64,000 bases of DNA from Eubacteriales bacterium (lineage in GTDB: Bacteria; Bacillota; Clostridia; Lachnospirales; Lachnospiraceae): the NCBI GenBank assembly GCA_030536995.1, contig JAUNOY010000002.1:186001-250000 (forward strand), read 5' to 3'. Positions 1 through 64,000 of the stretch are shown here, one piece after another; positions within the stretch are counted from its first letter, which is position 1; each line of letters begins with the position of its first letter. The notes under the pieces are model-generated. The model was not told the DNA's origin, ran no database searches, and saw only the letters and a program-made list of their open reading frames with translations. Made by a program: the position numbers and the translations under genes.

Positions 1-87
1 GTTATATTTTATATTTGATTTTGTATTATACATCTCAAAAAGCAGTATCTGTTATTTCGATTTTACCTTTGGTACAGAGAAAAATGA

Positions 88-116
88 TTGTTGTTGCAGG
101 AAAACCATGATACACT
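88..116 (+). promoter_or_regulatory. Promoter of the PfoR-like PTS gene
   Basis: A -35-like TTGTTG (88-93) is followed after 17 bp by an extended -10, TGA-TACACT (108-116). Transcription would start near 123, leaving a leader of about 28 nt that holds a strong AGGAGG ribosome site. Read by eye only. Confidence 0.5.
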
Positions 117-150
117 AAAAAAAATATCCTAAATTTTTACAGGAGGAGAA

Positions 151-1221
151 ATGAAAAGTTTAAAGAAGTTTTTATCACACATTTTTATTGACGGTTTAAG
201 CGGCATGGCGCTTGGGCTTTTTTCCACCCTTATTATCGGAACGATTCTCAAGCAGATCGGCGACCTGATGGGAGGACAGCTTGGCAGCTATCTGAGCGCT
301 TTTGCAGTAGTAGCTCAGAGACTTACCGGAGCCGGAATCGGTATTGGAGTGGCTTACAAGTTTAAGGAATCCACCTATGTCCTTCTCTCGGCAGGCGCAG
401 TGGGAATGATTGGCGCTTATGCGTCAAATATTCTTGGCGGAACCTTCTTTTCTGAGAGCGGCGCAGTGATGCTGGCAGGACCGGGAGAACCGCTCGGCGC
501 TTTTATTGCCGCTTATGTAGGAATTACAGTGGGACGTCTCGTTGCCGGAAAAACAAAGCTTGACCTTCTGATCACTCCGGCTGTTACCATTATCAGCGGC
601 GGAGCAGTAGGAATGCTGATAGGACCGGGAATTTCCAGATTTATGAACTGGATCGGAGAACTGATTAACTGGGGAACTGTACAGCAGCCAATCCTTATGG
701 GAATTGTTGTATCCGTGCTTATGGGTATGGCGCTGACTCTTCCTATCAGTTCGGCTGCGCTGGCGATTATTCTTGGATTAGACGGGATAGCGGCAGGGGC
801 GGCAACTATTGGATGCTGCTGCCAGATGGTAGGATTTGCAGTGACAAGCTTTCAGGATAATGGTCTTGGAGGATTTTTTGCCCAGGGAGTGGGGACCTCC
901 ATGCTTCAGATTCCGAATATCGTACGGAAACCTCAAATCTGGATTCCGCCTACCCTTGCATCTGCCATTCTTGGACCGATTGCCATTATAGGACCATTCC
1001 ATATGACAAACAATCCTACAGGAGCAGGAATGGGTACATCAGGACTGGTAGGCCCGATTATGACGTATCAGACTATGGCTGCAGGGGAAGAGCCGATGCT
1101 GGTGCTGATGAAGATTCTGGTCTTTCAGGTACTCCTTCCGGCAGTGATTTCCTATATTATCTATGCAGCGATGAAAAAGAAAGGCTTTATACGAAAAGGC
1201 GATATGAAACTTGACGTATAG
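151..1221 (+). CDS. PfoR-like PTS EIIC-family membrane protein
   Basis: A 356-residue, very hydrophobic protein with about ten membrane segments and many glycine-rich stretches. It matches the PTS EIIC_2 family, annotated in clostridia as PfoR or putative toxin regulator. PfoR was named for an effect on perfringolysin expression, but the architecture is that of a permease-like membrane component and no DNA-binding domain is visible. No EIIA or EIIB partner lies next to it, so a substrate cannot be assigned. The start is supported by AGGAGG at 141-146. It is probably monocistronic: 227 bp and a separate promoter separate it from the next gene. The family is fairly clear; the function is unknown. 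Confidence 0.8.
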   Translation: MKSLKKFLSHIFIDGLSGMALGLFSTLIIGTILKQIGDLMGGQLGSYLSAFAVVAQRLTGAGIGIGVAYKFKESTYVLLSAGAVGMIGAYASNILGGTFFSESGAVMLAGPGEPLGAFIAAYVGITVGRLVAGKTKLDLLITPAVTIISGGAVGMLIGPGISRFMNWIGELINWGTVQQPILMGIVVSVLMGMALTLPISSAALAIILGLDGIAAGAATIGCCCQMVGFAVTSFQDNGLGGFFAQGVGTSMLQIPNIVRKPQIWIPPTLASAILGPIAIIGPFHMTNNPTGAGMGTSGLVGPIMTYQTMAAGEEPMLVLMKILVFQVLLPAVISYIIYAAMKKKGFIRKGDMKLDV

Positions 1222-1235
1222 GAGTTGTAACGGAG

Positions 1236-1345
1236 AATGCATTTATGCATGAAATACATGCATGAATGTATAAAAAACAGGGGAAATATGCATGATTGGT
1301 GAATATGTGCATGTAAAAACAAGAAAAAAGTAAATAATTATGCAT
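1236..1345. promoter_or_regulatory. Cluster of ATGCAT/TGCATG palindromes upstream of the amino-acid ABC operon
   Basis: This stretch carries repeated ATGCAT-type palindromes near 1238, 1247, 1259, 1288, 1312 and 1339, some extended to ATGCATG or TGCATAAAT. They lie upstream of, and run up to, the -35 of the ABC operon. A cluster of short palindromes in this place suggests an operator for an amino-acid-responsive repressor such as an ArgR-type protein; the regulator is not identified. Confidence 0.35.
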
Positions 1346-1353
1346 AAATACTC

Positions 1354-1381
1354 TTGCAAATAAAAAAAAATGTGGTAGAAT
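1354..1381 (+). promoter_or_regulatory. Promoter of the amino-acid ABC operon
   Basis: TTGCAA (1354-1359), a 16-bp spacer and an extended -10, TGG-TAGAAT (1373-1381). Transcription would start near 1388. The downstream ribosome site AAGGAGGA lies 5' of the ATG at 1449. Confidence 0.6.
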
Positions 1382-1448
1382 AAACACATCATCAAAAAAC
1401 GTAATGAGCAAGGGAGATAAGCCCTGATATATAAGGAGGAAAAAGAAT

Positions 1449-2240
1449 ATGAAGAAATTAGCAGCACTTGCGCTTTGCGCAGCCATGACAGTATCTATGA
1501 CAAATACTGTTTTTGCACAAAAGGAAGTAAAATCCATCGCTGACCTGGAAGGCGCAAAAATCGGTGTACAGCTTGGAACTACAGGTGATATCTATGCGAG
1601 TGATTATGAAGGCGATAAAGCCGGTACAGAAGTTGTTCGTTACAATAAAGCAAATGAAACAGTTATGGCTCTGAAACAGGGTAAGATTGACTGTGTTATC
1701 ATCGACAGTCTTCCGGCAGAGAAATTTATCGAAGGAAACGATGATCTTAAGATCCTCGATGAGGAGTTTGCTGTTGAGGAATATGCAATTGCAGTTAAAA
1801 AAGGCAACACAGAGCTGGTAGAAGAGATTAACAAAGCTCTGAAAGAACTGAAAGAAGACGGTACTCTTGAGCAGATTACAAACAACTTTATCGGCGATGA
1901 TGATGTAAAAGGAACCTGTCCATATGAGTCTCCGGAAGACGCAGATCATTCTAAAGGCAAACTGATTATGGCAACAAATGCAACTTTCCCTCCATATGAG
2001 TCTTTTGAGGGAGATGAGATTGTTGGATTTGACGTTGATATGGCAAAAGCTGTATGTGACAAACTTGGCTATGAATTCGAGGTAAAAGATATGGAATTCA
2101 ACGCAATCATCAATGCAGTTGACTCCGGTAAGGCAGACATCGGCGTTGCGGGTATGACTGTAACAGAAGATCGTCAGAAAAACGTTGATTTCACAGACAG
2201 CTATGCAACAGCTAAACAGGTAGTTATTGTTCGCAAATAA
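1449..2240 (+). CDS. Amino-acid ABC substrate-binding protein, apparently circularly permuted
   Basis: A secreted SBP_bac_3-type (GlnH/HisJ-like) binding protein of 263 residues. Residues 1-23 form a signal peptide ending in VFA; there is no lipobox cysteine. The mature protein begins directly with what is normally the second half of the fold: VKSIADLEGAKIGVQLGTTGD (27-47; compare VKSVKDLDG in E. coli GlnH), then the ligand-binding IIDS and the usual C-terminal motif GTLEQITNNFIG. After a 20-residue acidic linker comes the usual N-terminal half (171-263): LIMATNATFPPYE, VGFDVDMA, TEDRQKNVDFTDSY, ending at the hinge strand VVIVRK. Both halves look complete, so this is a rearrangement rather than a truncation. 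It is followed by its permease and ATPase genes. Role: extracellular capture of a polar amino acid; the substrate cannot be read from sequence. Confidence 0.88.
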   Translation: MKKLAALALCAAMTVSMTNTVFAQKEVKSIADLEGAKIGVQLGTTGDIYASDYEGDKAGTEVVRYNKANETVMALKQGKIDCVIIDSLPAEKFIEGNDDLKILDEEFAVEEYAIAVKKGNTELVEEINKALKELKEDGTLEQITNNFIGDDDVKGTCPYESPEDADHSKGKLIMATNATFPPYESFEGDEIVGFDVDMAKAVCDKLGYEFEVKDMEFNAIINAVDSGKADIGVAGMTVTEDRQKNVDFTDSYATAKQVVIVRK

Positions 2241-2270
2241 GCTTCCATAAAAAATATTTAAATAAATACT

Positions 2271-2311
2271 CCGGGCTTCCGGTATCGCCAATCCCGATAT
2301 CGGAAACCCGG
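2271..2311 (+). other. Intercistronic stem-loop after the binding-protein gene
   Basis: A 17-bp inverted repeat (2271-2287 with 2295-2311, two G-U pairs) with a 7-nt loop and no U-run. It lies between the binding-protein and permease genes. It more likely protects the upstream mRNA or partly attenuates, raising binding protein over permease, than acts as a full terminator. Confidence 0.6.
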
Positions 2312-2362
2312 AATTTGTATGTCTGACAGTAAAATGTGAGAAAATAAAAAGAAGAAAGGAAA

Positions 2363-3064
2363 GTGGTGGAAATTTTGGCTGATTTTATTGAAAAATTTAA
2401 GTTTAATTTCATTGAAAACTCAAGATATGAGTTTATTTTTACAGGATTAAAAAATACACTTTTGATTACCCTTTTTGCGGTTATCATCGGTATTGTACTT
2501 GGTTTCATGATTGCGATTGTACGTTCTACCCACGACAGGACAGGAAAAATGAAATTCCTCAATGCTGTCTGTAAGGCGTATATTACGGTGATTCGAGGAA
2601 CACCGGCTATGATCCAGTTATTGATTATGTATTATGTTATTTTTGTAACATATGATCCCGGAATTATGGTTACAGCGATTATTGCCTTTGGTCTTAACTC
2701 TGCGGCATATGTTGCCGAGATTGTTCGTTCCGGTATTATGTCCATTGACGAGGGACAGTTTGAAGCAGGGCGAAGCCTGGGTCTGAATTACAGACAGACT
2801 ATGATTCTGATCATCCTTCCTCAGGCATTTAAAAATGTTCTTCCTGCGCTGGCAAACGAGTTCATCGTATTAATGAAAGAGACCTCTATCAGTGGTTATA
2901 TCGGATTGACAGATCTGACACGAGGCGGAGATATTATCCGAAGCCAGACATATGAAGCTCTGCTGCCTCTGCTTGCAGTAGCGGCAATTTATCTGATACT
3001 TGTCGTATTCCTTACACATCTTGTCAGCAAACTGGAAAGGAGACTGAGAAACAGTGAACGCTAA
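2363..3064 (+). CDS. Polar amino-acid ABC transporter permease
   Basis: A HisM/GlnP-family inner-membrane subunit of 233 residues with about five membrane segments. The cytoplasmic EAA loop, [14 protein letters not shown], near residue 135 docks the ATPase; the [10 protein letters not shown] motif near residue 78 is typical of the family. Start choice is open: GTG at 2363 is only 2 nt from AGGA (2357-2360), so the second GTG at 2366 is at least as likely. The 3' end overlaps the ATPase gene by 11 bp, so the two are probably translationally coupled. It acts with the permuted binding protein upstream and the ATPase downstream; the membrane subunit could work as a homodimer because no second permease is present. 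Confidence 0.93.
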
Positions 3065-3797
3065 TGGTGAAATTTTATTAGATGTCAAGGGCCTTGAGAA
3101 AGCTTTTGGCGGCAATCAGGTTCTCAATGGAATCACAACACAGATCCGTAAAGGAGAAGTAGTAGCGATTATCGGACCGTCTGGCTGCGGTAAATCTACA
3201 TTTTTACGTTCTTTAAATCTTCTTGAGGTTCCTACAGGAGGACAGATTCTCTTTGAGGGAACAGATATTACGGATAAATCTGTAAATGTTGATAAAATGC
3301 GTCAGAAGATTGGAATGGTATTTCAGCAGTTTAATCTTTTTCCTCATCTGACGATCAAAAAAAATATCATGCTTGCGCCTGAGAAGCTTGGGCTTATGAG
3401 CCGCGAGGAAGCGTCTAAAAAAGCGGACGAGCTTCTGGAGAGAGTCGGACTTCCAGACAAGGCGGACGCATATCCGAGTCAGCTTTCCGGCGGTCAGAAA
3501 CAGCGTATCGCCATTGCAAGAGCTATGGCAATGAATCCGGATGTGATGCTCTTTGACGAGCCTACATCTGCTCTTGACCCTGAAATGGTAGGAGAAGTTC
3601 TTGAGATTATGAAGGAGCTTGCACAGACGGGAATGACTATGGTTGTAGTCACTCACGAAATGGGATTTGCCCGTGAGGTTGCCAGCCGTGTTATGTTTAT
3701 TGACGATGGAAGAATTCAGGAAGAAAATACTCCGGTAGAATTCTTTGGCAATCCGAAAAACCAGAGACTGAAGGATTTCCTGTCAAAGGTACTTTAA
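3054..3797 (+). CDS. glnQ: Polar amino-acid ABC transporter ATP-binding protein
   Basis: A 247-residue ABC ATPase that powers the preceding permease. Walker A is GPSGCGKST (41-49), the Q-loop is VFQQFNLF, the signature LSGGQKQR starts near 144, Walker B is [14 protein letters not shown] near 164, and the switch histidine is in VVTHEMGFA. The length is usual for GlnQ/HisP. It starts at GTG 3054 inside the permease gene, behind AAAGGAG. The operon ends at the hairpin at 3831-3881. The symbol reflects the family; glutamine specificity is not shown. Confidence 0.93.
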
Positions 3798-3830
3798 TTT
3801 CAGATTAAATTTTCTGGCTAAGATTACAGC

Positions 3831-3881
3831 AAAAAAAGAGCATCCGATGCTGCGCAGACAGTACAGGATGCTCTTTTTTTA
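3831..3881. terminator. Bidirectional terminator between the amino-acid ABC operon and the CBS gene
   Basis: GAGCATCC (3838-3845) pairs with GGATGCTC (3866-3873), flanked by A7 on the left and T8 on the right, so it can end transcripts from both convergent operons. Confidence 0.85.
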
Positions 3882-4319
3882 TTCCGCTTTTTCTTTTTGG
3901 GAATCAGCGGTTAATTTCTTTAGCTCATTGTAACAATATTTGATGATTTCCTTACGGGTGATGATTCCGATGAAATAACCATGGTCATCAACAACAGGAA
4001 CATAGTTCTGATTGATGGCGCGGTCCAGAAGATCTTCCATAGCAGAATCTGCATGAACCGGCTTATAAGTAGCTCTGCGAGGCAGCGCCATGATAGGAAC
4101 ACCCTCTGCATCTTTCATATCGGAAATATGCATATGCTTCATTCCCCAGAGCAGATCGCCTTCAGAAATTGTACCTGTGTATTTTCCGTCCAGACTCAGA
4201 AGAGGGATACAGGAAAATTTCCTGTGTTCCATTTTTTCGAGAGTCTGGCGCAGAGTTTCGTTCTCAAATATGTAAGCAACTTCGCTTTTCGGTGTTAAAA
4301 AAAATAAAATGTTCTTCAA
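3879..4319 (-). CDS. CBS-domain pair protein
   Basis: A cytosolic 146-residue protein made almost only of two CBS motifs: residues about 8-60 (LRQTLEKMEHRKFSCIPLLS ... TISEGDLLW) and about 75-132 (AMEDLLDRAINQNYVPVVDD ... GIITRKEIIKY). Stand-alone CBS pairs bind adenine nucleotides or, in several Firmicutes, cyclic di-AMP; which ligand applies here is not visible. The start is TTG 4319, since an in-frame stop lies just upstream and GGGG sits 7 nt before the TTG. It follows asnA by 36 bp on the same strand and ends at the shared terminator, so it is probably co-transcribed with asnA. Confidence 0.8.
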   Translation of the reverse strand: MKNILFFLTPKSEVAYIFENETLRQTLEKMEHRKFSCIPLLSLDGKYTGTISEGDLLWGMKHMHISDMKDAEGVPIMALPRRATYKPVHADSAMEDLLDRAINQNYVPVVDDHGYFIGIITRKEIIKYCYNELKKLTADSQKEKAE

Positions 4320-4355
4320 TCTGATACCCCATTACATTTGTGTGAATTGCTGCTG

Positions 4356-5363
4356 TTACAGAAGTTCGATACCTGCTTTTCGTGCCTGTACGATCATTTC
4401 TTCCGGCCAGAGAGAAACGTGAACCTCTCCGATATGCGCTTTGCGCAGGAAAAACATACAGATTCTGGATTGCCCGATACCGCCGCCGATTGTATACGGA
4501 AGTTCTTTATTAAGAATTGCTTTCTGGAAATCAAGCTCCCTTCGGTTGTCACAGCCGGAGAGAGTGAGCTGTCTGTCAAGGCTCTTTTCATCTACACGGA
4601 TGCCCATGGAAGAAAGCTCAAGAGCAATGTCCAGAACAGGGTAGTAAACAAGAATGTCACCGTTTAATTCCCAATCGTCGTAGTCAGGAGCACGGCCGTC
4701 GTGAGGTTTGCCGTCACGCAGTTCTTTACCAATCTGCATGAGGAAGACAGCGCCTTTTTCTTTAGTAATCCGGTACTCTCTTTCCTTTGGTGTACATTCG
4801 GGATACATGTCTGCAAGCTCCTGAGAAGTGACAAAGCTGATTTCTCTTGGGAGAAATTCCTCGATGTAGTCATATTGTACAGCCATGTATTTCTCGGTTT
4901 TTCGCAGAGCACTGTAAATGGCACGTACTGTCTGGATGAGAGTGTCCATATTACGGGCTTCTTTTGATATGACCTTTTCCCAGTCCCACTGATCCACATA
5001 GACGGAGTGGATATTATCAAGATCTTCATCTCTGCGGATTGCAATCATATCGGTATAAAGTCCTTCACCCTCTTTAAAACCGTATTTCTTCAGTGCATAA
5101 CGCTTCCATTTCGCCAGAGAGTGGACGATTTCCGCATCCTGCTCCTGACCCTTTATATCAAAGCTTACAGGACGTTCTACACCGTTCAGGTTATCGTTAA
5201 GTCCGGAAGCCGGATTTACAAATACAGGAGCGGAGACACGCAGAAGGTTAAGCTTCTGAGCCAGTGTCTGCTGAAAAAAGTCCTTTACGGTCTTAATCGC
5301 TATCTGTGTATCATGAAGATTCAGGTCTGCCTTATATCCTGTCGGAAGTATTAACTGTTCCAT
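4356..5363 (-). CDS. asnA: Aspartate-ammonia ligase (asparagine synthetase A)
   Basis: Makes asparagine from aspartate, ammonia and ATP through an aspartyl-adenylate; the fold is that of class II aminoacyl-tRNA synthetases. The 335-residue protein begins MEQLILPTGYKADLNLHDTQ and contains FVNPASGLNDNLNGVERPVSFD, VYVDQWDWEK and the C-terminal GGGIGQSRICMFFL motif, all typical of AsnA, and the length fits the family (about 330). The ATG at 5363 is preferred over an upstream in-frame ATG because AAGGGGG lies just before it and family homology starts there. A good promoter lies on the minus strand at 5460-5488, with a GC-rich leader of about 90 nt. Confidence 0.95.
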   Translation of the reverse strand: MEQLILPTGYKADLNLHDTQIAIKTVKDFFQQTLAQKLNLLRVSAPVFVNPASGLNDNLNGVERPVSFDIKGQEQDAEIVHSLAKWKRYALKKYGFKEGEGLYTDMIAIRRDEDLDNIHSVYVDQWDWEKVISKEARNMDTLIQTVRAIYSALRKTEKYMAVQYDYIEEFLPREISFVTSQELADMYPECTPKEREYRITKEKGAVFLMQIGKELRDGKPHDGRAPDYDDWELNGDILVYYPVLDIALELSSMGIRVDEKSLDRQLTLSGCDNRRELDFQKAILNKELPYTIGGGIGQSRICMFFLRKAHIGEVHVSLWPEEMIVQARKAGIELL

Positions 5364-5459
5364 TGGTTGAATCCCCCTTCGTAATTTAATGCTGCAGAAA
5401 CAGGAACCGTTTCTGGCGCCGGATGTCCGGAAAAAATACCCCCGGCACATCTCTGCAAC

Positions 5460-5488
5460 ATTATAACAGGAAAAGTTATGTTTGGCAA
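5460..5488 (-). promoter_or_regulatory. Promoter of asnA
   Basis: On the minus strand TTGCCA (5488-5483) and TATAAT (5465-5460) are separated by exactly 17 bp. Transcription would start near 5453. The leader contains a small hairpin, CAGAAAC/GTTTCTG, at about 5396-5416, of unknown meaning. Confidence 0.75.
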
Positions 5489-5587
5489 TTTGCACCTTTT
5501 AAAAATTCTGTGAAAATGATACAATAAAACAGGAAAAGATTTGTAATCTGAAATATACGCGCTGCGCGGAGTAAAGGAGGGAAATAT

Positions 5588-6325
5588 ATGGCGAGATGTC
5601 AGGTCTGTGATGGTCCAATCGTCAATGGAAGATGTAAATTATGCGGAATGCCGTATAAGCGGGATGAAGTTTTGTATCATCTGAATGAGAGTAAAAGTGA
5701 ACATTATAAACATGCTTCGGAGAAAGCGAGAGCACAGATGAAGCAGGCTCATATACCGGTTTCTGACAGAAAAAAGACACAGGATAAGAGTGAGGTGGGG
5801 AAGGCTCTGGATGAGAGAATCCGTCAGAGAAGACAGGCGGCTGAACTTGGTAAAATGCAGAAAAGCGCGAAGACGCATTCTCGTCTTGCTGTTATTCTGA
5901 CAGTAGTGGTTCTTGTGCTTGCAATTGTCCCTTCAGCGGTAGGATACATAAAACAAAAGTATGAGACAGGACAGGCACGTGAGGTCAAAAAGGCGGTAAA
6001 AGGCTATATTGATACAGAAGAACTTCTCCTTATGGGACTTATGGACAGTACGCAGTCGGAGATTGAGGTGGGAGATACCTTTGATCAGGGAATGGTCATG
6101 GCCGGGGAATACGTTTTGGAGGTTCCTTATGGTTACATGGAGATTCTTGTGCAATATGCCGAATCTGGAAAAAATGAGGTCTTCTATGAATTTGATGACG
6201 AGGAGAACCAGATAGTCCTTGAACTTCACGAGGGCGACCGCCTTTTTGTTAACGGCTATGACGATAAAAACAATTATGTGATGATGTTCCTGATTGAGCA
6301 ATATGACGAATTGACCTCTATGTAG
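5588..6325 (+). CDS. Zinc-ribbon membrane protein of unknown function
   Basis: I do not recognise a named family. The 245-residue protein has an N-terminal CxxC...CxxC zinc ribbon (C4, C7, C16, C19), a charged, probably helical stretch (about 35-95), one membrane helix (about 100-119) and an acidic extracytoplasmic domain (120-245) with beta-rich features such as YVLEVPYGYMEILV. The layout suggests a cytoplasmic ribbon anchored to an external sensor or scaffold domain. It is divergent from asnA and has its own extended -10 (TGA-TACAAT near 5517-5525) and an AAAGGAGG ribosome site. No operon partner is obvious. Confidence 0.72.
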   Translation: MARCQVCDGPIVNGRCKLCGMPYKRDEVLYHLNESKSEHYKHASEKARAQMKQAHIPVSDRKKTQDKSEVGKALDERIRQRRQAAELGKMQKSAKTHSRLAVILTVVVLVLAIVPSAVGYIKQKYETGQAREVKKAVKGYIDTEELLLMGLMDSTQSEIEVGDTFDQGMVMAGEYVLEVPYGYMEILVQYAESGKNEVFYEFDDEENQIVLELHEGDRLFVNGYDDKNNYVMMFLIEQYDELTSM

Positions 6326-6375
6326 TTTTTGGTACTTTCTTTTTCATGTACGATGTGCTATACTTTGTAAACGAC

Positions 6376-6430
6376 ACACCAGATATGGTACGTAAATAGA
6401 TGTGATATAAATAAATTAACTATATATAGT
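6376..6430 (+). promoter_or_regulatory. Possible NrdR-like boxes upstream of nrdD
   Basis: A perfect 12-bp palindrome, ACTATATATAGT (6419-6430), resembles the core of the NrdR box, and ACACCAGATATGGTAC (6376-6391) resembles a weaker copy. The centres are about 41 bp apart, roughly four helical turns rather than the three usual for NrdR pairs, so the assignment is tentative. Confidence 0.3.
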
Positions 6431-6446
6431 ATGTGAGGTAAGTGCG

Positions 6447-8582
6447 ATGATATACGTGATCAAGAAAGACGGGACAAGGGAGGAATTCAATTCTCAGAAG
6501 ATTGTAGCTGCCGTAAATAAATCGGCATCCAGAATCTTATATACATTTTCAGATAAGGAGAAGGATTTTATCTGCCGCTTCGCAGAGGAGCATGCAGCTT
6601 CTCTGGGGAAAAATGAGATTGAGATTCAGGAAATGCACAATATTGTGGAAGGTGCTCTGGAGCGGGTAAACCCGGCAGTTGCCAAGAGCTATCGCGATTA
6701 CAGAAACTACAAGCTTGATTTTATTCATATGATGGATGATGTATATACGAAGAGCCAGGCAATCCGCTATATCGGAGACAAGAGCAATGCAAATACAGAC
6801 AGTGCGCTTGTTGCCACAAAGAGAAGTCTGATTTTCAACGAGTTAAATAAGGAGCTTTACCGTAAGTTCTTTATGAACCGCAATGAACTGCAGGCATGTA
6901 AGGATGGTTATATTTACATCCATGACCAGTCTGCGCGTCTTGATACTATGAACTGCTGTCTTTTCGATGTGGCTTCCGTGTTAAGCGGCGGATTTGAGAT
7001 GGGAAATGTGTGGTACAATGAGCCGAAGACTCTGGATACTGCATTTGACGTTATGGGTGATATTATTTTAAGTACAGCAGCTCAGCAGTACGGCGGCTTC
7101 ACAGTACCGGAGGTAGACAAGATTCTGGCTCCATATGCCCAGAAGAGCTACGACCACTATATTAAAGAATTTATGAAATATTCCGATGAGAGCTGGAAGG
7201 GAAGAGAAGAAAAAGCCATTGAATACGCTCTTGACAAGGTGAGGAGAGACTTTGACCAGGGCTGGCAGGGGATTGAGTATAAGCTCAATACAGTAGGTTC
7301 TTCACGTGGCGATTACCCGTTCGTGACAGTAACGCTCGGTCTTGGACAAAAGCAGTTCGAAAAAATGTGCAGTATTTCTCTTCTGGAAGTTCATAAAGGC
7401 GGTCAGGGAAAGAAAGGACGCAAGAAACCGGTTCTATTTCCGAAGATTGTGTTCCTCTATGACGAAAATATTCACGGTAAGGGCAAATGCTGTGAAGATG
7501 TTTTTGAAGCAGGAGTGGACTGTTCTGCACAGACTATGTATCCGGACTGGCTTTCCATGTCCGGAAAAGGTTATATTTCCAGTATGTATAAGCGCTATGG
7601 CAAGGTAATCAGCCCGATGGGATGCCGTGCATTCTTAAGTCCGTGGTATGAGCGCGGAGGCATGTATCCGGCAGATGAGAATGATACTCCAGTCTTTGTA
7701 GGTCGTTTCAATGTAGGGGCAGTCAGCCTTCATCTTCCGATGATTCTTGCGAAGGCACGGGCTGAGAGCAGAGATTTCTATGAGGTGCTTGATTTTTATC
7801 TTGAGATGATTCGAAGTCTTCATATCCGTACCTATGAGTATCTTGGACAGATGCGTGCTTCCACGAATCCTCTGGCTTACTGCGAGGGTGGTTTTTATGG
7901 CGGACATCTCAAGCCAAACGAAAAAATAGGAAAGATCCTCAAGCCTATGACAGCTTCCTTTGGTATTACAGCTCTCAATGAGCTTCAGGAGCTGTATAAT
8001 GGAAAGTCCATCACAGAGGATGGACAGTTTGCCCTCGAGGTGCTGAAATATATTAATGATAAGGTGAACCAGTTTAAAGAAGAGGATGGTAATCTTTATG
8101 CGATTTACGGCACACCGGCAGAGAGTCTCTGCGGTTTACAGGTAGAACAGTTCCGTAAGATGTATGGTATTGTGGAGGGCGTTTCTGACAGACCGTATGT
8201 GAGCAACAGCTTCCACTGTCATGTAACAGAAGATGTAACACCGATTGAGAAGCAGGATCTGGAAGGCCGCTTTTGGGAGCTTTGCAATGGAGGCAAGATT
8301 CAGTATGTGCGTTATCCGATAGGATATAACCGTGAAGCAATCCGCACGCTTATTCGCAGAGCAATGGCCCTTGGTTATTACGAAGGTGTGAATCTTTCCC
8401 TTGCATATTGTGATGATTGCGGTCACGAGGAGCTGGAGATGGATGTATGTCCTGTATGCGGCTCCAGTAATCTGACAAAAATTGACAGAATGAACGGTTA
8501 TCTTTCATATAGTCGTGTGCATGGAGATACGAGACTTAATGAGGCAAAAATGGCAGAAATTGCAGAACGCAAATCTATGTAA
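6447..8582 (+). CDS. nrdD: Anaerobic ribonucleoside-triphosphate reductase (class III)
   Basis: Reduces ribonucleoside triphosphates to deoxy forms under anaerobic conditions using a glycyl radical. The 711-residue protein has an ATP-cone at 1-90 (VIKKDGTREEFNSQKI) for allosteric control, a catalytic barrel, a C-terminal zinc site (C655, C658, C668, C671) and the glycyl radical loop RMNGYLS with G684 as the likely radical residue. The ending, 27 residues beyond that glycine, matches the family. The activating enzyme gene nrdG, often adjacent, is not next to it: the 361 bp after it hold the licT leader. Possible NrdR boxes lie upstream. Confidence 0.96.
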   Translation: MIYVIKKDGTREEFNSQKIVAAVNKSASRILYTFSDKEKDFICRFAEEHAASLGKNEIEIQEMHNIVEGALERVNPAVAKSYRDYRNYKLDFIHMMDDVYTKSQAIRYIGDKSNANTDSALVATKRSLIFNELNKELYRKFFMNRNELQACKDGYIYIHDQSARLDTMNCCLFDVASVLSGGFEMGNVWYNEPKTLDTAFDVMGDIILSTAAQQYGGFTVPEVDKILAPYAQKSYDHYIKEFMKYSDESWKGREEKAIEYALDKVRRDFDQGWQGIEYKLNTVGSSRGDYPFVTVTLGLGQKQFEKMCSISLLEVHKGGQGKKGRKKPVLFPKIVFLYDENIHGKGKCCEDVFEAGVDCSAQTMYPDWLSMSGKGYISSMYKRYGKVISPMGCRAFLSPWYERGGMYPADENDTPVFVGRFNVGAVSLHLPMILAKARAESRDFYEVLDFYLEMIRSLHIRTYEYLGQMRASTNPLAYCEGGFYGGHLKPNEKIGKILKPMTASFGITALNELQELYNGKSITEDGQFALEVLKYINDKVNQFKEEDGNLYAIYGTPAESLCGLQVEQFRKMYGIVEGVSDRPYVSNSFHCHVTEDVTPIEKQDLEGRFWELCNGGKIQYVRYPIGYNREAIRTLIRRAMALGYYEGVNLSLAYCDDCGHEELEMDVCPVCGSSNLTKIDRMNGYLSYSRVHGDTRLNEAKMAEIAERKSM

Positions 8583-8652
8583 AATTGTTATAGTGAACAA
8601 GACGAACGAAAGCGTGAATTTATACAAAAAAACGAAAAACTGAAACTCACTA

Positions 8653-8681
8653 TTGACACATTGCACAATTTTTGCTAGTAT
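8653..8681 (+). promoter_or_regulatory. Promoter of the licT-PTS operon
   Basis: TTGACA (8653-8658), 17 bp, then an extended -10, TGC-TAGTAT (8673-8681). Transcription would start near 8688, about 80 nt ahead of the antiterminator element. Confidence 0.7.
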
Positions 8682-8766
8682 AATTGTATTAATTAAAAAA
8701 TATAGATACTATTCACATAGCATAATTCTGCTGGGATGTGAATGGGGTGACTGGCAAGAAATTTTC

Positions 8767-8795
8767 GGATTGTTACTGGTGAGGCAGGCAAAACC
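8767..8795 (+). promoter_or_regulatory. RAT antiterminator site for LicT
   Basis: The 29-nt element starts GGATTGTTACTGG and ends GGCAGGCAAAACC, matching the ribonucleic antiterminator bound by LicT/SacY/BglG proteins. Its 3' end overlaps the left arm of the terminator at 8790, so protein binding should prevent terminator formation. LicT is encoded directly downstream, which predicts autoregulation. Confidence 0.92.
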
Positions 8796-8848
8796 AAATT
8801 CTATACCTGACTGATATGGAAAGAGCAGGGTGGAGTTTGGTTTTTTTT
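8790..8848 (+). terminator. Conditional terminator in the licT leader
   Basis: AAAACCAAATTC (8790-8801) pairs with GAGTTTGGTTTT (8833-8844), one G-U pair, and runs into a T8 tract (8841-8848). It is mutually exclusive with the RAT hairpin. Confidence 0.88.
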
Positions 8849-8943
8849 ATTCCAGGATACATGGACACAAAAGGAATTGCAGTTGCTTTTTACCTTAGGA
8901 ATGAAAATTCTGTCTTTGACAGGAAGGTACATTGGGGGATGTT

Positions 8944-9789
8944 ATGGAGATTCAGAAGGTAATCAATAATAATGTGATTTCTGCCTTTGATGAAAGCGGG
9001 CAGGAAGTTGTTGTTATGGGGACGGGAATCGGATTCAAGGCTCATCCCGGAGATCCGGTAAACGAAGAAAAAATACAGAAGATTTTTCGCATAGAAAACC
9101 GTAAGATAGCGGACCAGTTTAAGGAACTTCTGGAGAATATACCTCTGGAGCGGATGCAAATATCCACAGATATTATCTCCTATGCAAAGAAGAATATGAA
9201 TTTGAAACTCAGTCAGAGTATTTATGTAACTCTCACAGACCATATCAACTTTGCTATTGAGAGAATGAAGCAGGGAATCAAGCTGCAGAATGCAATTCTC
9301 TGGGAAATCAAGCGATTTTATCCTCAGGAGTATCTTCTTGGAAAATATGCGGTGGAGCTGGTGAATAAACGTCTCGGCATGAATTTTACTGCTGATGAGG
9401 CGGGGTTTATTGCTCTTCACATCGTAAATGCAGAGTATGATACGAGTATCAATGATACGTTTGCAATGACAAAGATGATTCAGGGAATACTTGACATTGT
9501 GAAAGAGGATTTTGGAATACAGTTTGACGAAGAATCTCTTCATTACGAGAGATTTATTACACACCTGAAGTTTCTGGCACAGAGGATATACCGCCATGAG
9601 CTTCTGAGTGACCAGGAAAGCGAACTTCTGGCAATGATTCAGAAGAAGTATCCTAAAGAACTGGAGTGCAGCTGTAAGGCGGCAGAGTACATCAGGGAGA
9701 ACTTCGGAGAAACAATTTCAGGAGAGGAAATGATGTTTTTGGCAATTCATATCAAGCGGGTGTGTATGCTGCCGGATATGGAAGAATAA
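8944..9789 (+). CDS. licT: BglG/LicT-family transcriptional antiterminator
   Basis: RNA-binding antiterminator that binds the RAT upstream of its own gene. The 281-residue protein has a CAT RNA-binding domain (about 1-56: MEIQKVINNNVISAF ... GTGIGFKAHPGD) followed by two PRD modules with the conserved histidines (TDHINFAIER and ALHIVNAEY in PRD1; ITHLKFLAQRI and LAIHIKRV in PRD2), which PTS proteins phosphorylate to set activity. ATG 8944 is chosen because GGGGGA lies just before it and homology starts at MEIQKV; an in-frame TTG lies at 8932. It is followed by PTS EIIA and EIIBC genes that presumably provide both the signal and the regulated function. Confidence 0.93.
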   Translation: MEIQKVINNNVISAFDESGQEVVVMGTGIGFKAHPGDPVNEEKIQKIFRIENRKIADQFKELLENIPLERMQISTDIISYAKKNMNLKLSQSIYVTLTDHINFAIERMKQGIKLQNAILWEIKRFYPQEYLLGKYAVELVNKRLGMNFTADEAGFIALHIVNAEYDTSINDTFAMTKMIQGILDIVKEDFGIQFDEESLHYERFITHLKFLAQRIYRHELLSDQESELLAMIQKKYPKELECSCKAAEYIRENFGETISGEEMMFLAIHIKRVCMLPDMEE

Positions 9790-9835
9790 AATACTGTTCA
9801 CAGTAACCAAAAAAGGAAAGAAAGAGGGAAATCAA

Positions 9836-10318
9836 ATGTTTGGTATTTTCAAGAAAAAAGCAAATGGTATTATGATTGGATCCCCTGTAAAGGGAAAAGC
9901 AGTGGAGCTGTCACAGGTAAGTGATCCGACCTTCGGTGAGGGAATTCTTGGCAAAGGCGCAGCAGTGATTCCGACAGACGGCAACATTTATGCACCGGCA
10001 GATGGCGAGATCGCACTGCTTTTTGACACTCTTCATGCAGTCAGCATTACAACAGATGATGGTGTAGAGCTTCTTGTCCACATCGGACTTGACACAGTTG
10101 CGCTTAAAGGCGAGCACTTTACAGCTCATACAGAAACAGGAGCGAAGGTAAAGAAAGGTGATCTTCTTTTGACTGCAGATATTGAAGCAATCAAGGCGGC
10201 AGGATACGATGTGATCACTCCTGTTATCGTATGCAACACACCTGACTTTAAGGATGTGGAAGCAATGGTCGGCATGGATGTAAATCCTGGAGACGACATT
10301 CTGACAATTAAGAAATAA
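9836..10318 (+). CDS. PTS glucose-type EIIA protein
   Basis: A 160-residue cytosolic phosphocarrier of the Crr/EIIA-Glc family. The phosphorylated histidine is H82 in LLVHIGLDTVAL, with the partner histidine H67 in LHAVSI. It passes phosphate from HPr to the EIIB domain of the next gene and may serve the PTS signal to LicT. It is a stand-alone domain, whereas some relatives fuse it to EIICB. It lies 46 bp after licT and 174 bp before the EIIBC gene. Confidence 0.94.
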   Translation: MFGIFKKKANGIMIGSPVKGKAVELSQVSDPTFGEGILGKGAAVIPTDGNIYAPADGEIALLFDTLHAVSITTDDGVELLVHIGLDTVALKGEHFTAHTETGAKVKKGDLLLTADIEAIKAAGYDVITPVIVCNTPDFKDVEAMVGMDVNPGDDILTIKK

Positions 10319-10351
10319 TCATATTACGCTATTTTAGCCGATCATACCAGG

Positions 10352-10448
10352 AATCCTACGGCAGGATTTGCAGGCTTTCTGAAGAATCGGTTTAAAATAT
10401 AATTACGCGGTTTCGTTCACCCAGAGTCCTTGCGGGCGGATGAACTGT
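10352..10448 (+). other. Structured spacer between the EIIA and EIIBC genes
   Basis: The 174-bp gap contains AATCCT-acggc-AGGATT (10352-10368) and a second hairpin in which GTTCA and TGAAC pair around an inner GTCC/GGGC stem (about 10409-10448). Neither is followed by a U-run, so processing or mRNA stability is a likelier role than termination. Confidence 0.4.
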
Positions 10449-10492
10449 AGATAAAAGGGATTTAGGGAAAAGGATAAGGAGGAAAAGTAAGT

Positions 10493-11959
10493 ATGAAATT
10501 TTTACAGAAATTAGGAAAAGCCTTAATGCTTCCTGTAGCATGCCTTCCGATCTGTGGTATTCTCATGGGTATCGGATACCTGCTTTGTCCTGCGACCATG
10601 CAGGGTGGTGACATTGTCGGCTTTACACAGAAGCTCGGTCTGTTCCTCGTAAAAGCAGGCGGTGCTCTTGTTGATAACATGGCAATTCTGTTTGTTATCG
10701 GTGTTGGTGTAGGTATGGCAGACGATAACGATGGTACAGCAGGTCTTGCAGCATTAGCTTCCTGGCTGATGATCACAACACTGCTCAACACAGGTTTTGT
10801 TTCCACAATCAGACCATCCATCGTTGACAATGCAAAATACACACTGGCATTTGATAAAATTGCAAACCCATTCATCGGTATCCTTGCAGGTGTTATCGGT
10901 TCTATGTGCTACAATAAATTCAAGAGCACAAAACTTCCGGACTGGCTGTCATTCTTCAGCGGTAAAAGATGCGTTGCAATTGTTGCAGGCGTAGTTTCCA
11001 TCATAGTATCCGCTGTTCTTCTGTTTGTATGGCCAATCATCTTCTCCGTACTGATTTCTATCGGTGAAGGTATCGCTAACATGGGCGCTTTTGGTGCTGG
11101 TATCTATGCATTCCTGAACCGTCTGTTAATTCCGACAGGTCTGCATCACGCATTAAACAACGTATTCTGGTTTGACACTATCGGTCTTGGTGACCTGACT
11201 CATTTCTGGGCAGGCGAAACAAGCGCAGACGTTACATGGAGCCTTGGTATGTATATGTCAGGTTTCTTCCCATGTATGATGTTTGGTGTTCCTGGTGCAG
11301 CTCTGGCTATGATCCAGTGTGCAAAAGACAACAAGAAAAAAGTTGCTATCGGTCTTGTAGCTTCTGCAGCTGTTTGTTCCTTTGTCTGCGGTGTTACTGA
11401 GCCGTTCGAATTCGGTTTCATGTTCCTTGCACCTGTACTTTATGTTATTTATGCACTTCTGTACGGTATCTTTACAGTAATTACTGTAGCTCTTGGTTTC
11501 CGTGCAGGTTTCTCCTTCTCAGCAGGAGCAACTGACCTTCTTTTCTCAGCATCTCTTCCGGCTGCTGCGAAAACATGGCTGATCATTCCTCTTGGAATCG
11601 CTGCATTCCTTGTATTCTACCTTGTATTCCGCTTCGCAATCGTGAAATTCGACCTCAAGACTCCTGGTCGTGAAGACGATGAAGAGAATGAAGTAAATGT
11701 TAAACTTGCTAACAACGACTACACACAGGTAGCAAAAATTGTTCTTGAAGGCGTTGGCGGTAAAGAAAACGTAAAATCTATCGATAACTGTATCACAAGA
11801 CTTCGTCTTGAAATCAAAGACTATACAAAGGTTAATGAGAAAGTTATCAAATCTGCAGGTGTTGCAGGCGTTATCAGACCAAGCAAAACTGCAGTTCAGG
11901 TTATTATCGGAACAAAAGTTCAGTTCGTAGCTGACGAATTTAAGAAACTTTGTAAATAA
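10493..11959 (+). CDS. PTS EIICB sugar permease (glucose/maltose/glucoside type)
   Basis: A 488-residue membrane protein that imports and phosphorylates a sugar. The EIIC domain (about 1-390) has around ten membrane segments and the family motif LTEP-like GVTEPFEFGF; the C-terminal EIIB domain (about 405-488) carries the phosphorylated cysteine C433 in DNCITRLRLEIKD. It has no EIIA domain, which the separate upstream gene supplies. The glucose superfamily covers glucose, maltose, N-acetylglucosamine and beta-glucosides; the neighbouring alpha-glucan genes favour an alpha-glucoside or glucose, while LicT control would also fit a beta-glucoside. A terminator hairpin follows at 12007-12048. Confidence 0.93.
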   Translation: MKFLQKLGKALMLPVACLPICGILMGIGYLLCPATMQGGDIVGFTQKLGLFLVKAGGALVDNMAILFVIGVGVGMADDNDGTAGLAALASWLMITTLLNTGFVSTIRPSIVDNAKYTLAFDKIANPFIGILAGVIGSMCYNKFKSTKLPDWLSFFSGKRCVAIVAGVVSIIVSAVLLFVWPIIFSVLISIGEGIANMGAFGAGIYAFLNRLLIPTGLHHALNNVFWFDTIGLGDLTHFWAGETSADVTWSLGMYMSGFFPCMMFGVPGAALAMIQCAKDNKKKVAIGLVASAAVCSFVCGVTEPFEFGFMFLAPVLYVIYALLYGIFTVITVALGFRAGFSFSAGATDLLFSASLPAAAKTWLIIPLGIAAFLVFYLVFRFAIVKFDLKTPGREDDEENEVNVKLANNDYTQVAKIVLEGVGGKENVKSIDNCITRLRLEIKDYTKVNEKVIKSAGVAGVIRPSKTAVQVIIGTKVQFVADEFKKLCK

Positions 11960-12006
11960 TTCCAACTAAACCAAAAATAAAAATCATAAAAATCCCTTTT
12001 AAGTAG

Positions 12007-12048
12007 GAATCCCGGCAGGCTGTAAAGCTGTGCCGGGATTCTTCTTGT
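12007..12048 (+). terminator. Terminator of the licT-PTS operon
   Basis: GAATCCCGGCA (12007-12017) pairs perfectly with TGCCGGGATTC (12031-12041), followed by TTCTTGTC. The stem is strong but the U-tract is weak. Confidence 0.65.
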
Positions 12049-12055
12049 CTGGGAT

Positions 12056-12215
12056 TTATTTTTTTTCTGTTTCACAGAGGGATGGAAGAGGACCTGTGGA
12101 ATTTCGTACAATGAGCTTTGCGTGTAGAAGCATGGTTCCGATGGAAACCTCATTCAGGAGACTGGTAAGCGCAGAAAGGCGGGTCGTCGTGGCCGATGAT
12201 GCTGATATCTCCGAT
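12056..12215 (-). pseudogene. LacI-family regulator remnant (C-terminal end, frameshifted)
   Basis: On the minus strand one frame reads ISIIGHDDPPFC (12212-12177), the conserved LacI sugar-binding-domain motif, and another frame reads LIVRNSTGP before a stop at 12056, matching the usual LacI C-terminus. The segment normally between them is mostly missing, and the DNA-binding N-terminus is not found. About 80 bp beyond 12215 reads as glycine-rich sequence that I cannot assign. Probably the former regulator of the alpha-glucan genes. Confidence 0.5.
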
Positions 12216-12294
12216 ACCTACACCGACCTTGAAGCCGACGGGAACACCGATACCAACAGCTCCTTCCTGTCCGAAGCTGATCCCGGCGCCAACC

Positions 12295-12554
12295 GGATAT
12301 CCAAATATGAAGGTTCTGGAGTTTGCTTTTGAACCTGATAAGGATACAGGATACCTTCCCCACGATTATGACAAAAATTGCGTCGTATACACGGGGACTC
12401 ACGACAACGATACAATCCGTTCATGGTATGATACGCTGCCAATACCTGCATCATTCCTCTTCAGGATTATCTGGGGCTTGGCAATGAGGCGCGCATCAAT
12501 CATCCGTCTACTCTTGGCTGCAACTGGAAATGGCGGCTGTCCGCTACCGCATAA
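12295..12554 (+). pseudogene. 4-alpha-glucanotransferase (malQ) remnant
   Basis: Only the late part of MalQ survives. One frame reads GYPNMKVLEFAFEPDKDTG and YTGTHDNDTIRSWYDTLP (to about 12440), which is the conserved THDNDT region. A second frame reads PLQDYLGLGNEARINHP and STLGCNWKWRL (from 12456), the expected next conserved block, before a stop at 12552. A stretch between them is gone and the frame has shifted. The N-terminal two thirds and extreme C-terminus are absent, so no active enzyme can be made. Confidence 0.85.
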
Positions 12555-13539
12555 AAAACCGCACAAAGAGAGAGGTAAAGCTTGAAATTATCCCGCACCT
12601 TCAGTTTGCAGCGAAGGGGCAGCTTCTTGAAAAGGAGCAGAAGTTTACATTAGAGGGAAATGAAATACATTCAGGGGGAATGACAGTATATTTTTATACA
12701 AACGGGGAAGCAGTATCTTTTGAAGGGGAGTTCTGTGAAGGGCTTTTTTATGCTTACGACGCCTGCGACGGCAGATGCAGCCACGGAAATACTTATATCA
12801 ACCATAAGCTTGTAAAAACAGTTCCTTCAGGCAAAACAGAATATCTGGAAATTCTTTATACCATGAAGAAGGAAAAGCTTTCTGTAAAAGATATTTTTGA
12901 GGAAGCGGCGCAGTACAGAAGAAGAAATGTGGCCGGTTCTGGAGAGTATTATGAAGAACTATCAGGAGGGGACAGATTTCAATATCCACATGGACGAGGA
13001 CGGGCTGATCAGCGCAGGCTCAGGTCTTGATCAGGTGACCTGGATGGACGTTCGGGTTAATGATATTCTTCCCACTCCCCGTCACGGAAAACCGGTAGAG
13101 ATTAATGCGTACTGGTACAATGCGCTTTGCGTTATGGATATGCTGGCAAAGGAACTGGGATATCCCGGGAAATATCAAAAGCTGGCAGAAAAGGTAAAAA
13201 AAAGTTTCACGGAGAAATTCTGGAATGAAGAAAAGTAGTGGACACAGTTTATGAGAAGCTGTATACTCCTTATGGGCTTCGGACGCTGGATAAGGACGAC
13301 CCGGAATTTGTGCCGCAGTATGGCGGCGAACAGTTGAAACGGAACCTTTCCTATCATCAGGGAACTGTCTGGACTTTTCCGCTGGGCGCGTATTATCTGG
13401 CATATTTAAAGGTGAACAGAGGAAGAAAAGAAGCCTGTGAAACTGTAAAGGAACAGCGTGGAGCATCGGAGAGATGTTGAGAGTGTTTGACAGGCTGGAA
13501 GAACTGGAGAACGGAAAAAGAATGCAGGAGGACAAATAA
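12533..13539 (+). pseudogene. Glycogen debranching enzyme (amylo-alpha-1,6-glucosidase type) remnant with several internal deletions
   Basis: Four frame-shifted pieces in correct order match bacterial GDE proteins. Piece 1 (12533 to about 12915): YRIKNRTKREVKLEIIPHLQ and YDACDGRCSHGNTYINHK, the N-terminal domain. Piece 2 (about 12924-13238): EMWPVLESIMKNYQEGTDF, LDQVTWMDVRVNDILPTPRH, VEINAYWYNAL, ending FWNEEK-stop. Piece 3 (13238 to about 13456): VYEKLYTPYGLRTL, YHQGTVWTFPLGAYYLAYLK. Piece 4 (13456-13539): AWSIGEMLRVFDRLEELENG to a stop. The segment with the catalytic-site DWGRD region, between pieces 1 and 2, is lost; the whole is about half the normal length. Its stop (TAA 13537-13539) overlaps the ATG of the GH31 gene, showing the old operon. 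Confidence 0.87.
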
Positions 13540-15587
13540 TGGTTCGTAAATATGTACTTGGAAAATATTTTGAAACAGAAGCAGTGGTAAAGGCTGTGGA
13601 GGAGACAAAGGGAGAGGTTCCCTTTCTGAAAAAGGAATCTGATGGGATTTATACATACAACATGGATGAGGAGACTGCGGTTTACGGTCTGGGAGAATCA
13701 ATCAGAGGTATCAACAAGAGAGGATGGGTATATGAGTCACACTGCAACGACGACCCGAATCATGTGGAAAATATCCGTTCTCTTTACGGCGCGCATAATT
13801 TCTTTGTGGTGGACGGAAGAGAAACCTTCGGTGTTTTCGTGGATGCTCCGCAGAAAATCTGCTTTGACATGGGATATGGAAAAAGAGAAGAAATCCGGAT
13901 TACAATTGATGAGGGCGGTTATGTACTTTATATTCTGGAAGGCGATTCCATTCTCTCTATTGTGAAAGAGTTCCGAAAGATGATCGGCAGAAGCTACATT
14001 CCGCCGAAGTGGGCGTTTGGCTACGGACAGAGCCGCTGGGGATACAAATGCGAGGAAGATATTCGCAGAGTTGCCCGTGAGCACAGAAGCAAAAATATTC
14101 CGCTGGACAGTATTTATCTGGATATCGACTATATGGAGCGCTATAAGGACTTCACGGTAGATAAAGAGCGTTTCCCGAATCTCAAGGCACTGGCAGAGGA
14201 AATGAAGGAGCAGGGAATTCATCTTGTTCCGATTATTGATGCGGCTGTTAAGGTGGAAGAGGGATATCCGGTTTATGAGGAAGGAATCAAAAACGGGTAT
14301 TTCTGTAAAAAAGCCGATGGAAAAGAGCAGACAGTAGGCGTTTGGCCCGGAAACTCTCATTTTCCGGATTTCCTGAATGACGAGGCCAGAGAATGGTTTG
14401 GCAATAAATATAAAATTCTGATAGATCAGGGGATTGAAGGCTTCTGGAATGATATGAATGAACCGGCAATTTTCTTTACTCAGGATCACTTAAAAGAGGT
14501 TTTTGAGGGGCTGGAAGAATTCAAGGGAAAAAATCTTGAAGTGGGCGATTTCTGGAAGATGAAGGACCTTGTTCTCGGAACAGCCAACAGAAAAGAAGAT
14601 TATGAAAGCTTTTACCATAATTATAAAGGGGAGAAGATTCGTCACGACAGAGTACACAATCTGTACGGTTACTATATGACGAGGTCTGCCCAGGAAGCTT
14701 TTGAAAGAATCGCTCCTGACAAGCGAATCCTGATGTATTCCAGAGCATCCTATATCGGAATGCACCGCTACGGAGGTATCTGGATGGGTGATAATCAGTC
14801 ATGGTGGTCACATATTCTTCTGAATCTGCAGATGCTTCCGGGACTTAATATGTGCGGCTTTATGTACACGGGAGCGGATCTGGGCGGCTTCGGAAGCGAT
14901 ACTACCGAGGATTTGATGCTTCGCTGGCTGGAACTGGGAATCTTTACGCCTCTGATGCGAAATCATTCTGCCCTTGGAACAAGAGAGCAGGAATTCTATC
15001 AGTTCGGCAATACTGATGCGTTCAGGAGAATCATCGGACTGCGCTATGCCCTTCTTCCGTATCTTTACAGTGAATTTATGAAATCTGTACTGAAGGATGA
15101 AATGATGTTTACGCCTCTTGCCTTTGCCTGTCCTGAAGACGAGCAGGCGAAGCTTGTATCAGATCAGCTTTTTGTAGGAGAGAGTATTATGATCGCGCCT
15201 GTTTATACACAGAATGCACAGGGCAGATACGTATATCTTCCGGAAGAAATGAAGCTGTACCGCATGAAGAGTGAAAACGAAATGGAGACAGAGATTTTGA
15301 GCAAGGGTCACCATTATGTGAAAGCAGGGCTTGATGAGGTTCTCATTTTTGTCCGTCCGGACAGTATGGTTCCTCTTGTAAAGGGCGGCTGCTGTGTGGA
15401 AGAGACAGATACTTCTTCTTTAAGGCTTCTTCATTTCATAAAAGATAAAGGAACATATCAGCTTTACAATGACGACGGATATGGCAAAGATTATGACATG
15501 GATATGCATACTACTGCGATTACGGCTTATGCAGATGGCAAAATCGAAGTGTCAGGAGCCGAAAATCCAAAATGTGAGTTGATTTGA
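13539..15587 (+). CDS. GH31 alpha-glucosidase
   Basis: A 682-residue cytosolic (no signal peptide) glycoside hydrolase of family 31 that releases glucose from the non-reducing end of alpha-glucosides. An N-terminal beta-sandwich (about 1-150) precedes the barrel. The nucleophile is D305 in FWNDMNEP and the acid/base D418 in WMGDNQSWW; the 113-residue spacing equals that of the characterised Blautia obeum enzyme Ro-alphaG1 as I recall it. The SRWGY, YLDIDYM and LMRNHSA motifs are present. The start ATG overlaps the stop of the decayed debranching gene and has AGGAGG upstream. The gene looks intact, unlike its upstream neighbours, and ends at the terminator at 15600-15640. Confidence 0.95.
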   Translation: MVRKYVLGKYFETEAVVKAVEETKGEVPFLKKESDGIYTYNMDEETAVYGLGESIRGINKRGWVYESHCNDDPNHVENIRSLYGAHNFFVVDGRETFGVFVDAPQKICFDMGYGKREEIRITIDEGGYVLYILEGDSILSIVKEFRKMIGRSYIPPKWAFGYGQSRWGYKCEEDIRRVAREHRSKNIPLDSIYLDIDYMERYKDFTVDKERFPNLKALAEEMKEQGIHLVPIIDAAVKVEEGYPVYEEGIKNGYFCKKADGKEQTVGVWPGNSHFPDFLNDEAREWFGNKYKILIDQGIEGFWNDMNEPAIFFTQDHLKEVFEGLEEFKGKNLEVGDFWKMKDLVLGTANRKEDYESFYHNYKGEKIRHDRVHNLYGYYMTRSAQEAFERIAPDKRILMYSRASYIGMHRYGGIWMGDNQSWWSHILLNLQMLPGLNMCGFMYTGADLGGFGSDTTEDLMLRWLELGIFTPLMRNHSALGTREQEFYQFGNTDAFRRIIGLRYALLPYLYSEFMKSVLKDEMMFTPLAFACPEDEQAKLVSDQLFVGESIMIAPVYTQNAQGRYVYLPEEMKLYRMKSENEMETEILSKGHHYVKAGLDEVLIFVRPDSMVPLVKGGCCVEETDTSSLRLLHFIKDKGTYQLYNDDGYGKDYDMDMHTTAITAYADGKIEVSGAENPKCELI

Positions 15588-15599
15588 TTATCTCATAGA

Positions 15600-15640
15600 G
15601 AAAGTCCCCTGTTGTACGTTCAGGGGACTTTCGTTTTTTT
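15600..15640 (+). terminator. Terminator of the GH31 gene
   Basis: GAAAGTCCCCTG (15600-15611) pairs perfectly with CAGGGGACTTTC (15621-15632), followed by G and T7. Confidence 0.93.
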
Positions 15641-16535
15641 ATCTTTTTTGCGTTCTTAATTCTCTTGGTGTGATTCCAAAATGTTTTTTAAACTGTCGGT
15701 TGAAATTGGACAGATTGTCGAAACCGACGCTTTCTGAGATTTCCAGAACGGTTCTTTCTGAATCTTTCAGTTCCTTGAAGGCGCTCTCCAGACGGTAGCG
15801 GTTCAGATAACCGATGAAGCTGGTGCCTGTCATCTGGCGGAACCATCGCATGAAATGGCTTTCGCTGTAGCCGCACTGTAAGGCAGCGTCCTGAATCCGG
15901 ATGGGATTCTGATAATTTTCTTCAATGTAGTTCAGGGCAAGCTTCAGCCGTTCCAGATGAAGAGGCTCTTCTGAAGAGGCTGAGTCCGTGTCGTTATAGC
16001 GGAGAATCAGGGAAAAAAACTGCATAATATCAGCTTTTACCCCAAGCTCGAAACCGGAAGGTCGTTTATCGCAGAGCTCGTCTGCGTCGTTGAGGCAGGA
16101 GGAAAATCGGTCATAATGGGCATCCTGCGAAGTGATACAGACAGGAAAGGAAATCCGGTTGTTTAAAAGAGGGAGAAGATACTTCTGGCTGCAGACGTCC
16201 ACCACATTGCTTCCAAGGAATTCCATGTCAAAAATAATATTTTCGTATTCCATCCGCTGTCCCTTAATCTGACTCAGACCGTGGAGGTGTCCGGGCGGAA
16301 CAAGGATGATATCTCCTGCGTGTATTTCAAAAGAGGAAAGATCCACCTGAGCCATCCCCACTCCTTTCTTAATGTAAATAATTTCCATAGTATCCTGCCA
16401 GTGAAGGAAAACCGAGGGGAAATCATCGGGGATGGTGCAGAGATATACATTGTAGGGAAACATGAATTCCGTATGTTTTTTTGTTTCGTGATATCCGGCG
16501 CCGTCTTTGGCCGGCGCGTTTGTTTGTTTCTTCAT
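15639..16535 (-). CDS. AraC-family transcriptional regulator
   Basis: A 298-residue regulator with an N-terminal cupin-like sensor domain (about 30-140: EIIYIKKGVGMAQVDLSSFE, ILVPPGHLHGL) and a C-terminal double helix-turn-helix (about 195-295: IRIQDAALQCGYSESHFMRW and ISESVGFDNLSNFNRQFKKH, FGITPREL). The sensor layout is usual for carbohydrate regulators. It is divergent from glgP and convergent with the GH31 gene, so both are plausible targets. The ATG at 16535 has only a weak ribosome site, and a later start cannot be excluded. Confidence 0.92.
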   Translation of the reverse strand: MKKQTNAPAKDGAGYHETKKHTEFMFPYNVYLCTIPDDFPSVFLHWQDTMEIIYIKKGVGMAQVDLSSFEIHAGDIILVPPGHLHGLSQIKGQRMEYENIIFDMEFLGSNVVDVCSQKYLLPLLNNRISFPVCITSQDAHYDRFSSCLNDADELCDKRPSGFELGVKADIMQFFSLILRYNDTDSASSEEPLHLERLKLALNYIEENYQNPIRIQDAALQCGYSESHFMRWFRQMTGTSFIGYLNRYRLESAFKELKDSERTVLEISESVGFDNLSNFNRQFKKHFGITPRELRTQKR

Positions 16536-16592
16536 AATGATAGGATTGTATCATATGTTGGCGAGATTGTACAGGCATTGTTCGTGGAGAAA

Positions 16593-16601
16593 TGGTATAA
16601 T
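16593..16601 (+). promoter_or_regulatory. Extended -10 promoter of glgP
   Basis: TGG-TATAAT (16593-16601) lies in the divergent araC-type/glgP gap. No good -35 sits at 17 bp, which fits a promoter that needs an activator such as the divergent AraC-type protein. Confidence 0.45.
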
Positions 16602-16673
16602 ATATTTAACAGATGAGAGACAAACAAAAAACGGAAAGAAACAAAAGTTGTGTAATAGAAAGGGGATTTCAAC

Positions 16674-18935
16674 ATGATGTTAGAAAAAAGACTGGAAGCT
16701 CTTTGCGGAAAGAAGATTGCGGACAGCAGCTATGAAGAGCTTTACAAAGCATTGATGACAGTTGTAAAAGAAGAAAGCAAAAATCAGGAAAAAGAAGTAA
16801 AGGGACGTAAGTTATATTATATCTCTGCAGAGTTCCTCATTGGAAAGCTGTTAAGCAATAATTTGATTAATCTCGGAATGTATGAGGAAATCAACGCCAT
16901 TCTGGAGAAAAACGGAAAGTCTATGGCGGAGCTTGAGGAAGCAGAGCCGGAACCAAGTCTTGGAAATGGCGGTCTTGGACGTCTGGCAGCCTGTTTTCTG
17001 GATTCTCTGGCAACTTTGAATCTGCCCGGAGACGGAGTAGGGCTTCGCTACCACTGCGGATTGTTCCGCCAGAATTTCAGGGATAATTCACAGAACGAAA
17101 CTCCGGATTACTGGCTGAACGCGGCGCAGTGGGCAGAGGATACAGGAAAGATTTATCCGGTAAGTCTTGCAGGAAAAGAATACGAAGCGCGTCTTTATCA
17201 GCTTGATGTCACAGGCTATAACGGACGTACCAATAAACTGAATCTGTTTGATCTGGATACGGTAGATGAAAGCATCATCGGTACAGGCATCGAATTTGAC
17301 AAAAACGCTATAGACAAAAATCTGACCTTATTCTTATATCCGGATGACAGTGATGATGCAGGACGTAAGCTTCGTATTTACCAACAGTATCTTATGGTCA
17401 GCGCAGGTGCGCAGATGATTCTTGAGGAGTGCCGGGAAAGAGGCTGTGATTTCCATAATCTTGCAGATTTTGCGGCGATTCAGATTAACGATACTCATCC
17501 GTCCATGGTGATTCCGGAGCTGATTCGTCTTCTTATGGAAAAGGGAATCGCATTTGAGGAAGCTGCAGAAATCGTGACAAATACCTGTGCGTACACGAAC
17601 CACACCATTCTTGCAGAAGCTCTGGAAAAATGGCCGGTTTCCTATCTGGAGGAGGTAGTTCCGCAGTTGATGCCTGTAATCCGTAAACTGGATGCTCTTG
17701 CAGGAGAAAAGACGGAAGATAAGAGTACCGCTATCATTGACGACAACAATCTGGTACATATGGCGCATATGGATATTCATTTCACACACAGTACAAACGG
17801 TGTAGCTGCCCTTCATACGGAAATCTTGAAAAACAGTGAGCTGCACAATTTCTATGAGATGTATCCGGAGAAGTTTAATAATAAGACAAACGGAATTACA
17901 TTCAGAAGATGGCTTCTGTCCTGCAATCGGGAGCTGACCGCATATATTGAGAGTCTGATCGGTGACGGATTTAAGAAGGATGCTATGGAATTAAAGAAAC
18001 TGGGCGCATATCTGAATGATAGGAAAGTACTGGAAAAAATCATGGAGATTAAGGCGGACAACAAGGTAAAGCTTGCTCGTTGGCTCAAAGAAAAACAGGG
18101 TGTGACTGTGAACCCGAAATCCATGTTTACGATTCAGTCCAAGAGACTCCATGAGTATAAGCGTCAGCAGTTAAATCTTTTATACCTTATTCATCAATAT
18201 TATGAGATTAAAAGCGGACATCTTCCGGCAGCGCCGATTACTGCAATTTTTGGCGCAAAGGCAGCTCCTGCCTATGTCACTGCAAAAAATATTATCCATG
18301 CGCTCCTGACTTTATCTAAGGTGATTGCTGCGGATCCGGAGGTTTCCAAATGGATTCAGGTTGTTATGATTGAAAATTATAATGTGACGGCAGCCGAAAA
18401 AATGATTCCTGCCTGCGACCTTTCTGAGCAGATAAGTCTTGCTTCCAAGGAAGCTTCCGGTACAGGAAATATGAAATTTATGCTTAACGGAGCGGTTACT
18501 CTGGGTACTCTTGACGGCGCAAATGTGGAAATCGCAGACTGTGTGGGAAATGAAAATATTTATATTTTCGGCCAGTGCAGTGAACAGGTTATCCGCCGCT
18601 ATGAAAAAGGCGATTACTGCGCGCGCGAGTGGTATGAAACAGATGCAAATATCCGCCGTGCAGTTGATTTCCTCACCGGAAAAGAAATGATGGAAATGGG
18701 AAATGCAGATAGCCTGAACAGTCTGAAAAACGAACTGGTAGGAAAAGACTGGTTCCAGACCTTCCCGGATTTCAATGCCTATGTTGTACGGAAAAATCAG
18801 GCGATAGCAGATTATGCTGTTAATCCTGAGAAATGGGCAAAAATGGCGCTCAAAAACATCAGCGAAGCAGGGTTCTTCTCCTCCGACAGAACCATTGCAG
18901 AATATGATAAAGATATCTGGCATCTGGGAGAGTAA
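16674..18935 (+). CDS. glgP: Glycogen/alpha-glucan phosphorylase
   Basis: Releases glucose-1-phosphate from alpha-1,4-glucan ends using phosphate and pyridoxal phosphate. The 753-residue GT35 protein shows YYISAEFLIGKLLSNNLINL, EPSLGNGGLGRLAACFLDS, NDTHPSM, KRLHEYKRQQLN and the cofactor loop EASGTGNMKF with the likely PLP lysine K601. It is shorter than E. coli MalP (797) but all core motifs are present. With the debranching-enzyme and malQ copies nearby decayed, it could only shorten outer chains unless those functions lie elsewhere. Either ATG 16674 or 16677 could start it; AAAGGGG precedes both. Ends at the hairpin at 18951-18982. Confidence 0.95.
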   Translation: MMLEKRLEALCGKKIADSSYEELYKALMTVVKEESKNQEKEVKGRKLYYISAEFLIGKLLSNNLINLGMYEEINAILEKNGKSMAELEEAEPEPSLGNGGLGRLAACFLDSLATLNLPGDGVGLRYHCGLFRQNFRDNSQNETPDYWLNAAQWAEDTGKIYPVSLAGKEYEARLYQLDVTGYNGRTNKLNLFDLDTVDESIIGTGIEFDKNAIDKNLTLFLYPDDSDDAGRKLRIYQQYLMVSAGAQMILEECRERGCDFHNLADFAAIQINDTHPSMVIPELIRLLMEKGIAFEEAAEIVTNTCAYTNHTILAEALEKWPVSYLEEVVPQLMPVIRKLDALAGEKTEDKSTAIIDDNNLVHMAHMDIHFTHSTNGVAALHTEILKNSELHNFYEMYPEKFNNKTNGITFRRWLLSCNRELTAYIESLIGDGFKKDAMELKKLGAYLNDRKVLEKIMEIKADNKVKLARWLKEKQGVTVNPKSMFTIQSKRLHEYKRQQLNLLYLIHQYYEIKSGHLPAAPITAIFGAKAAPAYVTAKNIIHALLTLSKVIAADPEVSKWIQVVMIENYNVTAAEKMIPACDLSEQISLASKEASGTGNMKFMLNGAVTLGTLDGANVEIADCVGNENIYIFGQCSEQVIRRYEKGDYCAREWYETDANIRRAVDFLTGKEMMEMGNADSLNSLKNELVGKDWFQTFPDFNAYVVRKNQAIADYAVNPEKWAKMALKNISEAGFFSSDRTIAEYDKDIWHLGE

Positions 18936-18950
18936 CATATATGGATGTCA

Positions 18951-18982
18951 AAAAAGCCCCGCTTCCATGTGCGGGGCTTTTT
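18951..18982. terminator. Bidirectional terminator between glgP and the carbamate kinase gene
   Basis: AAAAAGCCCCGC (18951-18962) pairs with GCGGGGCTTTTT (18971-18982), with A and T tracts on both sides, serving convergent genes. Confidence 0.92.
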
Positions 18983-19000
18983 AAATAAGGCTTAACACTT

Positions 19001-19933
19001 TTATTTAATGATAGTACCTGTTTTTTCTTCGTAGCCATCTTTCGCATGAGCAATGTCTGTAATGATGGTACGGCGTCCTTCACCTTTGGAGATGAAGGAG
19101 ATTCCTGCTTCAAACTTCGGAAGCATGGAGCCCGGAGCAAACTGGTTTTCTTCCATGTGTTTTCTGGCTTCTTCAACAGAGAGGGTATCCAGAAATTCTT
19201 CGCTGTCTTTACCGAGGTTCAGGCTTACTTTCTCAACACTTGTAAGGATGAGAAGTGTATCTGCATTTAATTCTTCTGCAAGGAGTCCTGCAGCAAGGTC
19301 TTTCTCAATGATTGCACTTGCACCGTGGAGATTGATTCCCTGCTCAAGAACAGGGATACCGCCACCGCCTGCTGCGATAACAACCTGACCCGCTTCTGTC
19401 AGAGCGCGTACGGTCTCGATTTCGACAATGCGCTGTGGCTTCGGAGCAGCAACGATTCGCTTGAAGCTTCCGTCAGCAAGTTTTGTAACAAAATTGCCTT
19501 TCTGTTCTTCGGCATCAGCCTCCTCAGCAGTTAATACACGACCGATAATTTTTTCAGGTTCTGCAAAAGCGTCATCATAGGGATCAATGACAACCTGTGT
19601 CAGAATACTGCTCACCGGTTTATAAATACCGCGGGAGATAAGCTCGGCGCGGATAGAGTTCTGAAGATCATAACCGATATAGCCCTGGCTCATTGCGGAG
19701 CAGACGGACATCGGGGCAAAGGTGTAATTCGGATGTGCTTTACCGAACTCATTCATGGCTGTGTGAATCATACCGATCTGTGGGCCGTTGCTGTGGGTAA
19801 TTACTACGCGTGCGCCTTCTTCTACAAGGTCTGCGATAGCCTTAGCTGCCTGTTTCGTTGCATCTTTCTGTTCCGGAAGAGTGGTTCCAAGCGCTCTGTG
19901 ACCTAATGCAACGACTACGATTTTTTCGCTCAT
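19001..19933 (-). CDS. arcC: Carbamate kinase
   Basis: Interconverts carbamoyl phosphate plus ADP with carbamate plus ATP. The 310-residue amino-acid-kinase-fold protein matches the family at VVITHSNGPQIGMI, CSAMSQGYIGYDLQN, SILTQVVIDPYDDAF, AAGGGGIPV, IEKDLAAGLLAEEL, LILTSVEKV and FAPGSMLPKFEA. The usual N-terminal GGNA phosphate loop is replaced by GHRA (VVALGHRALG), a change in an otherwise conserved site. No arginine deiminase or ornithine carbamoyltransferase gene is adjacent, so it is a single-gene unit; the source of carbamoyl phosphate is unknown. A GAGG ribosome site precedes the ATG. Confidence 0.93.
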   Translation of the reverse strand: MSEKIVVVALGHRALGTTLPEQKDATKQAAKAIADLVEEGARVVITHSNGPQIGMIHTAMNEFGKAHPNYTFAPMSVCSAMSQGYIGYDLQNSIRAELISRGIYKPVSSILTQVVIDPYDDAFAEPEKIIGRVLTAEEADAEEQKGNFVTKLADGSFKRIVAAPKPQRIVEIETVRALTEAGQVVIAAGGGGIPVLEQGINLHGASAIIEKDLAAGLLAEELNADTLLILTSVEKVSLNLGKDSEEFLDTLSVEEARKHMEENQFAPGSMLPKFEAGISFISKGEGRRTIITDIAHAKDGYEEKTGTIIK

Positions 19934-20004
19934 AGAAAATACCTCGTTTCTTAGATTTTATGCATAATATTAATGTAAAAACAATTTGCAGCTTTTCACA
20001 TATG

Positions 20005-20150
20005 TTGCTGTGAACAGCGATCAATATGTTATATTATAAAAGAACAGATGGGGAATTGCAATAGAAGATTGTTTAAAACAACGTTGTCGTTAAAAATATT
20101 TGGAAAACAAACAGCCTCCGTGTTTGGGAACGGAGGCTGCTGCTTTTTTG
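20005..20150 (+). ncRNA. Possible small RNA or leader transcript
   Basis: A TTGCTG (20005-20010) and TTATAT/TATATT (about 20029-20035) promoter-like pair, spacing 18-19 bp, lies about 110 bp upstream of a strong hairpin: CAGCCTCCGT (20112-20121) with ACGGAGGCTG (20130-20139) and T6 (20144-20149). No protein gene fits between them. A transcript of about 110 nt ending at the hairpin is possible; the hairpin might also end transcripts from the minus side. Confidence 0.3.
20112..20149. terminator. Strong hairpin with T-run in the arcC to surface-protein gap
   Basis: A perfect 10-bp stem with an 8-nt loop followed by CTGC and T6. On the other strand it is followed by TTTGTTTT, so it could act both ways. 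Confidence 0.7.
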
Positions 20151-20166
20151 AGGGGGGAGATAGAGA

Positions 20167-20253
20167 GTGGTATTTCATCTATCCAAGACATATTATATAA
20201 GTAAAATGTGTGCAAAGTATGTCTCATTTCTAAAAGAAATAGAAATTTTCTAA
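20167..20253 (+). CDS. Possible small protein, 28 residues
   Basis: A GTG start 7 nt after GGGGGGAG (20153-20160) opens a short frame beginning MVFHLSKTYYISK and ending at TAA 20251. There is no recognisable family and no other support. It is the only coding candidate in this region besides a 7-codon frame at 20424-20447 (ATGCCTATG... to TAA) behind AAGGAG. A perfect 8-bp inverted repeat, TATTTCTG/CAGAAATA, lies at 20330-20351. Confidence 0.2.
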   Translation: MVFHLSKTYYISKMCAKYVSFLKEIEIF

Positions 20254-20508
20254 ATTAATTTTAAAATCTGTTCGGATTTCCATTCATATCTTGTAATTGC
20301 CGGTAGAACGTGATAAGGTAAACACATCTTATTTCTGTATCTTCAGAAATAGAATCTTTCACAATGCCGAATCGGCGCAGATATCCTTTTTATGAAATGA
20401 AATGACTAAATATGGAAGGAGCGATGCCTATGAATGTTCTGTTTTAATGCAGATATTGTTGGATGGACTTTTGACCGGTAATTGTTTGACCGGAGATATG
20501 GAGCGATT

Positions 20509-22386
20509 ATGAAAAACAGAATATGGAAGCGGGCGAAGAGCCTGGGGTTATCGGCAATTCTTTTTACAGCAGCTGTTTGTGGAAATTGGGGACAGACTGC
20601 AGAGATAAAGGCATCCAATGTGGATAAAGAAGAACTGGGTATTGTACAGACTGCACAGTGGATGGAGGGAGAAGCGTTCAGAGCGGCTATAAGTATGGAA
20701 GTGAATGGACTTCTGGCGTACAGGGAGAATCATATACAGAGGCCGGATGTGCAGGAAGAATCGGATTTGCCGCAGGAAGAAACAGTAGAAGGGGTTACGG
20801 AGGAACCGGCAGATTCTGCGCAGTCATGCAGAAGGGAGGAATACAGAGATTCCGAACCTGGACAGGAAGAATGGCAGGAGGAAGGAACTGTGATGGAAGA
20901 AGAATTCCCCGAACAGGAGACCCGGACAGAACAGGAAGAGTGGGAAGAGTTAAAGGAAGAGGAGTATGAGGAAGCTTGTGCTGCAGGATATGCAGGGAAA
21001 GAACCGGTTTTTGAGGAGGGATATGAGGAGGTTCCTCAGGGAGGAGCTGAGAATCCGGAAATACAGCTTCTGGTGGAAAATTATATTTCGGAATTTTTTC
21101 AGCCGATAGAAGACACTATGCCAGAGAGCAGCTGGATTGAAGAAGTAAATGCAGTGAATCAGAAGGGAGAAGCGGTTGTTCTTTATAAGGTTGTATATCC
21201 TGTGAAGCTGTCTGAACTTACAGAAGACAGGCTGCGTCTTGATTTTGAAGCTGTGCTGAGAGAAGAGTACAGATATCCGGCAGCGGTAAGCAGCTTTCCG
21301 ATCAGTCAGGATGAGCCTTTGAATAAAGATTGCGCAGGAACGGGTATGCATCTTCTGGAAATACGGGGGATGGACAGCACGATTCTGGCACAGGGGACAG
21401 CTCCTGTTCTTGAGGTGGCAGAAGGAACAGCAGATTTTGAATTAAAATTAAAGTCGCGTGTACGGGAAATAAAAGCGGGAAATTCCTGTGTGTATGAAAT
21501 GCAGGCAGTCAATACGGGAGATATGAACCTGAAAGATATTGTGATAAAGAGTGAGTTTGAATCTCAGAGAACAGATCCGGGACAGATAAAGGCTGTATGG
21601 GAAGCCGGTCAGGGAGTCCAGGTTCAGGGGAGGCAGGCGGTTATTCCCGCGCTGGGCAGAGGAGAAACGGTAAGCCTTTATATGACAGTTCAGCTTGGTG
21701 AAGGAGAGGAGGGAAGATTTGTACATAAGGTTACAGCTCAGGCTGCCAGTCCCCAAAAAGAAGGAGAAATAATAAGAAAGGAAGTTCTTACGGAAGTGAA
21801 TATTATTCCTCTGAAAGCAGATTTTACAGTGGAAAAGACAGCGGATCGCACAGAGGCTTATCCCGGAGATACTGTTAATTATCAGATTTGTATTCGCAAT
21901 ACAGGAGAACGCACACTTCATTCTGTTTTGAGTACAGAGCGGTTTCTGGGAGCAAGTGTGCAGGCAAAGTTTCTCCCGAAAGAGGGCGTGACTTTAAATG
22001 CTTCAGGTACACAGGCTCTGATTGAAAAGATTGCACCCGGGGAGACGTTTGCCCTGCAGGCGTCAGTAACTCTTCCTCAGTATGTTACTTCGCAGGAACT
22101 GATCAATCAGGTGACAGTTATTTCTAAAGAAACAGGGACCAAAACTTATGAGTCGCAGTCAAGAGTGAATGTGACAATGTATACGCCGACTCCGACGATA
22201 AATCCATATAATGGTTATCAGGTGGATTATCAGTCTTCAGGGCTGGGAAAAAGCGCATATTCGTCATCCTCTCAGCCAAAGACAGGGGATAATACGGAGA
22301 TTAGAGGGTTCCTCATGCTTTTAAGCCTTGCGGTTTTGGCAGCGGCAGGCGTTTTTTGGAAGCGGAAAGGAAAAAGCAGTGATTGA
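20509..22386 (+). CDS. Secreted surface protein with DUF11-like repeats and sortase-like anchor
   Basis: A 625-residue protein. Residues 1-35 are a signal peptide; about 75-170 is strongly acidic and rich in glutamate; about 300-420 and 420-560 are two beta-sandwich repeats of the DUF11 type (VYEMQAVNTGDMNLKDIVI and KTADRTEAYPGDTVNYQICI, RNTGERTLHSV). The C-terminus has QPKTGD, a hydrophobic helix and KRKGKSSD, a cell-wall sorting signal of the clostridial (S/P/N)PxTG kind. Role: probably a wall-attached adhesin or structural protein; no sortase gene is in the window. ATG 20509 is preferred over an in-frame TTG at 20482 because GGAG lies 6 nt upstream. Confidence 0.82.
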   Translation: MKNRIWKRAKSLGLSAILFTAAVCGNWGQTAEIKASNVDKEELGIVQTAQWMEGEAFRAAISMEVNGLLAYRENHIQRPDVQEESDLPQEETVEGVTEEPADSAQSCRREEYRDSEPGQEEWQEEGTVMEEEFPEQETRTEQEEWEELKEEEYEEACAAGYAGKEPVFEEGYEEVPQGGAENPEIQLLVENYISEFFQPIEDTMPESSWIEEVNAVNQKGEAVVLYKVVYPVKLSELTEDRLRLDFEAVLREEYRYPAAVSSFPISQDEPLNKDCAGTGMHLLEIRGMDSTILAQGTAPVLEVAEGTADFELKLKSRVREIKAGNSCVYEMQAVNTGDMNLKDIVIKSEFESQRTDPGQIKAVWEAGQGVQVQGRQAVIPALGRGETVSLYMTVQLGEGEEGRFVHKVTAQAASPQKEGEIIRKEVLTEVNIIPLKADFTVEKTADRTEAYPGDTVNYQICIRNTGERTLHSVLSTERFLGASVQAKFLPKEGVTLNASGTQALIEKIAPGETFALQASVTLPQYVTSQELINQVTVISKETGTKTYESQSRVNVTMYTPTPTINPYNGYQVDYQSSGLGKSAYSSSSQPKTGDNTEIRGFLMLLSLAVLAAAGVFWKRKGKSSD

Positions 22387-22478
22387 AAAGGCGGTTTAGG
22401 TGTGATATTCTAATAAGGAGTATAATTTGATGCTGTGAAAGAGGAACAGCAATCAAAATTACGACAGGAGGCAGTATC

Positions 22479-23936
22479 ATGAAATTACTATCTTTATTAG
22501 AACGTCTGGATTACACCTGCCTGCAGGGAAGTACAGACAGGGATGTGACCACTGTTGTTTACGATTCTAGAAAAGTTGAAATGGATTCCCTTTTTATCTG
22601 TATCCGAGGCGCTGTTGTCGATGGACATAAATTTATTCCGGATGTACTGGAAAAAGGGGCGAAGACCCTGGTGGTGGAGGAACCGGTAGAGGCACCGGAG
22701 GATGTCACTGTTATTCTTGTAAAGGATACCCGCTATGCGATGGCGTTTATTTCAGCAGCTTATTTCGGATATCCGGCAGAAGAATTGAAGGTCATCGGTA
22801 TTACAGGTACCAAGGGAAAGACGACAACTACATATATGGTGAAGTCCATTCTGGAGAATGCCGGGTATAAGGTAGGACTTATCGGAACGATTGAAGCAAT
22901 TATAGGTGATAAGGTGATTCCGGCTGCTAATACAACTCCGGAGTCTTATGTTGTACAGGAATATTTTCGTGAAATGGCGGATGCCGGATGCGATTGTGTG
23001 GTTATGGAGGTTTCCTCTCAGGGGCTGATGCTTCACAGAACGCAGGGTTTTGTGTTCGATTTCGGTATTTTTACAAATATTGAACCGGATCATATCGGAC
23101 CAAATGAACATAGGGATTTTGACCATTATCTCAGATGCAAATCCATGCTTCTGAAGCAGTGCAGGGTAGGGATTGTAAACAGAGACGATGAACATTTCCG
23201 GCAGATAATCGAAGGGCATACCTGTGAATTGGAAACCTACGGATTTTCACCGGATGCGGATTTGCGTGCAGAGGACGCAAAACTGATCGGAGGAAAGGGA
23301 TATCTGGGAATTTCCTATCATCTTCGCGGACTCCTTGATTTTCCGGTAGAAATTGATATTCCTGGTAAATTCAGTATTTACAACTCTTTGACAGCAATTG
23401 CAATTTGCCGTCATTTCAATGTTTCAGAGGAAAACATTATCAGAGCCCTGAAGGTGGCGAGGGTAAAGGGACGCATTGAGATGATTAAAGTATCGGACGA
23501 CTTTACTCTGATGATTGATTATGCGCATAATGCTATGGCGCTGGAGAGTCTTCTTGGAACTTTAAGAGAATATAACCCGCACAGACTTGTATGCCTGTTT
23601 GGATGCGGAGGCAATCGTTCCAGACTGCGTCGCTATGAAATGGGAGAGGTTTCCGGTCGTCTGGCAGACCTTACGATTATTACATCTGATAATCCCCGCA
23701 ATGAAGAACCACAGGCAATCATTGATGATATCAAGACAGGAATTGCGAAGACAGACGGTAGGTATGTTGAGATTATAGACAGAAAAGAAGCGATTGCCTA
23801 TGCAATTCATCACGGTGAGCCGGGAGACATTATTGTCCTTGCAGGAAAAGGACATGAGGATTATCAGGAAATCAAAGGAAAGAAATATCCTATGGATGAG
23901 CGTGTGCTGATCAGGGAGATTCTTGAAGGGAAATAA
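22479..23936 (+). CDS. murE: UDP-MurNAc-L-Ala-D-Glu:meso-diaminopimelate ligase
   Basis: Adds the third stem-peptide residue in peptidoglycan synthesis. The 485-residue Mur ligase has an N-terminal UDP-binding domain (VVYDSRKVEMDSLFICIRG), the ATP loop GITGTKGKTTTTYM near residue 107, and a C-terminal domain with DNPRNEEP (D404-R407), the motif that selects meso-diaminopimelate. This implies a DAP-type wall. It lies outside the dcw cluster, 17 bp ahead of priA, so murE-priA form one transcription unit. AGGAGG precedes the ATG; a bulged hairpin (about 22425-22458) lies in the leader just 5' of it. Confidence 0.96.
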   Translation: MKLLSLLERLDYTCLQGSTDRDVTTVVYDSRKVEMDSLFICIRGAVVDGHKFIPDVLEKGAKTLVVEEPVEAPEDVTVILVKDTRYAMAFISAAYFGYPAEELKVIGITGTKGKTTTTYMVKSILENAGYKVGLIGTIEAIIGDKVIPAANTTPESYVVQEYFREMADAGCDCVVMEVSSQGLMLHRTQGFVFDFGIFTNIEPDHIGPNEHRDFDHYLRCKSMLLKQCRVGIVNRDDEHFRQIIEGHTCELETYGFSPDADLRAEDAKLIGGKGYLGISYHLRGLLDFPVEIDIPGKFSIYNSLTAIAICRHFNVSEENIIRALKVARVKGRIEMIKVSDDFTLMIDYAHNAMALESLLGTLREYNPHRLVCLFGCGGNRSRLRRYEMGEVSGRLADLTIITSDNPRNEEPQAIIDDIKTGIAKTDGRYVEIIDRKEAIAYAIHHGEPGDIIVLAGKGHEDYQEIKGKKYPMDERVLIREILEGK

Positions 23937-23953
23937 AGAAAGAGCAGATTTCA

Positions 23954-26173
23954 ATGATATATGCGGACATTATTATAGATATTTCCCATGAAAAACTGGA
24001 CAGGAGCTTCCAGTATATAGTGCCGGAAGCGCTGGAAAAAGAAATACAGATGGGGATGGTAGTTTCCATCCCTTTTGGAAAAAGTAATAATATAAGGAAA
24101 GGATATGTTGTCGGACTTTCGGGGGAAGCTAAATTTGAGCCTGAAAAGATGAAGGAAATCTGTGAACTTTGCAGCAATGAGGAGACTACGGAATCAAGAC
24201 TCATAGCTCTTGCATCCTGGATGAAAGAAAATTATGGTTCGACTATGATTCAGGCGCTCAAAACAGTGCTTCCGATTCAAGAAACGGTCAGGGCAAAGGA
24301 AAAGAGAGTTATATGCCTGAACATATCCGAAGAAAGAGCTAAGGAAATCCTTGAAGAGCTGGAAAACAGCCGGTGTAAGGCAAGGGCAAGACTTGTCAGG
24401 GCACTTTTGGATGAGAAACGTATCGATCATGCTTTGGCTGTGAAGAAATTAAATGCCACGACTTCTGTAGTCAGAAAGCTCGCTGAAGAAGGCATCATAC
24501 GTTTGGAGACGAATGAAATTCCGAGAATTCCCATAGATAGAGAGACAGTTGAAAAAACAGGAGAATTTCCTCTTACGAATCAGCAGGAACAGGCGGTAGA
24601 GGAGATTCTTGAAGAATGGGAAAAACCGTTGCCCAGACCGGTGCTGATTGAAGGAGTAACAGGAAGCGGAAAGACTCAGGTTTACATGAAACTGATTGAG
24701 TATGTAATGAAACAGGGGAAACAGGCAATTGTACTGATTCCGGAGATCGCGCTTACCTATCAGACGGTGCAGAGATTCTGTGGTCGATTCGGAGATAAGG
24801 TTTCTGTTATCAATTCCAGACTTTCACAGGGAGAGCGCTATGAGCAGTTCAAGAGAGCAAGGAGAGGGGAAATCCAGATTATGGTAGGTCCCCGTTCCGC
24901 CTTGTTTACCCCTTTTAACAGGCTGGGGCTTATCATTATTGACGAGGAGCATGAAGCCAGCTATAAAAGCGAAAACAGTCCAAGATATCATGCGCGGGAG
25001 ACTGCAATTTACAGAGCATCTCTGGAAAACGCAAAGGTTGTGCTTGGTTCTGCAACACCTTCTCTTGAGGCATTCAGCCGCGCTCAAAGCGGAGAGTACG
25101 CTCTTGTAAGACTTAACAGGCGATATGGGAACCGACCGCTTCCCCAGGTATCAATTGTGGATTTACGGGAAGAATTAAAAGCAGGAAACCGTTCTGTATT
25201 AAGCCGGAAGCTGAAAGATGCTCTGAAAGACCGGCTGAATAAAGGAGAGCAGGCGATGCTTTTTCTGAACAGAAGGGGATTTGCCGGATTTGTATCCTGT
25301 CGTTCCTGCGGTCATGTGATGAAATGTCCTCACTGTGATGTATCTCTTTCCGAACACAGTCACGGAAGACTAATCTGTCATTACTGTGGCTATGAAGAAT
25401 TTAAACCTCAGAAATGTCCGGTGTGCGGCTCTCCTTATATAGGAGGATTCAAAGCAGGAACTCAGCAGATAGAGCAGGTACTGAAAAGAGAGTTTCCGAA
25501 GGCAGGAATTCTTCGGATGGATTATGATACTACACGAAATAAAGGAAGTTATGAAAAAATCCTGGCTTCTTTTGCAGCCCATGAAGCAGATATTCTTATA
25601 GGAACGCAGATGATTGTCAAGGGACACGATTTTCCTGCTGTTACGCTGGTAGGAGTGATCGCGGCAGATATTTCTCTTAATGCGGAGGATTACCGGTGCG
25701 GAGAGCGAACCTTTCAGCTGCTTTGTCAGGCAGTAGGGCGTTCCGGAAGAGGAGAAGGCCCCGGAGAAGCCGTAATCCAGACCTATCATCCGGAGCATTA
25801 CAGCATACAGGCTGCAGCAGCTCAGGATTATCGTGCTTTTTATGAGGAAGAAATGAGTTACCGGATGCTTCTGGATTATCCGCCGGCAGCTCATATGATG
25901 GCGGTTCTTGGTTCCTGTGCAGATGAGGAGCTTCTGGGACAGGCGATGCATTATCTTGAGCTTTATATCCGCAGAGTATACCCAGAAAAGGATCTCCATG
26001 TAATAGGACCTGCCTGTGCTGCGGTAGGGAAAATAAAAGATATTTACAGACAGGTAATTTATTTAAAACATGAAGAATACAGAACTCTGGTTGTCATAAA
26101 AAATAAACTGGAGAAATATATTGACATAAATTCCGGATTCCGGAAAATATATATACAATTTGACTTTAGCTGA
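23954..26173 (+). CDS. priA: Primosomal protein N' (replication restart helicase)
   Basis: A 739-residue 3'-5' DNA helicase that reloads the replisome at stalled forks. An N-terminal DNA-binding domain (about 1-105) precedes Walker A GVTGSGKT (about 234), DEEH in IIIDEEHEASYKSENSPRYH, and a cysteine-rich zinc insertion (CRSCGHVMKCPHCDVSLS, CHYCGY, CPVCGSPY) between the helicase lobes; the later motifs GTQMIVKGHDFP and QAVGRSGRG are present. The length is normal. It heads the conserved priA-def-fmt block and follows murE. Confidence 0.96.
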   Translation: MIYADIIIDISHEKLDRSFQYIVPEALEKEIQMGMVVSIPFGKSNNIRKGYVVGLSGEAKFEPEKMKEICELCSNEETTESRLIALASWMKENYGSTMIQALKTVLPIQETVRAKEKRVICLNISEERAKEILEELENSRCKARARLVRALLDEKRIDHALAVKKLNATTSVVRKLAEEGIIRLETNEIPRIPIDRETVEKTGEFPLTNQQEQAVEEILEEWEKPLPRPVLIEGVTGSGKTQVYMKLIEYVMKQGKQAIVLIPEIALTYQTVQRFCGRFGDKVSVINSRLSQGERYEQFKRARRGEIQIMVGPRSALFTPFNRLGLIIIDEEHEASYKSENSPRYHARETAIYRASLENAKVVLGSATPSLEAFSRAQSGEYALVRLNRRYGNRPLPQVSIVDLREELKAGNRSVLSRKLKDALKDRLNKGEQAMLFLNRRGFAGFVSCRSCGHVMKCPHCDVSLSEHSHGRLICHYCGYEEFKPQKCPVCGSPYIGGFKAGTQQIEQVLKREFPKAGILRMDYDTTRNKGSYEKILASFAAHEADILIGTQMIVKGHDFPAVTLVGVIAADISLNAEDYRCGERTFQLLCQAVGRSGRGEGPGEAVIQTYHPEHYSIQAAAAQDYRAFYEEEMSYRMLLDYPPAAHMMAVLGSCADEELLGQAMHYLELYIRRVYPEKDLHVIGPACAAVGKIKDIYRQVIYLKHEEYRTLVVIKNKLEKYIDINSGFRKIYIQFDFS

Positions 26174-26216
26174 CAGATAAGAAAAGCAAAAGGTCAGAAA
26201 GAAAAGGAGAAGAAAG

Positions 26217-26693
26217 ATGGCACTTAGAAAAATCAGAACAGAAGGCGATCCCGTATTAAATAAGGTCAGCAGACCAGTAGATGAGATGACACAGAGAAAC
26301 CGTGAGCTTATCGTCGACATGCTTGACACCATGTATGATGCAATGGGAGTCGGACTTGCAGCAGTACAGGTAGGAATTCTGAAACGTATTGTAACAATCG
26401 ATGTGGGAGATGGTCCGATTGTATTGATCAATCCTGTTATTTTGGAAACTGCAGGTGAGCAGACAGGAGATGAGGGATGTTTAAGCGTGCCTGGAATGGC
26501 CGGACAGGTAACACGTCCGAACTATGTGAAAGTAAAAGCTCTTGATATTAATATGGAAGAAGTAGAGTACGAGGGAGAGGGACTTCTTGCCCGTGCCTTC
26601 TGCCATGAAATTGATCATCTGGACGGACATATTTATACAGAACTTGTAGAAGGTGAGCTTCACCGTGTAACTTATGACGATGACGAGGAATAA
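26217..26693 (+). CDS. def: Peptide deformylase
   Basis: Removes the formyl group from the N-terminus of nascent proteins. The 158-residue metalloenzyme shows all three family motifs: GVGLAAVQVG, EGCLSVPG with the metal cysteine, and HEIDHLDG with two metal histidines and the catalytic glutamate. It is paired with fmt 6 bp downstream, as in most bacteria. An AAAGGAGAAGAAAG ribosome site precedes the ATG. Confidence 0.97.
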   Translation: MALRKIRTEGDPVLNKVSRPVDEMTQRNRELIVDMLDTMYDAMGVGLAAVQVGILKRIVTIDVGDGPIVLINPVILETAGEQTGDEGCLSVPGMAGQVTRPNYVKVKALDINMEEVEYEGEGLLARAFCHEIDHLDGHIYTELVEGELHRVTYDDDEE

Positions 26694-26699
26694 GAAGAT

Positions 26700-27671
26700 A
26701 TGAAGATAGTATTTATGGGAACACCTGACTTTGCAGTGCCGCCTTTGAAGGCGCTTGCAGAAGCAGGATATGAAGTGGCTGCAGTTGTGACACAGCCGGA
26801 TAAACCAAAGGGAAGAGGTAAGGTTTTGATGCCTACTCCCGTGAAGGAAGAAGCGATGAAGCATGGGTTCGCAGTTGTACAGCCGGCAAAGGTGAGAAAT
26901 AATCCGGAATTTCTGGAGTTTCTGAGGGAAATAAATCCGGATATCATCGTAGTAGCTGCCTTTGGTCAGATCATACCGAAAGAAATCCTGGAACTGCCCA
27001 AATTCGGATGTATCAATATCCATGCATCCCTGCTTCCGAAATACAGGGGAGCAGCGCCGATTCAGCAGGCAGTCATTGACGGAGAAAAAGAATCTGGTGT
27101 TACTATTCAGAAAATGGGAGAGGGAATTGATACAGGAGATATGATTTCAAAAGTCACAGTCCCTCTGGACAAAGAAGAGACAGGTGGAAGTCTTTTCGAT
27201 AAGCTGGCAGAAGAGGGTGCAAAACTTCTGATAGAAACACTGCCGTCTATTGAGAACGGAACGGCTGTCTATGAGAAACAGCCTGAAGAAAGCCCGACTC
27301 CGTATGCGGCAATGATTACCAAACAGATGGGACTTATGGATTTTTCAAAAAGTGCCGATGAGCTGGAGCGTCTTGTTCGTGGTATGAATCCATGGCCAAG
27401 CGCATATACTTATCTTAATGGAAAAACTCTGAAGGTATGGAGATGTGAGGTAGTACAAATTATCGGAGGAGCCTGCACAGATGAAAAAAATACTGTGGAA
27501 CCCGGAACAGTACTGAAGGCAGATAAAGCAGGTATTCATGTAGCCTGCGGCAGAGATATTCTGGTGCTTACAGAGGTACAGCTTGAGGGTAAGAAGCGTA
27601 TGGAATCAGATGCGTTCCTGCGCGGTTACAAAATTGACGAGGGAACTCTCTTAAAGAATTGCAAGGAGTGA
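26700..27671 (+). CDS. fmt: Methionyl-tRNA formyltransferase
   Basis: Formylates initiator Met-tRNA using 10-formyl-tetrahydrofolate. The 323-residue protein has the formyltransferase domain (1-205) with MGTPDFAVPPL, the NIHASLLPKYRGAAPI signature and the catalytic GVTIQKMGEGIDTGDM, followed by the tRNA-binding C-terminal domain (about 205-310). It follows def by 6 bp, so the two are coupled. Confidence 0.97.
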   Translation: MKIVFMGTPDFAVPPLKALAEAGYEVAAVVTQPDKPKGRGKVLMPTPVKEEAMKHGFAVVQPAKVRNNPEFLEFLREINPDIIVVAAFGQIIPKEILELPKFGCINIHASLLPKYRGAAPIQQAVIDGEKESGVTIQKMGEGIDTGDMISKVTVPLDKEETGGSLFDKLAEEGAKLLIETLPSIENGTAVYEKQPEESPTPYAAMITKQMGLMDFSKSADELERLVRGMNPWPSAYTYLNGKTLKVWRCEVVQIIGGACTDEKNTVEPGTVLKADKAGIHVACGRDILVLTEVQLEGKKRMESDAFLRGYKIDEGTLLKNCKE

Positions 27672-27675
27672 TTAG

Positions 27676-28380
27676 ATGTACGGATACGGATATTATGGTT
27701 TTGATCCAACTTATTTTCTGCTGATCATAGGAATGCTGATTTCGCTTGCGGCGTCAGCAAAGCTTAAAAGTACCTTTTCCGTATATAAAAAAGTACGAAG
27801 CGCTTCAGGATATACGGGAGCAGAGGCGGCGCAGAGGATTCTCAGAGCTGCCGGTATTACAGATGTGGAGATTGTACCGATTTCCGGAAGTCTCACGGAT
27901 CACTACGATCCCAGGACGAAAAGAGTCTGCCTTTCTGAGGATAGTTACAATAAAACATCTCTGGCTGCAGTAGGAGTAGCGGCTCATGAATGCGGACATG
28001 CCATTCAGCATGCGATTAATTATGCGCCTCTTTCTCTGAGAACGGCGATTGTTCCGCTGGCAAACATAGGTTCTGCACTTTCCTGGCCACTGTTTCTGGC
28101 AGGACTGATTTTTTCGATTCGTCCTCTTCTTACAGTGGGAATTGTTCTGTTTTCTCTTGCAGTTCTGTTTCAGCTTGTCACGCTTCCTGTGGAGTTTAAC
28201 GCTTCCTCAAGGGCGCTGAGAATGCTGGGAACAACAGGAATCCTGGGAGAGGGAGAAGTGAGTGGGGCAAAAAAAGTGCTTTTTGCAGCAGCCATGACTT
28301 ATGTGGCGGCACTGGCATCATCTATACTACAGCTTGTAAGACTAATCATACTGGCCGGAGGAAAAAAAGATAGTGACTAA
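27676..28380 (+). CDS. Membrane zinc metallopeptidase (YugP family)
   Basis: A 234-residue membrane protein of the neutral zinc metallopeptidase family typified by B. subtilis YugP. It has an N-terminal membrane helix, the zinc motif AAHECGHAIQHA (HEXXH type) and three further hydrophobic segments. The substrate is unknown. It lies 4 bp after fmt, and its stop overlaps the GTG of rsmB by 8 bp, so it is part of the translation-linked operon. Confidence 0.88.
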   Translation: MYGYGYYGFDPTYFLLIIGMLISLAASAKLKSTFSVYKKVRSASGYTGAEAAQRILRAAGITDVEIVPISGSLTDHYDPRTKRVCLSEDSYNKTSLAAVGVAAHECGHAIQHAINYAPLSLRTAIVPLANIGSALSWPLFLAGLIFSIRPLLTVGIVLFSLAVLFQLVTLPVEFNASSRALRMLGTTGILGEGEVSGAKKVLFAAAMTYVAALASSILQLVRLIILAGGKKDSD

Positions 28381-29728
28381 TGGAATAAATACCAGAGAGA
28401 TGATTCTGGAAATTTTACTTGAAATCGAAGAGGAAGGGAAACATAGTCACATTGCTATTCGCAATGCCCTTTCCAAATACCAGTTCCTTCCCAAACAGGA
28501 ACGTGCATTTATCACCCGTGTGTGTGAGGGAACATTAGAATACAGAATTTTTATTGATTATATTATAGATTCGTTTTCCAAGATTACAGTAGATAAAATG
28601 AAGCCTGTGATCAGGGAAATCCTGAGAAGCGCAGTTTATCAGATTAAGTTTATGGACAGTGTTCCGGACAGTGCGGTGTGTAATGAGGCAGTGAAGCTTG
28701 CTCAGAGGAAAGGCTTTTATAATCTGAAGCCTTTCGTAAACGGGGTTCTTCGTACCATTGCAAGAGAAGCAGATAGTTTGGAACTTCCCAAAAAAGAGGA
28801 AGGGCTGGTTCGATATCTGTCTGTGAAATATTCTATGCCGGAAATTTTGGTGAATCGTTGGCTTCAGGACTACGGGGAGGAAAAAACAGAGTTGATCCTG
28901 GCTGATTTTCTGAAGGAAAAACCAATTACCGTGCGCTGCAGAACCTACCTGAATTCACAGGAGGAGATTTATAAAAGTCTGACAGAGCAGGGGGTAGAGG
29001 TAAAGCCGGCTCCGTATCTGCCGTATGCGTATGAAATTTCGGATTTTAATCATATTCTTACCCTTGACGCTTTTATCAATGGCAAAATTCTTGTACAGGA
29101 TGTAAGTTCTATGCTGGTAGCAGAAGCAGCGGCTCCTCAGAAAGGGGATTATATTATTGATCTCTGCGCTGCACCGGGGGGAAAGAGCCTTCATGTGGGA
29201 GATAAAATGGAAGGCTATGGAATAGTGGATGCAAGAGATGTAAGCGATTATAAGGTAGGGCTTATTGAAGAAAACATTCGAAGGACAGGTTCTATTAATG
29301 TACAGGCGAAAGTACAGGACGCAACGGTATTTGATGTAGAATCTGAATGTAAGGCAGATATTGTCATTGCAGATGTACCTTGTTCCGGTTATGGTGTCAT
29401 CGGCAAGAAGCCGGAGATTAAATACAGAGTGACACCACAGAAGCAGGAGGATATTGTAATCCTTCAGAGGAATATTCTGGATAAGGCGGCAGAGTATGTG
29501 AAATCAAGAGGTGTTCTCATATTCAGTACCTGTACCATTGCAAAAGAAGAAAATGAAGAAAACATGATGTGGTTTTTGAATAATCACCCGGCATTCAGAC
29601 TGGAAAGTCTGGATCCTTATCTTCCGGAGGAACTCCACTGTGAAACTACTGCACTGGGATATCTGCAGCTTCTTCCGGGAGTACATAAAACAGATGGTTT
29701 TTTCATTGCGAGATTTAGGAGAAAATAA
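28373..29728 (+). CDS. rsmB: 16S rRNA (cytosine-967-C5)-methyltransferase
   Basis: Methylates C967 (E. coli numbering) of 16S rRNA with S-adenosylmethionine. The 451-residue protein has an N-terminal NusB-like RNA-binding domain (1-140), the SAM site IIDLCAAPGGKSLHVGD, the catalytic cysteine motif DVPCSGYGVIGKKPE and FSTCTIAKEENEEN. The start is GTG 28373, behind GGAGG and inside the end of the preceding gene. rlmN follows after 3 bp. Confidence 0.94.
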   Translation: MTNGINTREMILEILLEIEEEGKHSHIAIRNALSKYQFLPKQERAFITRVCEGTLEYRIFIDYIIDSFSKITVDKMKPVIREILRSAVYQIKFMDSVPDSAVCNEAVKLAQRKGFYNLKPFVNGVLRTIAREADSLELPKKEEGLVRYLSVKYSMPEILVNRWLQDYGEEKTELILADFLKEKPITVRCRTYLNSQEEIYKSLTEQGVEVKPAPYLPYAYEISDFNHILTLDAFINGKILVQDVSSMLVAEAAAPQKGDYIIDLCAAPGGKSLHVGDKMEGYGIVDARDVSDYKVGLIEENIRRTGSINVQAKVQDATVFDVESECKADIVIADVPCSGYGVIGKKPEIKYRVTPQKQEDIVILQRNILDKAAEYVKSRGVLIFSTCTIAKEENEENMMWFLNNHPAFRLESLDPYLPEELHCETTALGYLQLLPGVHKTDGFFIARFRRK

Positions 29729-29731
29729 AAA

Positions 29732-30772
29732 ATGACAGACATTAAGTCTATGAATATGGAAGAACTCAAGGCGCTGATGACTGCATTGGGAGATAAACCC
29801 TTCCGTGCAAAGCAGATTTACAGCTGGCTTCATGAGCGTCTGGTTACTTCTTATGACGAAATGACAAATATACCTAAAAGTCTGAAAGAAAAACTGAAGG
29901 ATTATCCGATCACAGCTCTGGAAATGGTAGATGTTCAGATTTCCAAAATTGACGGTACAAGGAAATATCTTTTTCGTTTAAATGACGGAAATGTGATAGA
30001 GAGTGTATTGATGCGCTATAAACACGGGAATTCTGTGTGTATTTCTTCACAGGTGGGCTGCAGGATGGGGTGCAGGTTTTGTGCATCTACCATCGGAGGT
30101 CTAACAAGGTGCCTTACTGCTTCGGAAATGCTGGATCAGATTTACAGAATTCAGGTGTTGAGCAAAGAGAGAGTTTCCAATGTGGTTGTAATGGGAACCG
30201 GAGAACCGTTGGATAATTATGAAAATCTTTTGCGTTTTGTACATATTCTTACAGAAGAAGGCGGGCTTCACATCAGTCAGAGAAACCTGACGGTATCTAC
30301 CTGCGGACTTGTTCCAAAAATGTATGAGTTGGCGAAAGAGAAACTTCAGATGACCCTGGCGCTTTCCCTTCATGCGCCAAATGACGAAAAGCGTCAGGAG
30401 CTTATGCCGATTGCCAGAAAATATACAATGGATGAAGTACTGGATGCATGCAGGAATTATTTCGCTGAGACAGGGCGCAGGATTACCTTTGAGTACAGTC
30501 TTGTGGCAGGAGTAAACGACAGTGATCAGGATGCGAGGGAGTTATCCGGGAAGATTGGAGATATTAACTGTCATGTCAATCTGATTCCGGTCAACCCTAT
30601 AAAAGAACGTTCTTTTCAGCGTTCAACCCGTCAGGCTGTGGAGAATTTTAAAATTAAACTTGAAAAATGCGGAATAAATGTTACTATTAGAAGGGAAATG
30701 GGCAGTGATATTGACGGTGCCTGTGGACAGTTAAGAAAAAGCTATATGGAAAAAACAGAAAGCGAGAAGTGA
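29732..30772 (+). CDS. rlmN: Dual-specificity 23S rRNA/tRNA adenine-C2 methyltransferase
   Basis: A radical-SAM enzyme that methylates C2 of A2503 in 23S rRNA and A37 of some tRNAs. The 346-residue protein carries the iron-sulfur motif CRMGCRFC (C110, C114, C117), MGTGEPLDNYENL, and a C-terminal cysteine in DGACGQL that forms the methyl-transfer intermediate. Its place between rsmB and prpC is conserved in Firmicutes. Confidence 0.96.
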   Translation: MTDIKSMNMEELKALMTALGDKPFRAKQIYSWLHERLVTSYDEMTNIPKSLKEKLKDYPITALEMVDVQISKIDGTRKYLFRLNDGNVIESVLMRYKHGNSVCISSQVGCRMGCRFCASTIGGLTRCLTASEMLDQIYRIQVLSKERVSNVVVMGTGEPLDNYENLLRFVHILTEEGGLHISQRNLTVSTCGLVPKMYELAKEKLQMTLALSLHAPNDEKRQELMPIARKYTMDEVLDACRNYFAETGRRITFEYSLVAGVNDSDQDARELSGKIGDINCHVNLIPVNPIKERSFQRSTRQAVENFKIKLEKCGINVTIRREMGSDIDGACGQLRKSYMEKTESEK

Positions 30773-30773
30773 C

Positions 30774-31520
30774 ATGAGGGTATATTCAGCTACTGATGTG
30801 GGGCAACTAAGGACAACAAATCAGGATTATGTGTTTGCCTCCCCGAACTCGGTTGGAAATCTTCCAAATCTGTTTGTCGTTGCAGATGGTATGGGTGGGC
30901 ATAATGCAGGAGACTATGCATCCTCCCATGCTGTACAGACTGTGGTAGATGAAATCAGACAGGATGCAGATTACAATCCTGTAAAAGTAATCCGTCATGC
31001 CATTGAAAGTGCAAATACGGAAATTATCAATCAGGCGGAGAACGACGAAAAACGGAAAGGCATGGGAACAACCATGGTAGTGGCTACTATTGTGGGAAAT
31101 TATGCCTATGTGGCCAATGTGGGAGACAGCCGTCTTTATATGGTCAACGAGAAGATTCAGCAGATAACAAAAGATCACTCATGGGTGCAGGAACTGGTGA
31201 GACGAGGCGAGATTAATGCTGAGGAAGCAAGAAATCGCCGTGATAAGAATGTAATCACCAGGGCGCTGGGTGCGGAAAAAACAGTTGATATCGATTTCTT
31301 TGATCTGAGACTGGATCCCGGATGTACAATACTGATGTGCTCAGACGGGCTCAGCAACATGGTAGAGGACAGCCGGATCGAAGAAATTGTATTGGAATCG
31401 GATAAATGTCCTGAGGAAAAAGGGCAGACTCTTATCGAAGAGGCAAACCGCAACGGCGGAAAGGACAATATTGCAATAGTATTGATAGAACCATTCACAA
31501 ATGAGGTGGAGAAATGTTAA
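30774..31520 (+). CDS. prpC: PP2C-type Ser/Thr protein phosphatase
   Basis: Dephosphorylates targets of the partner kinase. The 248-residue cytosolic PPM/PP2C protein shows the metal-binding motifs TNQDYVFAS, VVADGMGGHNAGD, ANVGDSRLYM, MCSDGLSNMV and GGKDNIAIVL. It overlaps the kinase gene by 7 bp, the classic coupled phosphatase-kinase pair. Confidence 0.95.
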   Translation: MRVYSATDVGQLRTTNQDYVFASPNSVGNLPNLFVVADGMGGHNAGDYASSHAVQTVVDEIRQDADYNPVKVIRHAIESANTEIINQAENDEKRKGMGTTMVVATIVGNYAYVANVGDSRLYMVNEKIQQITKDHSWVQELVRRGEINAEEARNRRDKNVITRALGAEKTVDIDFFDLRLDPGCTILMCSDGLSNMVEDSRIEEIVLESDKCPEEKGQTLIEEANRNGGKDNIAIVLIEPFTNEVEKC

Positions 31521-33736
31521 AGACGGGAATGATTATAGCGGAACGCTATGAAATTTTAGGGAAAATCGGTACCGGCGGAATGGCGGACGTTTATAAAGCG
31601 AAAGATCATAAGCTGAACCGTTTTGTAGCTATAAAGGTGTTGAAGCCTGAATTCAGAGAAGATACGACATTTATTCGTAAATTCCGCAGTGAAGCTCAGG
31701 CAGCAGCCGGACTAACACATCCGAATATTGTAAATGTATTTGATGTAGGGGACGATGAAGGTGTTTACTATATTGTTATGGAACTGATCGAAGGTATTAC
31801 TCTTAAGGAATATATTTCCAAGAAGGGCAGACTTTCGGTTAAGGAAGCGACAAGTATCGCAATTCAGGTGTCTATGGGACTGGAGGCGGCTCACAGCCAC
31901 GGGATTGTACACCGTGATGTGAAACCGCAGAATATCATTATCTCCATGGACGGCAAGGTAAAGGTAACAGATTTCGGTATTGCCCGCGCGGCGTCCTCTA
32001 ATACAATCAGTTCCAATGTGATGGGATCTGTTCATTACAGCTCTCCGGAACAGGTAAGAGGTGGATACAGCGATGAGAAGAGTGATATCTATTCTCTTGG
32101 TATCACACTTTATGAAATGGTGACAGGACGGGTTCCGTTTGACGGGGACACAACTGTGGCGATTGCGATTAAGCATCTTCAGGAGGAAATGGTTCCTCCG
32201 AGCATTTATGCAGAAGATCTTCCAAACAGTCTGGAGCAGATTATTTTCAAATGTACACAGAAGAGTGTTGATCGCCGTTACAGCCGTATGGAGGATGTGA
32301 TTGCAGATCTGAAGCATTCTCTTATCGATCCTCAGGGTGATTTCGTTAAGTTGACTTCTGTTGATACAGAGGCTAAGACTGTGGTGATTTCCGATAAAGA
32401 ACTGGGCGAGATTAAACATACGCCGAAACAGATTTCCAAGCAGGAAGCTGCGAGTCTGGAAGCAGAGGTAAATGAGACGGATTATGAGGATTCAGAGGAA
32501 GAAATTTACAGACGCAAACAACAGAAGCGTGATACAGGCAGAAGAAGCAGCAGTACATCTTCCAAAGGCGGACACCGGAAATCAAAGAAAAAGAAAGGTG
32601 TCAGTCATGGTCTTACAATCGTTGCATTTATTGGCGGAGCAGCAATTCTGATAGCGGCAATCTTTTTCATTGCCCGTACAGCGGGACTGATCGGAGGAGA
32701 TAAAAATCCGGCAGAGGGACAGAAGCAGGAACAGAGCCAGTCGAAGGATGATGAGAGTCTTGTAGTGGTTCCTGATCTGAGAGGAAAAACTGAAGCTGAA
32801 GCAACAGAGATGACGAAGGATATGCATCTTGGAATTCAGTTCATGGGAGAAGAGGCTTCTACTCAGGAGAAAGGCAGAATAAGCAGACAGGATATTGAAC
32901 CTGGAGAAAAGGTTCAGGCATATTCAATCATACAGTATTATGTCAGCAAAGGTGCCCAGGAAGTAAATGTTCCGGATACAGACGGACGTACAGGAATTGA
33001 AGCACAGCAGATTCTTGAGGACATGGGATTCACAGTGACCGTACAGAAAGAATACAGTGAGCTGGATGAGAACGGTTATCCTTTTGTAGATCCGGGTTAT
33101 GCATACTACACCATACCGGAAGCCGGTACAACTGTGAAATCAACAGATACAATCACTCTGGTTATCAGCCGTGGTGTAGATTACGGAGACAGCATTGAAG
33201 TGCCGAGTGTTGTTGGGGTACAGAGAGACGAAGCGATTACCACTCTTGGTAAATTCCTGGATGTCAGAGTTGAAGAACAGATGAGTTCAGAAGTTCCGGC
33301 AGGAGAAGTCATTTCTCAGAGTCCGGATGCATATGAATGGGTAAATCCGGATGATGGTATTACAATTACGGTCAGTACCGGAAATACGGATCCAGCTGCG
33401 GCAAAAACGGAAACAACAGATAACGGGCTGGCAGCACAGCAGTCTGCAGCGCAGCAGCAGGCAGCAGCAAACGGTGAGGTATGGAAATGTACGCAGAGTC
33501 TGAATACACCGACAGGATATGCGGGTGGTCCTGTACGTCTGGAACTGATCCAGGAAGTTGGTGGTGAATCAAAGGCCTCTGTTATAGTTGAGGGTCAGGT
33601 TCTGCAGTTTCCGTATGATCTCAATATTACAGGTGCACCGGGAGTGAGTGACGGAATTCTTTACCTTTCCGAAGAAGTTAACGGAACGTATCAGGAGCTT
33701 GGTCATTATCCGATTAAATTTTCAAAGGCAGAGTGA
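31514..33736 (+). CDS. prkC: PASTA-domain Ser/Thr protein kinase
   Basis: A 740-residue membrane kinase that senses peptidoglycan or lipid II. The kinase domain (1-270) has the GTGGMADVYKAKD loop, VAIKVLK, HRDVKPQNII and DFGIARA. A lysine- and serine-rich juxtamembrane stretch, a membrane helix (about 362-385), then at least three PASTA repeats (VPDLRGKTEAEATEM, VPDTDGRTGIEAQQIL, VPSVVGVQRDEAITTL) follow. Beyond a Q/A-rich linker, about 85 C-terminal residues (WKCTQSLNTPTGY ... HYPIKF) form an additional extracellular domain that I do not recognise. Coupled to prpC. Confidence 0.95.
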   Translation: MLKTGMIIAERYEILGKIGTGGMADVYKAKDHKLNRFVAIKVLKPEFREDTTFIRKFRSEAQAAAGLTHPNIVNVFDVGDDEGVYYIVMELIEGITLKEYISKKGRLSVKEATSIAIQVSMGLEAAHSHGIVHRDVKPQNIIISMDGKVKVTDFGIARAASSNTISSNVMGSVHYSSPEQVRGGYSDEKSDIYSLGITLYEMVTGRVPFDGDTTVAIAIKHLQEEMVPPSIYAEDLPNSLEQIIFKCTQKSVDRRYSRMEDVIADLKHSLIDPQGDFVKLTSVDTEAKTVVISDKELGEIKHTPKQISKQEAASLEAEVNETDYEDSEEEIYRRKQQKRDTGRRSSSTSSKGGHRKSKKKKGVSHGLTIVAFIGGAAILIAAIFFIARTAGLIGGDKNPAEGQKQEQSQSKDDESLVVVPDLRGKTEAEATEMTKDMHLGIQFMGEEASTQEKGRISRQDIEPGEKVQAYSIIQYYVSKGAQEVNVPDTDGRTGIEAQQILEDMGFTVTVQKEYSELDENGYPFVDPGYAYYTIPEAGTTVKSTDTITLVISRGVDYGDSIEVPSVVGVQRDEAITTLGKFLDVRVEEQMSSEVPAGEVISQSPDAYEWVNPDDGITITVSTGNTDPAAAKTETTDNGLAAQQSAAQQQAAANGEVWKCTQSLNTPTGYAGGPVRLELIQEVGGESKASVIVEGQVLQFPYDLNITGAPGVSDGILYLSEEVNGTYQELGHYPIKFSKAE

Positions 33737-33739
33737 TTT

Positions 33740-34618
33740 ATGCAGGGGAAAATCATAAAAGGTATCGCCGGATTTTATTATATCCACGCAGAAAACAATG
33801 AGGTATATGAATGTAAGGCGAAAGGAATTTTCCGTAAGGATAATCAAAAGCCGCTGGTAGGGGACAATGTGGAAATCGAAATTCTGGACGAGAAGGAGAA
33901 GGTGGGAAATATTACAGCCATCCTTCCCAGAAGGAATGCTCTTATCCGCCCGGCAGTGGCAAATGTTGATCAGGCTTTTGTCATTTTTGCAATGGAGAAT
34001 CCGAAACCGAATTTTCTGCTTCTTGACAGATTTCTGATCATGATGGAGCAGCAGGGAGTGCCGGCTGTAATCTGTCTTAACAAAAAAGACCTGGCAGCAC
34101 AGGAGGAACTGGAGTTTCTCTGTGAGACATATAAAGGATGCGGATACCATGTAATTCTTTCCAGTGCTCTCAAAGGTGAGGGGCTGGAAGAAATCAGACA
34201 GATACTCAGAGGGAAGACTACAGTTGTAGCAGGTCCCTCCGGTGTCGGGAAATCCTCTCTGACCAATGCACTCCAGGAGGGAGTGCAGATGGAGACAGGA
34301 GAGATAAGCAGAAAACTGAAAAGAGGACGTCATACGACGAGACATTCTCAGGTGATTCCGGTGGAAGCGGATACCTATCTGGTTGATACACCGGGATTTT
34401 CATCCCTATATCTTACAGATATGGAAGAGCAGGAATTGAAGGATTATTTTCCGGAATTTCGTGAATATGAGGGGAAATGCAGATTTCAGGGCTGCAGACA
34501 TATTCACGAGCCGCAGTGTGCGGTAAAAGAAGCCCTGGACAATCACAAGATCAGTCAGCTCAGGTATGAGGACTATCTTGGGCTTTACGAAGAATTGAAA
34601 GAGAAAAGGAGATACTAG
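33740..34618 (+). CDS. rsgA: Ribosome small-subunit GTPase
   Basis: A late 30S assembly factor whose GTPase activity is stimulated by ribosomes. The 292-residue protein has an OB fold (1-70), then G motifs in the order that defines this permuted GTPase family: NKKD first, then GPSGVGKSSLTNAL (near 164), then DTPGFSS, and a zinc site CRFQGCRHIHEPQC. It is in its usual place after prkC and before rpe. Confidence 0.95.
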   Translation: MQGKIIKGIAGFYYIHAENNEVYECKAKGIFRKDNQKPLVGDNVEIEILDEKEKVGNITAILPRRNALIRPAVANVDQAFVIFAMENPKPNFLLLDRFLIMMEQQGVPAVICLNKKDLAAQEELEFLCETYKGCGYHVILSSALKGEGLEEIRQILRGKTTVVAGPSGVGKSSLTNALQEGVQMETGEISRKLKRGRHTTRHSQVIPVEADTYLVDTPGFSSLYLTDMEEQELKDYFPEFREYEGKCRFQGCRHIHEPQCAVKEALDNHKISQLRYEDYLGLYEELKEKRRY

Positions 34619-34622
34619 CTAG

Positions 34623-35291
34623 ATGATGTATCAGTTATGCCCTTCAATATTGGCAGCAGATTTTAACAGACTGGGGGAGCAGATTAAAACCTTAGAAGCA
34701 GAAGGTGTGGAGTGGCTCCACATTGATGTTATGGACGGTGATTTCGTACCGAGCATATCTTTTGGAATGCCGGTAATCAAATCTATTCGTAAAGAATCAA
34801 AAATGTTTTTTGATGTTCATTTGATGGTAACGGAACCTGAGAGATATATTCAGGATTTTGTAAACTGTGGAGCAGATTCTATTACTGTACATGCAGAGGC
34901 ATGTGAGGATCTGGACAGAACAGTAGAGCAGATTAAGGACTCAGGAGTAAAGGTTGGCGTATCTATAAAGCCGGCAACACCTGTAAATGACATCAGTCAT
35001 CTTCTTCCGGATATTGATATGGTCCTTATTATGACTGTACAGCCGGGCTTCGGAGGTCAGAAGTATATGGATGAATGTACAGAAAAAATCCGAGAAGTTC
35101 GTGAACTGATCAGTAGAGAAGAGTTAGATGTTGATGTGGAAGTCGATGGCGGAATTGCAGATGGTACACTGGAGACAGTAATAGAAGCAGGTGCAAATAT
35201 TATCGTTGCAGGTTCTTATGTTTTTAATGGAGACATTCAGACAAATGTGAAAAAAATCCTTACAAAGATGAATGAACTCAGCGAGGAATAA
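34623..35291 (+). CDS. rpe: Ribulose-phosphate 3-epimerase
   Basis: Interconverts ribulose-5-phosphate and xylulose-5-phosphate in the pentose phosphate pathway. The 222-residue TIM barrel shows PSILAADFNRLGEQI, LHIDVMDGDFVP, DVHLMV, MTVQPGFGGQKYM and VDGGIADGT. Two adjacent ATGs (34623 and 34626) could start it. Confidence 0.96.
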   Translation: MMYQLCPSILAADFNRLGEQIKTLEAEGVEWLHIDVMDGDFVPSISFGMPVIKSIRKESKMFFDVHLMVTEPERYIQDFVNCGADSITVHAEACEDLDRTVEQIKDSGVKVGVSIKPATPVNDISHLLPDIDMVLIMTVQPGFGGQKYMDECTEKIREVRELISREELDVDVEVDGGIADGTLETVIEAGANIIVAGSYVFNGDIQTNVKKILTKMNELSEE

Positions 35292-35306
35292 ATAACGAGG
35301 AACAGT

Positions 35307-35978
35307 ATGATAGATACAGTGATCGTAAGCGGGGGCAATATCCAGACAGATTTTGCCCTCGATTTTTTAAAGAAAATACAGGAAAAACAAAAAGTAGAAG
35401 AACTTCATTTTATTGCGGCAGACAAGGGACTGGAGTTTTTTATGAAAACAGGACTGGCTCCTAATGAGGCAGTGGGAGATTTTGACAGCCTTTCAGATGA
35501 GGGAAAAGAATATCTTTTGTCTCACGAGGAAATTCAGGTGAAAAAATTAATGCCTGAGAAAGACGATTCGGATACTCAGTCTGCTCTCCGTCTTGCAGTG
35601 GAACGAGGAGCGAAAGAGGTTCTTATACTGGGAGCTACGGGAACTAGACTGGATCATGTGATGGCTAACATGGAACTTCTTTTGCTGGGGAAGGAACTGG
35701 GGATTTCAGTAGCTATAACAGATGTCAATAATTACATATGTCTTGCAGATAAGGAAACATTGATAAAAAAAGAGGAACAATTCGGAAAATATGTTTCCTT
35801 TTTCCCCATGGGAGGAGATGTAATGGGACTGACTCTGGAGGGATTTTATTACCCTTTAAAGGACTATCATCTTACAGCAAGAGACTGTGGATTGACTGTG
35901 AGCAATGAAATAAAGGAAGAAGTAGGAAAAATTTCCTATGATTCCGGTTATTTGATGATGATCATGTCAAGAGACTGA
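35307..35978 (+). CDS. thiN: Thiamine pyrophosphokinase
   Basis: Converts thiamine to thiamine diphosphate using ATP. The 223-residue protein shows AADKGLEFF, AVGDFDSLSDEG, PEKDDSDTQSALRLA and LGATGTRLDHVMANMELL, the family metal and nucleotide motifs. It is the last gene of the priA-to-thiN run, followed by a terminator. Confidence 0.94.
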   Translation: MIDTVIVSGGNIQTDFALDFLKKIQEKQKVEELHFIAADKGLEFFMKTGLAPNEAVGDFDSLSDEGKEYLLSHEEIQVKKLMPEKDDSDTQSALRLAVERGAKEVLILGATGTRLDHVMANMELLLLGKELGISVAITDVNNYICLADKETLIKKEEQFGKYVSFFPMGGDVMGLTLEGFYYPLKDYHLTARDCGLTVSNEIKEEVGKISYDSGYLMMIMSRD

Positions 35979-35984
35979 ATAGGA

Positions 35985-36033
35985 AAAACTCCGATAATTT
36001 TTGGAATTAACCAGATATTATCGGAGTTTTTTT
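35985..36033. terminator. Bidirectional terminator after thiN
   Basis: AAAACTCCGATAAT (35985-35998) pairs with ATTATCGGAGTTTT (36017-36030), continuing to T7. The left A-tract gives a T-run for the convergent metallophosphoesterase gene. Confidence 0.92.
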
Positions 36034-36075
36034 GTTTGGTCGGTTTGGGGCAGAAGATGTAGAAGAATGGGAGAA

Positions 36076-36840
36076 CTATAAAAAAGAATACTCTTTGACA
36101 AAAAATTGAAAATCTGGCTTTTCCATAGAAGCGGTAATAAGACTGCCTACTTCTATCGTGGAAAGGGGAAGATTCTTCTGATAACGTATGAGCTGACACC
36201 CCCAGAACGATTCGGGAGAAGCGGGGGTAAATGCGCAGCCGTTTTCAGAAAGAGCATTTCCAAAATGGGAAACGTAAGGGGAATTAGGATGGATGTGTCC
36301 GCTGAGAATCAGGCTGCAATTTTTGACCATAGTCTTCATACTGGGGAGAGGGTTTATGAGATACGGAGGATGGTGCATAATAAGTACACTGTTTTCGGGA
36401 AGCGTCAGTGATAGTTCCGGTACAAGAACAGCGTGATCACAAAGCGCAGGAGTAGTTTGCGTGCAGGTGTTTAGGGAAAATATGGAGATGCCGTCTATAC
36501 AAAGGCTGTGGCATTCAATTCCCATACGTGTCAAAAAATTTTTATACTCTTTAAATGAATTCCGGGAGCCTGTATATTCTCCGTCATGATTTCCTTCACA
36601 GGCAATTGTCTGGGCACCGGAAAGCTTTGTTTCTTTAAATAACATTTGAATACAGGCTTCTGATAATTGAAATTCCTGCCTGATACCATGATATCCAAAA
36701 TCCCCGGTCAGGGTGATGACATCCGGTTTCCAGTCTGATGGAAGTCCGGAAAGTGCTTTTAACATACACTCAAAGCGAAAGAGAAAGTTTTCCGGATTGT
36801 GAATATCAGCATGTATGTCAGTCAGATGTAAGATGATCAT
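36076..36840 (-). CDS. Calcineurin-like metallophosphoesterase
   Basis: A 254-residue cytosolic hydrolase with the dimetal motifs in order: LHLTDIHADIH (DxH), TLTGDFGYHG (GD), ACEGNHDGEY (GNHD), MHHPPY and LSGHIHPNSP (GHxH). The substrate may be a phosphodiester or phosphomonoester. AAGGAGAA precedes the ATG. It is divergent from an AT-rich sugar ABC set that ends with an inositol-monophosphatase-like enzyme, which suggests a shared theme of phosphate-ester breakdown; that link is inference. Confidence 0.88.
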   Translation of the reverse strand: MIILHLTDIHADIHNPENFLFRFECMLKALSGLPSDWKPDVITLTGDFGYHGIRQEFQLSEACIQMLFKETKLSGAQTIACEGNHDGEYTGSRNSFKEYKNFLTRMGIECHSLCIDGISIFSLNTCTQTTPALCDHAVLVPELSLTLPENSVLIMHHPPYLINPLPSMKTMVKNCSLILSGHIHPNSPYVSHFGNALSENGCAFTPASPESFWGCQLIRYQKNLPLSTIEVGSLITASMEKPDFQFFVKEYSFL

Positions 36841-36886
36841 AAATATATTCTCCTTAATGTGTAATGATGTTGAGACGAAAGATATT

Positions 36887-36900
36887 TGGAAATGGTTTCA
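36887..36900. promoter_or_regulatory. Possible cre (CcpA) site
   Basis: TGGAAATGGTTTCA matches the cre consensus at all fixed positions except one (T in place of the central C). It lies between the divergent metallophosphoesterase and sugar ABC genes, where catabolite control would be expected. Confidence 0.35.
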
Positions 36901-37123
36901 TGTCTTATGTTTCCCATCTCATTATATAAAACAAAATTGATTTAATCTATCCACTTATTGTTAAAAGTAATTCAGGAAAATTAGAAAATTTCAAGGATTT
37001 ACTGTCAGAAAATTTTACAAAGTTTTACTTTGTCGGGATAGATGAAGAAAAGTACCCCATGATAAGATAAAAGCACAAACTGTCAGACAGATATGAAAGA
37101 AAGGAAATATAACAAGGTTTGCT

Positions 37124-37969
37124 ATGAAAATAAAGAGGAAAAATATATGGATTACCGGAGCAAAGGCAGTAGCCGGAGGCATCATTTTAATTATTGCATT
37201 GTTTCCTATATATTGGTTATTACTCATGGCCATACGCCCGGCAAATCAAAATATGGAGGCCATATCTTTGATTCCAAGGGGGATTACATTTCAATATTTC
37301 AGACAGCTTTTTCAGGATAAAGGATTTGATGTGGCATTGAAAAACAGTTTGATTAATTCGATTGTTTCATTGTTTTTTTCACTGGTATTAGGACTTTGCA
37401 CCAGTTATGTACTGGCAAGAAAAAGATTTGATTTTCCTGTGAGAAAGCCAATGACAGGATGGATTTTTCTGATTCGTATTCTTCCTCCGGTTGCTTTTAT
37501 TATTCCGTTATATATTATTTTTGGAAAATTAGGAATTTTAGAAACAAGACTACCTATTATCCTGGCTTGCATTTTAATTAATCTTCCACTGGTAATTTGG
37601 TTTATGCTTACTTTCTTTAAGGATGTTCCGGAAGAAATGGAAGAAAGCGCAAAAATGGATGGGGCATCTGAGTGGCAGATTTTCTTTAAGATTATTTTGC
37701 CGCTTGTGTTACCGGGGATAGCAGCGGTTGCCATGTTATCTTTTATGTATTCCTGGAATGAATATACATATAGCATAATTTTGACCCGTTCGCCTAAAAA
37801 TTACACCATTCCGCTGGCTTTGGCGGTATTGAATACAGAAGATAACGTCACAAACTTTGGATTGGTTTCAGCAGGAGGAATTACATCTTTCCTTCCAATG
37901 GCATTATTTGTTTTATTCGCACAGAATTATCTGATCAGCGGACTTTCAAGCGGTGCGGTAAAAGAGTGA
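37124..37969 (+). CDS. Sugar-type ABC transporter permease (MalG family)
   Basis: A 281-residue inner-membrane subunit with six membrane segments. The EAA loop EESAKMDGASEWQIFFKIIL and the YSWNEYTYSIILT segment are typical of the MalG/CUT1 family. It is the first of three transporter genes, an unusual order because the binding-protein gene usually leads. No ATPase gene is in the set, so a shared MsmK-like ATPase elsewhere is probably used. An AAGG ribosome site lies 6 nt before the ATG. Confidence 0.92.
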   Translation: MKIKRKNIWITGAKAVAGGIILIIALFPIYWLLLMAIRPANQNMEAISLIPRGITFQYFRQLFQDKGFDVALKNSLINSIVSLFFSLVLGLCTSYVLARKRFDFPVRKPMTGWIFLIRILPPVAFIIPLYIIFGKLGILETRLPIILACILINLPLVIWFMLTFFKDVPEEMEESAKMDGASEWQIFFKIILPLVLPGIAAVAMLSFMYSWNEYTYSIILTRSPKNYTIPLALAVLNTEDNVTNFGLVSAGGITSFLPMALFVLFAQNYLISGLSSGAVKE

Positions 37970-38038
37970 AAATCGGAATATATCATATTTCGTTTTCGAT
38001 ATATAAAAACAAAAATACTTTTTCATGGAGGAACAAAC

Positions 38039-39277
38039 ATGACCTTAAAAAAACTGATAACAAGTGTTTTATGCATGACCTTAGCAACAACCGTAGTGCC
38101 GTCAGCTGTAAATGTTTATGCTGCTGGCAAAAAAGAGGGAGAACCGACAAAAATGACTCTGATTCTTCGAGGAGGAAGCTATGCAGATGTATTAAAAGCA
38201 GCTCTTCCCCAATTTGAAGAGGAAAATAATTGTGAAATTGAAACTTTGGATATGTCTTTTGATGATCTTCATACAGGCATTACTTTAGACGCGGCAAACA
38301 AAGAGGGGACTTATGATCTCTGCATGGTAGATGGAAGCTGGATGGCAGAATTCACCGAAAATAATGTACTGGCAAACCTTTCCGAGATGGGATATACCTT
38401 TGACGAAGATATTATTCCAAATACAACCACAATATGTAAAAAAGATGAGGATATTTATCTGGCTCCTTATTTTGGTAACGTTACGGTTTTATTATATAAT
38501 AAAGCGAATGTAGAAGAAGCGGGATATAAACCAGAGGATATCAAGACTTTGGAAGATCTCATGAATGTGGCAAAAGCGGAAAAAGAGGCCGGAAAAAACG
38601 GATTTGCTTATCGTGGAGATACACCGGATAATATTGTTTCGGACTTCCTTCCGGTTCTTTTGGCAAACGGCGGCTGGGTAGTAGATGAGAACAATCAGCC
38701 AACAATTAACACACCGGAATTCAAGCAGGCAGTGGAGTACTATACAGAATTAATTGGCACGGGAATGGCTATGTCCAAGGATGATGTCAGTGCATCTATT
38801 GATAACGGTTCCTCCGCATTGGCAATCGGATGGCCGGGATGGTATGTACCGTCTGCTGACAGTGCTGCAAATTATATGGTAAGCCCGACAGCTGTAAAAG
38901 AAGGCGCAGAAACCTATAACACTTCGGAATATGGAACATGGTGCCTTGGAATTCCGGCAAACAGCCCGAATCCGGATCTTGCAATGAAGCTTCTTCAGTA
39001 TATTATGAGCCCTGAGGTGCAGCTGGAAAGTGTGAAAAATGGAGGTGTTCCATGTCGCTACAGCGTTTTGAAAAATGAGGAAATCTTAAAAGATTACCCG
39101 CATCTTTCTACAGTATGTGATGCTTTAGATCAGGGTGTGTATCGTCCGGCTATTGCAGAATGGACAGAGTTTACAAATATTCTCGGTGCAGAAATGGGAA
39201 ATATTATAGCCGGGACAAAAACTGTAGATCAGGGGCTTAAGGATGCACAGGATCAGTTGGAAAATCTAATGGCCTAA
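38039..39277 (+). CDS. Extracellular solute-binding protein, family 1 (sugar type)
   Basis: A 412-residue CUT1 binding protein. Residues 1-29 form a signal peptide ending in VYA-A; as in the other binding proteins of this window there is no lipobox. The mature part shows TKMTLILRGGSYADVL, the lobe-crossing YDLCMVDGSWMAEF and LAPYFGNVTVLLYNK, and SALAIGWPGWYVP. The family takes up sugars, polyols or glycerol-3-phosphate-like esters; the substrate is not clear. It lies between the two permease genes, with GGAGG before the ATG. Confidence 0.92.
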   Translation: MTLKKLITSVLCMTLATTVVPSAVNVYAAGKKEGEPTKMTLILRGGSYADVLKAALPQFEEENNCEIETLDMSFDDLHTGITLDAANKEGTYDLCMVDGSWMAEFTENNVLANLSEMGYTFDEDIIPNTTTICKKDEDIYLAPYFGNVTVLLYNKANVEEAGYKPEDIKTLEDLMNVAKAEKEAGKNGFAYRGDTPDNIVSDFLPVLLANGGWVVDENNQPTINTPEFKQAVEYYTELIGTGMAMSKDDVSASIDNGSSALAIGWPGWYVPSADSAANYMVSPTAVKEGAETYNTSEYGTWCLGIPANSPNPDLAMKLLQYIMSPEVQLESVKNGGVPCRYSVLKNEEILKDYPHLSTVCDALDQGVYRPAIAEWTEFTNILGAEMGNIIAGTKTVDQGLKDAQDQLENLMA

Positions 39278-39294
39278 GTACAGAGAGGATCTTT

Positions 39295-40182
39295 ATGAAA
39301 AAACAGAGTGCAAAGAGACAGGGCTGTAAAGCCCTGTTTGCTTATGAGATGACAGTGCCGGCTATGGCTGTTATACTGGTTATGACGGTGTATCCTGTTA
39401 TTTTTACTGTATTATATAGTTTTACTGATTACAATTATTTAAAGGGAACATATTCCTGGATTGGTCTGAAAAATTATAAGGATTTGTTTTCCAATGCTTT
39501 TTTCCGCCAGTCTGTCTGGAACACAATTTTATTTACCTTAATTGCGGTTGCAGTTGAAATTGTGCTGGGACTTCTTTTGGCATTGTATGTAAACAGTCTG
39601 AAAAAAGGAAAAAAAATTTTTCGGACACTGGTACTGCTTCCTTATCTCCTTCCGGCTGTAACTGTTGCATTAATCTGGAGAATGATGCTTTCACCTAACT
39701 ATGGAATTGTGACACACATTATTGAAGATTTGGGGATTCCCTCATATAACTGGTTTTACGATATGAAAACAGCCTTCGGAACGATTCTTGTGATTGACAT
39801 ATGGCAAAATACACCTTTTGCATTTCTTTTGATTTATGCATGTCTTCAAGGGGTTTCTGAAAGTCAGAAGGAGGCCGCGGCAATTGACGGTGCAGGATAT
39901 GTTCAGACCTTTCGTTATGTTGTTTTCCCGAATATTTCAGGAGGAGTTGCTCTATGTGCCATGCTTCGTACGATTGATACCTTTAGGCTGTTTGAAAAGG
40001 TAAATATTTTGACAGGGGGAGGTCCGGCGGGATCGACTTCTACGATTACTCAGTTTATGTACACTTATGGAATTAAAACCCTGAAATTTGGTTTTGCAAG
40101 TGCCAGTTCCCTTGTAATGACGATACTTGTATTGGTTCTGTCGGCAGGATATGTGAAAAAGGCAATTTCTGCAAATGAATGA
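39295..40182 (+). CDS. Sugar-type ABC transporter permease (MalF family)
   Basis: A 295-residue permease with six membrane segments, the partner of the MalG-type subunit at 37124. It shows MTVYPVIFTVLYSFTDYN at the N-terminus and the EAA loop KEAAAIDGAGYVQTFRYVVF. It follows the binding-protein gene by 17 bp and precedes the phosphatase gene by 34 bp, so the four genes form one operon. Confidence 0.93.
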   Translation: MKKQSAKRQGCKALFAYEMTVPAMAVILVMTVYPVIFTVLYSFTDYNYLKGTYSWIGLKNYKDLFSNAFFRQSVWNTILFTLIAVAVEIVLGLLLALYVNSLKKGKKIFRTLVLLPYLLPAVTVALIWRMMLSPNYGIVTHIIEDLGIPSYNWFYDMKTAFGTILVIDIWQNTPFAFLLIYACLQGVSESQKEAAAIDGAGYVQTFRYVVFPNISGGVALCAMLRTIDTFRLFEKVNILTGGGPAGSTSTITQFMYTYGIKTLKFGFASASSLVMTILVLVLSAGYVKKAISANE

Positions 40183-40216
40183 TCCGCAGGAGAGCAAGAA
40201 AGGCGTATAAGAAATT

Positions 40217-40981
40217 ATGAAAATAGAAATGGAAAAATTAGAAGAGATTGTAAAAACAGCAGGCGCCATGTTTATGAATCGCAAAAGTGCAGGAGAAATT
40301 TCTCAAAAAGGAAAAGCTGATTTTGTAACAGCAGTGGACATGCAGGTGCAATCGTATATGCAGGAAAGGCTGAAACTGGAATTTCCGGAAATTCAGTTTA
40401 TGGGAGAAGAAAAACAAAATGGAAATATCGATTTCTCTTATCCCGTATGGATTTTAGATCCTGTTGACGGTACAACAAATCTGATTCATGATATGAGAAT
40501 CAGCGTATTATCCCTGGCGCTATGGGGTGGGGAAAATATTGAGCTGGGAATCATATACAGACCTTATGCAGAGGAGTTCTTCTATGCAGAAAAAGGAAAA
40601 GGGGCTTTCTTAAACGGAGAACAGATTCATGTAAGTACCGCGAAAACCATAGAAGAAGGCTTGATTGCAGTAGGGACAAGTCCTTACCAAAAGGAGTGTG
40701 CAAAAGAGAATTTCGAACTTTTTAAAAATATCTTTGTGCAATGTGAAGATATCAGATGTTTGGGGTCTGCAGCATTTTCGCTGGCCTGTGTAGCCTCCGG
40801 ACGTCTGGACGGATATTTGGAAAGAGGATTAAAGCCATGGGATTTTGCAGCTGGTCTGCTTCTGGTACAGGAAGCAGGAGGAGAAGTGACAAATTATAAG
40901 GGAGAAAATATTTGCGCTGTAGAAATTTCGGATATTGTTGCCGGGAACGGAAACATTGGGTGGAATGAGCTGGTAATATGA
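40217..40981 (+). CDS. Inositol monophosphatase family protein
   Basis: A 254-residue magnesium-dependent phosphomonoesterase (IMPase/SuhB superfamily). Key motifs are FMGEEK (metal glutamate), WILDPVDGTTNLIHDM (the signature), GIIYRPYAEEFFYAEKGKGAF and KPWDFAAGLLLVQEAGG. Family substrates include inositol, glycerol and sugar phosphates. As the last gene of the ABC operon it may remove phosphate from the imported compound or its metabolite. The operon ends at the hairpin 41041-41081. Confidence 0.92.
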   Translation: MKIEMEKLEEIVKTAGAMFMNRKSAGEISQKGKADFVTAVDMQVQSYMQERLKLEFPEIQFMGEEKQNGNIDFSYPVWILDPVDGTTNLIHDMRISVLSLALWGGENIELGIIYRPYAEEFFYAEKGKGAFLNGEQIHVSTAKTIEEGLIAVGTSPYQKECAKENFELFKNIFVQCEDIRCLGSAAFSLACVASGRLDGYLERGLKPWDFAAGLLLVQEAGGEVTNYKGENICAVEISDIVAGNGNIGWNELVI

Positions 40982-41040
40982 AGAATGCAGATAGTCAGGA
41001 TATCAGGAAAGTATGAAAAATATCTGATAAGAAAAGTAGA

Positions 41041-41081
41041 AACCATAGGATTTCAATTAGGAAGTTCTATGGTTATTTTTT
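41041..41081 (+). terminator. Terminator of the ABC-phosphatase operon
   Basis: AACCATAG (41041-41048) pairs with CTATGGTT (41067-41074), followed by A and T6. It lies inside an apparent 69-codon open frame, which argues that the frame is not a gene. Confidence 0.75.
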
Positions 41082-41181
41082 GTATTTTCGCTTACCGGAT
41101 ATGCTGGGGGCTTTTATTGCCAGGGGGGTGCGTTTGGTTATTAAAATTCAGGAGCAAGAAAAGGGAAATTGAAACTGAATA

Positions 41182-41210
41182 TTCACAAAGATAAAATGGT
41201 ATGGTATAAT
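41182..41210 (+). promoter_or_regulatory. Promoter of ychF-lgt
   Basis: TTCACA (41182-41187), 17 bp, then an extended -10, TGG-TATAAT (41202-41210). This leaves a leader of about 95 nt before ychF. Confidence 0.7.
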
Positions 41211-41311
41211 AGAAAATACTGTATTATGGCTTTTTTTCGAGAAGAAATACAGGTAAAATCTGAAAAAAATTAATTACCATATTATAGGAATATTAGGAGG
41301 AAATAGAGAAA

Positions 41312-42409
41312 ATGAAACTTGGTATCGTAGGTTTACCTAATGTAGGAAAAAGTACATTGTTTAATTCTTTGACAAAAGCAGGAGCAGAGTCTGCAAACTA
41401 TCCGTTCTGTACGATTGACCCGAATGTGGGCGTTGTAACAGTACCGGATGAGAGACTGAAGCTTCTCGGGGATTTCTATCATTCTAAAAAAGTGACCCCA
41501 GCAGTAATTGAATTCGTAGATATTGCAGGGCTTGTGAAAGGCGCTTCCAAGGGAGAAGGTCTTGGAAACCAGTTCCTTGCAAATATTCGTGAGGTGGATG
41601 CGATTGTCCATGTTGTACGCTGCTTCGAGGATTCCAATGTCATTCATGTGGATGGATGCATTGACCCTCTTCGTGATATTGAAACTATCAATCTGGAGTT
41701 AATTTTCTCAGATTTGGAAATTCTTGAGAGACGAATCGCAAAAGTAACAAAGACAGCCCGTATGGATAAAGAAGCAGCAAAAGAACTTGACTTCCTTGAG
41801 ACGGTAAAGAAGCATCTGGAAGACGGACAGATGGCAATTTCCATGGAACTGGAGTCAGAGGATGAAGAAGGATGGATGGGAACTTATAATCTCCTTACAT
41901 GGAAACCGGTGATCTATGCTGCGAATGTTACGGAAGATGATCTTGCAGATGACGGTGCATCCAATGCTCATGTGGAGTCAGTTCGTAAATTTGCGGCAGA
42001 ACAGAACAGTGAGATTTTTGTGATTTGCGCACAGATTGAACAGGAAATCGCAGAGCTTGATGACGATGAGAAGAAGATGTTTCTGGAGGATCTTGGGCTT
42101 ACAGAATCAGGTCTTGAGAAGCTTGTACGTGCAAGCTATCATCTCCTTGGTCTTATGAGTTTCCTGACATCAGGAGAAGACGAGACAAGGGCATGGACCA
42201 TTAAAATTGGAACGAAGGCTCCTCAGGCTGCAGGAAAAATTCACACAGATTTCGAAAGAGGCTTTATTAAGGCTGAAGTTGTCAATTATCAGGATCTTCT
42301 GGATTGTGGTTCTTATGCAGGCGCCAGAGAAAAAGGTCTGGTACGAATGGAAGGGAAAGAATACGTTGTTCAGGACGGCGATGTGATTCTGTTCAGATTT
42401 AACGTATAA
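41312..42409 (+). CDS. ychF: Redox-regulated ATPase/GTPase YchF (OLA1 family)
   Basis: A 365-residue Obg-related P-loop NTPase that prefers ATP and associates with ribosomes. It shows [15 protein letters not shown] (residues 6-20), [18 protein letters not shown], a coiled-coil middle part and the C-terminal TGS domain ([28 protein letters not shown]). Its length is standard. It lies 11 bp ahead of lgt. Confidence 0.96.
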
Positions 42410-42420
42410 ACAGGTGATGT

Positions 42421-43623
42421 ATGGAGATGTCGATTCGTTTTCCTAAATTAGGACTTGGATTTGATTATGTGCCGAAATCATTTCAGATTTTCGGTTTTGA
42501 AATAACCATATACGGGATTCTCATTGCTGTGGGAATGATTCTTGGCATCTCCTTTGTGGTGCTTGAAGCAAAGCGCAGTAACCAGAATCAGGATAAATAT
42601 CTTGATATGATAATTCTTTCTCTGGCAGCGGCTGTGGTGGGAGCCAGGATCTCCTATGTAGGGCTGAACTGGACGCTTTACAGGGGAAATCCCATGGAGA
42701 TTTTTAATCTGAGAGGCGGAGGAATCTGGTTCTACGGAGGACTTCTGGGGGGGATACTGGCAGCAGCTCTTTTCTGCAAAATCAGTAGTCTTCCATTCTG
42801 GCAGATGGCAGATACGGCGGTTATGGGAATTTTGATAGGACAGGCAGTGGGACGCTGGGGAAACTTTTTTAACAGAGAATCCTTTGGAGAATATACCAAA
42901 GGTATCTTTGCCATGCAGCTTCCCATTTCGGCAGTCCGTTCAGGGGAAGTAACAGAACTGATGAGGGAGAATCTGATTTCTGAAGGCGGAATTTCCTATA
43001 TTCAGGTAAGTCCTGTGTTTCTCTACGAGAGCCTGTGGTGTTTGCTTCTGTTTCTGATTCTTCTGGCAGTTAAGAGAAAAAAGAAGTTTTACGGCGAAAT
43101 TTTTATGCTTTATCTGGCTGGATATGGACTGGGAAGGTTTTTCTTCGAATGGATTCGTGCAGATAAGCTTTATATTCCCGGAACAAAAATTAGTATCGGC
43201 ATAGTGATTTCGGCAGTCTTGTTTTTGTTTTTTGTACCGGCAGTGATGATAAAAAGAACTATGAGCAGGAAACGGGCTGCGGCGAGAAAGCAAAGAAGAG
43301 AAAAAATATATCTGGCTCAGGAAGAAGCATACAGAAAAGAAACTGAGAAGGATGATACCGGACAGGCGGGAAAAGAAAAAAAACCTGACATCGAACATGA
43401 TGTATCTGGGGAGAATGCGGATGATCTCCTGGCTTCACAGGAAGAAATGCCAGATGATACTGCTTTCGGAAAGTCAGAGGAAACAGATTCTGATAACTGG
43501 GAAAATTCCCGGTATGCTCATATAGCGGATGCATGGAGAACAGAAAGTTTTCCGAAAGAGGATGAAGGTGGAGAAGATCCGGAAGCTTTTTCGGAACCAA
43601 TGGAAGAAAAAACCGTGGAATAA
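42421..43623 (+). CDS. lgt: Prolipoprotein diacylglyceryl transferase with long acidic C-terminal tail
   Basis: Transfers diacylglycerol from phosphatidylglycerol to the lipobox cysteine of prolipoproteins. The seven-helix core (1-290) contains GGGIWFYGGLLGG and the signature GRWGNFFNRESFG, and ends with a helix near FLFFVPAVMI. Residues about 290-400 form a hydrophilic extension: a basic stretch (KRAAARKQRREK) followed by an acidic, low-complexity tail. Typical Lgt proteins end soon after the last helix, so the tail is an add-on; its role is unknown. Ends at the terminator 43629-43673. Confidence 0.95.
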   Translation: MEMSIRFPKLGLGFDYVPKSFQIFGFEITIYGILIAVGMILGISFVVLEAKRSNQNQDKYLDMIILSLAAAVVGARISYVGLNWTLYRGNPMEIFNLRGGGIWFYGGLLGGILAAALFCKISSLPFWQMADTAVMGILIGQAVGRWGNFFNRESFGEYTKGIFAMQLPISAVRSGEVTELMRENLISEGGISYIQVSPVFLYESLWCLLLFLILLAVKRKKKFYGEIFMLYLAGYGLGRFFFEWIRADKLYIPGTKISIGIVISAVLFLFFVPAVMIKRTMSRKRAAARKQRREKIYLAQEEAYRKETEKDDTGQAGKEKKPDIEHDVSGENADDLLASQEEMPDDTAFGKSEETDSDNWENSRYAHIADAWRTESFPKEDEGGEDPEAFSEPMEEKTVE

Positions 43624-43628
43624 ATAAA

Positions 43629-43673
43629 AAAGTACAGGAAATCCCGTTGGAATCCTGTACTTTCTTTTTTTTT
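43629..43673. terminator. Terminator between lgt and the dcw cluster
   Basis: AAAGTACAGGA (43629-43639) pairs perfectly with TCCTGTACTTT (43653-43663), followed by C and T9. Confidence 0.93.
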
Positions 43674-43744
43674 AGAAAGATGGTACAGGTAGAAAAAAAG
43701 CGTATAACTTAATATAATTTTAATAAATTAAAAATAGATTCCCC

Positions 43745-43773
43745 TTGTTTTTTACGTTTAAATAGTTTAGAAT
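43745..43773 (+). promoter_or_regulatory. Promoter of the dcw cluster
   Basis: TTGTTT (43745-43750), 17 bp, TAGAAT (43768-43773). Transcription would start near 43780, at the edge of the MraZ boxes. Confidence 0.6.
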
Positions 43774-43780
43774 AATTGTA

Positions 43781-43820
43781 TAAGTGGTAGAAAGTGGTGA
43801 ATAGTGGTGGAAAATGGGGC
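43781..43820 (+). promoter_or_regulatory. MraZ operator: four boxes with 10-bp period
   Basis: Four successive 10-mers carry AGTGGT, AGTGGT, AGTGGT and AATGGG at the same position (starting at 43783, 43793, 43803 and 43813). Direct repeats of a TGGx core at 10-bp spacing next to the mraZ promoter are the known form of MraZ operators. Placement just after the start site predicts autorepression of the cluster. Confidence 0.82.
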
Positions 43821-43897
43821 GCCGATGGCAGAGTGAACCATTGACACCCTGCGGAGTGCGAGGGGGAGACTTGCACTTACGAGAGTAGGTGAGTTTT

Positions 43898-44329
43898 ATG
43901 TTCATGGGAGAGTACAATCATATAATCGACGCGAAGGGGCGTATGATTATTCCCTCTAAGTTCAGGGAACTCTTAGGGGAAGAGTTCGTTCTGACAAAGG
44001 GACTTGACGGTTGTCTTTCCATTTATCCCATGGAAGAATGGGAAGTGTTTGAACAGAAACTCAGAGCTTTACCACTTACGAATAAGAACGCAAGAACCTT
44101 TTCACGATTCTTTGTTGCAGGTGCGACTACATGTGAGCTGGATAAGCAGGGGAGGATTCTCGTTCCTCAGACGTTACGGGAATTCGCTGGTCTGGAGAAA
44201 GATGTGGTTTTAACAGGAAATCTGAACAGGATTGAAGTGTGGAGCAAAGAAAAGTGGAGCGAAAACTGCAATTATGATGATATGGACAGTATTGCAGAAA
44301 GTATGCAGGATATGGGCATTATCATCTGA
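43898..44329 (+). CDS. mraZ: Transcriptional regulator MraZ
   Basis: A 143-residue DNA-binding protein that represses the dcw operon. Two SpoVT/AbrB-like halves are visible: [20 protein letters not shown] at the start and [20 protein letters not shown] in the middle, each with the DxxGR motif. ATG 43898 fits the family start (MFMGEY) and has AGGTGA 5 nt upstream; the in-frame GTG at 43889 is less likely. It is the first gene of the dcw cluster. Confidence 0.95.
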
Positions 44330-44364
44330 GCAGTTCGCCGGGGAAATCCAGACAGGAGACGGAT

Positions 44365-45297
44365 ATGACATTTGAACACAAATCTGTATTACTGGAAGAA
44401 ACTATCCAGGGCTTAAGGGTAAAGCCGGACGGAATCTACGTGGATGGCACTTTAGGAGGAGCGGGACATGCCATTGAGGTATGTAAGAAACTTTCTGCCA
44501 AGGGGAGATTTATTGGTATAGATCAAGACCAGGATGCGATAATTGCTGCGAGTGAAAGGCTGGCCGCCTATGAACAGGCGACTGTCATTCGCAGCAATTA
44601 TTGTTACATGGTGCAGGAACTGAAAGCCCGCGGAATTGAGAAAGTGGATGGAATTGTCTTAGATCTTGGAGTATCATCCTATCAGCTTGATAATGAAGAA
44701 AGAGGCTTTACTTATCGCTTTGATGCGCCGCTTGATATGCGCATGGACCAGAGACAGAGCCAGACAGCCAGTGATATCGTCAATGGCTACGAAGAAAAAG
44801 AATTATACCGTATCATCCGTGATTACGGAGAAGATAAATTCGCGAAGAATATAGCGAAACATATTGTTGCTGCCAGAACACAGGCACCTATTGAGACAAC
44901 GGGAGAGCTTACTGAAATTATACGAAGAGCGATTCCGATGAAAATGCAGGCGAAATCAGGTCATCCTGCGAAGCGTACTTTCCAGGCAATCCGTATTGAA
45001 TTGAACAGGGAACTTGATGTACTTCGCGATTCTTTGGATGGAATGATTGATATGCTAAATGAAGGCGGCAGAATCTGTATTATTACTTTCCATTCACTGG
45101 AGGACAGGATTGTTAAGACGATTTTCAGAAAAAATGAGAATCCATGTACTTGTCCGCCGGATTTTCCTGTATGTGTATGTGGCAATACATCAAAGGGAAA
45201 GGTTATCACCAGGAAACCGATTCTTCCAAGTGATGAGGAAATGGAAGTAAATCCACGTTCCAAAAGTGCGAAGCTTCGAATATTTGAACGGGGGTAA
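44365..45297 (+). CDS. rsmH: 16S rRNA (cytosine-1402-N4)-methyltransferase
   Basis: Methylates N4 of C1402 in 16S rRNA. The 310-residue protein shows [15 protein letters not shown], the SAM loop [54 protein letters not shown] and [10 protein letters not shown]. It sits in its standard place between mraZ and ftsL. Confidence 0.97.
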
Positions 45298-45329
45298 CCG
45301 TAACGATTTGTTTGTGAGAGAGGCAGGAA

Positions 45330-45890
45330 ATGGCGAAGACAACAAGAGCTGAAACAGCCCGGAGAAATATGAACAGCGCCAGAGTAAACAGGGGAGTATA
45401 CGTAGAAGGAAGTGCTGCCAGACGTCTGGCAGAAGTGCCGGAGAGACATTATCCGGCGCGTCCTGCAAGGAAGAGGGTGCGTACAGAGGCAAGGAGGCCG
45501 CAGCAATCGGCACGGCCGAAGCATCAGACAAGCCAGCAGGCACTCAGAAACAGAGAAAAAGCCATGGGGATGAGCCAGGGCTTTGTTGTGTTCCTTGCAA
45601 TCGTATCAGCTGCCATTCTTTTTTGTGCAGTAAATTACCTCCAGTATAAGTCAGAAATTACAGGAAAGATGAGAAATATAGCAACTCTGGAATCAGAGCT
45701 GGCGCAGTTAAAAGAAGATAACGATGCTTATTATAGTCAGGTGACTTCTATGGTAGATCTGGAACGGATTAAAAAAATTGCAATAGGTCGTCTGGGAATG
45801 AAATACCCTGCTGAGGAACAGATAGTAACCTATCAGACAGAGGGAAGCAGCTATGTGAGACAGTATCAGGATATACCTGATTCAAAGTAG
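45330..45890 (+). CDS. ftsL: FtsL-like cell division protein
   Basis: A 186-residue bitopic membrane protein of the divisome. It has a long basic cytoplasmic N-terminus (1-80, rich in arginine), one membrane helix (about 83-102), then an extracellular coiled coil (MRNIATLESELAQLKEDNDAYYSQV) and the IAIGRLGMKYP motif common in FtsL. The N-terminal part is longer than in B. subtilis FtsL. Sequence conservation of the family is low, so identity rests on layout and position between rsmH and ftsI. Confidence 0.85.
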   Translation: MAKTTRAETARRNMNSARVNRGVYVEGSAARRLAEVPERHYPARPARKRVRTEARRPQQSARPKHQTSQQALRNREKAMGMSQGFVVFLAIVSAAILFCAVNYLQYKSEITGKMRNIATLESELAQLKEDNDAYYSQVTSMVDLERIKKIAIGRLGMKYPAEEQIVTYQTEGSSYVRQYQDIPDSK

Positions 45891-45898
45891 GTGAATGA

Positions 45899-48121
45899 TT
45901 GAGCAGTAAAAGAAAAAATTACAGAAAACCAAAGAGAAAAATTAATTATGGAATGCGAAAGAAGCTGGTAATACTGTTTACATTTGTATTACTGGCTTTA
46001 GTCGGTTTGATGGTAAGAATTACCTTTATTAATGCGACAAGCGGAAATAAATATAAGAAACAGGTATTAAGTCAGGCTCAGCAGAGATATGAGAGTCGTG
46101 TTCTCCCGGCCAAACGAGGAGATATTTATGACAGAAACGGGAATCTGCTGGCAACCAGTAATAAAGTTTACAATGTAATTCTGGATTGTAAGGCTGTCAA
46201 TTCTGATAAAGATTATGTGGAGCCGACGATTAGGGCTCTTGTGGATATTTTGGGACTTGATGAGGAGGATGTCAGAGACAGACTTTCGGATACAAGAACC
46301 ATGAACAGCCAGTATCAGATTTTGAAAAAACAGCTTTCTATGGATGAAAAGAAGAGTTTTGAAGAATATTGTACGGTGGAAGAAGACTCAGGTTTGACAG
46401 ATACTCAGATTAAGGAGCGAAGCAATGTAAAGGGAGTCTGGTTTGAGGAAGATTATCTGAGAAGCTATCCGTTTAATGAAGCTGCCTGTGACACTATTGG
46501 ATTTACGTTCGCAAGAGATGTAGCGGACTGGGGACTTGAAGGATATTATAACAGTACACTTACCGGTGTGGACGGAAGACAGTACGGATATTTCAATAAT
46601 AATTCTGATGTAGAGCAGACGATTATCGCACCTACAAACGGAAAGAGTATTGAAACTACTATTGATATCGGTGCGCAGCAGATTGTGGAGAGCTGGGTCA
46701 ACGCATTTAATGACTGGATGGGTGCGAAACACGTAGGAGTCATTGTGGAGGATCCGAATACGGGAGAAATCCTTGCTATGGACGGTGGTGACCGTTATGA
46801 CCTGAACCAGCCGCGCGATATGTCCAAAGTACACACAAAAGAAGAAATAAAGGCGATGAATGATGCAGAAACGGTGGAAGCATTAAGTGCCATGTGGAGC
46901 AATTACTGTGTGACAGATGCATTTGAGCCGGGATCGACTGTGAAACCGATTGTGATGGCTTCTGCTCTGGAAAAAGGTGCGATTAAAGAGGCAGATACTT
47001 TTGTCTGCGATGGCAGCCAGGTTTTCGGAGCAAATTCAGAAACACTTATTAAATGTGCCGCATATCCGAATGCTCACGGAACAGAAACACTGGGCGAAGT
47101 AATTGCCAATTCCTGCAATGACGGTATGATGCAGATTGCAGAAAAAATGGGAGCAGAACGGTTCATAAAAACACAAAGCGTCTTTAACTTCGGAACAAGA
47201 ACCGGTATTGACCTTCCGAACGAGGGAGCAGGAATTATCCATACTACAGATACTATGGGTCAAACTGAGCTTGCATGTTCCGCTTTCGGACAGGGATTTA
47301 CCTGTACTATGATTCAGGAAATCAATGCCATGTGTTCTGTAATTAACGGCGGTTATTACTACCAGCCTCATCTGGTGAAGGCGATTAAGGACAGTCACGG
47401 CGGAATTGTAAAATCAATAGAACCGACTCTTTTGAAGCAGACAATCTCATCAGGGATTTCCAGTGATATCAGAAGCTACATGGAATTGAGCGTGCAGCAG
47501 GGTACCAGCCGTACGTCCAAGGTTCAGGGCTATAGTTCAGGTGGTAAGACAGGAACAGCGGAGAAATATCCGCGAGGAAACAAGAAATATCTGGTATCTT
47601 TTATTGGATTTGCTCCGGTGGAGCGTCCGGAAGTGGTGATTTATGTTGTCGTGGATGAGCCTAATGTAGAAGATCAGGCGAACAGTACCTATGCCCAGTT
47701 TATTGCACAGGGAATTCTTTCCCAGCTTCTTCCGTATTTGAATATTGTTCCGGATGAAGCAGTAAACGGAGAGGTGCCTGAGACAATTCTTGCAGAAGAT
47801 CTTGCGAAGCATCTGGTAAGTACTCCGGGAAGCCAGATTGATGATAACGGAAATCTGGTTGATTCTGCCGGAAACCTGATTGATTGGGAAGGAAACCGTA
47901 TTGATAAGGAAGGCTACCTTCTGGATAAGGAAGGAAACTATGTTATTGATGAGAATGGAAATTATAAGATGTCTGAATATTTAAACGGAAGTGCTGATAT
48001 GCTTCCGGAGGCTGTTTCAGACCCGAATGTTCCGGAACCTCTGGAGGATGATTCCGACCCGATTCAGGGAAATGATATGGAAAGTGAAGGACTTACCAAC
48101 GAAGAGGCAGGTCTGGAATAG
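45899..48121 (+). CDS. ftsI: Class B penicillin-binding protein (FtsI/PBP2B type) with tandem repeat tail
   Basis: A 740-residue septal transpeptidase: N-terminal membrane helix (about 24-44), dimerisation domain with RGDIYDRNGNLLATS, and transpeptidase domain with EPGSTVKPI (SxxK), ANSCNDGMM (SxN) and GGKTGTAEKYPRG (KTG). After the catalytic domain come about 110 extra residues holding six tandem 7-residue units of the form [V/I/L]DxxGN[L/R/Y] (residues 647-689, bases 47837-47965) and an acidic tail. The start is TTG 45899 behind AGGTGA; no ATG is available until residue 19. It follows ftsL by 8 bp. Confidence 0.94.
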   Translation: MSSKRKNYRKPKRKINYGMRKKLVILFTFVLLALVGLMVRITFINATSGNKYKKQVLSQAQQRYESRVLPAKRGDIYDRNGNLLATSNKVYNVILDCKAVNSDKDYVEPTIRALVDILGLDEEDVRDRLSDTRTMNSQYQILKKQLSMDEKKSFEEYCTVEEDSGLTDTQIKERSNVKGVWFEEDYLRSYPFNEAACDTIGFTFARDVADWGLEGYYNSTLTGVDGRQYGYFNNNSDVEQTIIAPTNGKSIETTIDIGAQQIVESWVNAFNDWMGAKHVGVIVEDPNTGEILAMDGGDRYDLNQPRDMSKVHTKEEIKAMNDAETVEALSAMWSNYCVTDAFEPGSTVKPIVMASALEKGAIKEADTFVCDGSQVFGANSETLIKCAAYPNAHGTETLGEVIANSCNDGMMQIAEKMGAERFIKTQSVFNFGTRTGIDLPNEGAGIIHTTDTMGQTELACSAFGQGFTCTMIQEINAMCSVINGGYYYQPHLVKAIKDSHGGIVKSIEPTLLKQTISSGISSDIRSYMELSVQQGTSRTSKVQGYSSGGKTGTAEKYPRGNKKYLVSFIGFAPVERPEVVIYVVVDEPNVEDQANSTYAQFIAQGILSQLLPYLNIVPDEAVNGEVPETILAEDLAKHLVSTPGSQIDDNGNLVDSAGNLIDWEGNRIDKEGYLLDKEGNYVIDENGNYKMSEYLNGSADMLPEAVSDPNVPEPLEDDSDPIQGNDMESEGLTNEEAGLE

Positions 48122-48146
48122 CGTAACAGTATAAGCAAACGAATAC

Positions 48147-48199
48147 CCCCGCATGGGAAAAGCATATATTACTATGACTTTTCTCTGCGGGGAATTTTT
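48147..48199 (+). other. Hairpin covering the ribosome site of the second penicillin-binding protein gene
   Basis: CCCCGCA (48147-48153) with GAAAAG (48157-48162) pair with CTTTTC (48178-48183) and TGCGGGG (48186-48192), followed by AATTTTT. The GGGGA ribosome site (48189-48193) of the gene starting at 48200 lies in the 3' arm, so the fold should both hinder translation and possibly act as a weak terminator within the dcw operon. Confidence 0.65.
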
Positions 48200-49960
48200 A
48201 TGAAAAAAAATATGACCTATCACAAGAAAAAAATCTGGATTGTATTTATTTGCTGCTTTGGAATACTCATGGGGCTGATCGGGCGGCTGACTTATCTTAT
48301 GGGCTTTCGCTCGGATTACTATTATGAGCGGGCGCAGGATCTCCACGAAAGAGAGCGAGATATCAAGGCAGCCAGAGGAGAAATTCTGGATGCAAAGGGA
48401 AAGGTGCTTGCCTCAAATAAGACAGTCTGCACAGTTTCCGTCATTCACAGCCAGATAAAGGAGCCGGAAAAAGTCATAGAAACTTTGTCGGAAAAGCTGA
48501 AAATGGAGGAAGCAGAAGTTCGTAAACGGGTGGAAAAGATTTCGTCTATTGAAAGAATCAGAACAAATGTGGACAAAGCAGTGGGAGATAGTATCAGGGA
48601 AGAAAATCTTTCAGGAGTAAAGATCGATGAAGACTATAAGCGTTATTATCCGTACGGAAGTCTTGCCTCGAAGGTTCTTGGCTTTACAGGAGGAGATAAT
48701 CAGGGAATCATCGGTCTTGAAGTAAAATATGAGGATGTTTTAAAGGGAATTCCCGGAAAAATCCTTACAACAACAGATGCAAGGGGAGTAGAGATTGACG
48801 GTATCGGAGAGACAAGGCAGGATCCTGTGCCCGGAAATTCCCTAAAAGTAAGTCTTGATGCAAATATTCAGGAATTTGTTCAGCAGGCGGCTTGTAAGGT
48901 GATGGAAGAAAAGGAAGCAGAACGTGTTTCGGTTCTTCTTATGAATCCGCAGAATGGAGAAATTTATGCCTGCGTCAATGTGCCGGAATTTGACCTGAAC
49001 CATCCGTTTGACCTGAACTACAAAGCAGATACATCTGCTCTTTCCGAAAAACAGAAGCAGGAACTTTTGAATCAGATGTGGAGGAATCCCTGTCTCAACG
49101 ATACATATGAGCCGGGGTCTACCTTTAAAATTATCACAATGTCTGCAGGACTGGAGGAGGGAGTGGTGACACCGGAGGATTCTTTTTACTGTCCCGGATA
49201 CAAAATAGTGGAAGATAGAAGAATTCGTTGTGCGAGGAGAGGAGGACATGGAGCCCAGACCTTTGTTCAGGGCGCGCAGAACTCCTGCAATCCCGTATTC
49301 ATTGAGGTGGGGCTTCGTCTTGGAGTGGAGAAATACTATGAATATTTTAAACAATTCGGACTTCTTACAAAGACGGGAGTAGACCTGCCCGGAGAAGCAG
49401 GAACTATCATGCATAAAATGGAAAATATGGGAGATGTGGAGTTGGCTACTGTGGCATTCGGTCAATCTTTCCAGATAACGCCCATCCAGCTTGCGACAAC
49501 AGTCAGTTCCCTTATCAACGGGGGGAAAAGGGTGACACCTCACTTTGGCGTATCTGTTTTAAATGAAAACGGCACTATGGGTAAAAAAATATCTTATCCT
49601 GTGAAAAAAGGAATTGTTTCGGAGGAAACTTCTGTAAAGGTAAGGGCGATACTGGAAACAGTGGTTTCTATTGGTTCAGGAAAAAATGCTCAAATTGACG
49701 GTTATGAAATCGGAGGAAAAACAGCGACTTCTCAGACCTTACCCAGAAGCGCCAACCGTTATATCTCTTCTTTTCTGGGATTTGCTCCGGCAAAAGACCC
49801 TCAGATACTCGGAATCTGCATTATTCATAATCCTAAGGGAATCTATTACGGAGGAACAATAGCGGCGCCTGTTATCCGTAGTATTTTCGACAATGTACTG
49901 CCCTATCTGGGAATTGAAAAGAGAGAAGAAATTATAACTCCGGTTCCCACTGAGGGTTGA
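48200..49960 (+). CDS. Class B penicillin-binding protein (SpoVD/FtsI type), second copy
   Basis: A 586-residue transpeptidase with an N-terminal membrane helix (about 11-32), dimerisation domain (AARGEILDAKGKVLASN) and catalytic motifs EPGSTFKII (SxxK) and QNSCNPVFI (SxN). The third motif reads GGKTATSQTLPRS: alanine replaces the usual glycine of KTG. There is no PASTA domain, which B. subtilis SpoVD has. A tandem FtsI-SpoVD pair is usual in spore-forming Firmicutes, with this copy serving sporulation cortex synthesis; here that role is inference. Its ribosome site is buried in a hairpin. Confidence 0.92.
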   Translation: MKKNMTYHKKKIWIVFICCFGILMGLIGRLTYLMGFRSDYYYERAQDLHERERDIKAARGEILDAKGKVLASNKTVCTVSVIHSQIKEPEKVIETLSEKLKMEEAEVRKRVEKISSIERIRTNVDKAVGDSIREENLSGVKIDEDYKRYYPYGSLASKVLGFTGGDNQGIIGLEVKYEDVLKGIPGKILTTTDARGVEIDGIGETRQDPVPGNSLKVSLDANIQEFVQQAACKVMEEKEAERVSVLLMNPQNGEIYACVNVPEFDLNHPFDLNYKADTSALSEKQKQELLNQMWRNPCLNDTYEPGSTFKIITMSAGLEEGVVTPEDSFYCPGYKIVEDRRIRCARRGGHGAQTFVQGAQNSCNPVFIEVGLRLGVEKYYEYFKQFGLLTKTGVDLPGEAGTIMHKMENMGDVELATVAFGQSFQITPIQLATTVSSLINGGKRVTPHFGVSVLNENGTMGKKISYPVKKGIVSEETSVKVRAILETVVSIGSGKNAQIDGYEIGGKTATSQTLPRSANRYISSFLGFAPAKDPQILGICIIHNPKGIYYGGTIAAPVIRSIFDNVLPYLGIEKREEIITPVPTEG

Positions 49961-50032
49961 TAAATGAGAGAAAAAGACGTATACTTAAAGATGATTTAAA
50001 AATAAAACGAAAGAATTAAAAGAGGTGTGAGG

Positions 50033-50989
50033 ATGGACTCTAAAATTGTAATCCCCGTATTGATTTCCTTTGCAATCAGCGTTGCATTAGGACCGATTAT
50101 CATTCCCTTTCTCAGAAAGTTGAAAATGGGACAGACAGAGAGAGTAGAAGGTGTGCAGTCTCATCTTAAGAAGGCGGGAACGCCTACTATGGGCGGCGTA
50201 ATCTTTCTGGTTGCGACAACTGTAACGGCTCTCTTATATATGAAAGATTACCCAAAGATCATTCCGGTGTTATTCCTGACTCTTGGATTCGGAATTATTG
50301 GATTTCTGGACGACTATCTGAAGGTTGTACTGAAACGTTCTGACGGACTTCTTCCATGGCAGAAGATGCTGCTTCAGATTATCCTGACAGGAATATTTGT
50401 GTTCTATATTATGAATTACACAGATATTTCTCTCACGATGATGATTCCATTCTGGAAAGGGCACTATCTGAATCTTGGCTGGCTTGCAGTGCCGGTACTT
50501 TTCTTTGCGGTAATCGGTACGGTAAACGGAACAAACTTTACAGACGGACTTGATGGGCTTGCATCAAGCGTAACTCTGATCGTAGCTGTATTTTTTACCG
50601 TGGTTTCCATCGGAATGAAGTCTGGCATTGAGCCGATTACCTGTGCAGTAGTGGGAAGCCTTATGGGATTCCTTCTCTTTAACGTATATCCGGCGAAGGT
50701 ATTCATGGGAGATACAGGCTCTCTGGCTCTGGGTGGTTTCGTTGCAGGAACTGCCTATATGATGCAGATGCCGTTATTTATCCTGATCGTGGGAATGATT
50801 TACTTTGTAGAGGTGCTTTCTGTAATGATTCAGGTTACTTATTTTAAAGTGACCCATGGAAAGCGTTTCTTTAAGATGGCTCCGATCCATCATCATTTTG
50901 AGCTCTGCGGATGGTCAGAGACTCGTATTGTAGCGGTATTTTCAGTGGTGACCGCAATTATGTGCATGATTGCATTTATGGCTATGTAA
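50033..50989 (+). CDS. mraY: Phospho-MurNAc-pentapeptide transferase
   Basis: Makes lipid I by joining the UDP-MurNAc-pentapeptide phospho-sugar to undecaprenyl phosphate. The 318-residue protein with about ten membrane helices shows KKAGTPTMGGVIFL, FLDDYLKV (metal aspartates), GTVNGTNFTDGLDGLA, FMGDTGSLALGGF and the histidine motif APIHHHFELCGW. ATG 50033 is chosen because AGAGG lies 7 nt upstream; an in-frame GTG lies at 50027. Confidence 0.97.
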   Translation: MDSKIVIPVLISFAISVALGPIIIPFLRKLKMGQTERVEGVQSHLKKAGTPTMGGVIFLVATTVTALLYMKDYPKIIPVLFLTLGFGIIGFLDDYLKVVLKRSDGLLPWQKMLLQIILTGIFVFYIMNYTDISLTMMIPFWKGHYLNLGWLAVPVLFFAVIGTVNGTNFTDGLDGLASSVTLIVAVFFTVVSIGMKSGIEPITCAVVGSLMGFLLFNVYPAKVFMGDTGSLALGGFVAGTAYMMQMPLFILIVGMIYFVEVLSVMIQVTYFKVTHGKRFFKMAPIHHHFELCGWSETRIVAVFSVVTAIMCMIAFMAM

Positions 50990-51016
50990 AGCTGTAATGC
51001 AGGCAGGAGGTTTGTT

Positions 51017-52372
51017 ATGGAATTACAGGGAAAAAAGGTTCTGGTATTCGGTTCCGGAAAAAGCGGGATCGGAGCTTCTGACCTTTTGGGTAAGATTGGT
51101 GCATTCCCGATTATCTATGATGGAAATGCCGACATTGATAAAGAGGCAGTGCTACATAAAACAGAAGGAACATACAGACTGGAAATCTATGCAGGAGAGC
51201 TTCCGAAGGAAGTTCAGGACAGTCTTGACCTGGTCGTTTTAAGCCCGGGCGTACCGGTAGATCTGCCGATTGTGAAAAGCTTCTATGAACAGGGACTCCC
51301 TGTATGGGGAGAAGTGGAGCTTGCTTACCGTACGGGTAAGGGAGAAGTTCTGGCTATCACGGGAACCAACGGAAAGACTACAACGACAGCTCTTCTGGGT
51401 AAAATTATGTCAGATGCAAAAGATTCTGTGTTTGTGGTAGGAAACATCGGAACACCATATACGTCCCGAGCGCTGGAAATGAAGGACAGTACAGTGACTG
51501 TAGCTGAAATCAGCAGCTTCCAGCTTGAAACGATTGAGAAATTCGCTCCGAAGGTAAGTGCGATTCTTAATATTACAGAAGATCACTTAAATCGTCATCA
51601 TACGATGGAAGAGTATATCCGTGTGAAGGAGCTGATTACGAAAAATCAGGGAACAGAGGATGTCTGTGTGCTGAATTATGAGGATGAGGTGCTTCGTGCA
51701 TTCGGTCAGAATCTTGTGCCGCGGGCAGTATATTTTTCCAGTGAACGAAAGCTTGAGGAAGGAATTTATCTTGACGGGGATTCCATTATTCTCAAAGACG
51801 GAGAACTGGAAACAGAGGTGGTAAAGACAGGAGAACTTAAGCTTCTGGGCAAGCATAATTTTGAGAATGTGATGGCTGCCGTTGCGATGGCATATTATGC
51901 AGGTGTTGACATTGCGGACATCAGAAAAAGCATCTGTGAATTTACAGCCGTAGAGCACAGAATCGAATATGTAACAGAAAAAAATGGCATTGTGTATTAC
52001 AACGATTCCAAGGGAACAAATCCGGATGCCGCCATTAAGGGAATTCAGGCGATGAATCGCCCGACCTGGCTGATCGGTGGAGGATATGACAAGGAATCCT
52101 GCTACGATGAATGGATTGAGGCGTTTGACGGAAAGGTGCGCTGTCTTGTTCTCATAGGACAGACGAAAGAAAAAATAAAAGAAGCAGCAGAAAAGCACGG
52201 CTTCCATGATATTGTTCTTCTGGACAATTTAAAAGAGGCAGTTTCCTACTGCGGAGAACATGCAGTTTCCGGAGACGCAGTGCTTCTTTCTCCTGCGTGT
52301 GCAAGCTGGGGACAGTTCGATAATTATGAACAGCGAGGAGACATGTTTAAAGAATATGTTCGTAATCTTTAA
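51017..52372 (+). CDS. murD: UDP-MurNAc-L-alanine:D-glutamate ligase
   Basis: Adds D-glutamate, the second stem residue. The 451-residue Mur ligase has VLVFGSGKSGIGASDLL, LSPGVP, the ATP loop AITGTNGKTTTTALLG (about 116-131), ILNITEDHLNRHHTMEEY, HNFENVMAA and FTAVEHRIEYV. GGAGG precedes the ATG. It stands between mraY and ftsW as in other Firmicutes. Confidence 0.96.
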   Translation: MELQGKKVLVFGSGKSGIGASDLLGKIGAFPIIYDGNADIDKEAVLHKTEGTYRLEIYAGELPKEVQDSLDLVVLSPGVPVDLPIVKSFYEQGLPVWGEVELAYRTGKGEVLAITGTNGKTTTTALLGKIMSDAKDSVFVVGNIGTPYTSRALEMKDSTVTVAEISSFQLETIEKFAPKVSAILNITEDHLNRHHTMEEYIRVKELITKNQGTEDVCVLNYEDEVLRAFGQNLVPRAVYFSSERKLEEGIYLDGDSIILKDGELETEVVKTGELKLLGKHNFENVMAAVAMAYYAGVDIADIRKSICEFTAVEHRIEYVTEKNGIVYYNDSKGTNPDAAIKGIQAMNRPTWLIGGGYDKESCYDEWIEAFDGKVRCLVLIGQTKEKIKEAAEKHGFHDIVLLDNLKEAVSYCGEHAVSGDAVLLSPACASWGQFDNYEQRGDMFKEYVRNL

Positions 52373-52436
52373 GGAATATCTGTACCGGGACTTCTCATAT
52401 GCTTAAAAGAGACTGAAGCAGGAGTGTGGGAAGACC

Positions 52437-53543
52437 GTGCCGGAAAAAAAACACAGAGATTCTTTTCAAAAAACAGATATGACGATGCTGGTACTTGTAT
52501 TGATACTGGTGGCTTTTGGGCTTACCGTTTTGTACAGTACCAGCGAGTATAATGGCAGAGTACGTTTCCACGACTCTGCCTATTATTTTAAGAAGCAGCT
52601 TTTTGCAACGGTATTGGGGATTTTTGTCATGTATGTAGTGGCGCTGATAGATTATCATATTCTCATCAGGGCAGCGCCTGTGGCATACCTTCTTTCTATG
52701 GTACTTTCCACAGCAGTTCTTCTGGTAGGGCAGGAGATTAACGGTTCAAAGCGGTGGCTGAATTTGGGACCGCTGTCTTTCCAACCGTCAGAATTTGCCA
52801 AGGTGGCTGTAATCCTTTTTCTTGCATGGCAGATTGGAAGGAGCAGCGGTAAAACATCAGGATTCTGGTTTATGTGCAGAACAATGGCAACTCTTCTGCC
52901 AATCGTGGGGCTGGTCGGTTCAAATAACCTGAGTACTGCCATTATCATTCTCGGAATCGGAGTTGTTCTTATTTTTGTATCAAATTCCAGATATTTGCAG
53001 TTTATAGGGATGGGCGGAGCAGGAATCGCCTTTGTAGGAATCTTTCTTGCAATGGAAAGCTACCGTCTGGAACGCCTTGCCATTTGGAGAAATCCTGAGA
53101 AATATGAGAAAGGCTTCCAGACAATACAGGGGCTTTATGCAATTGGAAGCGGCGGGATTTTCGGAAGAGGTCTGGGGAGCAGTCTTCAGAAGCTGGGGTT
53201 TGTGCCTGAGGCTCAGAATGATATGATTTTTTCGATTATCTGCGAGGAACTGGGGCTGGCAGGTGCGGCAGTTCTTATTCTCGTTTTCGGGACGTTGCTC
53301 TGGAGGCTCTGTATTGCTGCAATGCACAGTCCGGATCTTGAGGGGGCGCTGATATGCGCCGGAATTATGGCGCACCTTGCGATTCAGGTGATTCTCAATA
53401 TTGCAGTTGTGACAAATACCATACCGAATACAGGGATTACCCTGCCGTTTGTAAGCTATGGGGGAACTTCCGTTGTATTCCTTCTGGGAGAAATGGGGCT
53501 TGCCCTGTCTGTGGGAAATCACAGGAAGCTTCCGCCTGCATAG
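52437..53543 (+). CDS. ftsW: SEDS-family lipid II polymerase of division
   Basis: A septal peptidoglycan glycosyltransferase that works with FtsI. The 368-residue protein has about ten membrane segments and the SEDS motifs NGSKRWLNLGPLSFQPSEFAK and PNTGITLPFVSYGGTS. The start is GTG 52437. SpoVE would be an equally good name for the same family in a sporulation role. The next gene is murA; murG, often located here, is missing. Confidence 0.94.
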   Translation: MPEKKHRDSFQKTDMTMLVLVLILVAFGLTVLYSTSEYNGRVRFHDSAYYFKKQLFATVLGIFVMYVVALIDYHILIRAAPVAYLLSMVLSTAVLLVGQEINGSKRWLNLGPLSFQPSEFAKVAVILFLAWQIGRSSGKTSGFWFMCRTMATLLPIVGLVGSNNLSTAIIILGIGVVLIFVSNSRYLQFIGMGGAGIAFVGIFLAMESYRLERLAIWRNPEKYEKGFQTIQGLYAIGSGGIFGRGLGSSLQKLGFVPEAQNDMIFSIICEELGLAGAAVLILVFGTLLWRLCIAAMHSPDLEGALICAGIMAHLAIQVILNIAVVTNTIPNTGITLPFVSYGGTSVVFLLGEMGLALSVGNHRKLPPA

Positions 53544-53578
53544 AATAAATAGTAAGAAGGCCTTTAGGAGTGAGAGGC

Positions 53579-54832
53579 TTGAATGAAATCCGCGTAACAG
53601 GCGGTAATTCCCTGCACGGGAGCATTTCCATACAGGGAGCCAAAAATTCTGCGCTTCCCATGATGGCAGCGTCTCTTTTGCACAGAGGAATCAGCGTTCT
53701 GAAAGGCTGTCCCCGAATTTCTGATGTATTTTGTATGGAGGGAATTCTTCGAGAACTTGGCGCTGTGACCTGGTGGGATGACCATGATTTGTATCTGGAC
53801 TGTACAGAGGCGAATAAAACAGAAGTTTCAGCAGAATATACAGAAAAAATGCGTTCCTCTGTAATTCTTCTCGGTGTTCTCCTTGCCAGAAATAAAAAAG
53901 GCCGTATTGGTTATCCGGGCGGCTGTGTAATAGGACGTCGTCCTGTAGACCTTCATATATCTGCCCTGAGAAGCCTTGGCGCCCGGATTACAGAGGGCGG
54001 TTTTTTCATTTATGGAGAATGTGACTGTCTGAAAGGAAACAGGATTATTTTGGGGAAAACAAGTGTAGGAGCAACAGAGCAGGCGATTCTTGCTGCGGTG
54101 ACTTCTAAGGGGGAAACTGTTCTGGAAAATTGTGCCAAAGAGCCGGAAATCCTGTGGTTGTGCAGATATCTCAAAACTATGGGAGCCGACATACAGGGGG
54201 AGGGAAGCTCTGTCATAAGGATAAAGGGTGTAAAAGAGCTGTCAGGAGGGACGATGAGAGTTCCGTCCGACAGAATTGTTGCGGGAACCTATATATGTGC
54301 AGCAGCCATTACAAGAAGTGAAATTACGATTGAAAATGCGCCTATAGAGGAACTGGAGGCATTCCTTGAGGTATATGAGAAAATGGGTGGACAATATGAA
54401 GATAAAAGTGGTAAACTAAGGGTCAACGGAAAATTCGTCTGCCATCCGATTCACTGTCTGGAAACAGAGGCCTATCCCGGGTTTCCTACAGATTTGCAGT
54501 CGCCTGTTCTGGCAGTTCTTGCCACAATACCGGGACAGAGCCATATCAGAGAAAGCATTTTTGAAGATAGGTTCAGGGCGGCTAAGGAGCTGGTGCGCAT
54601 GGGGGCACATATAGAGGTAAAAGGGGCAGACGCCCGTATTGATGGAGGGTACCCCCTCACAGGGTGCAGGGTGAAGGCTGACGAATTACGTGGAGGGGCT
54701 GCGCTTGTACTTGCTGCAATTGCCGCGCAGGGAGAAACATGTATTACAGGAGCAGGTTTTATCAGACGGGGATATGAGCATATTTGCGAAGACTTAAAAG
54801 CCTTGGGATGTCAGGAAATCAGAGAAGAATAG
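53579..54832 (+). CDS. murA: UDP-N-acetylglucosamine 1-carboxyvinyltransferase
   Basis: First committed step of peptidoglycan synthesis, and the target of fosfomycin. The 417-residue protein shows GGNSLHGSISIQGAKNSALP, the active-site cysteine loop YPGGCVIGRRPVDLH, and AYPGFPTDLQSPVLAVLA near the end of the substrate site. TTG 53579 is preferred: AGGAG (53566-53570) is 8 nt away, whereas the upstream GTG at 53570 overlaps that site. The cysteine is present, so fosfomycin binding is expected. Confidence 0.94.
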   Translation: MNEIRVTGGNSLHGSISIQGAKNSALPMMAASLLHRGISVLKGCPRISDVFCMEGILRELGAVTWWDDHDLYLDCTEANKTEVSAEYTEKMRSSVILLGVLLARNKKGRIGYPGGCVIGRRPVDLHISALRSLGARITEGGFFIYGECDCLKGNRIILGKTSVGATEQAILAAVTSKGETVLENCAKEPEILWLCRYLKTMGADIQGEGSSVIRIKGVKELSGGTMRVPSDRIVAGTYICAAAITRSEITIENAPIEELEAFLEVYEKMGGQYEDKSGKLRVNGKFVCHPIHCLETEAYPGFPTDLQSPVLAVLATIPGQSHIRESIFEDRFRAAKELVRMGAHIEVKGADARIDGGYPLTGCRVKADELRGGAALVLAAIAAQGETCITGAGFIRRGYEHICEDLKALGCQEIREE

Positions 54833-54872
54833 ATGGGCAGACCCATGAAAAAAGACACAGGAATAAATATTT

Positions 54873-56075
54873 ATGAAAAAATCCAATTACAGTAAAAACA
54901 ACATATTTGCTGAAATCAGCAGCAAAACATGGAAAATCATACTGGGCGTTCTGGGAGCAGGACTAATTCTCGGAGCTGTAGCCTTTTTTACGTATTTCAG
55001 AGTAGAAAGGGTGGAGGTGATGGGGTGCAGCCATTACACTCAGGATGAAATAAAAGAGAAAGTACTGCGAGGCCCGCTGGCGGCCAATTCTGTTCTGGCA
55101 CCTCTTTTTTATACAAAGAAAGAGGTGTCCGGAATTCCTCTCGTGTCCGGATATACAGTGACCAGAATTAACCGGAATACTATCTGTATCAGTGTAAAAG
55201 AAAAAAGACCTGTAGGATGTATTCCTTTTCTCGGAAATTATATTTACTTTGACAGAAACGGTCACTTTATTCACGGGTCAGGAGAGAGGGATGAAACGGT
55301 TCCTTATTTTGACGGCATTGAGGTAAAGAAGGTCATTCTTAATGAAAAACTGCCTATTAAGGGAAAAACAGTTCTGAATACTGCAGTGGCTTTGTCTACG
55401 ATTTTTAAGAAAAATGAAACAATTCCGGATCACATCCGTTTCGATGAGAATTATAATATCAGTCTGGAATACGGAAATATTACGGTTTCTCTTGGAAGAG
55501 ATGAGAATCTGGAAGAAAAGATGTCAAGAGTTGTTGCGATTATGCCCAAGATACAGGGAATGTCCGGAATTCTTCATATGGAAAATATCAGTACCAACGG
55601 AAATACGTTTGAGGCAGAGCAGGAAGAGATTACAGCTGAGAACTGGAATGGCGGTTACGATGAAAATGGTGAATACACAGGATACGGCGAGTATGACGAA
55701 AATGGAAAACATGTAGGACCTAAGCCAATGACAGAACTTGATTATGCAATTCAGGCATGGAAGGGCGGTTATGACGGCGAAGGTGATTATACAGGAGCCG
55801 GTGAATACGACGAATACGGCAATTATACAGGCCCCAAGCCAACCCAGGAACTCATTGATTCTTTTGGAGACTGGAAAGGCGGCTATCTTGAGGATGGTAG
55901 CTTTGTGGGATACGGAGAACTTGATAAAGACGGTAACTATGTAGGCCCCAATCCAAATGAAGAAAATTCAGAAACAGTGGATGAAGGAGACTCCTATGAA
56001 GACGGGGGGTACGATGGAGGCTATGGAGAGGGCTACGGCGATGGTTATGACGGAAGTTATGACCAGGGATATTAG
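54873..56075 (+). CDS. FtsQ/DivIB-type division protein with tandem 38-residue repeats
   Basis: A bitopic divisome protein of 400 residues: short cytoplasmic part, membrane helix (about 22-43), POTRA domain (about 44-115: FRVERVEVMGCSHYTQDEIK) and beta domain (to about 245). The rest is unusual: two full 38-residue repeats and one partial copy starting W(N/K)GGY at 258, 296 and 334 (bases 55644-55961), each with YTGxGEYDExG and GPKP, then a 37-residue tail of Gly, Tyr, Asp and Glu. DivIB tails are usually short. The identity comes from layout and position between murA and ftsZ. Confidence 0.88.
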   Translation: MKKSNYSKNNIFAEISSKTWKIILGVLGAGLILGAVAFFTYFRVERVEVMGCSHYTQDEIKEKVLRGPLAANSVLAPLFYTKKEVSGIPLVSGYTVTRINRNTICISVKEKRPVGCIPFLGNYIYFDRNGHFIHGSGERDETVPYFDGIEVKKVILNEKLPIKGKTVLNTAVALSTIFKKNETIPDHIRFDENYNISLEYGNITVSLGRDENLEEKMSRVVAIMPKIQGMSGILHMENISTNGNTFEAEQEEITAENWNGGYDENGEYTGYGEYDENGKHVGPKPMTELDYAIQAWKGGYDGEGDYTGAGEYDEYGNYTGPKPTQELIDSFGDWKGGYLEDGSFVGYGELDKDGNYVGPNPNEENSETVDEGDSYEDGGYDGGYGEGYGDGYDGSYDQGY

Positions 56076-56181
56076 AACAAAGCACTTATCAGAAAACAGT
56101 TAAAAACTCTTGGAAAACAGTCGTTGTATCTGGAATGTGGCGAAAAATCGTGAAAAAAGTATAAAAAAATAAAATTAGTAG

Positions 56182-56210
56182 TTGATTAATTCTCAAAAAA
56201 AAAGTATGAT
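56182..56210 (+). promoter_or_regulatory. Promoter of ftsZ
   Basis: TTGATT (56182-56187), 17 bp of mostly A, TATGAT (56205-56210), in the 216-bp gap before ftsZ. This gives ftsZ its own promoter in addition to read-through. Confidence 0.7.
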
Positions 56211-56291
56211 ATATCTATATGTAGCTTAAAACAAAAAATGATAAGAATATACTGAGAAGGATATCAGGTAGAAATAAAAGGAGGAAGTACA

Positions 56292-57458
56292 TTGTTAGAG
56301 ATTATGTCAAATGAGGCTGAATCATCTGCAAAGATAATTGTTATTGGCGTAGGTGGAGCCGGAAATAATGCAGTAAACAGAATGGTGGAAGAGGCCATCG
56401 GCGGAGTAGAGTTTGTAGGTGTCAACACTGATAAACAGGCTTTGACTCTGTGTAAAGCTCCGACTGTACTTCAGATTGGCGAGAAGATCACCAAGGGTCT
56501 CGGTGCAGGAGCCCAGCCTGAGGTTGGCCAGAAGGCTGCAGAAGAGAGCATTGAAGAAGTGAAACAGTTAATGGAAGGCGCAGACATGGTATTCGTTACC
56601 TGTGGTATGGGCGGCGGAACCGGAACAGGTGCTGCACCTGTAATCGCGGCTGCAGCGAAAGAAATGGGTATCCTGACAGTTGGCGTTGTAACCAAGCCTT
56701 TCCGTTTTGAAGCGAAAACAAGAATGAATAATGCCCTTGCAGGGATTGAGAATCTGAAGAAAGCAGTAGATACCTTAATCGTGATCCCGAATGATAAATT
56801 ACTTGAGGTGGTTGATCGTCGTACAACTATGCCTGAAGCGCTGAGAAAGGCTGACGAAGTGCTTCAGCAGGCTGTTCAGGGAATCACAGACCTCATTAAT
56901 CTGCCGGCACTTATCAATCTGGACTTCGCAGATGTTCAGACAGTTATGACAGATAAGGGCATCGCGCATATTGGTATCGGAGAAGCAAGAGGAGACGATA
57001 AGGCTATGGAAGCTGTACAGCAGGCTGTATCTTCACCTCTTCTTGAGACAACCATTAAAGGTGCAACTCATGTTATTATCAATATTTCCGGTGATATTTC
57101 TCTTATGGATGCTAATGATGCTGCAAGCTATGTGCAGGAACTTACCGGTGAAGAAGCAAATATTATTTTTGGTGCAATGTATGATGATACAGTTGCTGAC
57201 TATGCAAGAATCACAGTTATTGCTACAGGTCTGAACGACGAAAAGGCTCAGAGCAGCCCGTTTGGAAACAGAACTTCCAATGCCGCTTTTGCGAATAAGA
57301 GACCGGCAGCTCAGACAGCAAGTGCTCCGTCTATGGGAATGAATATGCCAAGCTTTAGTCTTCCGACTATGAATGCAACTCCGTTCGGAACCAAGACTCC
57401 GTCCAGCACTGTACAGAGAAAAGATATCCAGATTCCGGATTTTCTGAAAAACAGATAA
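56292..57458 (+). CDS. ftsZ: Cell division protein FtsZ
   Basis: A tubulin-like GTPase that forms the division ring. The 388-residue protein shows [24 protein letters not shown], the tubulin signature [15 protein letters not shown], the T7 loop LINLDFADV, a variable linker (about 315-378) and the conserved C-terminal peptide IPDFLKNR that binds partner proteins. The start is TTG 56292, 7 nt after AGGAGG; the ATG at 56304 is too far from it. No ftsA gene precedes it, so a SepF-type or distant FtsA anchor is expected. Confidence 0.97.
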
Positions 57459-57476
57459 GAAACAAGAATATAATAA

Positions 57477-57519
57477 AAAAGGGAAGAATACCGCAGAAAC
57501 GGTAATCTTCCCTTTTTTT
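57477..57519 (+). terminator. Terminator of ftsZ
   Basis: GGGAAGA (57481-57487) pairs with TCTTCCC (57506-57512), with a small inner CCG/CGG stem, flanked by A-run and T7. The convergent DUF1540 gene ends at its right edge, and the A-run on the left could serve that gene. Confidence 0.9.
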
Positions 57520-57835
57520 ATTTGGTCTCGAAGGTATCACAGCATGTTTCGCCGGATTTCGCTGCATGTCCTCCGTCTACTCGGATTGCAGATGCTGTAC
57601 ATTTGTATTTGTCATTATAGGTGCAGTTGCTGGCTTTGCAGTCAATGTGAATTTCGCGACAGCCACAGCCGCTGCTTGTGCAGTTCGATGCGTGTTCACC
57701 CTTTTTTCGGAAACTTTCGCAGCTTGTTTCACTTGAGAGACGGGCGTTTTCACCGGTTACAAGGATGTCGCCTTTGGAGCAGAGCTGGTTGTCGTTGTAG
57801 ACGCAGGTAACTGCAGAACATTTCAGTGTAGTCAT
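57518..57835 (-). CDS. DUF1540 protein with two cysteine-rich repeats
   Basis: A small 105-residue protein with two copies of the DUF1540 module (LKCSAVTCVYNDNQLCSKGD ... CESF and IDCKASNCTYNDKYKCTASA ... CDTF), linked by a serine- and cysteine-rich segment (CTSSGCGC). Fourteen cysteines suggest metal binding or disulfide packing. Function unknown; the family is common in clostridia. A strong AGGAGG precedes the ATG. Confidence 0.88.
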   Translation of the reverse strand: MTTLKCSAVTCVYNDNQLCSKGDILVTGENARLSSETSCESFRKKGEHASNCTSSGCGCREIHIDCKASNCTYNDKYKCTASAIRVDGGHAAKSGETCCDTFETK

Positions 57836-57991
57836 TTTTTTACCTCCTTTTTGCTGTACAGAAGGTAGTCTGCCCGAAAAAAAATAAAATATTCACTGTA
57901 CTAAAAAGAAAAAAGATGATAGAATTAAAAACTGAATGTACCTGTGGACAAAGAAGGCAGTTACAATTGAATAACAATAGGAGAAAAAATA

Positions 57992-59347
57992 ATGGAGAAA
58001 AAAAGAGGAAGTTTTACCAACAAACTGGGATTCGTCCTTGCGGCGGCAGGCTCTGCCGTAGGACTTGGAAACCTTTGGAGATTTCCGTATCTTGCTGCAA
58101 AGCATGGCGGCGGAATTTTCCTTCTGGTCTATCTGATCATTGCCGTTACTTTTGGTTTCGCATTGATGATCACAGAGATTGCACTTGGAAGAAAAACACG
58201 ATTAAGTGCAATCGGAGCTTACGATGCTCTTGATAAAAGATTCAAATTCATGGGATATCTGTCAAGTGCCGTACCATTTATCATTACCCCGTATTACTGC
58301 GTAATCGGCGGGTGGGTATTAAAGTATCTGGTTGTATTTCTGACAAATAATGTATCTTCTGCAGCAGCAGACGGTTATTTTGAGAACTATATTGCACAGC
58401 CGGCAGCTCCGGTAATCTTTTTCCTGATTTATGTGCTCATTGGCTGTGTGGTCGTTATGCTTGGTGTAGAAGGCGGAATTGAGAAGGCCAGCAGAATTAT
58501 GATGCCGGTTCTTGTAATTATTTCTATCGTAGTATCTGTGTTCAGCATTATGCAGCCGGGTGCATGGGAAGGTGTGAAATATTACCTTCTTCCTGATTTC
58601 AGCAGATTCAGCGCTACAACCGTGCTTGCTGCCATGGGACAGTTATTCTATTCCATGTCTCTTGCAATGGGTATTATGATTACCTACGGTTCCTATATGA
58701 AGAAGGAAAATCATCTGGAGCAGTCCGTGCGTCAGATTGAGATTTTTGATACAGGTATTGCTTTTATGGCCGGTCTTATGATTATTCCGGCAGTATTTGC
58801 TTTCTCCGGAGGAAGCGAGGAAGCTCTTGGAAAAGGACCGGGACTTATGTTTGTTACTCTGCCTAAGGTATTTGAAAATATGAAGTTCGGTACTGTGATC
58901 GGAGCGGTATTTTTCCTTCTTGTACTGTTTGCAGCGCTGACATCATCTATTTCTCTTACAGAAACACTTGTTTCTATTGTGAGAGATCGTCTCGGATGGG
59001 GAAGAAAGAAAGCCAGTGCAGTAATTCTTGTTTTCCTCTGTGTAGTAGGAATTCCGGTATCTCTGGGATTTGGTATCTGGGATTTCATCGCACCGATGGG
59101 AATGAGTCTGCTTGACTTCTGTGATTTTGTCAGCAACAGTGTAATGATGCCGATTGTAGCGATTATAAGTTGTCTGTTTGTTGGTTTTGTTATCAAACCG
59201 AAGGCAATTATCGATGAGGTGGAAGTAAACGGACCGTTTAAGATGAAAAAATTTTACACAATTATCATTAAATATATTGCGCCTGTGTGTCTTGTTGCAA
59301 TTCTTATTTTTGCAATCATGGAAGCAATGGGAATGATTACAGTATAA
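57992..59347 (+). CDS. Sodium-dependent transporter, neurotransmitter:sodium symporter family
   Basis: A 451-residue LeuT-fold symporter with 11-12 membrane helices. It has the signature at the first helix (FVLAAAGSAVGLGNLWRFPY, with sodium-site glycines) and LTSSISLTETLVSIVRDRLG at helix 8. Bacterial members take up amino acids such as tryptophan, tyrosine or leucine; the substrate is not clear. An AGGAG ribosome site precedes the ATG. Apparently monocistronic. Confidence 0.93.
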   Translation: MEKKRGSFTNKLGFVLAAAGSAVGLGNLWRFPYLAAKHGGGIFLLVYLIIAVTFGFALMITEIALGRKTRLSAIGAYDALDKRFKFMGYLSSAVPFIITPYYCVIGGWVLKYLVVFLTNNVSSAAADGYFENYIAQPAAPVIFFLIYVLIGCVVVMLGVEGGIEKASRIMMPVLVIISIVVSVFSIMQPGAWEGVKYYLLPDFSRFSATTVLAAMGQLFYSMSLAMGIMITYGSYMKKENHLEQSVRQIEIFDTGIAFMAGLMIIPAVFAFSGGSEEALGKGPGLMFVTLPKVFENMKFGTVIGAVFFLLVLFAALTSSISLTETLVSIVRDRLGWGRKKASAVILVFLCVVGIPVSLGFGIWDFIAPMGMSLLDFCDFVSNSVMMPIVAIISCLFVGFVIKPKAIIDEVEVNGPFKMKKFYTIIIKYIAPVCLVAILIFAIMEAMGMITV

Positions 59348-59388
59348 AACAAGTTTACAGCCTGTATGGAAAAGTTTGCGAAAAACTA

Positions 59389-59417
59389 TTGACATTCCAT
59401 GCGGGCTGTGTTATTAT
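59389..59417 (+). promoter_or_regulatory. Promoter of the infC-rpmI-rplT operon
   Basis: TTGACA (59389-59394), 17 bp, TATTAT (59412-59417). Transcription would start near 59424, giving a leader of about 205 nt. Confidence 0.8.
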
Positions 59418-59423
59418 ACCGAA

Positions 59424-59561
59424 GTACGTGAGAAAACAAAGCAGAGTGCCGCTCTCACCTTAGCGCAAAAAGATGCGACTCGGGTTTATATTGCACAATA
59501 CCGCAGGACAGTTGGGTCAGTGGGTGTAATGGGAGTGTGGGCATTTGTCCATGCTTTTTTT
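59424..59561 (+). promoter_or_regulatory. Attenuator-like leader of infC-rpmI-rplT (probable L20 leader)
   Basis: The leader holds an AGAG/CTCT hairpin near 59442-59456 and ends in a G-U-rich stem (about 59534-59557, loop ATTT) running directly into T7, a transcription terminator ahead of infC. In Firmicutes this operon is autoregulated by ribosomal protein L20 binding such a leader. Position and terminator fit; I have not matched the L20-binding fold itself. Confidence 0.6.
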
Positions 59562-59630
59562 CGTATAAGAAGATAATAAAGGGTCATGAGATAATAAGAA
59601 TCTATCTAAGATGTATGGAGGTGCACAACA

Positions 59631-60137
59631 ATTAGCAATTTAATGATCAACGAACAAATCAGAGACAAAGAGGTACGCTTGATTGGTCCGGACGGAGAAC
59701 AGCTTGGAATCATGTCCGCGAAAGAAGCGATGTTTAAAGCGCAGGATGCAGGACTTGACCTGGTGAAAATTGCACCACAGGCGAAACCACCGGTATGCAA
59801 GATCATTGACTACGGTAAATACCGTTACGAACTTGCAAGAAAAGAAAAAGAAGCGAAGAAGAAACAGAAAACCATCGATGTCAAAGAAGTGCGGCTTTCT
59901 CCAAACATTGACACAAATGACTTGATGACAAAGGTAAATGCAGCCAGAAAGTTCCTTACTAAAGGAGACAGAGTAAAAGTTACATTACGTTTCCGTGGAA
60001 GAGAAATGGCTCATATGGCAAGCAGCAAACATGTTCTGGATGAATTCGCTGAGAAGCTGGCAGATATTGCGACTGTGGAAAAAGCACCTAAGGTGGAAGG
60101 CAGAAGCATGACCATGTTTTTAGCTGAGAAGAGATAA
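59631..60137 (+). CDS. infC: Translation initiation factor IF-3
   Basis: Binds the 30S subunit and controls start-codon fidelity. The 168-residue protein shows NEQIRDKEVRLIGPDGEQLG, the linker rich in lysine, and the C-terminal domain KEVRLSPNIDTNDLMTKVNA. The ribosome site GGAGGTG (59617-59623) lies 7 nt before ATT 59631 but 19 nt before the first ATG (59643), so initiation at the rare AUU codon is most likely, giving (M)SNLMINEQ. IF-3 discriminates against AUU, which provides autoregulation, as known for E. coli infC. Confidence 0.95.
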   Translation: MSNLMINEQIRDKEVRLIGPDGEQLGIMSAKEAMFKAQDAGLDLVKIAPQAKPPVCKIIDYGKYRYELARKEKEAKKKQKTIDVKEVRLSPNIDTNDLMTKVNAARKFLTKGDRVKVTLRFRGREMAHMASSKHVLDEFAEKLADIATVEKAPKVEGRSMTMFLAEKR

Positions 60138-60244
60138 TTACTTGTTATTGTTCAAAGGGTATTACTGAGAGCGCTAACGATTATTTAACTGAATGTTACG
60201 TTTAACATTAAAATAAGAGATACCAGATCAAGGAGGAATTTACA

Positions 60245-60442
60245 ATGCCAAAAATTAAAACTTGTAGAGCAGCAGCAAAACGCTTCAAAAAAACAGGTAC
60301 AGGAAAATTACTGAGAAATAAAGCTTACAAGAGCCATATCTTAACAAAGAAATCTCAGAAGAGAAAGAGAAACTTAAGAAAATCTACTGTTGTTGATTCT
60401 ACAAATGTTAAGAGCATGAAGAAAGCATTACCATACTTATAA
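60245..60442 (+). CDS. rpmI: 50S ribosomal protein L35
   Basis: A 65-residue, very basic ribosomal protein with the family start [20 protein letters not shown] and [24 protein letters not shown] precedes the ATG. It is the second gene of the infC operon. Confidence 0.97.
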
Positions 60443-60489
60443 GAAGTACTGATAGAAAAGAAGAAGACGAACAGGAGGAAAATTAAGAA

Positions 60490-60846
60490 ATGGCAAGAAT
60501 TAAAGGCGGATTAAACGCAAAAAAAAGACATAATCGTACATTAAAACTGGCAAAAGGTTACAGAGGTGCCCGTTCCAAACAGTACAGAATTGCAAAACAG
60601 TCTGTAATGAGAGCACTCACAAGTGCATATGCTGGCAGAAAACAGAAAAAACGTCAGTTCAGACAGCTCTGGATCGCACGTATCAACGCTGCAGCAAGAA
60701 TGAACGGCTTATCCTACAGCAAAATGATGCATGGTCTTAAAGTTGCAAACATCGATATTAACAGAAAGATGCTTGCTGATCTTGCTGTAAACGATGCAGC
60801 AGGCTTTACAGCACTTGCTGAGATCGCTAAGAAAGCAATCGCATAA
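60490..60846 (+). CDS. rplT: 50S ribosomal protein L20
   Basis: A 118-residue rRNA-binding assembly protein with the long basic N-terminal helix ([20 protein letters not shown]) and the globular C-terminal domain ([20 protein letters not shown]). It probably also represses its own operon through the leader at 59424-59561. Followed by a terminator. Confidence 0.97.
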
Positions 60847-60873
60847 TCATAGATTTTAATAAAATCACAAATG

Positions 60874-60908
60874 AAAGGGGATTTCCTGAGATGGAGGTCT
60901 CCTTTTTT
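60874..60908 (+). terminator. Terminator of the infC operon
   Basis: AAAGGGGA (60874-60881) pairs with TCTCCTTT (60898-60905, one G-U), running into T6. Confidence 0.8.
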
Positions 60909-60946
60909 ATTTTTAATAAAAATATAAAATTTCTATAAATTTGGAC

Positions 60947-60975
60947 TTGTATTCCCGTATGCATCGTGTTATAAT
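60947..60975 (+). promoter_or_regulatory. Promoter of the branched-chain amino-acid ABC operon
   Basis: TTGTAT (60947-60952), 17 bp, TATAAT (60970-60975). The leader of about 75 nt has an AAGGAGG ribosome site before the ATG at 61055. Confidence 0.7.
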
Positions 60976-61054
60976 CGTTTAAAGTTTTAGAGGGTGAAAG
61001 TGGTTTCGGGGAGAGAAAACGACTTTCCCAAAAAAGGTTAAGGAGGATTTTATT

Positions 61055-62203
61055 ATGAAAAACTGGAAACGAGCAATGAGCATTACAGCAGCCGCAGCAA
61101 TGGCAGTCTCCGCGTTTGCATTACCTGTACAGGCAGCAGACGAAGCATTTAAAATCGGCAGTATCGGTCCTATGACAGGCGCACAGGCTGTTTATGGAAA
61201 CACAGTTATGAATTCTATCCAGATTGCAGTTGATGAGATCAACGAAGCAGGTGGAATCAACGGATTTCAGGTTGAGTTCAACCCTCAGGACGATGAGCAT
61301 GATGCAGAAAAATCAGTGAATGCTTATAATACGCTGAAAGACTGGGGTATGGATTTGCTTCTCGGAACGGTTACATCTGCACCATGTATTGCAGTAGAGG
61401 CAGAAGCAGCCAATGATAATATGTTCCTTCTTACACCATCAGCAACAGCAGTGGAATCCATTTTCGGAGAGAATGCATTCCGTGTCTGCTTCGCAGACCC
61501 AGCACAGGGAACAGCATCTGCAAAATATATCGGTGAGAATAAGCTGGCTGAAAAAGTAGCGGTTATCTACGACAGCTCGGATGTATATTCTGCAGGTATC
61601 TATGGTGCATTTCAGGCGGAGGCTCAGAATCAGCCATTCGAAATTGTAGCAGCAGAAGCTTTTACAGCAGACAGCAAGACAGACTTCTCTGTACAGCTTC
61701 AGAAAGCAAAAGATGCAGGTGCAGACATGGTATTTATACCATTCTACTATAATGAAATTGCACTTGTGCTGAAACAGGCTTCCGATATGGGATTTGCTCC
61801 GAAGTGGTTCGGCGTTGACGGTATGGATGGCATCCTTTCTCTTGAGGGGTTTGATACATCTTTAGCAGAAGGAGTCACTCTTCTGACACCGTTCTCAGCT
61901 ACGGCAAAGGATGAAAAAACACAGAGTTTTGTAAATAAATATAAAGAGCAGTTCGGCGAAGTTCCGAATCAGTTTGGTGCAGATGCATATGACGGAATGT
62001 ACATCCTTAAAGCAGCTCTTGAGCAGGCAGAGGCTACACCGGATATGGATACCAGCGAGCTTTGTGATTTAATGAAAGCAGCCATGCAGGAAATCACTTA
62101 TGACGGTATCACAGGTCATGGAATCACATGGGGTGCGGACGGAGAACCTGTAAAAGATCCGATTGTAGCAGTGATTAAAGACGGAGCATACGAGTTACTT
62201 TAA
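61055..62203 (+). CDS. Branched-chain amino-acid ABC substrate-binding protein (LivJ/LivK type)
   Basis: A 382-residue type I periplasmic-binding-fold protein. Residues 1-28 are a signal peptide ending in VQA-A without a lipobox cysteine. The mature part shows FKIGSIGPMTGAQAVYGN, AVDEINEAGGINGFQVEF, DDEHDAEKSVNAYNTL and GADAYDGMYIL, all typical of the LivJ/urea/leucine family. Substrate is probably leucine, isoleucine or valine but not proven. It heads the operon with two permeases downstream; a strong hairpin separates it from the first permease. Confidence 0.93.
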   Translation: MKNWKRAMSITAAAAMAVSAFALPVQAADEAFKIGSIGPMTGAQAVYGNTVMNSIQIAVDEINEAGGINGFQVEFNPQDDEHDAEKSVNAYNTLKDWGMDLLLGTVTSAPCIAVEAEAANDNMFLLTPSATAVESIFGENAFRVCFADPAQGTASAKYIGENKLAEKVAVIYDSSDVYSAGIYGAFQAEAQNQPFEIVAAEAFTADSKTDFSVQLQKAKDAGADMVFIPFYYNEIALVLKQASDMGFAPKWFGVDGMDGILSLEGFDTSLAEGVTLLTPFSATAKDEKTQSFVNKYKEQFGEVPNQFGADAYDGMYILKAALEQAEATPDMDTSELCDLMKAAMQEITYDGITGHGITWGADGEPVKDPIVAVIKDGAYELL

Positions 62204-62231
62204 TACATTAACGAAGTGATAAAAAAACCCG

Positions 62232-62259
62232 ACAGGGGGTTGCATCGGCAACCCCCTGT
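62232..62259 (+). other. Intercistronic stem-loop after the binding-protein gene
   Basis: A perfect 12-bp stem, ACAGGGGGTTGC with GCAACCCCCTGT, and a tetraloop ATCG, followed by only a weak T-rich stretch. It probably limits read-through or protects the binding-protein mRNA, like the hairpin at 2271-2311 in the other amino-acid operon. Confidence 0.75.
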
Positions 62260-62303
62260 TTGTATAATAATTAGGAAAAAGAAAGCATTGAGAGGTGTAT
62301 CTT

Positions 62304-63188
62304 ATGAGTATTTTATCTTATTTGATCAATGGAATCAGCCTCGGCAGTGTATATGCCATAATTGCATTGGGCTATACCATGGTTTACGGTATTGCGAAAA
62401 TGCTGAATTTTGCTCACGGTGATGTCATCATGGTAGGTGGCTATGTAGCACTTACAGTAATGATGAACAGCGGCGCTCATCCGGTGATTGCCGTTCTTGC
62501 AGCAATTGTGGTATGTACAGTACTGGGCGTTGTAATTGAAAGAGTTGCATACCGTCCTTTGAGAAATGCAGCATCTCCGCTGGCAGTTCTGATCACAGCT
62601 ATCGGTGTCAGCTATCTGCTTCAGAACGTAGTACTTCTGATCTTCGGATCCAGCCCGAAGAGTTTCCAGTCGGTTATTACTCTTCCGGATTTAAAGCTTG
62701 CAGGCGGTTCTCTTGTGATCACGGCAGAGACGATTGTTACAATTGTAAGCTGTATTGTGATTATGGTTTGTCTGCTAACATTTATCAATAAATCAAAACC
62801 CGGACAGGCAATGCTGGCAGTTGCGGAAGATAAGGGAGCAGCACAGTTAATGGGAATCAATGTAAACAGAACCATTGCTCTGACCTTTGCAATCGGTTCA
62901 GGACTTGCGGCTGTTGCAGGAGTACTTTTGTGCTCTTCTTATCCGTCTCTTTCTCCGTATACAGGCTCTATGCCGGGAATCAAAGCTTTCGTAGCGGCGG
63001 TATTCGGAGGAATCGGTTCTATTCCGGGAGCACTTATCGGAGGTATTCTTCTGGGAGTGATTGAGATTCTGGGTAAAGCATATATTTCTTCTCAGCTTGC
63101 AGATGCCATTGTATTTGCAGTGCTGATTGTAGTGCTTCTTGTGAAACCTACAGGTTTGTTTGGCAAAAATATTCAGGAGAAAGTGTAG
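62304..63188 (+). CDS. livH: Branched-chain amino-acid ABC permease (LivH type)
   Basis: A 294-residue inner-membrane subunit with about eight helices. It shows LINGISLGSVYAIIALGYTM, VYGIAKMLNFAHGDVIMVGG and the cytoplasmic EAA-like region MLAVAEDKGAAQLMGINVNR. ATG 62304 is preferred, 8 nt after AGAGG (62291-62295); an in-frame GTG lies at 62295. It precedes livM by 9 bp. Confidence 0.95.
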   Translation: MSILSYLINGISLGSVYAIIALGYTMVYGIAKMLNFAHGDVIMVGGYVALTVMMNSGAHPVIAVLAAIVVCTVLGVVIERVAYRPLRNAASPLAVLITAIGVSYLLQNVVLLIFGSSPKSFQSVITLPDLKLAGGSLVITAETIVTIVSCIVIMVCLLTFINKSKPGQAMLAVAEDKGAAQLMGINVNRTIALTFAIGSGLAAVAGVLLCSSYPSLSPYTGSMPGIKAFVAAVFGGIGSIPGALIGGILLGVIEILGKAYISSQLADAIVFAVLIVVLLVKPTGLFGKNIQEKV

Positions 63189-63197
63189 GTGGGGAAG

Positions 63198-64000
63198 ATG
63201 AAAAAGAACGTAAAAGACAACATCATTACATATGGACTGGTATTTGTATTTTTTGCTGTTGTGCAGACCATGCTCAGTACAGGAAAGCTTTCAAGTCTGT
63301 TTAAGGGACTTCTGATTCCGATTTGTGTATATGTGATTCTGGCGATTTCACTGAACCTGGTTGTAGGTATTTCAGGAGAACTGAGTCTTGGACATGCCGG
63401 ATTTATGTGTGTAGGCGGCTTTGCCAGTGCATTTTTTTCGAAATGTATGGCAGAGGCAATTCCTTCCTCAGGAATCCGTTTCACTCTTGCAATTCTTATC
63501 GGTGCTGCGGCGGCAGCGGTATTTGGTGTTCTGATTGGTATTCCTGTGCTTCGTCTGCGCGGGGATTATCTGGCTATTGTAACGCTTGCATTTGGAGAGA
63601 TCATTAAGAATGTAATTAATATTTTTTATGTTGGAAAAGACAGCAAGGGGCTTCATATTTCTCTGAAAGACCAGTTTTCTATGGGGATGGAACCTACAGG
63701 AAAGATGATTATCAACGGACCGCAGGGAATTACGGGTACTCCAAAGGATTCCACGTTCCTGATCGGTATTATACTGATTATTATTACACTTATTATAGTG
63801 CAGAACCTGATTAATTCCAGAGACGGGCGTGCAATTATGGCAATTCGTGATAACCGTATCGCGGCGGAATCCATCGGTATTAATATCACAAAATATAAAT
63901 TGATGGCATTTACTGTTTCTGCTGCCCTTGCAGGTATGGGCGGTGCACTTTATTCTCACAATCTTGCAACATTGCAGGCTTCGAAGTTCAACTTCAATAC
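63198..64000 (+). CDS. livM: Branched-chain amino-acid ABC permease (LivM type), cut by window end
   Basis: The first 267 codons of a second permease subunit are present; the frame is still open at the window end. It begins MKKNVKDNIITYGLVFVFF, then shows the LivM motifs SLNLVVGISGELSLGHAGFM, LRLRGDYLAIVTLAFGEII, and MAIRDNRIAAESIGINITKY, the EAA-like loop. GGGGAAG precedes the ATG. LivG and LivF ATPase genes are expected just beyond the edge. Confidence 0.93.
   Translation, partial: MKKNVKDNIITYGLVFVFFAVVQTMLSTGKLSSLFKGLLIPICVYVILAISLNLVVGISGELSLGHAGFMCVGGFASAFFSKCMAEAIPSSGIRFTLAILIGAAAAAVFGVLIGIPVLRLRGDYLAIVTLAFGEIIKNVINIFYVGKDSKGLHISLKDQFSMGMEPTGKMIINGPQGITGTPKDSTFLIGIILIIITLIIVQNLINSRDGRAIMAIRDNRIAAESIGINITKYKLMAFTVSAALAGMGGALYSHNLATLQASKFNFN

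Follow-up and report, generated by a model that had tools for sequence, protein, structure and literature searches.

The window (the whole 64,000-base stretch of DNA analysed here) carries an operon in which the gene of a binding protein of the SBP_bac_3 family is followed by genes for a HEQRo-type amino-acid permease and an ATPase (Table 1). This is the arrangement of a polar amino-acid importer, and the normal operon reported in an earlier note on the same DNA is borne out. Immediately upstream of the operon lies a PTS EIIC_2 gene, relatives of which were absent from the other fetched loci, these spanning only a few kilobases. An inverted repeat between the binding-protein and permease genes, noticed by eye, may set their relative expression. 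No Rfam family matched the 64,000-base window at gathering score, so that neither a riboswitch nor a T-box names a substrate, and the loci of 12 relatives gave only three tRNAs and one tetrahydrofolate riboswitch.

Table 1. Features of the window, with carriers of its segment order and multi-domain forms elsewhere (positions in the window unless a locus is given)
Feature	Location	Strand	Basis or remark
PTS EIIC_2 gene	151-1221		
Binding-protein gene	1449-2240	+	open frame, 263 aa
Signal peptide MKK...VFA	1449-1517	+	read from translation; no lipobox cysteine at its end
Segment B2, residues 26-100, small lobe	1524-1748	+	4zv1 alignment from chain residue 108; HMM segment
Segment B1, residues 101-150, hinge 2 and C-terminal large-lobe part	1749-1898	+	4zv1 alignment; HMM segment
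Linker joining old C- and N-termini, residues 151-166, DDVKGTCPYESPEDAD	1899-1946	+	
Segment A, residues 167-263	1947-2237	+	4zv1 6-104 alignment; relatives' profile A3 = 1ggg 3-95
Inverted repeat CCGGGCTTCCGGTATCG...CGATATCGGAAACCCGG	2271-2311		15 of 17 paired
Amino-acid ABC permease, BPD_transp_1, HEQRo-type	2363-3064	+	Pfam, NCBIfam
Amino-acid ABC ATPase	3054-3797	+	best NCBIfam score GlnQ, 323 bits, below model cut-off 379
CBS-domain gene and asparagine synthetase (AsnA) gene	3879-5495	opposite	after the operon
Window's order, Blautia schinkii DSM 10518	L101		
Window's order, Roseburia hominis An869	L085		
Window's order, Parasporobacterium paucivorans DSM 15970	L102		
Window's order, Anaeromassilibacillus sp. 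An172	L130		outside Lachnospiraceae
Window's order, Ruminococcus sp. FMBCY1	L111, NZ_CP074197.1		complete chromosome
ABABAB-permease	L066		
BABA-permease	L128, L147		
BABABA-permease	L135		
BABA-permease-ATPase	L070 4106-7537		two permuted binding domains, one chain of about 1150 aa
Two permuted binding domains, permease and ATPase in one chain	L259 260-3715		about 1150 aa
Adjoining permuted binding-protein genes	L012 505-1293 and 1465-2256		

Segment order and position of the cut

The binding protein belongs to the SBP_bac_3 family (PF00497, 130.5 bits against a cut-off of 26.4), but Pfam, NCBIfam and PDB matches all give its two parts in the order B-A and not in the canonical A-B. Its residues 172-263 match PF00497 profile positions 1-92, the start of the profile thus lying at the end of the protein, and the first half, submitted to Pfam separately, matches positions 82-131 with 37.3 bits; for annotation this means that Pfam breaks the protein into two misordered stretches. 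The best PDB match, 4zv1 (AncQR), aligns its chain residues 6-104 with residues 166-263 (93.4 bits) and its chain residues 108-232 with residues 26-149 (89.2 bits). Only a rotated copy shows the N-part followed by the C-part as in the rest of the family, matching PF00497 in a single stretch (1-131 of 132) and TIGR01096 likewise (23-250 of 250). Judging from these alignments, the combination of reversed blocks and a single stretch after rotation is beyond chance. The circular permutation that the earlier note had proposed thus stands at the level of sequence, each half, aligned separately, matching the family in swapped order. It is a natural one, as close canonical relatives carry the same segments rotated, the tightest pair being L280 and L278. 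Among the best 60 of the 337 PDB sequences matched there was no single permuted domain, and the sole collinear match was the tandem protein 6h30.

No NCBIfam model reaches its curated cut-off, either for the protein or for its rotated copy. TIGR01096, the best, scores 161.2 bits in two stretches and 177.2 bits after rotation (cut-off 256.35), and the GlnH model 131.8 and 145.4 bits (cut-off 303). Since every model falls below its cut-off, we give the binding protein no substrate name.

Segment B2 contains the motifs VQLGTTGD and VIIDSLPA, and segment A runs from the N-terminal portion of the large lobe through hinge 1 to the small lobe's first strand, QVVIV, which forms the new end of the protein. 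In a 79-row alignment of relatives the arginine of TEDR (R242) is conserved in at least 90% of rows and the aspartate of VIID (D86) is invariant. We take these two, the T-x-x-R arginine and the small-lobe aspartate, to be ligand contacts in the SBP_bac_3 family, and the window protein has both. Tyr159 of the linker is invariant in the 79 aligned rows as well, the window protein included. The linker, earlier called acidic, does join the old C- and N-termini as had been said, but it is more than an acidic stretch, since members of the window's clade share a conserved motif in it.

The profile of the window's relatives ends at GlnBP residue 95 (1ggg chain 3-95), and the N-terminal half of the protein starts at GlnH profile position 122 (NCBIfam match), which corresponds to about mature residue 100 if, as we presume, the signal peptide of E. 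coli GlnBP has 22 residues. In GlnBP the large domain consists of residues 5-84 and 186-224, the small domain of residues 90-180 and the first hinge segment of residues 85-89, as stated in an excerpt of PMC13229503. Since the new ends fall at about 95 and 100, the cut maps within the small lobe, only a few residues beyond hinge 1, and not at the hinge crossover where it had previously been placed. In this numbering the new termini lie in the small lobe, and the old ends of the large lobe are connected by the linker. The 4zv1 and 1ggg alignments cover the sequence of each crossover segment, and both hinges should still be crossed in the permuted chain, as the cut opens nothing but the loop that follows the small lobe's first strand. 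A permutation removing one hinge crossover was considered and rejected on the ends mapped to GlnBP numbering.

Distribution and origins of the permuted orders

Proteins running B then A occur in at least 44 of 200 genomes of the window's family, its own genome included. Segment order was read in all 44, although the protein of one (G167, locus L068) is truncated where its contig ends, and those of G012, a tandem, and G080 are distant. A second order, B1-A-B2, is found in at least 20 of the 200, all of them different from those with the window's order, which brings the genomes with any permuted form to at least 64; these counts are lower bounds, matches being listed down to about E 1.5e-29. No genome had both orders among the matches listed for the 200; for independent genomes the chance of such a lack of overlap would be 0.005, but these genomes are not independent of one another. 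A scan of GTDB genomes gave at least 586 confirmed relatives, and 79 of the best 80 begin B2-B1-A, the remaining one (L142) being split over two frames. Homologues with the same order form a supported clade, a point that the earlier note had proposed to check in Lachnospiraceae, and the order also occurs outside Lachnospiraceae, in other families of the class (e.g. L130). Viral contigs held no relative for the second-order alignment and one for the alignment of the window's order, L154, which is canonical.

The non-identical fetched proteins comprised 101 single permuted, 39 permease-fused, 41 second-order, 60 canonical and 2 third-order proteins, proportions that carry no meaning, since membership of the set depended on matching permuted queries and on our own picks; the 41 include L233, really of the third order, whose N-terminal B2 piece fell below the threshold of our script. 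Permease and ATPase genes lie downstream of 93 of the 101 single permuted genes and of 54 of the 60 canonical ones, and in the 39 further distinct permuted relatives the binding protein is fused to the permease.

Tandem arrays of the SBP_bac_3 domain occur, and one might suspect an assembly artefact or a broken pseudogene joining fragments of two tandem copies, the case that the earlier note had held to be fatal to its reading. We regard this as extremely improbable for the window gene, which has an intact frame, a signal peptide, an operon and near-invariant residues. For the family it is excluded, because the same order recurs with a like junction motif in many genomes (the 44 or more above) and is present in a complete chromosome (L111).

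To trace the origins we built a tree of the rotated binding proteins, with 88 units and 208 columns; 267 units had been thinned by identity to 136, of which 88 were used, the window's clade being sampled and long-branched loci (e.g. L226, L252, L258, L262) being omitted. The window falls in a clade of 24 permuted units (support 95/96), and the order labels require four changes on the tree for the first order and four for the second. A single origin of all 47 permuted units in the tree was rejected (p 0.0014). One origin for the window's clade and a group that we call T1b (L204, L205, L206, L209 and L210) was unrejected on the binding proteins alone (p 0.060) and rejected once the permeases were added (p 0.0004, 57 chosen loci), a result to be read knowing that the tested groups were named after the trees had been seen and that exchange of operon parts could mimic it. 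Because L059, L064 and L144 lie inside the window's clade in the 88-unit tree and outside it in the joint binding-protein and permease tree, this test was rerun without them, and the single origin was again rejected (p 0.00003). Holding these three with the window's clade was unrejected (p 0.218), as was one origin of the second order (p 0.118, and 0.066 with permeases). The tree of the permeases alone places T1b beside the canonical L236 and L246 (support 97) and also disperses those that accompany the window's order, with 11 changes and many weak branches; operon parts may therefore have been exchanged, or this tree may be poorly resolved.

Compared by eye, the junction linkers resemble one another within a group but not from one group to the next. 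The pattern YIGDDTKGxxPYxSPExVDRSNGxL is found in most of the window's clade and YFGDGEPxxVxSAxLDxSKDQL in the main second-order group, with KYISGxxHDLxFQ and KYIPSGATVEKKD in two other groups. L280, from another subfamily, has the window's order with each half 61% identical, in swapped position, to the canonical L278, and shares 31% identity with the window protein across 208 columns, which clearly points to a separate permutation event. Taken together, the sequences give good support to at least three permutation events (the window's clade, at least one for the second order, and L280), T1b is likely to represent a fourth, and five or more are possible.

Cut sites and multi-domain forms

In proteins of the second order the N-terminus lies shortly ahead of hinge 2 and the C-terminus follows a helix of the small lobe (20 of 20 fetched, L034-L053, with more elsewhere). 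In a third order, represented by L233, L235 and L242, the cut is inside the small lobe and the chain ends shortly after GTTGD, and in L252-L256 the order is like that of the window with a cut a few residues later. Placed on the GlnH model, the new C-termini are at about mature residue 95 in the window protein, 102 in L252, 120 or a little later in L242, and about 164-166 in L217 and L211. On this mapping all the cut sites are in the small lobe, residues 90-180.

We also took a census of cut sites with a doubled canonical query, in which the start of the match reveals the cut; the window's own genome was counted in both samples. By reading of the matches, the window's order occurs in at least 11 and the second order in at least 9 of 60 family genomes, and the window's order in at least 3 of 81 genomes of the phylum. 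Among the matches listed, 17 rows from the family and 3 from the phylum have their start at 202-217, slightly ahead of position 222, where canonical proteins start. Nine of these 20 rows, all from the 17, were fetched, and segment A comes first in 9 of 9, as in canonical proteins, only segment A being recognised in two of them. Setting aside the 20 rows, no full-length row among the matches listed starts inside the large lobe. The small domain makes up 91 of 226 residues, and five independent, even cuts would all fall there with a probability of 0.011; this is only suggestive of a real bias, as the number of events is uncertain, and large-lobe cuts may simply not fold.

Several relatives combine binding domains in tandem with the permease, or with permease and ATPase, in one chain (Table 1). 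L066 groups with canonical proteins in the trees, and L128, L135 and L147 are nested within the permuted clade and may have arisen by later duplication. The existence of these tandem proteins makes the tandem intermediates proposed below possible, and the four are possible candidates, but only candidates, as ancestors of the window's clade. In one locus, L012, two permuted binding-protein genes adjoin.

Function, anchoring and comparison with known systems

Very probably, the product of the gene is a polar-amino-acid binding protein circularly permuted by nature, which folds and serves its own operon. Such a gene would probably have arisen by tandem duplication and fusion of two copies, followed by loss of the ends, which would leave the latter part of copy 1 continuing into the earlier part of copy 2. 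The chain would start in the small lobe, pass through hinge 2, complete the large lobe through the new linker, cross hinge 1 and end on the first small-lobe strand. As the lobes, the crossovers and the presumed pocket residues are all present in the sequence, the protein should open and close like its relatives; an alpha-amino acid would be expected to bind in the cleft and to be delivered to the permease and ATPase of the operon.

The order of segments alone fits equally a monomer and a swapped oligomer in which B of one molecule pairs with A of another, and tandem binding domains are known in the family (6h30). That the protein functions only as such an oligomer nevertheless seems very unlikely to us, since the 16 linker residues between the aligned blocks would seem to suffice for a single chain to complete its own large lobe, and since the B-A unit occurs singly, fused to the permease, and in tandems of two or three, as would a self-contained module.

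A further feature bears on the role of the folded permutant in import. Lipid-anchored binding proteins of Gram-positive bacteria carry a lipobox cysteine, and the signal peptide of the window protein ends in VFA without one. By eye, the cysteine is present in 87 of 100 distinct single permuted proteins and lacking in 13, the window protein included; a loose pattern had given 84 of 101, counting the window protein through LALC, which we take as a false match, and a strict pattern 55 of 100, the 45 failures then being read by eye to arrive at the 13. Such an absence is odd for the binding protein of a Gram-positive importer, and puts in question its means of staying at the cell surface. The missing cysteine here and in 12 of the 99 other proteins, together with one canonical SBP_bac_3 gene elsewhere in the genome (L002, segment A first), would suit a protein that folds but acts as a sensor or decoy. 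We consider this very unlikely, as the order binding protein, permease, ATPase is conserved and a fusion to the permease occurs in 39 distinct relatives.

In the importer's binding protein, the permutation would change the tether, the lipid anchor or the permease being now on the small lobe. One might speculate that the SBP_bac_3 proteins of the Bacillota form a permutation series, with at least three cut places, several origins and cuts always in the small lobe, in which tethering by the other lobe was adaptive; we hold this tentatively and find it, on the whole, rather doubtful. If true, an N-terminal lipid anchor or a C-terminal permease would repeatedly have moved from the large to the small lobe with the crossovers intact. 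In the window protein and the 12 others that lack a lipobox, tethering is unlikely to have been the purpose. The permutants raise the question of whether the identity of the tethered lobe matters.

Compared with GlnH, ArtJ and AncQR, both halves of the protein match at family-level significance and the permease and ATPase partners are the usual ones, but the halves are reversed, the linker is new and the termini are in the small and not the large lobe. The tandem binding domains of GlnPQ-type proteins (6h30) have their counterpart here in permease fusions with repeated binding domains (L017, L066, L128, L135), with the difference that the units of L017-type fusions, L128, L135 and L147 start with B and end with A. 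Circularly permuted binding proteins have reportedly been engineered, together with ancestral protein reconstruction, for FRET sensors, going by a title among the references of PMC7683729. This suggests by analogy that the fold may tolerate circular permutation; those forms were made in the laboratory, whereas the SBP_bac_3 forms are natural and could serve as templates for biosensor design. Natural circular permutation between close relatives has, to our knowledge, rarely been so well sampled, and as permuted, unpermuted, tandem and permease-fused forms coexist, the duplication-and-trimming route is testable.

The earlier note knew of no permuted SBP_bac_3 protein, and we found no report of one in the open-licence PMC literature, a weak absence given narrow queries and subscription papers lying outside. 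Permutation of the fold itself, however, has been described: an excerpt of PMC2395249 lists circular permutants among glycine-betaine-binding proteins (2b4l, 1r9l, 1sw1), molybdate-binding proteins and CysB, found by structure comparison of proteins less than 24% identical, with the position of the pocket kept. Those are likewise two-lobed ligand-binding proteins, similar in overall structure and permuted by nature; here the proteins are amino-acid binders with several cut sites, and permuted proteins stand close to canonical ones, L280 and L278 sharing 61% identity in each half.

As a minor observation, the CBS-domain and AsnA genes that follow the operon in the window are also present in the fetched loci of the permuted proteins L074, L081, L087, L089 and L097, all five of which lack the lipobox cysteine, and AsnA is present in one canonical locus, L163.
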